Of a DNA stretch of 28,519 nt, positions 1 through 28,519 are shown piece after piece. A program made the translations under genes and the position numbers. This DNA comes from a virus: IMG/VR virus record IMGVR_UViG_3300030328_001676, positions 1-28,519 of that record; one strand, 5' to 3'. Position 1 is the stretch's first letter; every line of letters begins with the position of its first letter. The notes below the pieces were generated by a model that had not been told where the DNA came from, did not search any database, and saw only the letters and a list, made by a program, of their open reading frames with translations.

Positions 1-1759
1 CAGTACTTGTTACATCTAACGTTCCGGGAACATCAACATTACTTGTAAATTCAACACCAGTACCAGCAGCATCTGTTTGAAGTAATTGACGTGCTGTACC
101 ATTAGCAAGCTTACTAACTTCAATCTCAGCATTTGCATTTACATCATCATTAACGATAGATAGATTGGTGATATTATCAGAGTTAACAGTAATGTTTGAA
201 GGTAGTGCACCTGAACCTAGTTTAGTTAAATCAATAGCTGCACTAGCATTTATATCTGCATCAACAATAGTTCCATCGACAATATTAGCTGAAGCTACAG
301 TAATGCCGGTGGGAAGTGCACCTGTAGCAAGCTTACTTAGACCAATAGCTGCAGATGAATTGATGTCAGCATCCACAATTGTATCGTCAACGATATTAGC
401 CGAGGCTACAGTAATACCAGTTGGCAGCGCACCTGTAGCAAGCTTACTCAAACCAATTGCAGCAGATGAATTAATATCGGCATCTACGATTGTATCGTCA
501 ACGATATTAGCTGAAGTAACGGTAATGGCTGTAGGAAGAGATCCTGTAGCCAACTTACTTAAATCAATAGCAGCTGATGCGTTAATATCAGCATTGACAA
601 TTGATCCATCAACAATATTAGCTGAAGCTACTGTGATACCAGTAGGAAGTGCTCCAGTTGCTAACTTACTTAGACCAATAGCAGCACTAGCATTGACATC
701 TGCATCGACAATAGTGCCGTCTGCAATCATCGTGCTTGTAACTGTTCCTGTATCTCCTGTAGTAACGACATTACCGCTGACATCAGGTAGAACAATTGAA
801 TTGTCAGCAGTAGGATCAGTGACCGTTAGTGTTGTTTCGAAGCCATCATCAGTACTACCTTCAAAAACAAGGTTAGCATTATTTAAGAGCAGATCACCGG
901 TCATAGAATCACCAGTTCTATTCACGTAACGATCGTCTCTTAATGGTCCAACTAAGACCCAACTACGAGTACTTGAATCATCATAAAGAACATAAAGGTT
1001 CTGATCAGTAGTATTAAACCAAAGAGTACCGTTCTTAAAATCAGCTACATTAGGTGCAGTAGCCTGTTGTAGAGTGATCTGTTGATACCTGTTATCACCA
1101 TTAGTAGCAAAGTAAGATAAATATATCCAATTCTGGTTTGCTTTATCCCATAGGACTTTAGTAGAGATACCAGAATCCCAATAGACACCAGTTACTGGAT
1201 CCTCACCAGTACCAGTACCAGCTTTTGGAGGTAATAGAGGTATTTCAGGGTTAGCTCCTTCCAAACCAGTGGAATTGACAACCTCATAACCCTTTAGGTT
1301 TTCAGGATCAGTGGCTGCAACAGTGTCTAATGCAGCTACGTTAGCGACTTGAACAAATTGAATGTTATTATTTAACAGTGCAAGAATAGTATTGATTAAA
1401 CCTTCAAGCCTATCAATATCAGCTTCATGGTTTTCATCAGATGTCAGAGCTTCTTGGATAGCAAAAAGTGTCTGATTAAAGTTTTCGTTGACATCTCCTG
1501 CTCTGAATGGTGAGCCAGCTAAGAAATCAACCTCATTGCTTGAAACATCAGTCTCACGGTAAATCCTAACTGTAGAATCTACAGGAATACCTGTTGCTAA
1601 TGTGACATTAGTGCCTGAAACAGAAACAACAGTCCAGGCAACTTTATCTACCTCCGCTTTTACATCAGCAGTTGTCATGTAATAAGGCGGTGTCCAAGTG
1701 ATAACAAAGTCTGTTTCATTAGGACTGGTGGTAGTAAAGATATTTTGTGCGTAACTCAT
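1..1759 (-). CDS. T7 gp17-like tail fibre, N-terminal part (runs off left edge)
   Basis: Receptor-binding tail fibre, open to the window edge, so about 586 N-terminal residues are visible. The start is MSYAQNIFTTTSPNE; its ATG overlaps the stop of the upstream gp16-like gene as ATGA. Residues 1-110 match the T7 gp17 N-terminal virion-attachment domain in pattern (…VTLATGIPVDSTVRIYRET… then …FRAGDVNENFNQ…). A middle region (about 150-310) contains short adhesin-like stretches such as NGTLWFNTTDQNLYVLYDD and SMTGDLLL. From about residue 346 to 530 the protein is a tandem array of 37-aa units of the type ADINASAAIGLSKLATGALP. The visible end, LLQTDAAGTGVEF, is typical of marine phage fibres. The host-specific tip lies outside the window. 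Confidence 0.9.
   Translation of the reverse strand, partial: MSYAQNIFTTTSPNETDFVITWTPPYYMTTADVKAEVDKVAWTVVSVSGTNVTLATGIPVDSTVRIYRETDVSSNEVDFLAGSPFRAGDVNENFNQTLFAIQEALTSDENHEADIDRLEGLINTILALLNNNIQFVQVANVAALDTVAATDPENLKGYEVVNSTGLEGANPEIPLLPPKAGTGTGEDPVTGVYWDSGISTKVLWDKANQNWIYLSYFATNGDNRYQQITLQQATAPNVADFKNGTLWFNTTDQNLYVLYDDSSTRSWVLVGPLRDDRYVNRTGDSMTGDLLLNNANLVFEGSTDDGFETTLTVTDPTADNSIVLPDVSGNVVTTGDTGTVTSTMIADGTIVDADVNASAAIGLSKLATGALPTGITVASANIVDGSIVNADINASAAIDLSKLATGSLPTAITVTSANIVDDTIVDADINSSAAIGLSKLATGALPTGITVASANIVDDTIVDADINSSAAIGLSKLATGALPTGITVASANIVDGTIVDADINASAAIDLTKLGSGALPSNITVNSDNITNLSIVNDDVNANAEIEVSKLANGTARQLLQTDAAGTGVEFTSNVDVPGTLDVTST
168..722 (-). repeat. 111-nt tandem repeats in the tail fibre gene
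   Basis: On the plus strand the marker 'ac(a/g)atattagc' recurs at 279, 390, 501 and 612, an exact 111-nt period (37 codons). A diverged copy starts near 168 and the pattern fades after about 722. The units encode variants of ANIVDGTIVDADINASAAI followed by (G/D)LSKLATGALPTGITV. Copies differ at many silent positions, so the array is old and kept at protein level. Confidence 0.88.
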
Positions 1760-4700
1760 TTAAATTTACCTAGTTCTTGTAGTTCTTGTTGTGTTTTTTC
1801 GGCAAGAGAGTAAGCCTTACTTGGATCACCAGCCTTCATTGTTTGTCTAATCATCTTTCTACCAATAATCTTCTCCTCAATAGAAGGATAAAGTTTAAAC
1901 ATTTCAATTTCAGCATTAGCTTTTGCTTCATTAACTAGATTATTTAGTACCGTTATTACCGGAAGATCTTTCACATTTGGCTGCAACTCATCATAGGTCT
2001 TACCAGTCGCCAATTCAGCACGGACTATATCTAATTGATCATTATATTTTTTATTAAACATAATGCCGTTGCCAGAAGGCTTACCGTTGCCATAAATTTT
2101 CTTCCAGATTTGCTGTTCACCAATTAATCCAGCCATTATGGTGCGCTCTTGTGCACTATACGTATGTGTACCGGTTGAATCGGTAAGCAGTGAAGTCGAA
2201 AGATCTAGTCCAGATTGATTAATCCATACACGCCATGGTTCTTGATTCTGCGTAACCGGAATAGGATTAACAGCATTAAGAAGACGAAGCATAGGGTTAT
2301 CAATTTCATTGACAGGGTTACCTGTCCACCAATCAATCTTATCAGGTACAGCTAAATTAACGAAAGGTATACGGCTACCAATGTAGTTTTGAAGGTCATT
2401 ATAGATTTCTTTATTAGCATTAGTTACTGCTTTAGCAAGTACACCTTGAGCACTAGACAAAGGTATAGCCATACGTGCCGTATTAGTCAAGAAACGCTGC
2501 ATAGCTCCATCATCACCGGCAAGTGTGGCGACAATAGGTTCTAGACCGCTCATAGGTGTTTGACCAGCGAACGATTGAGTCATAGTCCAAGTCAATTTCT
2601 GCATCAAATCTTCTTTAAATGGTTCAGAAATATCATTAGCGTAATAACTTAGATCACCAATAATTGTAAGTAGGGGATCAAGGGGAATAACGCCATCATA
2701 TGAATACCAGTTACCTCCTAATCTGATTTGCTTAGGTTTCCAACCAGGTTCACTTAGTACAGCATTGCGTCCTTTCCTATCTCTCGGATAATTACCGCGT
2801 ATGTTTCCACCAAATCCATAATTAGCAAGACCAGCTACAAGCATACTACCAGTAGCAATACGACCAGTATATTCATTCTGTAGATTTTGAACAATCCTAA
2901 GTTTATCGGGATCGTTAACATCTATTTTATGCAAAGACATAACTTCATCGAACTGCTCAGGAGTATTAGCATAAATAGTCTTGGCATATCGATTAGAATT
3001 AGGCAATAAACTAAATGGCGTATAACTAATCATCTTCCTCATCGCATTAATCGATGTGTTAGGGAACATAATTAAGTATTGAAGAGCAGGATATTTACTA
3101 ATCAAAGCTCCTAGGTTGTTTGCTAAGTCAGTTTCCTCATTAAGTGCTATATCTCTTGACTGATTATTTAACCAATCACTCTTGATAAGGTTAGTTTTAG
3201 GATCAAAAACTTGTTCAAAATGCTTACGTTGCGACTCCAGGATTTTAATATCATCCATTGTCATGCCACTAACATACGCTGAATCAAGTGCCTTAAACTT
3301 AGACACCATTGTTGCAGTCATATATGAAGTCATAGCATCAACACCAATCATTAGATTAGTGCCATAACGCATAAAAGGACTTAAAGATGCCTCATAATTA
3401 CGTTGTGTCCAACGCAACATCGCAAGACTACCAAAATCCTTATTCTTGATAAATTCATCACTCATCCTGTCAAGAACTTCTAGTTTTCCTCTAATAGAAG
3501 AAGCGTAGTTATGATCTTTACGCATTAAATCAATAAACTGCTCAGGACTATGGCTAGCTTTTTTAAACGTTTGCCATCCATACTGGAATGCTCGACCGAT
3601 AGTATCTCGTTCTACAGCAAAAGCATAGAAACCTTGTCTTAGTGGAGTAAAATCCTTACCTAAAGAACCACGTACACCAGCACCTACCATATAATCAACA
3701 GGCTTCATAACTAGACCAGACATTGCACCAAGAGCTGCTCTACCAGCAGATAGACCAGACAGTACATTGTTATAAAGAACTCCCCATAGACCTTCACTAA
3801 AGGCATTACGTCCATCTGGACCAGCTTTCAGCATACCCATAGGAGATAGCTGTTGCTTAGCCCAGGCATTAACAGCAGCCATTGAGTCAACCTTACCTTC
3901 TGTAAGGTCATAAGCTAGCATTAATGTCCTTGCTGATTCAATATCGGTATTTTTTAACTGCTTAAGTTCTCTATTAAAGTTAAGTGCAGATTCATGGTTT
4001 TTCTTTACAAATTCTGTAAATTGTTCAGCTAGCTGTTCTGCATCAGGTTTACGTTCCCACCATTTAAAGTTACGTAGCGACCAACCAGCAGTATATTTGG
4101 CAGTACCATACTCTTCACTAAGGAAAGTAAGCTTATCAATGATGGTATCCATTACAATATTTTCATCTGCCTGACCCTTAAACACTCTCATGGTGTCAGT
4201 AAATACTTCGATTTCTTTTGCGGTAGTCTCGATAGCCCGTGCTGACATAGCAGCAACATCTTCGCCAAGGAATTCTTTAGTAAGATATTTAATTGCTTTA
4301 CCAACTTGAGGAATGGCTGCATCAGTTAATTGAGAAACACCAAATGTTTCATCGATCATCTTTGTGTACTTCTTAGGTACCAATGCTTCCCTTAATTGGT
4401 TAACATCCCTAGCTTGTACAATCTCAGTAAATAAATCTAGAGGGTTTTCATCAATCTGCTTTTTAGTCAGCCTGAAACCATCAACAATAGCTCCATATTC
4501 ACCAGCTTTAGCATGATCTTCAACTAATTCACGAACTATTCTACGTGAGTTTGTATTAAGCTCCAGACCATCCTTTAACATTGGATAGGTAAGAAGTGGT
4601 GCAGGTACGCCTTCAGACACGCCTGAGCGGATTGCAGCGATGTCTACAGCGTTCCTGGCGACGTTTGCACGCGGAATAGATTGCCTAGGTCTAGATGAAG

Positions 4701-5877
4701 CTTCACCTAGTTTGGATTGAACGTCTGGATCAAAAACTGCTAGATCAGGATCAGCCTGAATTTTTTTGGCTCCAACTTCATCTGTTTGCCAAGCACGACT
4801 AGCATCCATTTCTTGCACATAACTACCAAGAGGATCAGCTGTAGATTTAGATCGACCAGTATTAAAGTAAGCCTTGTAAAGAGCACCCTGCTCTTCTAAA
4901 AGCATATCTCTACGAGTGATTAAATCCTCAACACCTACTCCATTAACAGCTTCAATTTCATCTGTAAGCTGCATGATTTCCTCATCCAGTTCCTGTGTTC
5001 TAAATACAGTATCTGGATCAGGATTTTCTCTCATCTTGATCTGTTTATAGGTAGCAGCCTTGCGATCTTTAGGTTCAAACCAACGCATAATTGGTTTACC
5101 AGCAGATAATGTATAACCAATAGCATCACCAATGATTGAAAGCCCACCAGCTTCAAACATTAATTTGCGCTTACGTGCTGCAGGACTATCATCGTCCATT
5201 ACCGTAATTGCTTGAGGCATTCTCATGCCCAATGGTCTATTAATTTTTTCTAGGAAATTATCAAGACCACGTATGAGACCTTCATCACGTTCTGAATAAT
5301 CAGAGAATCCAGCAATAGCAACGTCTAGCGTGCCAGCAATACCAGCAGTTGCTAATCCTTGTGTAACTTTGCCTCCGTTAATAGCAGCGGTTGCTTTAGA
5401 TCCGAGTGGTCCAGCCATCAATGAAGCAGCTACACTTGGAACAATGACTGAAGCTACATCTCTAGCAGCTTGAGTATTGGGGTTTTTAAACCTTGTTGAT
5501 TCATCATAGGCATTATCTAATTTAGCTCCAAGTGGTCCTAAATTACCAACAAAATCCATACCAAAATCAATAACAGCTCTTGGTACTAGATTGTCATAAA
5601 AAGACCCCATCTCTTCAGCATCTTCTTTTGACACACCTTTAAACTCAAGTTTATTACTTTGAGTAGGTTGTTCTTGTGTAGGTGGTTGTTGTACTTGTTC
5701 TGTAGGTTGTTGAGTCTGCTCAGTAGGAGCCTCCGTAGAGGCAACCTTACCGTCAGGACCTGGACGACCAGGTTCAACATTTGGAGTGGTATATTCTGAG
5801 TTAGAAGTCTTGTTTAGATAACCCCTTAATTGACGTTCGGTATCGTAAGTCGAAGGGTCAAATGGGTCCATTGTCAT
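1756..5877 (-). CDS. T7 gp16-like internal virion (core) protein, 1373 aa
   Basis: Very large protein immediately upstream of the tail fibre, the position of T7 gene 16, whose product is ejected into the host and helps DNA entry. It begins MTMDPFDPSTYDTERQ; a start two codons on is equally possible, and there is no clear Shine-Dalgarno. Residues about 40-75 are a Gln/Pro/Thr-rich linker. Around 145-190 is an Ala/Gly-rich hydrophobic stretch (VASVIVPSVAASLMAGPLGS), and another lies near 700-725, compatible with membrane insertion. I see no lytic transglycosylase motif at the N-terminus, unlike T7 gp16; a muramidase-like domain instead sits in the neighbouring gp15-like protein. It ends four bases into the tail fibre (ATGA). 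Identity rests on size, order and composition more than on motifs. Confidence 0.8.
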   Translation of the reverse strand: MTMDPFDPSTYDTERQLRGYLNKTSNSEYTTPNVEPGRPGPDGKVASTEAPTEQTQQPTEQVQQPPTQEQPTQSNKLEFKGVSKEDAEEMGSFYDNLVPRAVIDFGMDFVGNLGPLGAKLDNAYDESTRFKNPNTQAARDVASVIVPSVAASLMAGPLGSKATAAINGGKVTQGLATAGIAGTLDVAIAGFSDYSERDEGLIRGLDNFLEKINRPLGMRMPQAITVMDDDSPAARKRKLMFEAGGLSIIGDAIGYTLSAGKPIMRWFEPKDRKAATYKQIKMRENPDPDTVFRTQELDEEIMQLTDEIEAVNGVGVEDLITRRDMLLEEQGALYKAYFNTGRSKSTADPLGSYVQEMDASRAWQTDEVGAKKIQADPDLAVFDPDVQSKLGEASSRPRQSIPRANVARNAVDIAAIRSGVSEGVPAPLLTYPMLKDGLELNTNSRRIVRELVEDHAKAGEYGAIVDGFRLTKKQIDENPLDLFTEIVQARDVNQLREALVPKKYTKMIDETFGVSQLTDAAIPQVGKAIKYLTKEFLGEDVAAMSARAIETTAKEIEVFTDTMRVFKGQADENIVMDTIIDKLTFLSEEYGTAKYTAGWSLRNFKWWERKPDAEQLAEQFTEFVKKNHESALNFNRELKQLKNTDIESARTLMLAYDLTEGKVDSMAAVNAWAKQQLSPMGMLKAGPDGRNAFSEGLWGVLYNNVLSGLSAGRAALGAMSGLVMKPVDYMVGAGVRGSLGKDFTPLRQGFYAFAVERDTIGRAFQYGWQTFKKASHSPEQFIDLMRKDHNYASSIRGKLEVLDRMSDEFIKNKDFGSLAMLRWTQRNYEASLSPFMRYGTNLMIGVDAMTSYMTATMVSKFKALDSAYVSGMTMDDIKILESQRKHFEQVFDPKTNLIKSDWLNNQSRDIALNEETDLANNLGALISKYPALQYLIMFPNTSINAMRKMISYTPFSLLPNSNRYAKTIYANTPEQFDEVMSLHKIDVNDPDKLRIVQNLQNEYTGRIATGSMLVAGLANYGFGGNIRGNYPRDRKGRNAVLSEPGWKPKQIRLGGNWYSYDGVIPLDPLLTIIGDLSYYANDISEPFKEDLMQKLTWTMTQSFAGQTPMSGLEPIVATLAGDDGAMQRFLTNTARMAIPLSSAQGVLAKAVTNANKEIYNDLQNYIGSRIPFVNLAVPDKIDWWTGNPVNEIDNPMLRLLNAVNPIPVTQNQEPWRVWINQSGLDLSTSLLTDSTGTHTYSAQERTIMAGLIGEQQIWKKIYGNGKPSGNGIMFNKKYNDQLDIVRAELATGKTYDELQPNVKDLPVITVLNNLVNEAKANAEIEMFKLYPSIEEKIIGRKMIRQTMKAGDPSKAYSLAEKTQQELQELGKFK

Positions 5878-5885
5878 GATTTATA

Positions 5886-6185
5886 TTATTGAAAGAATGA
5901 GTATCGTTCTCCATCAGGAGTTTGAATAATGGACTTATAACCAGCTTCTGTTTGATAACCACCAACAAGACGAGCACCACCTTTTAAACGTAATGATTTA
6001 CCATCGTTAGTAGTAAAATCCCAACCAAGTTGATTACCATTACGATACTTTCTTGGTGACCCGTATTTCATATTATCGGGTGAGTCATCTCTGCCATAGC
6101 GTCTGGACTCTAACTCTGCAGGTCCATTTCTAATAGTCTCAGAGTCACCAATTTCAACGAATTGATTTAAATAATTTTTGTCCAT
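5886..6185 (-). CDS. Hypothetical 99-aa protein between gp15-like and gp16-like genes
   Basis: A short gene fitting exactly between two large core-protein genes, 17 nt after the gp15-like stop and 8 nt before the gp16-like start. The product, beginning MDKNYLNQFVEIGDSE, is polar, rich in Gly, Arg and Asn, and ends in a likely beta-rich segment (GGYQTEAGYKSIIQTPDGER). It has no signal peptide or membrane segment. I do not recognise the family. Its position suggests a minor virion or assembly factor, but that is inference from context only. Confidence 0.7.
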   Translation of the reverse strand: MDKNYLNQFVEIGDSETIRNGPAELESRRYGRDDSPDNMKYGSPRKYRNGNQLGWDFTTNDGKSLRLKGGARLVGGYQTEAGYKSIIQTPDGERYSFFQ

Positions 6186-6202
6186 AATAGTATATGTAAT
6201 GG

Positions 6203-9200
6203 TTAGCGCTTTGATGCAGCTAAAACTTTAGCTCGTGCTTGTGGATTTTTCTTAAGAGCACTCCACCTATCAGGACCATATGCTCGGAGAAAAAGTATCG
6301 CCATTTTGTCTTGATTTTCTGGTGTAAATACATCATCAGGAGTTAAGCGAGCCATACGCATAGCTTCCTTGAAACTACCAGTATTATGAGTAAATTGATA
6401 AGCACCAGTAGCGTGAATCTTACCTGCGTCTCCTAGCTTGATTATCTCACCAAGTGTCATTTGTATTAATGGTTTTCCAAACTTTTTTCCATCAGATGAA
6501 TCCCCAGAACCAATAGGTTCAAATTCAGTCTTGCCTCCAAGGTTGTAAGCGTTATAACTACCGTACGCATCTGATTCAAGTTTACGTATTGTGGCTAAAC
6601 CTTCAGTTTCATTTGGTGTTAATTGAAGAGAAGATTGAAACTGAGCATTAGCTACAGTTTTTGACATAAATAGAGGATTAGATGTTGGATTACCTGTATG
6701 CACCATATTGATAGGTTCACTAGCTCTAAAACCTATTTCACTCAAAGCTGAAGTTAACTTGTTTGCATAGTTTGGATCGTTCGGGTAAAGCCTAGCAATA
6801 GCTTCAGCAGCTTCTCCATAGGTCATAGCTGACTTGAAGCCCGGAATATTATTAGTCAATTCAGCAGCTACTTTAACAGCTTCTAGAGGTGTATTATAGA
6901 CTTCCTGAGTCGGAGTAATACCTTGACCATTTTGTTTGTTAAAACTAAAAAGATTATTTGATCCTAATACAGCATCACCATTAGCAGTATCTACTTTCCA
7001 CATAGCAGATAATATAGGAGGTGCAAGAGAACCTGAGACGTGAGCTAGTTGAGCTACAGCAGGAGCACCTTGATCACCAGCTGGAACTACATCAGGTGCA
7101 TTACCAGTGGCTGTTGTTACAGCGACCCTCCTCGCTAATGTAGGATTAGCAGCCATATAACTTAGTTCTGCATCGTCCTGAGCAACCTCAGCAAGTTTAT
7201 CGAAATAACCAGGTTTGATTTTTCTATCACTGCCACGAGCTTTTAGTTGAGAATTAACAATCTCATACGGCATTACTTTTAGATCTCTAGCCAGGTTATT
7301 TGTCCATTCGGTATAAGGAATCATTCGTCCGTTATCAATAGCAGATTCGATGTTGTCCAAATGTCTATCACTTAGATATACTGTAGTGGACAAGTTGGAT
7401 GGATTGTCAATTATCTCTTTTCTCTGCTGAGCAGTGAAAGTACTTTGAGCGATAGAGTAATCGCTTACTTTAAATGCAGCAACATAACCTACATTCCCTT
7501 TAGCCTTACTTGCAGGTATAGCGTAGAAGGGATTAGTAGGATCTGTAAGACCTTCTTCTACATAACGAAGAGTAGCCTTAAATGCTTCTCTATGTACTAC
7601 TACATCTCCTTGTGAAGCAAGTGCAGGATCAGTTTTCATCTGAGCATAAAATTTTTCAAATGTTCCCGGCATCATTGCTTTAGCAAAGAAAACACTACCG
7701 TCTAAAATTTTTCCAGTATCTTCCTTCTTGAAGAATTTTCGATATATACCTTCCCCTTGTGTCTTAAGGTTGGTCATAGAAAATTCCTTCAGCTCAGGAC
7801 TGGTCGGATTTTTAACTTCAATAATATCTAGAAGTTTTTTGTTTCTTTCTGTACCAAGCCAATGAGAGTTTTGTTGAACATCAATTGGTTTTAAGTTGCC
7901 ATTATTGGCAGCTTTCTCCATTTCATTATATCTTTCCTCCTGATTGATATTTACAGAATCATCGACGGCATAATTTTCTAAAAGATCCATCGAAGCCTTG
8001 TAAGCCTTAGGGTTTGTTCCTTTGTAAGTACGAAGGAGTAGTTTTTTAATTGACGTACGTTCACTAGGATTAAACACACCATCTCTAGTAGCACGTCTAA
8101 TCAGTCCATTAGTATCTTCAAGAGCAGCTGCCATAAACTCTTGTTCCCTTGCAGATTCGACTGATCTTTTACGCTCTTTGACTGCAGCAAATAATTCGTT
8201 TAAAGGTACGCTAGTCTTTATATTAGCTAAAGATGTAAATTTATCAGATCCCGGAATTTTAATTCTTTGTTGTAATAAATAACTTTCTACGACATCTAAT
8301 TTATCATCCAAACCACCAGATTCTAAAAGCTCTCTGAGCTCAGGAATGATTACATTATCTCGAATATAAGCAAGATCCGGCTCATTAGTGCCTGGTTTAT
8401 TATAAAGACCTGAATTCTCAGCAGCAACCTTAATAGCGTAATTAGCCATTGAATCGGCTCTTGTGATACCGTCAATCTTAACTATGTCATTGTGCAAGCC
8501 TTGTAGTAAACTTCTAGAAGCATTGTCTTCAGCTATTAGCTTTTTCTGTCCACTAAGTCTTGCCTCATTTTCTGCTAATATTCTCTTATGATATGAATCA
8601 GCAACATCATAAAAATTTTCGTTGACAAATTCTGTACTAAGACCGCCCTTACTTTTTGGTTTAGTGAACCCAAAATGCTCAGCTGTTTTCTCAGTAAGTG
8701 CTTCAGAAACTGCAATAGCAATTGCACCACCACGTTGCAGACCTTCTTCATAGGTTAATTGAAGCCTTTCACCAGTATCAGGATCAACGACATCAAATTT
8801 ATAGTCTTTGTTTTCAGCAGCTATATCAGAGAGATGTGCACCTACATGGATTAGTTGTGCCTTTAATTGATTAACAGTTCGAGTACCGCCATGAGACTGT
8901 CTGATTGGTTCAAGTTCTGTGGAAGGTACACCTTGTTTCTCAAGGTTATTAGCCATGCCAAGACCAGCACTATCCCTACCGCTTTGGAGAGCTTCTGCAG
9001 CGTTATGGAAACGATATTTTTCTCGCTTTTCTTCTGGAGTTAAAAGCCTAAATTTTCTCTGTTCCTCTTGTTGCTCCTTAGCATCTTTTTCCGCCTTATC
9101 TTTCTTACTCTTTTCAATAAATTTCTTACCAAGAGTCATAGATAAGTCAGCCATAGCTCTAGCAAAATCACCAGACTGACGTTGTATTGCTTCTAATTCA

Positions 9201-9472
9201 AGACGCTCAGTATTCATGTTTACATTTTTAGCGTCTTGATACTGCTTATTAAATTCTTGTTCTAATTGAAAATTCCTGTCACGCTGAGTTTGTTCACTAC
9301 GAAGCTTTTGCCTCATATAGTCCAGGTAACTCGTTTGTTGTTGCTTTAATAAGTTTTGATACCTATCTTGACCTGCACGTTCCTCCTCTCTTACTTGTAA
9401 GATCTTACGAGAACGTCCTAGGTCAGGAGCAAATTTAAAGGAGCCGTAGCTCCCAAATGATTGATAAGCCAT
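6203..9472 (-). CDS. T7 gp15-like internal virion protein with C-terminal muramidase-like domain, 1089 aa
   Basis: Lies between the gp14-like and gp16-like genes, as T7 gene 15 does. The N-terminal 150 residues are charged and probably coiled coil (KKFIEKSKKDKAEKDAKEQQ). The middle is long, mixed alpha and unrecognised. The last ~130 residues, from about 959, resemble phage muramidase or GH104-like lysozyme domains: a candidate catalytic Glu near residue 966 in TIRKLESDAYGSYNAYNLGG, then the fold signature ATGAYQFTHNTGSFKEA and FTPENQDKMAILFL. This would let the ejected core open peptidoglycan during genome entry, the job done by the gp16 N-terminus in T7. The core-protein call rests on order; the enzyme call on motif pattern. 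Confidence 0.82.
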   Translation of the reverse strand: MAYQSFGSYGSFKFAPDLGRSRKILQVREEERAGQDRYQNLLKQQQTSYLDYMRQKLRSEQTQRDRNFQLEQEFNKQYQDAKNVNMNTERLELEAIQRQSGDFARAMADLSMTLGKKFIEKSKKDKAEKDAKEQQEEQRKFRLLTPEEKREKYRFHNAAEALQSGRDSAGLGMANNLEKQGVPSTELEPIRQSHGGTRTVNQLKAQLIHVGAHLSDIAAENKDYKFDVVDPDTGERLQLTYEEGLQRGGAIAIAVSEALTEKTAEHFGFTKPKSKGGLSTEFVNENFYDVADSYHKRILAENEARLSGQKKLIAEDNASRSLLQGLHNDIVKIDGITRADSMANYAIKVAAENSGLYNKPGTNEPDLAYIRDNVIIPELRELLESGGLDDKLDVVESYLLQQRIKIPGSDKFTSLANIKTSVPLNELFAAVKERKRSVESAREQEFMAAALEDTNGLIRRATRDGVFNPSERTSIKKLLLRTYKGTNPKAYKASMDLLENYAVDDSVNINQEERYNEMEKAANNGNLKPIDVQQNSHWLGTERNKKLLDIIEVKNPTSPELKEFSMTNLKTQGEGIYRKFFKKEDTGKILDGSVFFAKAMMPGTFEKFYAQMKTDPALASQGDVVVHREAFKATLRYVEEGLTDPTNPFYAIPASKAKGNVGYVAAFKVSDYSIAQSTFTAQQRKEIIDNPSNLSTTVYLSDRHLDNIESAIDNGRMIPYTEWTNNLARDLKVMPYEIVNSQLKARGSDRKIKPGYFDKLAEVAQDDAELSYMAANPTLARRVAVTTATGNAPDVVPAGDQGAPAVAQLAHVSGSLAPPILSAMWKVDTANGDAVLGSNNLFSFNKQNGQGITPTQEVYNTPLEAVKVAAELTNNIPGFKSAMTYGEAAEAIARLYPNDPNYANKLTSALSEIGFRASEPINMVHTGNPTSNPLFMSKTVANAQFQSSLQLTPNETEGLATIRKLESDAYGSYNAYNLGGKTEFEPIGSGDSSDGKKFGKPLIQMTLGEIIKLGDAGKIHATGAYQFTHNTGSFKEAMRMARLTPDDVFTPENQDKMAILFLRAYGPDRWSALKKNPQARAKVLAASKR

Positions 9473-9498
9473 AATTTTGTTTTATCCAAGGTTAAGGG

Positions 9499-11580
9499 TT
9501 AATTAATAGCACCCGCTAACTGACTACTAAATGTCGCTATAGCGCCTGCATAATTAACACCAGGTGAACCACCTTTTTCAGGTACAGGAAGATCAACAGG
9601 TTCCATTGGATCTCCGAATACAGTTTCTGGATATACAATTGGAGCCGGTGGTTCAGGAGCAAGTACAGGTTCAGGTAGGACTGTCTTGTCAGCAGTTAAG
9701 TTAGCAAATTCACGATCTAATTCAATACGTGCATCACTTGCAACCTTGGCTTGACTAGCAGATAGAAGAGATGCCTCGTACTGATCAGCAATTATTTGAT
9801 CCTGAGTTGCCATACGATCACGTTCCATCTGTACTGCTTCATTCGTAGTGTTATATCTACGTAATGCAGAATCATGAACTTCTTGTGCGGCTACAATAGC
9901 AACATCATAATTTTCTCTGATAAAATCTTTCTTCTGATTAATTGTACCGGTTTGACGGCTAAATGCATTCAGTTGTCTTTGAAGAGAATCTGCTAACAAA
10001 TTTTGTTCAGCAGTTAATGCGTTAAAAGCATCTTGAAATTTATCATTTGTATAAACAGCTTTTTGGTAAGCCTGATCATTACGAAGTGCTCTTGATTCTG
10101 TAAGATCACCAATAGCTTGAATAGAACGTTGCTGCGTTTGTCCAATGCTTAGCTCAGACATAGCTTCAGCTTCTAAGACATTTCTTTCTTTAGTATCTTC
10201 TTGCTGCCTAATGGTATCCTCAGCTTGTTTTACTTCTTCATCATACAAAGCTTGTATTTGACCTTTCTGACCAATACTTAAATCGTCCTTCTTAAGCTGA
10301 GTAGAGGCAGTCTGTAGACTTAGTTTCTTCTCTACATTAGATTTTCTACGTTCAATGTTATCAACTTTAGTGTCAAAGGTTGTCTTGCCACGAAGGATAG
10401 CATCAGTAAGCTGTGCTCCTTGACGACCAGATGCAGCCAATATATTATTAACTGTTCTAGCAGCACTAATACCTTTACGTCCTAAGGCATCTAATTTACC
10501 TGCTTGTTCAAGTTGATTTAATCGATTAGCTTCTTGTTTAAAAGAAAGTGCAGCACGATTCTGTTGATATTCAAGACGTGTCAGTTCTAGTTCAGTACCT
10601 AAATCACCAGCTTCAGTATCACGACTAAAGATATAATACTTTTGCTCATCATCTAATTGAGCAACCTTCTGATCTATATCTAAGTCGTCACCTTCTTTTT
10701 TAATTTTTAGTCTTTCAACTAATTGGTCTGAAGCTAATTTTTTATCAGAAAAAGAACCTTCCAAAGAAGCTGTTGTTTGATCTAGCTTAAGACCTTCAAG
10801 TGCAACTTGCTGTGTAGTTTCTAGTTGATTACGGTAGATAGCATTATCAGTAGCCAATTCATCTGTTTCCTTGCCTTGCTCAAGCAACATCAACTGTTCA
10901 TCACGTCCAGTTCGTGCAGTATTGACACGTTCTTGAAGGAGTACATTTTGAAGATCAGTAGTAGTCTGTTGTTCAGCAGCTTGCTCTCTGATCATATCTA
11001 AGTTGTAATTAGCTTCGTCGAGTTGTTGATCCCTATCCCTGAGTGCTTGAGTTTCTCTGATAGTTTCCTGCATCAATGCATCATCAACAATGTTTTGTCC
11101 TTCACTTAACTGTGTTATAAGTTGATTATATTGACCTAGTTGTTTCTGAAGTTCTTCCCGATTTTGAAATCCTAAAGCAGTCTCTTGATCATTATATTTC
11201 TGTTGTGTTTGCCTTAAAGCTAATTCTCTTGATAAATCATTAAGCCTTTCTTGCTCTTCATAATCGTCAAGAGACTGAGTACGAGCAGCAAGCTTTGCGT
11301 CGTAATCGTCAAGCCTTCTGTCATTTTCTATTTGCCAATTCTGTAGATCGACACCCATTCGATAGTTGCGCTCACGAGCAGCATTTTCTTCTGCCGCAGC
11401 TTTTACAACATCTTTCTCATAGTTATATAGATTTTCACGCTGAGTTTTTTGAAACTCATAATTATCCATATTAGCTTCATATTGGTGCTGAATAATTCTT
11501 TCAGCGTCAGCACCTTCTTGTGCCGCACCAAATATATTTAAGCCCAAGCTAACAGCTAATAGTGCAATTTCTGCTGACAT
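9499..11580 (-). CDS. T7 gp14-like internal virion protein, coiled-coil, 693 aa
   Basis: Follows tail tube B by three bases, the position of T7 gene 14. The start MSAEIALLAVSLGLNIFGAA has a hydrophobic N-terminal segment (residues about 4-20) that could be a membrane anchor. It is preceded by AGAGG-like bases at good spacing. Nearly all of residues 25-640 is Gln/Glu/Asp/Arg-rich and predicted long coiled coil (e.g. YEEQERLNDLSRELALRQTQ). The C-terminus is a Pro-rich tail (EPVLAPEPPAPIVYPE). It is much longer than T7 gp14 (about 196 aa), so it may also carry functions absent in T7. T7 gp14 forms an outer-membrane channel at infection; transfer of that role to this protein is inference. Confidence 0.78.
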   Translation of the reverse strand: MSAEIALLAVSLGLNIFGAAQEGADAERIIQHQYEANMDNYEFQKTQRENLYNYEKDVVKAAAEENAARERNYRMGVDLQNWQIENDRRLDDYDAKLAARTQSLDDYEEQERLNDLSRELALRQTQQKYNDQETALGFQNREELQKQLGQYNQLITQLSEGQNIVDDALMQETIRETQALRDRDQQLDEANYNLDMIREQAAEQQTTTDLQNVLLQERVNTARTGRDEQLMLLEQGKETDELATDNAIYRNQLETTQQVALEGLKLDQTTASLEGSFSDKKLASDQLVERLKIKKEGDDLDIDQKVAQLDDEQKYYIFSRDTEAGDLGTELELTRLEYQQNRAALSFKQEANRLNQLEQAGKLDALGRKGISAARTVNNILAASGRQGAQLTDAILRGKTTFDTKVDNIERRKSNVEKKLSLQTASTQLKKDDLSIGQKGQIQALYDEEVKQAEDTIRQQEDTKERNVLEAEAMSELSIGQTQQRSIQAIGDLTESRALRNDQAYQKAVYTNDKFQDAFNALTAEQNLLADSLQRQLNAFSRQTGTINQKKDFIRENYDVAIVAAQEVHDSALRRYNTTNEAVQMERDRMATQDQIIADQYEASLLSASQAKVASDARIELDREFANLTADKTVLPEPVLAPEPPAPIVYPETVFGDPMEPVDLPVPEKGGSPGVNYAGAIATFSSQLAGAIN

Positions 11581-11583
11581 AAA

Positions 11584-13773
11584 TTAACCTCTTTGATAGA
11601 ATCTAGGTGAATAATGACCTTCCCATGCCATCTTATTTAGTGTTGCTGGAAAGGGTGAGTTACTAAAAACTCTAAATCTGAAGAATTCATTTCTTCTATA
11701 AACTGGTACTGTGAATAACACCTTCTGGAAAATTGGTAAGTCGTCAGTAAGATACGATTCTGAATAAGTAACAGAACTAATATCCGTATAATCAAATGTA
11801 TTGTCAATATCAGTTATCTGAAAATCAACTGATCCAGAATCTTGGAATGAGAATTTGTATCTTGAAACGATTAAAGAAGCAGTATAATCAGAACCTGAGT
11901 TTGTTCTCATATAGGTAGTTGGTAGATCATAGATCATTTCATATCTATAACCTAAGATAAAATTAGCTTGATCACCTGTACGATTGCCAGGAGTAGTAAA
12001 CGTTCCGTTAGATTGAACAGTAAGTGGGAACATCATACCTCTACTAGCAGAAGTAGAAGTACCAGTAACTGCACTTAAAACTACAATAGGTTCATATTCA
12101 GTACTATCTATAATTGGATAGTCAGAAGTAGGTGTAATAGTAGTTATATCAGTTGTTGCGTTATAACTGACTGATGTTAAATCTTTAGTCCACATATCAA
12201 GATGAGGACCAATACCAGTAAACGTAGCATTAGTTGTATCTTTATTTAGAAGAATTTCAGCGTCAGCTGACTCATTCAAAGGAGCACTCGTTACTACAAG
12301 TTTATTGTCTGTTGATATAATAGTAAAAATATTATCAGCATTAAATACACAACTAAGTACATTGCCTGGAAGCTTCCATTTAAACCATGCATTCATCATC
12401 CTTTGCTGACCTTCAACATGAGTTTTAAAGAACCACATGTATTCTTGATTACTATCAGTAAGAACTATAAATTTGTTCTGTGGATTAGCGTATAAGTTAT
12501 TAACAGTAGAAGGTACATATTCAGGAGCTAGTCTACTAGCTTCAGTAACCATAGGATCATTCTCCATACCTCTTGTGATCATCATCAAGGTACGAGTAAA
12601 ATTGGCTGATTTGTTTATGTAGTAAAATTCTTCTCCGCATTCAACCGGTGGAACTATAGGATCTAGTTCGTAGTTGCTGATTGATTTAATAATTGCAGTC
12701 TGTGGTGTAACAACACCTTGATCTGCAAACAGCATGAACTGCTCATTATTACTAAACAGAACTAACCCCTGAGCTGCTGGAAGGACACTTGTAAGCAGGA
12801 TGGACCTAACACTTACAGCGTTCAAATCAACAGGGTCAGAAGCGATTAGAACCTGTGCAGACTTACCGTAGAAATTAACAGGTTGATTACCTGCATTAAT
12901 GTAATCAGGTCTTAGTGATGCTGATAGAATTACATTAGCATTAGATAAGAATCCAATTCTATTAAAGTATGAGAAACAGTCCTCGATTGTTTGGTTAACA
13001 AAGCTAGGATGCGGATTAGTTACGTTATCTCCTACAGCTCTATCTACATAGTTAGCTTCTTCAAAAGTAAATTCAGTAGCAGAAATCTTACGTAGTACAT
13101 GAGGAGCTGTCCAGTTATTAAACCCATCTGTGATACCAGGTTTTGCTACTTCAGTCCAAGCATCATTAATATATTGAACATAGTAATCATCTTTATCAGT
13201 ATCTTTAGAGTTAATAATCTGATAAACAGTTGTCGTAGAAATACCTGTAGTAGGAAGGTCTGCATAAGTAGACACACGTTCTACAGTTGCAGAGGGAATA
13301 GTTGTTGAACTTTCAGTTACTACTTTAGATCTATTAAGGATAATATTAGATTTCTCAATGCTCAGTACCTTATAGTCATCTCTGGTAGAACCACTTAAAT
13401 ATGTATTACCAGCAGAACCATCACTATGAGCAGGGAAATTGACTGTACATGCAGTTCCACTAAAGTTCCATATTTTTATATTACCATAGGAAGTAATAGT
13501 ACCACTTCCATCTACAGTAGCAGGTATAATTACACCAAAATATGGTTCATCTTCTTGTCTAACAATTGAAAACCAAAATCCACTTTCACCTTCAGCGGCT
13601 GTTATGCCAGGAAGACTGAATAAATATTTAGTTCCAACTCGTTTCTGTAGACCGAAAGTTACATCCGGTACACCATTCTGTATCTCATTCATGAAACCTG
13701 GAGCCATTTCGACTTCAGATTGTTGTGAGACACCTTGGATAAATGATGGAATAGTTTGTGTTACTGCTGCCAT
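11584..13773 (-). CDS. Tail tube protein B (T7 gp12-like nozzle), 729 aa
   Basis: Large, mostly beta protein directly after tail tube A; its ATG overlaps the upstream stop as TAATG, indicating coupled translation. The N-terminus MAAVTQTIPSFIQGVSQQSE, followed by EIQNGVPDVTFGLQKRVGTK, is the hallmark start of podovirus gp12 proteins, where the Q-G-V-S-Q and R-x-G motifs are conserved. The rest is Ser/Thr/Tyr/Asn-rich beta structure, ending in …HYSPRFYQRG. It forms the nozzle of the short tail below the gp11 ring. Confidence 0.92.
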   Translation of the reverse strand: MAAVTQTIPSFIQGVSQQSEVEMAPGFMNEIQNGVPDVTFGLQKRVGTKYLFSLPGITAAEGESGFWFSIVRQEDEPYFGVIIPATVDGSGTITSYGNIKIWNFSGTACTVNFPAHSDGSAGNTYLSGSTRDDYKVLSIEKSNIILNRSKVVTESSTTIPSATVERVSTYADLPTTGISTTTVYQIINSKDTDKDDYYVQYINDAWTEVAKPGITDGFNNWTAPHVLRKISATEFTFEEANYVDRAVGDNVTNPHPSFVNQTIEDCFSYFNRIGFLSNANVILSASLRPDYINAGNQPVNFYGKSAQVLIASDPVDLNAVSVRSILLTSVLPAAQGLVLFSNNEQFMLFADQGVVTPQTAIIKSISNYELDPIVPPVECGEEFYYINKSANFTRTLMMITRGMENDPMVTEASRLAPEYVPSTVNNLYANPQNKFIVLTDSNQEYMWFFKTHVEGQQRMMNAWFKWKLPGNVLSCVFNADNIFTIISTDNKLVVTSAPLNESADAEILLNKDTTNATFTGIGPHLDMWTKDLTSVSYNATTDITTITPTSDYPIIDSTEYEPIVVLSAVTGTSTSASRGMMFPLTVQSNGTFTTPGNRTGDQANFILGYRYEMIYDLPTTYMRTNSGSDYTASLIVSRYKFSFQDSGSVDFQITDIDNTFDYTDISSVTYSESYLTDDLPIFQKVLFTVPVYRRNEFFRFRVFSNSPFPATLNKMAWEGHYSPRFYQRG

Positions 13774-14417
13774 TATCTTGCAAGTGCTTGGTACGGTTCA
13801 TAGCTTTGATACCAGTTACCTTCATCGTTATAGCCATGATAATAACGACGAATTTGTTGTGTTTCATACTCAAGCGCGTAGGCTTTGACCTGTACTTCTT
13901 GTGTCTGCAACATGGCAACTTGAGGACCATCCCCAGTTGTACGCTGAGCAAACATAGTAGAAGCTCTAGCGATAATATAAGTTTGAATAGGTACTGGGAT
14001 AGTTACATAATCCTGGAACCAAACGATGTCACAGCATGGTCTAGAAGTCCAAACAAATGTATGACTAATAATGTCATACAATTTTCTAACAACTGAACCT
14101 GTTGGTGAGACTGAATCTCTGGATCGAAGGACTGCTCTCTTATTAGCGTTCTCTGCTTTATCAGGAGAAAGCATACATTGCAGCATACCGTCAGGTACAT
14201 CAACAGTACCGTCAGTATTTAATGCCATAGAGTAATGATATTCTTTATTGAAAGTCCATCCTTCAGCCTGCACATCCCTAGACACCTGCATAAGGGTGTC
14301 ATAAGCAATTGCAACGTCCGGGTTGGATTGTTCAAGGGTTGTGACGGGAGCTTGACCGATGCTTTGAAGCATCTGGTTGACAGCATTAAGCTCACTTTTA
14401 GATTTAGATAGAGTCAT
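13773..14417 (-). CDS. Tail tube protein A (T7 gp11-like), 214 aa
   Basis: First gene after the capsid-block terminator. The product begins MTLSKSKSELNAVNQMLQSI and continues GQAPVTTLEQSNPDVAIAYD, the usual opening of T7 gp11 (ELxAVNxML, PDVAxA, then QxxGWxFN seen as QAEGWTFN). It ends with YYHGYNDEGNWYQSYEPYQA. It forms the ring that joins the portal to the gp12 nozzle. No promoter is obvious between it and the terminator, so expression may depend on read-through, as in T7. Confidence 0.93.
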   Translation of the reverse strand: MTLSKSKSELNAVNQMLQSIGQAPVTTLEQSNPDVAIAYDTLMQVSRDVQAEGWTFNKEYHYSMALNTDGTVDVPDGMLQCMLSPDKAENANKRAVLRSRDSVSPTGSVVRKLYDIISHTFVWTSRPCCDIVWFQDYVTIPVPIQTYIIARASTMFAQRTTGDGPQVAMLQTQEVQVKAYALEYETQQIRRYYHGYNDEGNWYQSYEPYQALAR

Positions 14418-14442
14418 ATGAGATTAGTTCTCAATAAGGAAT

Positions 14443-14467
14443 AAAAAAAAAGGCTCCCGAAGGAGCC
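14443..14467 (-). terminator. Rho-independent terminator after the capsid block
   Basis: On the minus strand the sequence reads GGCTCC-TTCG-GGAGCC followed by nine T. This is a perfect 6-bp GC-rich stem (14452-14457 with 14462-14467) closed by a C(UUCG)G tetraloop, an exceptionally stable loop, with the U-tract at 14443-14451. It stands between the 72-aa gene and tail tube A, matching T7 T-phi, which lies just downstream of capsid gene 10. Confidence 0.95.
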
Positions 14468-14478
14468 CGTTATTATTA

Positions 14479-14697
14479 TCAGGAACGATCCACAGCGGGA
14501 GCGTCAGCCTCTTGACCATTGCCATAAGCAAAGCGGAGACTTCTGGTGAAGCTGGATACAGAAGATGCAGCTACAGCAGATCCATAGCCACGCTGTGAGC
14601 GTGCTACAGAAGCCCGAATAGCAGCATCGCCACCACTCACGGCATAGTTATCGCCAGCGACTCCATTGTCGCCAGCAGCAGATACAGGGTTTGCCAT
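14479..14697 (-). CDS. Small Ala/Gly/Ser-rich protein, 72 aa, last gene before the terminator
   Basis: Begins MANPVSAAGDNGVAGDNY and is rich in Ala, Ser, Gly and Asp, with a basic middle (VARSQRGYGS). It has no signal peptide or membrane helix. It lies 13 nt after the 49-aa gene and ends 12 nt before the terminator stem, so it shares the capsid transcript. High expression and composition suggest a minor virion or capsid-associated protein; the family is not recognised. Confidence 0.75.
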   Translation of the reverse strand: MANPVSAAGDNGVAGDNYAVSGGDAAIRASVARSQRGYGSAVAASSVSSFTRSLRFAYGNGQEADAPAVDRS

Positions 14698-14710
14698 AAT
14701 AAATTTTTAA

Positions 14711-14860
14711 TTAAGCAGAACGTCCTGCTTCAATACCAAAGAAAGGATCTTGAGTAGATGAAGCAATTGGATTTGTAGGTTTTACATTTCGGTCCTTATC
14801 TTGGCAAGCAACAGAAGGATCGATAACCTTACGTGCTGATGTTCCAGGTGTAGCAGGCAT
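14711..14860 (-). CDS. Small protein directly after the capsid gene, 49 aa
   Basis: Starts MPATPGTSARKVIDPSV and ends DPFFGIEAGRSA, stop TAA. The ATG follows a GAGGT Shine-Dalgarno at about five bases, one of the better ribosome sites in the window, placed just after the capsid stop. The product is Pro/Thr/Ser-rich and probably extended. Its position directly behind the capsid gene and in front of the terminator suggests a capsid decoration or cement peptide, or a virion-associated factor; this is inference. Confidence 0.75.
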   Translation of the reverse strand: MPATPGTSARKVIDPSVACQDKDRNVKPTNPIASSTQDPFFGIEAGRSA

Positions 14861-14868
14861 GTTATACC

Positions 14869-15957
14869 TCAGCTATAAGAAACAGAATCAGCAGCCCACA
14901 GCTCAATAGCAGCGGCGGGGTTCAGTGTTCCAGCACCCATGGCAAGACGACCAACAACGATGTCACCTTGATACATGGTGCGAACATCAGATCCAGTGGT
15001 CTGGACTTGAGGTCCGATGGCTTCCACAACAGCAGCAGCATCCTTCTGATAAATCAGACCAGCGTGCTTACTGAAGTCACCACCATAGAAGTTGTTCTCA
15101 CCAGCAACAGCAGAAACGTTGCCACCACTCAGCATGAAGGGCAGGTTGTTAGAACGCTTGATAGAGATACCAGCGATTTCATACAGACCTTCACCACTGT
15201 TCAGGTTGCCCTGAGTGTTGCCATAGTCACGATTCAAGATATTGGTATCAACCTGAGATACGAGTGCATAGTACTGACGTGGTGACAGTACAGCGAAACG
15301 ACCTTCACGGGGTACATTCTTTTCATCGAGAATTGAAGCAGCTTCATAGAAGCCGTCAACCAGTGCTTGAGCATTGAACTCTTTGTTAGCACCAAGAGCG
15401 ATGGTAGAACCACCAGGCTCAGGACCAGGTGCAGCAGTTACAGGATGAGCTTCGCGTGCTGCCAGAGCGACAGTACGGAAGATCTTCTTGTCATAAGCTT
15501 CAGCCAGAGCATATCCAATCTTCTTGGAGATCTCAGAACGAAGGGAATAATGAGCAAGAGTTTCATCCAGGTCATAAACGAAAGCTGAGGAAATCAGCAG
15601 GTCATCCATGACAATGGTCTTCTCAGCCACCGGGGGATCACCACTACCTAGGATTGGAGTTCCAGGTGTGTGATATTCCGCCTGCATGCGACCAGTGAAG
15701 ATGAACTGCATAGACTTACCGTTACGGAGCTGACGGTTCTGGACCGTGCCCTTAGCGATACATGCAGATTCATAAGCCTTGAACATCTCACCACTAAAGA
15801 GTTTGAGATACAAGGCATACTTTCCAGAATCTACACCCGGCTGATAACCAGGAGTCGTTGCGTTTGTAGCTGTGGAAAGTGCAAGTTGTGGGCTAGAGTT
15901 AATCGAACCCAGCGGAGTTGAAGTACTATTTGGAGGAGTACCAGCAGTAGCAGTCAT
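14869..15957 (-). CDS. Major capsid protein (T7 gp10A-like), 362 aa
   Basis: HK97-fold capsid subunit. After an unstructured N-terminus (MTATAGTPPNSTSTPLGSIN) come recognisable gp10 segments: KYALYLKLFSGEMFKAYES, GKSMQFIFTGRMQAEYHTPG, EKTIVMDDLLISSAFVYDLD, then RFAVLSPRQYYALVSQVD and a C-terminal YQGDIVVGRLAMGAGTLNP. Length is close to T7 gp10A (345 aa). No slippery sequence making a 10B form is apparent near the 3' end. The gene has a 172-nt leader containing a predicted structured RNA and two palindromes, and is followed by two small genes and a strong terminator, consistent with high expression. Confidence 0.96.
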   Translation of the reverse strand: MTATAGTPPNSTSTPLGSINSSPQLALSTATNATTPGYQPGVDSGKYALYLKLFSGEMFKAYESACIAKGTVQNRQLRNGKSMQFIFTGRMQAEYHTPGTPILGSGDPPVAEKTIVMDDLLISSAFVYDLDETLAHYSLRSEISKKIGYALAEAYDKKIFRTVALAAREAHPVTAAPGPEPGGSTIALGANKEFNAQALVDGFYEAASILDEKNVPREGRFAVLSPRQYYALVSQVDTNILNRDYGNTQGNLNSGEGLYEIAGISIKRSNNLPFMLSGGNVSAVAGENNFYGGDFSKHAGLIYQKDAAAVVEAIGPQVQTTGSDVRTMYQGDIVVGRLAMGAGTLNPAAAIELWAADSVSYS

Positions 15958-15988
15958 TTTTTTAAAGAGGTATAATTTGCAAAGATCC

Positions 15989-16002
15989 TCTATCGCGATA
16001 GA
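15989..16002. promoter_or_regulatory. Perfect 14-nt palindrome TCTATCGCGATAGA
   Basis: Self-complementary sequence 32-45 nt before the capsid start. It could be a DNA-binding site or a weak hairpin. No matching site was noticed elsewhere in the window. Confidence 0.4.
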
Positions 16003-16040
16003 AGTTATTCAGTTGTAATATTGTTTTCGGTTATCACCCA

Positions 16041-16054
16041 CCGAACCGGTTCGG
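16041..16054. promoter_or_regulatory. Perfect 14-nt palindrome CCGAACCGGTTCGG
   Basis: GC-rich self-complementary sequence in an otherwise AT-rich leader, 84-97 nt before the capsid start. As RNA it can fold as CCGAA-CCGG-TTCGG, a 5-bp stem with a 4-nt loop. There is no U-tract on either side, so it is not an intrinsic terminator. Confidence 0.45.
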
Positions 16055-16086
16055 CAATAGACGTATCCTCGGAAGGGATCTAAAGC

Positions 16087-16145
16087 CAAAGATTGACGGG
16101 AGGACTTGCACCTCCCTGTGAGCTTTTACTCAGCCAATTTCTTTG
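16087..16145 (-). ncRNA. Putative structured RNA, compact three-way junction
   Basis: In the minus-strand RNA a closing stem pairs 16140-16145 with 16087-16092 (6 bp) and, past a two-A bulge, 16133-16137 with 16093-16097 (5 bp including one G-U). Inside it are two hairpins with almost no linker: 16119-16132 (TGAG/CTCA, 6-nt loop) and 16098-16116 (GGGAGG/CCTCCC, loop TGCAAGT). The one wobble pairs only on the minus strand, which fixes the orientation. The 5' arm overlaps the last codons and stop of the 35-aa gene. It is not a tRNA (no anticodon arm) and I do not recognise it as a known riboswitch class. The fold is a by-eye prediction. Confidence 0.5.
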
Positions 16146-16237
16146 TAAACCACACCTCGATAACGCAAAGCATCAACGTAATAACGATCAGCTTTTTTCT
16201 TTTGGTTAGCGAGAAAACGAATGAGATTCATAGACAT
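16130..16237 (-). CDS. Small basic protein, 35 aa
   Basis: Starts MSMNLIRFLANQKKKADRYY (the second Met at 16231 is also possible) and ends DALRYRGVVYKEIG, stop TGA. The YRGV-x-Y ending resembles the short motif of cyanobacterial DUF4278 peptides, though that likeness is weak at this length. Coding is supported by the motif, the fit between flanking genes and the shared strand. Its last codons form one arm of the predicted three-way-junction RNA, so termination of its translation could alter that fold. Confidence 0.55.
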   Translation of the reverse strand: MSMNLIRFLANQKKKADRYYVDALRYRGVVYKEIG

Positions 16238-16279
16238 TGTTAGTACCTAGTAATCCATGCCCCGTTCCATGCATGGTGA

Positions 16280-16444
16280 TTATGCGTCTAATGTAGACTC
16301 AAGTACCAACTTATTGAATTCATATTCAAGATATGCTATCGCTTCTTGTTCAGATGGATGACCACCTGACCAACGTTCTTTATACAGACGCAGTGCATCA
16401 CGTATAATAATAGCAGAATCAGTTGTACATTGTAAGTTCCACAT
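16280..16444 (-). CDS. Small acidic protein, 54 aa, unknown
   Basis: Starts MWNLQCTTDSAIIIRDALRL and ends YEFNKLVLESTLDA, stop TAA. It is amphipathic and probably helical, with no membrane segment. The frame begins 19 nt after the 52-aa gene and fills most of the space to the 35-aa gene. There is no recognised family and no strong ribosome site, so the call rests on continuous sense sequence, composition and position. Confidence 0.55.
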   Translation of the reverse strand: MWNLQCTTDSAIIIRDALRLYKERWSGGHPSEQEAIAYLEYEFNKLVLESTLDA

Positions 16445-16463
16445 AGATGAACGTACTAGATAA

Positions 16464-16622
16464 TTATTCTGGAAGTAGACTATTTTTAACCATTGCTACT
16501 GCAGCATCGTCAAGAGTGTTATCAGTAGACTTAGCATAAGCACTAAGGAGATCAACAACAAGTTTCTTTACCGAAGTAGAGGTCAAAAATGTAAGTAGAA
16601 TTGGTTTAATAAGGGTGATCAT
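16464..16622 (-). CDS. Small hydrophobic protein, 52 aa, holin-like candidate
   Basis: Starts MITLIKPILLTFLTSTSVKK, has a hydrophobic N-terminal half (residues 2-16), then LVVDLLSAYAKSTDNTLDDA and ends MVKNSLLPE. Its ATG overlaps the upstream stop as ATGA, strong support for a real coupled gene. The pattern of a hydrophobic helix followed by LLxAYAKxTDNxLDDxAV recurs in small proteins of marine phages as I remember them. Paired with the upstream membrane/coiled-coil protein, it could form a holin or holin-antiholin set; no other lysis gene is visible here. The function is inferred. Confidence 0.68.
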   Translation of the reverse strand: MITLIKPILLTFLTSTSVKKLVVDLLSAYAKSTDNTLDDAAVAMVKNSLLPE

Positions 16623-16843
16623 GATAGAGCTTTGTCTAATTTGTCTTCAATACGGATCATGTGTCCTTCAACTCGATCTAAAGCGGTTTGAAAAGTATTT
16701 TTACTTACGTAATCTTCAGCAACTCTAAGTTCAAACACATCTATTCTTTGATCCAATTCGTGTACTCGGGTGTAAAGTGAACGAATAAGCACACTGAAGC
16801 CGGTCGCCATTGCAACACCCACAGGTATCAGTGCTTCTATCAT
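16619..16843 (-). CDS. Small membrane protein with coiled coil, 74 aa
   Basis: MIEALIPVGVAMATGFSVLI is one N-terminal transmembrane segment, followed by a coiled coil (VHELDQRIDVFELRVAEDYV, then LDRVEGHMIRIEDKLDKALS). The start and stop both overlap neighbours as ATGA, so it is translationally coupled in the 62-74-52 aa trio. The layout, a short N-terminal anchor and a helical tail, is shared by many small marine phage proteins near lysis functions and by spanin- or holin-like proteins. I consider a lysis role plausible but unproven. Confidence 0.78.
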   Translation of the reverse strand: MIEALIPVGVAMATGFSVLIRSLYTRVHELDQRIDVFELRVAEDYVSKNTFQTALDRVEGHMIRIEDKLDKALS

Positions 16844-17028
16844 GCGACTCTCTCTGTAGCAGCAGGGCTAACAGCAACACATTGAGTGTTAGCTTCAGTC
16901 TTATCAGCTGTGTAATCAGGGGAGTCAGAACTACCAATGGTGCTTGTAAACATTGCATCACCGGTAGTATTAACTGCATACGTTACTGCACTAATTGCAG
17001 ACGTATAGTTACTAAGTGAAATAGCCAT
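16840..17028 (-). CDS. Hypothetical 62-aa protein following psbA
   Basis: Starts MAISLSNYTSAISAVTYAVN and is Ser/Thr/Ala-rich, ending CVAVSPAATERVA. Its stop overlaps the ATG of the 74-aa gene as ATGA. It lies 45 nt after psbA with no terminator between, so it is probably on the psbA-capsid transcript. No signal peptide or motif was recognised. A competing frame of 82 codons (16731-16979) is a poor fit and was not used. Confidence 0.68.
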   Translation of the reverse strand: MAISLSNYTSAISAVTYAVNTTGDAMFTSTIGSSDSPDYTADKTEANTQCVAVSPAATERVA

Positions 17029-17073
17029 TTTATTCTAGAAGTAAAAAGCATATAAATGGGTGGAATGATTGAA

Positions 17074-18153
17074 TTAACCAACAGCCGGTGCTTTTAATGC
17101 AATTGGTACAATGTTATTACTAGCCAGATCAAGCGGGAAGTTATGAGCATTGCGTTCATGCATTACCTCAAGACCAAGGTCTGCACGGTTCAAAACGTCA
17201 GCCCATGTAGGGATAACATGACCGTGAGTTTCAACAATTGATTGATTAAAATTAAAACCGTTTAGGTTAAAAGCCATGGTGCTAACACCAAGGGCAGTGA
17301 ACCAAATACCAACAACCGGGAAGGCAGCCAGGAAGAAGTGAAGGCTACGGCTATTGTTGAACGAAGCATATTGAAAGATGAGACGACCGAAGTAGCCATG
17401 AGCTGCAACGATGTTGTACGTCTCTTCTTCTTGTCCAAATTTATATCCATTGTTATGTGATTCAAATTCTGTGGTTTCACGTACGAGTGAAGATGTAACC
17501 AAAGAGCCGTGCATAGCACTAAATAGAGAACCACCGAACACTCCAGCAACGCCCAGCATATGGAAGGGGTGCATAAGAATGTTGTGCTCTGCCTGAAAAA
17601 CAAGCATAAAGTTGAACGTACCGGAGATACCGAGCGGCATACCGTCAGAGAAGGATCCCTGACCGAATGGGTAGACAAGAAACACGGCAGATGCTGCAGC
17701 CACAGGTGCGCTGTAAGCAACGCAGATCCAGGGGCGCATGCCTAGTCGATAACTAAGTTCCCATTCTCTTCCCAGGTAAGCAAAGATACCAATGAGGAAG
17801 TGGAACACGACGAGCTGATACGGTCCGCCGTTGTAGAGCCATTCGTCAAGACTTGCGGCTTCCCAGATGGGGTAAAAATGTAGCCCGATTGCATTACTTG
17901 AGGGAACAACTGCTCCTGAGATGATGTTGTTTCCGTATAGGAGTGATCCTGAAACTGGTTCTCTAATGCCATCGATGTCAACGGGAGGTGCGGCGACGAA
18001 CGCCATTACAAAACAAATGGTTGCTGCTAACAAGCAGGGAATCATAAGGACTCCGAACCAACCAACATAAAGACGATTATTAGTGGAAGTAACCCAGGAA
18101 CAAAAATCATCCCAGGTACTACTAACACTTGGTTTAAGAATACTAGATGCCAT
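17074..18153 (-). CDS. psbA: Photosystem II reaction-centre protein D1
   Basis: Complete 359-aa D1, the auxiliary gene that replaces host D1 to keep photosystem II running during infection. Five transmembrane helices and all diagnostic residues are present: Tyr161 (Tyr Z), Asp170 (Mn ligand), His190, His198, His215, Ser264 and His272, then His332, Glu333, His337, Asp342 and Ala344 for Mn cluster ligation and C-terminal processing. The C-terminal extension after Ala344 is [15 protein letters not shown]. Residue 130 is Glu, the high-light (D1:2) type. There is no intron or frameshift. It lies between the beta-barrel gene and a small-gene cluster on the way to the capsid gene, the usual cyanopodovirus location. 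No hli gene accompanies it. Confidence 0.99.
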
Positions 18154-18197
18154 AGTTAGTTAAATTAAATGACCTACCCACCCACCGCAAAGTTTAC
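18154..18197 (-). promoter_or_regulatory. psbA leader with G-rich run
   Basis: The 44 nt before psbA contain, on the minus strand, GCGGTGGGTGGGTAGG (about 18171-18186) followed by an AT-rich stretch up to the ATG. Four G-runs of two or more could form a two-layer G-quadruplex or influence ribosome access. There is no terminator and no ordinary Shine-Dalgarno close to the ATG. Confidence 0.35.
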
Positions 18198-18557
18198 TTA
18201 GAACTTGTAGGTTACACCTACTTTTGTACCGATGCTGAGTTCATCAACATCAAACTCTTTGTCTTCAGTTAGGAAAGATACTTCACCATAAAGGTTCAGA
18301 TCAGTTGACAGGTCAGTACCGAACCCCAGCTTGCCGGAGTACTCAGTAGAACCTGCAGCATCTTTTGTAGATACGAAGGCAGGACCACCTTGAACATAAA
18401 TGCCACTACCAAATTCATAACCAGCGTGGACTTCTGTTAGTCCAACACCGAATTCAGAATTCTGCCAAGAGGCATTGTTCTCGATGTTTGCATAGGGTCC
18501 GGCAACTGCCGGAGCAGCAATGGACAGGAGGATACCAGTAGCAATAATAGATTTCAT
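18198..18557 (-). CDS. Secreted outer-membrane beta-barrel protein, 119 aa
   Basis: The N-terminus MKSIIATGILLSIAAPAVA is a clear Sec signal peptide with an Ala-x-Ala cleavage site, leaving a mature protein of about 100 residues starting GPYANIENN. The mature part is alternating beta strands (VHAGYEF, GIYVQGGPAFVS, YSGKLGFGTDL, NLYGEVSFL, LSIGTKVGVTYKF) and ends in Phe, the classic C-terminal signal for Bam-dependent insertion. This describes a small outer-membrane barrel of about 6-8 strands. As I recall, similar proteins occur in other marine cyanophages with unknown role. A phage protein sent to the host outer membrane could alter permeability or block superinfecting phage; both are inference. 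It occupies a slot where related phages often carry hli. Confidence 0.85.
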   Translation of the reverse strand: MKSIIATGILLSIAAPAVAGPYANIENNASWQNSEFGVGLTEVHAGYEFGSGIYVQGGPAFVSTKDAAGSTEYSGKLGFGTDLSTDLNLYGEVSFLTEDKEFDVDELSIGTKVGVTYKF

Positions 18558-18576
18558 TTAAATAATTAATTAGGGT

Positions 18577-18669
18577 TTACTTTTTTTTAGTTGTTGATTT
18601 TTTAGTTGTTGATTTTTTAACAGGAGGTCTTCCTTTCTTAGTTCCGTATGTACCAGGTCCGTAAGGCAT
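18577..18669 (-). CDS. Tiny basic AT-hook-like protein, 30 aa
   Basis: Starts two bases after the scaffold stop. The first 20 residues are MPYGPGTYGTKKGRPPVKKS and the tail is Lys/Thr/Ser repeats ending KKK, stop TAA. The Gly-Arg-Pro core flanked by Lys is the signature of AT-hook minor-groove binders. Peptides opening MPxGxGTYGxKxGRPP are, to my recollection, widespread in marine cyanophages and pelagiphages, which supports this being real despite its length. Net charge is strongly positive. Likely roles are DNA binding or packaging into the head; neither is shown. Confidence 0.72.
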   Translation of the reverse strand: MPYGPGTYGTKKGRPPVKKSTTKKSTTKKK

Positions 18670-18671
18670 AA

Positions 18672-19442
18672 TTAAAAATCAATATTTGAACGTGAGAGTT
18701 TCTCCATTACTTCCTGCCTATAAGCAGGATCAGAGTCATACTTAGCATCCTTCATAGCTCGGACAACTGCAGCCTGACTCTTGAATACATCTTTACTCTC
18801 AGGTCTTGGAGAACGACCTGTGAGCAACTTACCTTCAACACCTTCCGAACTCGCATAACGAGCTTGTAAGGCTTGAACTGCAAAGAAGATAGATGCACGG
18901 TCTCCACTCTCGATTACTCGATCAAACATGGAGACCTCTTCTTTGTTGAATGATTTCTGTGCCCATTCAACCATTGACTTATATGATTTCTCACCACCTA
19001 CCATTTCCTTGACGCTATCAATATCAGCCTGTGTGATGTCACCTTTAGGCTTTTGATTTTGTTTGCTACGAGCGTCAAGGTAAGCATCAGCTAGATCAGA
19101 TTTACTCATGTCTTCCAACTTGTTTTGGATAGACTCAGAGAATCCTTTTTTATCATTCTGCGATTCTTCCCACAAAGCATCAAAGAAATTTACTTCTTGT
19201 TCTTGTGGTTCTTCTTTTGTAGCTTCTTCTTTTGGTGATGCTTGTTCTCGTTCACCATTACTGAACTTAGATTGCAATTCAATATATGCTTTCTCTAAAG
19301 CTTCAGCATCTTTATATTTACCAGCTAGCAATTGCTCTTGCTGTTCAGCAATCCGTTCACCTACTGCAAGACTATCTTGTTCTTCTGCAGTAAGTTCTCC
19401 TCCTTCAGGAGCTTCGGATGCATCATACGTCAGTGTAGCCAT
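18672..19442 (-). CDS. Capsid assembly scaffold (T7 gp9-like), 256 aa
   Basis: Acidic, Glu/Gln/Lys-rich, almost entirely helical protein between portal and capsid, the T7 gene 9 position. It begins MATLTYDASEAPEGGELTAE; residues 60-90 are a low-complexity Glu-rich linker. The C-terminal region (DAKYDSDPAYRQEVMEKLSR) matches the capsid-binding helices typical of gp9-like scaffolds. I use the ATG at 19442 because AAGGAG sits five bases upstream; the GTG two codons earlier would touch that site. The start lies 20 nt inside the preceding 79-aa gene. Confidence 0.88.
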   Translation of the reverse strand: MATLTYDASEAPEGGELTAEEQDSLAVGERIAEQQEQLLAGKYKDAEALEKAYIELQSKFSNGEREQASPKEEATKEEPQEQEVNFFDALWEESQNDKKGFSESIQNKLEDMSKSDLADAYLDARSKQNQKPKGDITQADIDSVKEMVGGEKSYKSMVEWAQKSFNKEEVSMFDRVIESGDRASIFFAVQALQARYASSEGVEGKLLTGRSPRPESKDVFKSQAAVVRAMKDAKYDSDPAYRQEVMEKLSRSNIDF

Positions 19443-19662
19443 TAGCACTCCTTACTTTCAAATTACCAAGTCCAACCGAATCCACATAATTGGTGGAACG
19501 TCCGAGGGTGGGGTTACCAATCTTTGGTTTCGGTGCATACTTATTAGGATTACCTGCAATGCCAAGTGATCGCTCCTCTTGTGTAGGAGGAAGTTCTGCT
19601 TGACTTTGTTCAGGTGTTTTACTCTTACGAGTTCTTTTAGTTGGTTTAGTTTCTTCTGTCAT
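19423..19662 (-). CDS. Hypothetical basic 79-aa protein between portal and scaffold
   Basis: Its ATG overlaps the portal stop (ATGA) and its 3' end overlaps the scaffold start by 20 nt, so it is embedded in a coupled head-gene operon. The N-terminus (MTEETKPTKRTRKSKTPEQS) is Lys/Arg/Thr-rich and disordered; the remainder (LGIAGNPNKYAPKPKIGNPT) is Gly/Asn/Pro-rich. No family is recognised. The location suggests a minor head or connector-associated protein. An alternative is a translational spacer whose sequence matters little. Confidence 0.75.
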   Translation of the reverse strand: MTEETKPTKRTRKSKTPEQSQAELPPTQEERSLGIAGNPNKYAPKPKIGNPTLGRSTNYVDSVGLGNLKVRSANGYTDV

Positions 19663-21227
19663 TGTTGTGCTTGCATTTGCATTTGTTGCTGCTGCTGATC
19701 TAGCTGAGCAAATTGTCCAGCTTGCTTAGCCATCTCCATATCAATGGCTGAGTTTTGAGCAGCTTGTTGTTCTTGCTGTTGCTCTTGCATACTCTTAATA
19801 AGGTTCAGAGTATCAATACCCATTGCAGCTGCTAGTCGTTTAATTGCTTCATCACTATTGATGAACTTCATCATTGCCTCAGGTCCAAGGGTTCCAGCAA
19901 CAGTGGTCATGAAATTAGTTAATGCTTCACGATCCATGCCACGACCAACACCATTAAGACCAGCAATAATTGTAGGTTTAACGTAGTCTTTAGGAATCTT
20001 AGGAATAGACTTTGCTTTAGTAAGCATTGTCATCTTACGATTTAAATAAGGAACCAAGAACTCAACAGTAAGTAAACTGAATAATCCACCAAGCTGTTGC
20101 TCTAGTTCCATCTGTGTCATGCGTACTTCTTCAGCAGTAGTACGTTCACTGTTTCTTACCTGAAGAACCATGAATGCTTCAGCTAATCGCTTCTCCAGTA
20201 CCTGCATCTGTTGTGCAGCAGTCTGGAAGTCAGCACCTTTACCTACTTGTACAACACCAATGTCTTCAGGTCTACCTTGGACAATGGCACCGTTCCTAGC
20301 TTGAGCCAGGGTCTGTGGTTTAGTGGTGCTTGAAGGTGATACAACAAAGACAACTTTAGCTGCTGCTGCGGAGCCTTCTACGAGTGCCTGAGAGAGTGCT
20401 TCGAGTGACTTAAGATCACCCATAAATTCTTCAACACGACCACGACCATAAGGTTCCTGATCAACAGTATTGAATCTCAGTGCAATCCAAGGAGTGTTAT
20501 CTACAGGTGCCTTGCTATAGGAACCCTCTAACACATAACCTTGACACTCTTGATGCCATACGTAGTTCTTGTCATCACGTAATACGTGAGTGTACACATC
20601 AACGTCATGGTCTTCAGCATCACTGTGTTCACCATCATCACCAACACGATTAACTGCTTGTTTAAATTCAGCAGGCATCTGTTCCATTACTAGGTCACGA
20701 TTAATTCGTTCACGAGTAATAATTTCAATTACATTACCTTCACCATCACGGTCGATAACGTATCTATTCAATGGATACAATTTAAGATGATCCTTACCCA
20801 TAAAGATAAGAGCATTGCCAGCAACAACAAGATGTTTCATTGCTTGATGGATAACAACTCTATCGTCAGAAGCTGAGATCAGTTCATTAATTGTGCGTTC
20901 AATCTTTGCAAAACTAAGATCTAACTCTGTCCTAACCTGTGCATCCATATCCTGTTCAATCAACTTAGCTTCATCTAGTTGTAGTTTGAAGAAGCTAGTT
21001 TGAGCAGGCATCAATGCCAGCATAAGCTTAGAAGCCAAGGTGACAACACCTTTAGCTCCTACACTTTGCCAGGGTGTTAGAAGAGATCTCCTAGATTTGA
21101 CATTATCCTCATCATCCCAACGGATGAGATATGGAAGAGTTAGTTTAGCTGCTTCCATAGCAGTCTCTAGGTACTGATCTCTATCTGATCGAAGGAGAGA
21201 GTACCGACTGTAAGCCGTGTCTTTCAT
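19659..21227 (-). CDS. Portal / head-tail connector (T7 gp8-like), 522 aa
   Basis: Dodecameric portal through which DNA is packaged and released. The N-terminus has the T7-portal pattern YSLLRSDRDQYLETAMEAAK then LTLPYL and LLTPWQSVGAKGVVTLASKL, followed by LMLALMPAQTSFFKLQLDE. Later blocks include PWIALRFNTVDQEPYGRGRV and SERTTAEEVRMTQMELEQQL, also conserved in this family. The last 50 residues are a Gln/Met-rich tail (QQEQQAAQNSAIDMEMAKQ). Length is near T7 gp8 (536 aa). It starts 18 nt after the 648-aa gene and ends in a 4-nt overlap with the next gene. Confidence 0.95.
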   Translation of the reverse strand: MKDTAYSRYSLLRSDRDQYLETAMEAAKLTLPYLIRWDDEDNVKSRRSLLTPWQSVGAKGVVTLASKLMLALMPAQTSFFKLQLDEAKLIEQDMDAQVRTELDLSFAKIERTINELISASDDRVVIHQAMKHLVVAGNALIFMGKDHLKLYPLNRYVIDRDGEGNVIEIITRERINRDLVMEQMPAEFKQAVNRVGDDGEHSDAEDHDVDVYTHVLRDDKNYVWHQECQGYVLEGSYSKAPVDNTPWIALRFNTVDQEPYGRGRVEEFMGDLKSLEALSQALVEGSAAAAKVVFVVSPSSTTKPQTLAQARNGAIVQGRPEDIGVVQVGKGADFQTAAQQMQVLEKRLAEAFMVLQVRNSERTTAEEVRMTQMELEQQLGGLFSLLTVEFLVPYLNRKMTMLTKAKSIPKIPKDYVKPTIIAGLNGVGRGMDREALTNFMTTVAGTLGPEAMMKFINSDEAIKRLAAAMGIDTLNLIKSMQEQQQEQQAAQNSAIDMEMAKQAGQFAQLDQQQQQMQMQAQQ

Positions 21228-21245
21228 AATAATTTATTCTTGTTG

Positions 21246-23192
21246 TTACACCGAATCTAATATCACCTCATTACCGTCTTCATCCCATGTGATGAAATTA
21301 CCGTCTCTAAAGGTTGCTCTTTGCATTCCTGATTGCTCACGGTTGTGCTCAGTTCTAACTTCTTGTGGAGTTAAATTATATTTAGCAACATCATCTAGAT
21401 CATTCCATTTAACTCTCCTACCAGTAGAAAGGTCAGTAATCTTGTACCTAAACCCATCTCGGTTGTCATAGTTAACTTCGTAACCCCCAACGTTACCATC
21501 AGCATCTGTTGTTCTAAGGAATGAACTACCACTTTGACCACTTGATAGGCTTCTCTTCCATTCAGGGAACCAATCTTTAGCTTCAAGTCCATCCCAAGGC
21601 ATTGTTTGTGGTTCAGGTTCAACTTCTGGTTCAGGTTCAACTTCTGGTTCAGGTTCAACTTCTGGTTCAGGGTCACCATCATCTATAGGTGTACCTCCAC
21701 CATCATCATCACCATCATCTATAGGTGTACCTCCACCATCATCATCACCATCATCTATAGGTGTACCATCATCATCTATAGGTGTACCATCATCAGGATT
21801 TCCTAGATCAGGATCATTACCTGTATATTCAGGATCATCTGGACGACCATAATCAGGATCAAAGTCCTCACCTCGATCAAGAGGATCTAAAGGTTCAGCA
21901 ACAAACTCTTCTCGATCAGGTCTATAGTAAGTATAGTCTGGCTGTTCCGATACATAAGTACCTTCCCATTCACCATATTCACGAGTAGGTAATACTTGAA
22001 CAGGACCTTGACGACTTAAAGGATCAGGGTCAAACCTAGCCATTTGATCTAAGGTCTGCTGTCTAGTAGTTATATCTCTGTTAATATTGTAATCTTCCAC
22101 TTCATAATTTTCTGGTTGAAACATGTTAATTAGTTCTTCTGAATTAAAAGATCTATTAGAAACCATTTCTTGATATCGTTCCTCAATACCTGCAGCTTCA
22201 GCCAGAAGTTCAGACTCTATTTGACTATAAGGTTTAATATTAAGTCCTCTTGCAGTCAGGTCAGCTACGTAATCAGCATCTAATTGTCTCCATTCTTCTT
22301 CAGTTAAACCAGTAGCATCTAGTATTGCCTGTCTTTCTTCATCAGACAATGCTTCAAAATTACGAAGTTGATCAGAAACATAATTGGGATCAGGTCTACC
22401 TAGATGTTCTGTTGCCTGATATTCCATTTCCCATGGCTGAATATTAAGATCATATTCAGGAAGATATGGATTGTAGTCTCGTTCTACTTCTTGTTCTGGT
22501 GGGTCAGGTACTTGTGCAGGATCCCAATATTGGAAATGAACATCTCCATCTGGGTCTTGCCACCTAAAATCACCAGGCTCATTGCCACGTCTAATATCTA
22601 AATAGATTTCATGACCAATGCTGTCCTCATCTTCTAGAAAGTCAAGTAACTTCTCTTCGAATTCATCTTTGTCTGTGCCTTCAACACCTACTGTGTGACC
22701 AAGGAAACTATTTTGAATGTCTAAATCATTCCCATCGCCATCTAGGAATATATTGTTATGTTCATTTCTAAATATATCCCACTGTCTTTCTATGTAAGCA
22801 TCTAATGCATCTCTCCATCCTTCTCCACCTTCGACGAATTCAGGAATGAAACCAACAGCACCTGCATAATAATTTGCATCAGGTAGTCCACCACTACCGT
22901 CCAGCATCGCGCCATCCCAGACTACTTGGTAACTTCCATCCGGGTTTCGGACATTATTAGTAATGACAACGCTATCAACTCCTTCGTTAGCATTATGAAA
23001 ATATCTAGGATCAGATGAAACTTCAGTCAGAGCTTCATTCATTAACTGAGAAAACTCTGCGTCACTAATATCAGGTACTATTTGACGTAGCTGTTGAATA
23101 TCTACCTGCGCTATTGTTCCATCAAGAATGCGACCTTGAAAAGAATCCCAAAATTGTGAGTAGCCTTCTAAGTATTCATTCTGATACGCCAT
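21246..23192 (-). CDS. Large acidic repeat-containing protein, 648 aa, unknown
   Basis: Unrecognised protein between the ribonucleotide reductase block and the portal. It has the strongest ribosome site in the window (GAGGAGGAG before ATG) and a start overlapping the preceding gene by 17 nt. It begins MAYQNEYLEGYSQFWDSFQG and is extremely rich in Asp, Glu, Tyr and Pro. Residues about 1-465 look like repeated short helices and loops; 468-528 is low complexity (TPIDDGDDDGGG units, then EPEPEV units); 530-648 is a separate C-terminal domain (KDWFPEWKRSLSSGQSGSSF …). There is no signal peptide or membrane segment. A virion or head-assembly role is suggested by position. The acidity might also indicate a DNA mimic, but that is a guess. 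Confidence 0.85.
   Translation of the reverse strand: MAYQNEYLEGYSQFWDSFQGRILDGTIAQVDIQQLRQIVPDISDAEFSQLMNEALTEVSSDPRYFHNANEGVDSVVITNNVRNPDGSYQVVWDGAMLDGSGGLPDANYYAGAVGFIPEFVEGGEGWRDALDAYIERQWDIFRNEHNNIFLDGDGNDLDIQNSFLGHTVGVEGTDKDEFEEKLLDFLEDEDSIGHEIYLDIRRGNEPGDFRWQDPDGDVHFQYWDPAQVPDPPEQEVERDYNPYLPEYDLNIQPWEMEYQATEHLGRPDPNYVSDQLRNFEALSDEERQAILDATGLTEEEWRQLDADYVADLTARGLNIKPYSQIESELLAEAAGIEERYQEMVSNRSFNSEELINMFQPENYEVEDYNINRDITTRQQTLDQMARFDPDPLSRQGPVQVLPTREYGEWEGTYVSEQPDYTYYRPDREEFVAEPLDPLDRGEDFDPDYGRPDDPEYTGNDPDLGNPDDGTPIDDDGTPIDDGDDDGGGTPIDDGDDDGGGTPIDDGDPEPEVEPEPEVEPEPEVEPEPQTMPWDGLEAKDWFPEWKRSLSSGQSGSSFLRTTDADGNVGGYEVNYDNRDGFRYKITDLSTGRRVKWNDLDDVAKYNLTPQEVRTEHNREQSGMQRATFRDGNFITWDEDGNEVILDSV
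21609..21790 (-). repeat. 18-nt and 36-nt tandem repeats in the acidic protein gene
   Basis: On the plus strand an 18-nt unit (ggttcaggttcaacttct) is repeated about three times from 21609, then a 36-nt unit built on 'atctataggtgtacctccac' plus a cat-triplet run repeats from about 21675, with shortened copies to 21790. They encode EPEPEV and TPIDDGDDDGGG units. Near-identical copies suggest recent slippage or unequal exchange. Confidence 0.9.
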
Positions 23193-23385
23193 TAGTCTCC
23201 TCCTCTATTCTATTTAACAGCCACTCAACGACAGAACGTTGACCAGCTTTGTACATAATCATGTTCATGTCGTCAGTAGGACTAGGGTTAAAAGGTGGAA
23301 AGTTATTATTTAATTGGTTGATAATGGCATTGAGTTCAATGCCTCTAGCTTCTAAAATACTAAGCGTACGAGGGGAGGTTGACAT
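23176..23385 (-). CDS. Hypothetical 69-aa protein after ribonucleotide reductase
   Basis: Starts MSTSPRTLSILEARGIELNA. The start at 23385 is preferred over one 16 codons earlier because the earlier stretch lies entirely inside the reductase beta gene and looks non-native; even so the two genes overlap by 26 nt. The C-terminal part (MYKAGQRSVVEWLLNRIEEE) carries a YKAGQRSVVEW-type motif that I recall from other small phage proteins. It is predicted helical with no membrane segment, and its function is unknown. Its 3' end overlaps the next gene by 17 nt. Confidence 0.68.
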   Translation of the reverse strand: MSTSPRTLSILEARGIELNAIINQLNNNFPPFNPSPTDDMNMIMYKAGQRSVVEWLLNRIEEETNGVSE

Positions 23386-24076
23386 TACTGTGTTCAAAAA
23401 AAGCAGGCATACGACCAGATTTAGTGGCTGCAAACTGTGGAGCTTTGCCCTGATACATCAGGTTGTCACTACTATCTAGCCAAAATTTTTTGTCTAAATA
23501 TCTGACCTCTGAGTTTCTACCTAGTGGTTGCATAACCCAGTTGATTGTTGCCTTCCTGAGTTTATCCAGGGAAGCAGACGGTCTGAGTCCAAGTTCCGTA
23601 CACACGAGAGAGTTGGCTGCAACATGAATTTGCTCATCTCTTGAGATGTCGGCGGATACGGTACGCATTCCAGCATCACCATTCCACCGAAAAAAGGGGA
23701 GAAGTACGAAGAAAATCGCACGCTCGGCAACCATTGCTTTGAGCACAGTGTGATCTGGATGCGAAGTCCACGCTTCTTTAAGTTTAAGTGCTTCTGCTTC
23801 TGCCTTGTCATCAACACCGTAAGCATCGGCGATGTAACCGAGAGCCAAGTCATGGTTCTCTTCATCGGTGACGTTTGACAGGAGTAAGTCGCGTGCCATA
23901 GACGGCACTTCATCAGCCAGGGCATCAGTTATAAAATCTCCCACAGGTAGTTCCATATGTCTCAAGGCAAGAGCACGGTGTATCGTCTCTTCTGCGCCTT
24001 CCCGGCATGTACCGGCAACAGGTCTCACTGGAGACCATTTGCGCTTCCGCGCCATTAGTTTTTCGTAGGGGTTCAT
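23360..24076 (-). CDS. nrdB: Class I ribonucleotide reductase, small (beta) subunit, compact, 238 aa
   Basis: Ferritin-like radical-generating subunit, ATGA-coupled to the alpha gene. Metal-ligand motifs are present: Glu72-x-x-His75 (EENH), Glu118 (MVAERAIFF) and Glu148-x-x-His151 (EQIH). The first-helix acidic ligand is uncertain (Glu42 or Asp47 are candidates). The position four after His75, where class Ia/Ib enzymes have the radical Tyr, is Leu79, so a stable tyrosyl radical there is impossible; a metal-based cofactor as in Ic/Id subclasses is the natural alternative. At 238 aa it is much shorter than usual (about 320-375). A related cyanopodovirus (P-SSP7) enzyme was, as I recall, reannotated from class II to class I. 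The chosen start avoids a TTG three codons upstream. Confidence 0.85.
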   Translation of the reverse strand: MNPYEKLMARKRKWSPVRPVAGTCREGAEETIHRALALRHMELPVGDFITDALADEVPSMARDLLLSNVTDEENHDLALGYIADAYGVDDKAEAEALKLKEAWTSHPDHTVLKAMVAERAIFFVLLPFFRWNGDAGMRTVSADISRDEQIHVAANSLVCTELGLRPSASLDKLRKATINWVMQPLGRNSEVRYLDKKFWLDSSDNLMYQGKAPQFAATKSGRMPAFFEHSNVNLPSYA

Positions 24077-25449
24077 TCTGCACAATCACATTGAGGTTCA
24101 TTAACTCCTTCAAATAGGTCGGCAAGATATCTATCAACATCCTCCTCATCAAGAGCAGCGTATGCATCAGACTTATCTTGTACATCACCCATTACTTGGA
24201 GACTGTAGTAAAGAGAGGTTTGTGGAGACTTAAGCCACTCTTCAATAAATTCCTCATTCATTGTTGCCATATCTGACCACCAATTAAAAGAGTATCCGTG
24301 AAGAAGTCCACTGCTTTGGTATAGTTTCATGATACCGTCAGCAACAGCTTTGTAATTATCCCATCCAACTTCGGATGCAATTTCTACTTCGCCATAATCA
24401 TATGTTTGGACACCAAAGGTGCCAGAGTCACGGTCAACAGTCCGTGCAATAGGTGGTGCTATTTCAGGTGCACAAGTAAATCCATCTGTGTCCTGTGAGC
24501 GGTAGCTACAAGACGCAGTAGGAGCGATTGCAAAGGCTCGAACCATATTGTATTGACGAGCAATTTCAGACGCTTCCTTGATCCCCTGAGCAATGCGAGC
24601 AACAAGCTCATAAGCTACTGTTGCTTTTGTTTCGTTGTTATTAAATTGTTGGAGTGCACGTCCAAACTGCTCGTAACTAACGTTGTATCTCCGCAAGAGA
24701 TTCGCGAGACCCAATACTCCAAGTCCAACCTGTCTATCAGTGGCAGAAGATAAGTACTCTCCAGTCTCTCCCACACCCGTTCTTGAATGTAACTCACATA
24801 GTTCTTGCATCCCGACACGGTAAGCTTTTGGGATGTCTTCATATGTACAGGCTCCGAGGTTGACGTGCTGTAGCAGACAGGTTCCTCTGGAGGGCAGGTA
24901 CACTTCAAGACAAACGTTTCCACGTATTCTCTTTGTTCCTTCATACTTAACTTTATTGAGCCAGATGTCACCGGCTTTAATTGCTCCTAATAGATACTGT
25001 TTAGTTAGTGGATCCATATCGTTCCACCATTCATCAGTGATGTTTACACATCGCTTGACCCATGGCAGTTGATCACGAGGAGTCCTAATAAACTCTTCGA
25101 TGTCGGGATGCGATGCATCAATATGGAGCACTATCGCACCGTTCTTGTATTTTCCACCCCTCCTTAGTGTTTCGTTGAGGCTGCTATAAATTCTTCCAAA
25201 CGAGACTGGACCTGAAGCAATAAGTCCATTGCCATTATCGCTTCCTTTCGGTCGTAGTTTTGAAAGGTGGATCGCGCATCCAGCGCCATTACGGAGTGCA
25301 TGAGAGGCGAAACGCCAGGAGCTTTCGATACCATTAGGACCCTCCATTGAGTCTTCAACAACAAATACTGTGCAGGACACTGGCAAGCGTCCTTCGGGAT
25401 CATCGATCCATGATTGCACCCGTCCGGTGCGAGAAATAAGATTAGACAT
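24073..25449 (-). CDS. nrdA: Class I ribonucleotide reductase, large (alpha) subunit, compact, 458 aa
   Basis: Reduces ribonucleotides to deoxyribonucleotides for phage DNA synthesis. The catalytic set is complete: redox Cys26 (LPVSCTVF), Asn178-x-Cys180-x-Glu182 (NVCLEV), partner Cys191 before VNLGA, the phosphate-binding APTASCSYRSQ loop, and a radical-transfer Tyr pair in TSLYYSLQ. The C-terminal Cys454-x-Cys456 can act as the thioredoxin-fed swivel. It lacks the N-terminal ATP-cone and is far shorter than E. coli NrdA (about 760 aa), so dATP overall inhibition is probably absent. The adjacent beta gene and the YY pair identify class I rather than class II. The start at 25449 lies inside the MazG gene end (8-nt overlap). 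Confidence 0.92.
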   Translation of the reverse strand: MSNLISRTGRVQSWIDDPEGRLPVSCTVFVVEDSMEGPNGIESSWRFASHALRNGAGCAIHLSKLRPKGSDNGNGLIASGPVSFGRIYSSLNETLRRGGKYKNGAIVLHIDASHPDIEEFIRTPRDQLPWVKRCVNITDEWWNDMDPLTKQYLLGAIKAGDIWLNKVKYEGTKRIRGNVCLEVYLPSRGTCLLQHVNLGACTYEDIPKAYRVGMQELCELHSRTGVGETGEYLSSATDRQVGLGVLGLANLLRRYNVSYEQFGRALQQFNNNETKATVAYELVARIAQGIKEASEIARQYNMVRAFAIAPTASCSYRSQDTDGFTCAPEIAPPIARTVDRDSGTFGVQTYDYGEVEIASEVGWDNYKAVADGIMKLYQSSGLLHGYSFNWWSDMATMNEEFIEEWLKSPQTSLYYSLQVMGDVQDKSDAYAALDEEDVDRYLADLFEGVNEPQCDCAE

Positions 25450-25825
25450 TGACAAGATCTTTCAAAATTGGTGGTTGATATTCTGGTCCTTTAAGAACCT
25501 TTCCGTCAGCTCGACGGATAGGTTTACCATCCAAGCCAAGCTTTGACATGTTTGATTTATGGACACGATCAAGTGCTTCTTCTAGATCCCATTCCATATT
25601 TTCTGCATACTGAAAGCAGACATAAACAAGGTCTGCTAACTCTTTTAATTCATTCTCATATGTTTCTGTATTGACAGCTGATCTGAACTCTTCGAATTCT
25701 TCAGCGATCAAACCCAGTTGCATAGTCCGGTTCTCCGTCGAGTTCTGGATTCCATAAGCTTGTCGGAACTGAATTGCTTGGTCGGAAAGAGAGCGTGGTG
25801 TTGTACGTACTGTGTTCGAGTTCAT
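25442..25825 (-). CDS. mazG: MazG-like nucleotide pyrophosphohydrolase, 127 aa
   Basis: All-alpha NTP pyrophosphohydrolase of the MazG/HisE superfamily. The Mg-binding signature is visible as EEFEEF followed by ELKELADLVYV, then FQYAENMEWDLEEALDRVHK and the phage-type C-terminus MSKLGLDGKPIRRADGKVLK. Cyanophage MazG proteins have been proposed to alter ppGpp or hydrolyse dNTPs; the substrate here is unknown. I start at the Met at 25825 (MNSNTVRTTPRSLSDQ), because SDQAIQFRQAYGI belongs to the domain; the frame is open further upstream but only inside DUF3310. That makes a 125-nt overlap with the DUF3310 gene. It sits just before ribonucleotide reductase, consistent with nucleotide metabolism. 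Confidence 0.87.
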   Translation of the reverse strand: MNSNTVRTTPRSLSDQAIQFRQAYGIQNSTENRTMQLGLIAEEFEEFRSAVNTETYENELKELADLVYVCFQYAENMEWDLEEALDRVHKSNMSKLGLDGKPIRRADGKVLKGPEYQPPILKDLVNV

Positions 25826-26003
25826 TTTCAAGATAGTGGATAGCCTTTTTAATGTCCTCCTCTTTCGTCTTAGGAGATTTGAAACCGGCTCTGCAAATAT
25901 ATTTAATAGCATTACCTAGGTGATAATTTAGATCTTGATCTCTAATGAAATCCCAGACCTCAATAGCTCCACGGGTGTAGTGAGAGGGTGATTTGTTTAC
26001 CAT
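25701..26003 (-). CDS. DUF3310-family protein, 100 aa
   Basis: Residues 6-64 carry the DUF3310 pattern common in phages: SPSHYTRGAIEVWDFIRDQD, then LNYHLGNAIKYICRAG, then KEEDIKKAIHYLENELE. The family's role is unclear; some members are labelled nucleotide-kinase-like. The ~36 residues after the domain (TYNTTLSFRPSNSVPTSLWN…) look unlike a folded extension and run through the start of the mazG frame, so the true C-terminus may be incidental. Its ATG overlaps the NblA-like stop by 7 nt. Confidence 0.85.
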   Translation of the reverse strand: MVNKSPSHYTRGAIEVWDFIRDQDLNYHLGNAIKYICRAGFKSPKTKEEDIKKAIHYLENELEHSTYNTTLSFRPSNSVPTSLWNPELDGEPDYATGFDR

Positions 26004-26203
26004 TGAGACAGTAAGTTTTTAACGTTGTTTCCTAAGACAAAACACTGACGCTGTAGTGCTAACAAAATAGTAATAAGATCTTCTTTGCTAGCTTTCTCTA
26101 CACCATCTTCTAGTTGTCTCATCTTAAATTGTTGCTCCATCGTTAAGTCAGTAACTGGAAACGGTGGAGGGGTTGAAGAGTATTGGTCCGTTGTCATAAT
26201 CAT
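25997..26203 (-). CDS. nblA: NblA-like phycobilisome degradation adaptor, 68 aa
   Basis: NblA binds phycobiliproteins and hands them to Clp protease, dismantling the light-harvesting antenna. From residue 20 the product reads LTMEQQFKMRQLEDGVEKAS then KEDLITILLALQRQCFVLGN and VKNLLSQW, matching the family pattern: L-x-x-EQ-x-F-x-x-R near the N-terminus, an acidic/helical middle, and a C-terminal helix of V-x-x-N-x-x-x-x-LL. Size fits NblA (about 55-65 aa). The first ~20 residues (Ser/Thr/Pro-rich) are extra; Met3 is an alternative start, and Met22 would remove the overlap. The gene starts 56 nt inside the exonuclease gene. The call is by pattern only; a marine cyanobacterial small helical protein of the same type is the alternative. 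Confidence 0.62.
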   Translation of the reverse strand: MIMTTDQYSSTPPPFPVTDLTMEQQFKMRQLEDGVEKASKEDLITILLALQRQCFVLGNNVKNLLSQW

Positions 26204-26867
26204 CTGCTGTAAGGATCTTTGCTAATCGTGCATTCCTTAAAGCATCTTCTTCCGTCAGACCTTTTTGAATGAACGCTCGGACCACACTATTCCAAGTGTA
26301 TCCGTATTCGGCAAAAAATTTTGCGCTAGTTTTTATACCGAATCCTGGTGCTCCTGAATAACCATCAGTTGAGTCACCAGCAAGTGTTTGGATAAGGAAC
26401 CATTCCCATCCAGATTGTTTATCGATTGTGAACATCTCTTCCATGTTGTATAACCTGCCTGGTATCTGTTTCATATCCTTATCGGGTGAAACAACTACGC
26501 AGTCATCATTCGATGTTGCATAGATACCCATAGCATCATCAGCTTCCAGTTCAGGCATACGGATGACTTTATATTCATCATGGAGTTTATGTATCACACG
26601 GCGATAGCCACATGGTTTCTTACGGTTGCGATGACCTTTATAGTCAGGAGCAACACGCTTTCTAAAATTAGTAGAGTCACTAAAGAATAGGATTACTTCA
26701 GAGTCAAAGAACTCACCACTAATACGATCAAGATCTCTTTTTACACCATTGTAGGCTTCAGAGAATTTAGAGCCAACCATAATGACATCATCGCCCCAAT
26801 CAATGTCGTACTCAGCAGCAGCGCAACTCTTATAGACAATGTAATCAGCATCAATTAAAAGTTTCAT
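26148..26867 (-). CDS. 5'-3' exonuclease (T7 gp6-like, FEN/PIN domain), 239 aa
   Basis: Metal-dependent exonuclease that degrades host DNA for nucleotides and removes RNA primers. Acidic active-site clusters are visible: LLIDADYIVY at the N-terminus, then the RKRVAPDYKGHRNRKKP helix-gateway segment, PELEADDAM, VVVSPDKDMKQ and TLAGDSTDGYSGAPGFGIKT (the helix-hairpin-helix region). Length is shorter than T7 gp6 (300 aa) but all motifs are present. The ATG at 26867 has GAGGT upstream and lies 17 nt inside the talC 3' end; a TTG four codons earlier was rejected. It feeds the MazG and ribonucleotide reductase functions next to it. Confidence 0.9.
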   Translation of the reverse strand: MKLLIDADYIVYKSCAAAEYDIDWGDDVIMVGSKFSEAYNGVKRDLDRISGEFFDSEVILFFSDSTNFRKRVAPDYKGHRNRKKPCGYRRVIHKLHDEYKVIRMPELEADDAMGIYATSNDDCVVVSPDKDMKQIPGRLYNMEEMFTIDKQSGWEWFLIQTLAGDSTDGYSGAPGFGIKTSAKFFAEYGYTWNSVVRAFIQKGLTEEDALRNARLAKILTADDYDNGPILFNPSTVSSY

Positions 26868-27492
26868 GATCAACCTCAAACTGACGCAAACCTGATTCAG
26901 TCAACACATGCTCAAACATCTGCCAAAAGACAGGTGAAGGCATAGTGACTACATCAGCTCCGTTGTAATAAGACCTAACTGCTCTATGAGGAGTTCGAAT
27001 AGATGCTGCTAGTACTTGAGTGCTAAGACCAGTAGTTTTATACAAGCCAGCAATACTTCTAACAACCTCAAGACCTGAGTAACCTTGGTCATCAATGCGA
27101 CCAACAAATGGTGATACATAAGTAGCACCTGCTTTAGCTGCTAGCAATGCTTGAGCAGCATTAAAGATTAAAGTGACGTTAGTACGTACACCATTACTAG
27201 ATAAGTACTTACATAGTTTCAATCCATCTTGATTCATAGGAAGTTTGACAGTACAAATATCGCCAAACATACTTATCAATTTATTTGCTTGTTTTTCCAT
27301 CTGTTGTAGGTTGCCTACTACTTCCATTGAGACATCTTCAACACCTAATTGCTCAAGTGATTTATAGACCTCAATAGGATCTTTACCTACCTTCCTTAGA
27401 AGGCTGGGGTTAGTAGTAACACCATCAATAAGACCTGTACCTAGGCATCTAATGATTTCACCAGTGTTAGCAGAGTCAATAAAGATTCTCAT
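26851..27492 (-). CDS. talC: Transaldolase (TalC / fructose-6-phosphate aldolase type), 213 aa
   Basis: Short transaldolase of the kind carried by many cyanophages, thought to pull carbon through the pentose phosphate pathway for NADPH and ribose during infection. Catalytic residues are in place: Asp6 (MRIFIDSAN), GVTTNPSLL, Schiff-base Lys83 in CTVKLPM, NVTLIFNAAQALLAAKAGA, YVSPFVGRIDD and VLAASIRTP, then GADVVTMP. Its ATG overlaps the stop of the 38-aa gene, and its end overlaps the exonuclease start by 17 nt. In the best-known cyanopodoviruses, as I recall, talC lies near the terminase end of the genome; here it is within the replication genes. Confidence 0.95.
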   Translation of the reverse strand: MRIFIDSANTGEIIRCLGTGLIDGVTTNPSLLRKVGKDPIEVYKSLEQLGVEDVSMEVVGNLQQMEKQANKLISMFGDICTVKLPMNQDGLKLCKYLSSNGVRTNVTLIFNAAQALLAAKAGATYVSPFVGRIDDQGYSGLEVVRSIAGLYKTTGLSTQVLAASIRTPHRAVRSYYNGADVVTMPSPVFWQMFEHVLTESGLRQFEVDHETFN

Positions 27493-27605
27493 CCCTGACC
27501 TCTACTCATCTTGCGATCACCTTTAGGTTTACTTAGACGACCTTGACCTTGTGTTGTCTTTTTCTTTGTGGACTTTGTTTCTTTCTTGTTTTTGTTGTAT
27601 AGCAT
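27489..27605 (-). CDS. Lysine-rich 38-aa mini-protein between DNA polymerase and talC
   Basis: Starts MLYNKNKKETKSTKKKTTQG and ends SKPKGDRKMSRGQG, with 11 Lys and 3 Arg. Its ATG shares one base with the polymerase stop (TAATG) and its TGA overlaps the talC ATG (ATGA), so it bridges the two genes without a gap. That exact fit is the main evidence that it is translated; an RGQG-type basic tail suggests nucleic-acid binding. It may equally serve as a coupling leader for talC. No homologue is known to me. Confidence 0.65.
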   Translation of the reverse strand: MLYNKNKKETKSTKKKTTQGQGRLSKPKGDRKMSRGQG

Positions 27606-28519
27606 TAGTGGGTGGTGCTCCAGTCTTTTCCTTTGACGGCTTCAGCATCAATTCTGATCCGCATGTTGTAGTACTCTCCAGCTTCTGTAGCTGCAAGTAC
27701 CAGGGATGAACATAAATCGTCGGCATGTTTTGGTTCTACTTCAAATTGCAGCTCATCATGTACAAACGCTAGTTGGCTACAGCAGAGCTTTAGTTCTTTT
27801 ATGTGGTCCTGATTTATAACCATCCAACGCTTAGCTATAACACCAGCGCCAGATTGCAATAGATAATTCAACGCTTTGTGAGGTGAATCCACCGCAATTT
27901 TTCTTCCATCGATAGATCGAATGGAGCCTTGCTCTGCAGTTTTCTTAATTGCTTCCAAGAGTGGACCCAATCCGTCAACCGCGTCAATAAACGCTGATCT
28001 AATCTCTTTGCCTTTTTTCTTAGCTTTGGAGGTTGATAACTGTTGGTCATAACTGTGTCCGATTTTTTCATCTCCAGCTCCATACAACATTGCGTATTGA
28101 ACCGTCTTGACTTGTCTCCTTGAAATTCCTATCTTGTCGGCATTAATTTGATGTATATCTCCATTCAGGAGAATATCCGCATAGCGACCATTGTCATACC
28201 GAGAAAGATAATGAGCAAGCATCCGAAGCTCAATCCCAGAAAGATCAGCTCCAACCATGACTTGACCTTCGCTTGCAATAAATAAACTTCTAAATCGTTC
28301 ATCACTATTTACTTGGGCGAGGTTTGGATTACGATGAGCACAACGATGGGTATTAGTAGATACACTACAATGGTGATGTAATCTGCCATTAGTCGTACAT
28401 AGCTTCAGCCAAGCGTTCGTGCCTTCCGAGATCTGACCAAGCATTTTCGTTACCGTCAAACATCTCAGAAACATCGTAGAAATCTCTGACCCAATCTCTT
28501 TCAACACCACTTCGTCGAT
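27605..28519 (-). CDS. T7-like family A DNA polymerase, C-terminal polymerase domain (runs off right edge)
   Basis: The last 304 residues of the replicative polymerase; the frame is open to the window edge, so the N-terminal exonuclease domain lies outside. Visible order: LTVTKMLGQISEGTNAWLKL, HRNPNLAQV, motif A GADLSGIELRMLAHYLSRYD, motif B RRQVKTVQYAMLYGAGDEKI (Tyr four after the Lys, as in T7 Tyr526), DGRKIAVDSPHKALNYLLQS and motif C AFVHDELQFEV. The end GKDWSTTH parallels T7 gp5 GPNWAICH. The TGRATH-type segment reads THRCAH here, slightly unusual. It overlaps the next small gene by one base. Confidence 0.96.
   Translation of the reverse strand: MDEVVLKEIGSEISTMFLRCLTVTKMLGQISEGTNAWLKLCTTNGRLHHHCSVSTNTHRCAHRNPNLAQVNSDERFRSLFIASEGQVMVGADLSGIELRMLAHYLSRYDNGRYADILLNGDIHQINADKIGISRRQVKTVQYAMLYGAGDEKIGHSYDQQLSTSKAKKKGKEIRSAFIDAVDGLGPLLEAIKKTAEQGSIRSIDGRKIAVDSPHKALNYLLQSGAGVIAKRWMVINQDHIKELKLCCSQLAFVHDELQFEVEPKHADDLCSSLVLAATEAGEYYNMRIRIDAEAVKGKDWSTTH

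Follow-up and report, generated by a model that had tools for sequence, protein, structure and literature searches.

A short reading frame between the exonuclease and DUF3310 genes

NblA delivers phycobiliproteins to the Clp protease, and the locus described here raises the question of whether a small gene of a T7-like marine cyanophage encodes such an adaptor and which host proteins it would act on. The window, that is, the whole stretch of DNA analysed, comprises 28,519 nucleotides of the IMG/VR record IMGVR_UViG_3300030328_001676. The reading frame lies at 25997–26203, exactly the interval originally proposed, and is encoded on the minus strand; the plus strand of this interval contains many stops throughout. 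Its 68-residue product is MIMTTDQYSSTPPPFPVTDLTMEQQFKMRQLEDGVEKASKEDLITILLALQRQCFVLGNNVKNLLSQW, in which the motifs quoted in the original prediction are correctly read. The 5′ end of the frame overlaps the exonuclease gene by 56 nt and the 3′ end extends 7 nt into the DUF3310 gene, at a junction (CAATGGTAA) where the ATG of the DUF3310 gene immediately precedes the nblA stop codon TAA. Since several close relatives lack Met1 but keep Met3 (L004 and L006, “..TIMTTD”), the conserved start is probably at 26197, which would yield a protein of 66 residues. Either length fits the NblA size of about 50–70 residues.

The protein is under strong purifying selection. In the core of the gene, defined from LTMEQ to the final Trp and thus outside the exonuclease overlap, dN/dS against close relatives (L003–L019) is ~0.01–0.12, and the two loci L001 and L002 encode a core protein identical to that of the window, differing by silent changes only.

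Assignment to the NblA family

The window protein matches the Pfam NblA profile PF04485 over positions 1–47 of 50 (E=8e-11, 42.7 bits), 17 bits above the curated cut-off of 25 bits, which bears out the NblA identity first suggested from the letters alone. A six-frame search of the DNA recovered the same profile at 42.2 bits, and PF04485 was the only Pfam family listed for the protein up to E=10. The sole matches among PDB sequences are the four solved NblA proteins (3cs5, 2q8v, 2qdo, and 1ojh; E from 0.0009 to 1.4). In PHROGs the protein falls in phrog_27006 (E=6e-20), a group of unknown function, so that this resource gives it no NblA label.

In an alignment of 39 phage proteins, including that of the window, 38 match PF04485, and E23, Q24, and L64 are invariant. 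The phycobilisome-binding residues at the C-terminus of Anabaena NblA, which we take to be L51 and K53, align with the invariant L64 and with S66 of the window protein, respectively. The K53-equivalent site is variable in phages, being occupied by K, S, T, or E, with T in S-TIP37. The segment LTMEQ (residues 20–24) corresponds to the N-terminal L-T/S-x-E-Q motif of NblA, and has been named as the conserved motif (PMC5083919).

The fold was predicted with AlphaFold2 for the monomer alone, from the single sequence and then from the 39-sequence alignment. The latter model contains two helices, residues 22–37 and 40–67, with pLDDT values of 88–93 in these regions but a low pTM of 0.45. A Foldseek search of the PDB with the predicted monomer retrieved no chain, not even NblA; for a protein that functions as a dimer, a monomer of two helices is a weak query. 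A search of BFVD returned nothing usable, so that the fold speaks neither for nor against the NblA identity.

Genomic neighbourhood

All the window genes described in this section are on the minus strand. The upstream neighbour of the nblA-like gene is a T7 gp6-like 5′–3′ exonuclease (26148–26864; phrog_107, E=1.6e-62; 5_3_exonuc_N), preceded by the talC transaldolase (26851–27492; TAL_FSA, E=3.2e-47), which is placed between the exonuclease and a T7-like DNA polymerase that is incomplete at the window edge (27605–28510; DNA_pol_A, E=2.2e-31). Downstream are the DUF3310 or “nucleotide kinase” gene (25701–26003; PF11753, E=1e-15; phrog_236), a MazG-like nucleotide pyrophosphohydrolase (25442–25912; phrog_671, E=5e-34; PRA-PH/MazG), and a ribonucleotide reductase (24073–25455; PF02867, E=3.5e-23). 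This gene order confirms the proposed nesting of nblA among replication and nucleotide-metabolism genes. The photosystem II D1 protein is encoded by psbA at 17074–18153 (Photo_RC, E=2.5e-90); both psbA and talC, expected from the first inspection, are thus confirmed by their profile matches.

Among the 80 fetched viral nblA loci, only the two nearest relatives, L001 and L002, carry talC between the DNA polymerase and the exonuclease, and the next nearest locus, L003, with 94% nblA identity, has no talC at that position. The best isolate matches of the window TalC, at ~60%, are mainly from large-genome (T4-like) cyanophages. These comparisons suggest that talC was inserted here recently, within a single small clade. 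Two further genes of the window deserve mention. Between the ribonucleotide reductase genes and the portal gene, 21246–23192 encodes an acidic protein of 648 residues with GTPIDDGDDDGGG and PEPEVEPE repeats, which has no PHROG and no match among phage isolates, its relatives being found only in the IMG/VR loci L002, L017, and L220 (37–40%). Between the scaffold gene and psbA, 18198–18557 encodes a 119-residue protein that is found in 400 cyanophage records and belongs to phrog_417, a group of unknown function; judged by eye, it looks like an outer-membrane β-barrel with a signal peptide.

Distribution among phages

A tblastn search with the window protein found 42 phage records, nearly all of T7-like cyanophages, 36 of them with at least 80% coverage; the phage records with the gene (at least 36) include S-TIP37, P-SSP7, and P-SSP3. 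Relatives are also encoded in 161 IMG/VR stretches. The order pol-exo-nblA-DUF3310-mazG-rnr is common to most of the loci examined, and the window, with its additional talC after pol, agrees in this order with S-TIP37 (L082), S-B28 (L219), and NATL1A-7 (L217). Wherever the contig covers the site, the fetched viral loci have nblA directly after the exonuclease, as do S-TIP37, P-SSP7, P-SSP3, and NATL1A-7. In P-SSP10, 9515-10a, SS120-1, S-TIP28, P60, and Syn5, which do possess the exonuclease, no copy was detected in its vicinity, and nblA is therefore a marker of one subset of the T7-like cyanophages.

In the records examined the gene is unannotated or “hypothetical”, and it has been missed or mislabelled in deposited genomes: the reading frame has no CDS in the feature tables shown for S-TIP37, P-SSP3, and NATL1A-7, and is “uncharacterized” in P-SSP7. 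P-GSP1, a phage of Prochlorococcus MED4, contains a strongly diverged nblA-like gene (L209, 2138–2401), in which EQ is changed to HQ and which does not match PF04485; this copy is possibly decaying or repurposed. Many phage copies possess a C-terminal tail of 10–35 residues past the conserved Trp (L083, 5007–5315; also L021, L023, and L035), often ending in ..KFGISxETKD; this tail may run into the beginning of the following gene, and it is missing from the clade of the window.

Alternative identities of the gene

Family membership, the conserved position, the conservation of the protein, and the co-occurrence with psbA and talC are direct results of this analysis. By analogy with characterized members of the family, we consider it very probable that the window gene is a phage-borne nblA whose product would act as NblA does. 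Weighing against this reading are the low identity to cyanobacterial NblA, the Ser at the position of K53, the failure to match the predicted fold to NblA or any other chain, and the related copies in phages of Prochlorococcus. The overlaps with neighbours at both ends, and the fact that the frame is unannotated in several deposited genomes, could suggest a chance reading frame over genuine genes. This explanation, whose probability we regard as practically negligible, is ruled out by the selection test, which was confined to the region outside the exonuclease overlap; the dN/dS values, the 161 IMG/VR relatives, and the excess of 17 bits over the Pfam cut-off place the gene far beyond chance.

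A small helical phage protein that is unrelated to NblA and resembles it by convergence, possibly one that modulates the exonuclease or nucleotide metabolism, would account for the constant association with the genes for the exonuclease and MazG, and for the failure of Foldseek to find a structural match to NblA. It would have to score this far above the curated cut-off by convergence, however, and to find NblA structures alone among its PDB matches; in addition, Syn5, P60, S-TIP28, SS120-1, and P-SSP10 keep the exonuclease with no nearby copy detected, which indicates that the exonuclease does not require the gene. Such convergence is very improbable.

Host and origin of the gene

The original prediction took the gene to point to a host with phycobilisomes. 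This step proved unsafe, because Prochlorococcus phages (P-SSP7, P-SSP3, and NATL1A-7) bear the gene and hold it under constraint, with 5 nonsynonymous and 23 synonymous differences between the P-SSP7 and P-SSP3 cores, so that nblA alone is no proof of such a host; Prochlorococcus is devoid of both phycobilisomes and nblA orthologs (PMC7439483). The flanking genes and the overall similarity of the window are nearest to Synechococcus phages, and for this reason a Synechococcus host is likely.

Regarding the source of the gene, the PF04485 cut-off is passed by 46 of 59 genomes across the class vs 1 of 201 in the Synechococcus RCC307 family, and a profile built from phage nblA gave a single match among 151 genomes of the same family. 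As the likely hosts' own genes match the phage gene poorly, these searches lend no support to a recent capture from such hosts. The single picocyanobacterial match (L166) proved to lie in a T7-like phage segment with the order pol-exo-nblA-mazG, and is not a host gene. This block, located around 21.7 kb on contig G034:C3 of a picocyanobacterial assembly, would be either a provirus or a phage contig that was binned with the assembly.

Comparison with known NblA proteins

The closest counterparts are the NblA proteins of other T7-like cyanophages, S-TIP37 and further cyanopodoviruses, with which the window shares the profile family and the site downstream of the gp6-like exonuclease. Identity to the S-TIP37 protein is 50%, and the window protein fits PF04485 better (42.7 vs 27.8 bits); it stops right after the conserved Trp, whereas the S-TIP37 and P-SSP7 copies extend C-terminally. 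S-TIP37 is reportedly the phage studied by genetics in the 2025 work of Nadel and colleagues, in which the protein loss is said to be wider than the phycobilisomes.

The likeness to cyanobacterial NblA (S. elongatus 3cs5, T. vulcanus 2q8v/2qdo, and Anabaena 1ojh) lies in the length, the LTxEQ that opens helix 1, the two helices, predicted in our case, and the Leu of the C-terminal binding site. Identity is low, ~31–33% over the core for the 3cs5 and 2q8v sequences, and the window protein differs by a phage-specific block, ALQRQCFVLGNN, a terminal Trp, and Ser replacing Lys53. The NblA proteins of the freshwater cyanophages Ma-LMM01, MaMV-DC, and PaV-LD are likewise phage-borne, and act on phycobilisomes (PMC9602691, PMC5083919); in the published tree they form a separate branch, with the marine and estuarine cyanopodovirus copies clustering apart (PMC9602691).

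The presence of nblA in marine cyanopodoviruses has already been published (2019, 2025), and the window is a new sequence of a known type. As described in PMC9602691, Nadel et al. 2019 predicted the gene for 14 isolates of cyanopodoviruses, and an NblA from a marine virus was active in S. elongatus, where it caused phycobilin loss. Nadel et al. 2025 (Nature 648:434) is cited in PMC12892361 for the degradation of host light-harvesting complexes by oceanic cyanophage NblA.

Possible targets other than phycobilisomes

The persistence of copies in phages whose Prochlorococcus hosts have no phycobilisomes implies that phycobilisomes are not necessarily the target in all of these phages. It is possible, although we put it forward tentatively and think the contrary likelier, that the NblA-like proteins of T7-like cyanophages have acquired targets in addition to phycobilisomes or in place of them. 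On this view the constrained copy of the Prochlorococcus phages must have another target, and the window protein may share this second activity. In a stronger form, the protein would be an NblA-derived adaptor that still feeds the Clp protease but has been retargeted, its main targets being other host proteins and phycobilisomes being secondary or irrelevant. The Prochlorococcus phage copies speak for it, both by persisting although Prochlorococcus has neither phycobilisomes nor nblA (PMC7439483) and by the low proportion of nonsynonymous differences between P-SSP7 and P-SSP3. The block LALQRQCFVLGNN, far better conserved within phages than between phages and cyanobacteria, and the altered K53 position point in the same direction. 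Yet the window protein outscores that of S-TIP37 on the cyanobacterial NblA profile, and a marine viral NblA was shown to act on phycobilisomes (PMC9602691). On balance, full retargeting appears unlikely.

Proposed role during infection

Returning to the preferred reading, that of a phage NblA acting as its cellular counterparts do, the small helical protein would be expressed alongside the phage's genes for replication and nucleotide metabolism. By analogy, it would bind phycobiliproteins and hand them to the host Clp protease for proteolysis. The antenna would then shrink, amino acids would be freed, and light capture would fall, while the phage PsbA would sustain photosystem II and TalC would redirect carbon. 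Such a three-part programme of psbA, nblA, and talC is plausible and agrees with what has been published.

A review citing Nadel et al. 2025 puts the reduction in global photosynthetic light capture at up to 5% (PMC12892361). Phage NblA ties virus infection to ocean light harvesting, and the window adds a copy of nblA whose genome also encodes psbA and talC. The constrained copies of the Prochlorococcus phages, in turn, raise a testable question about the target of this protein.
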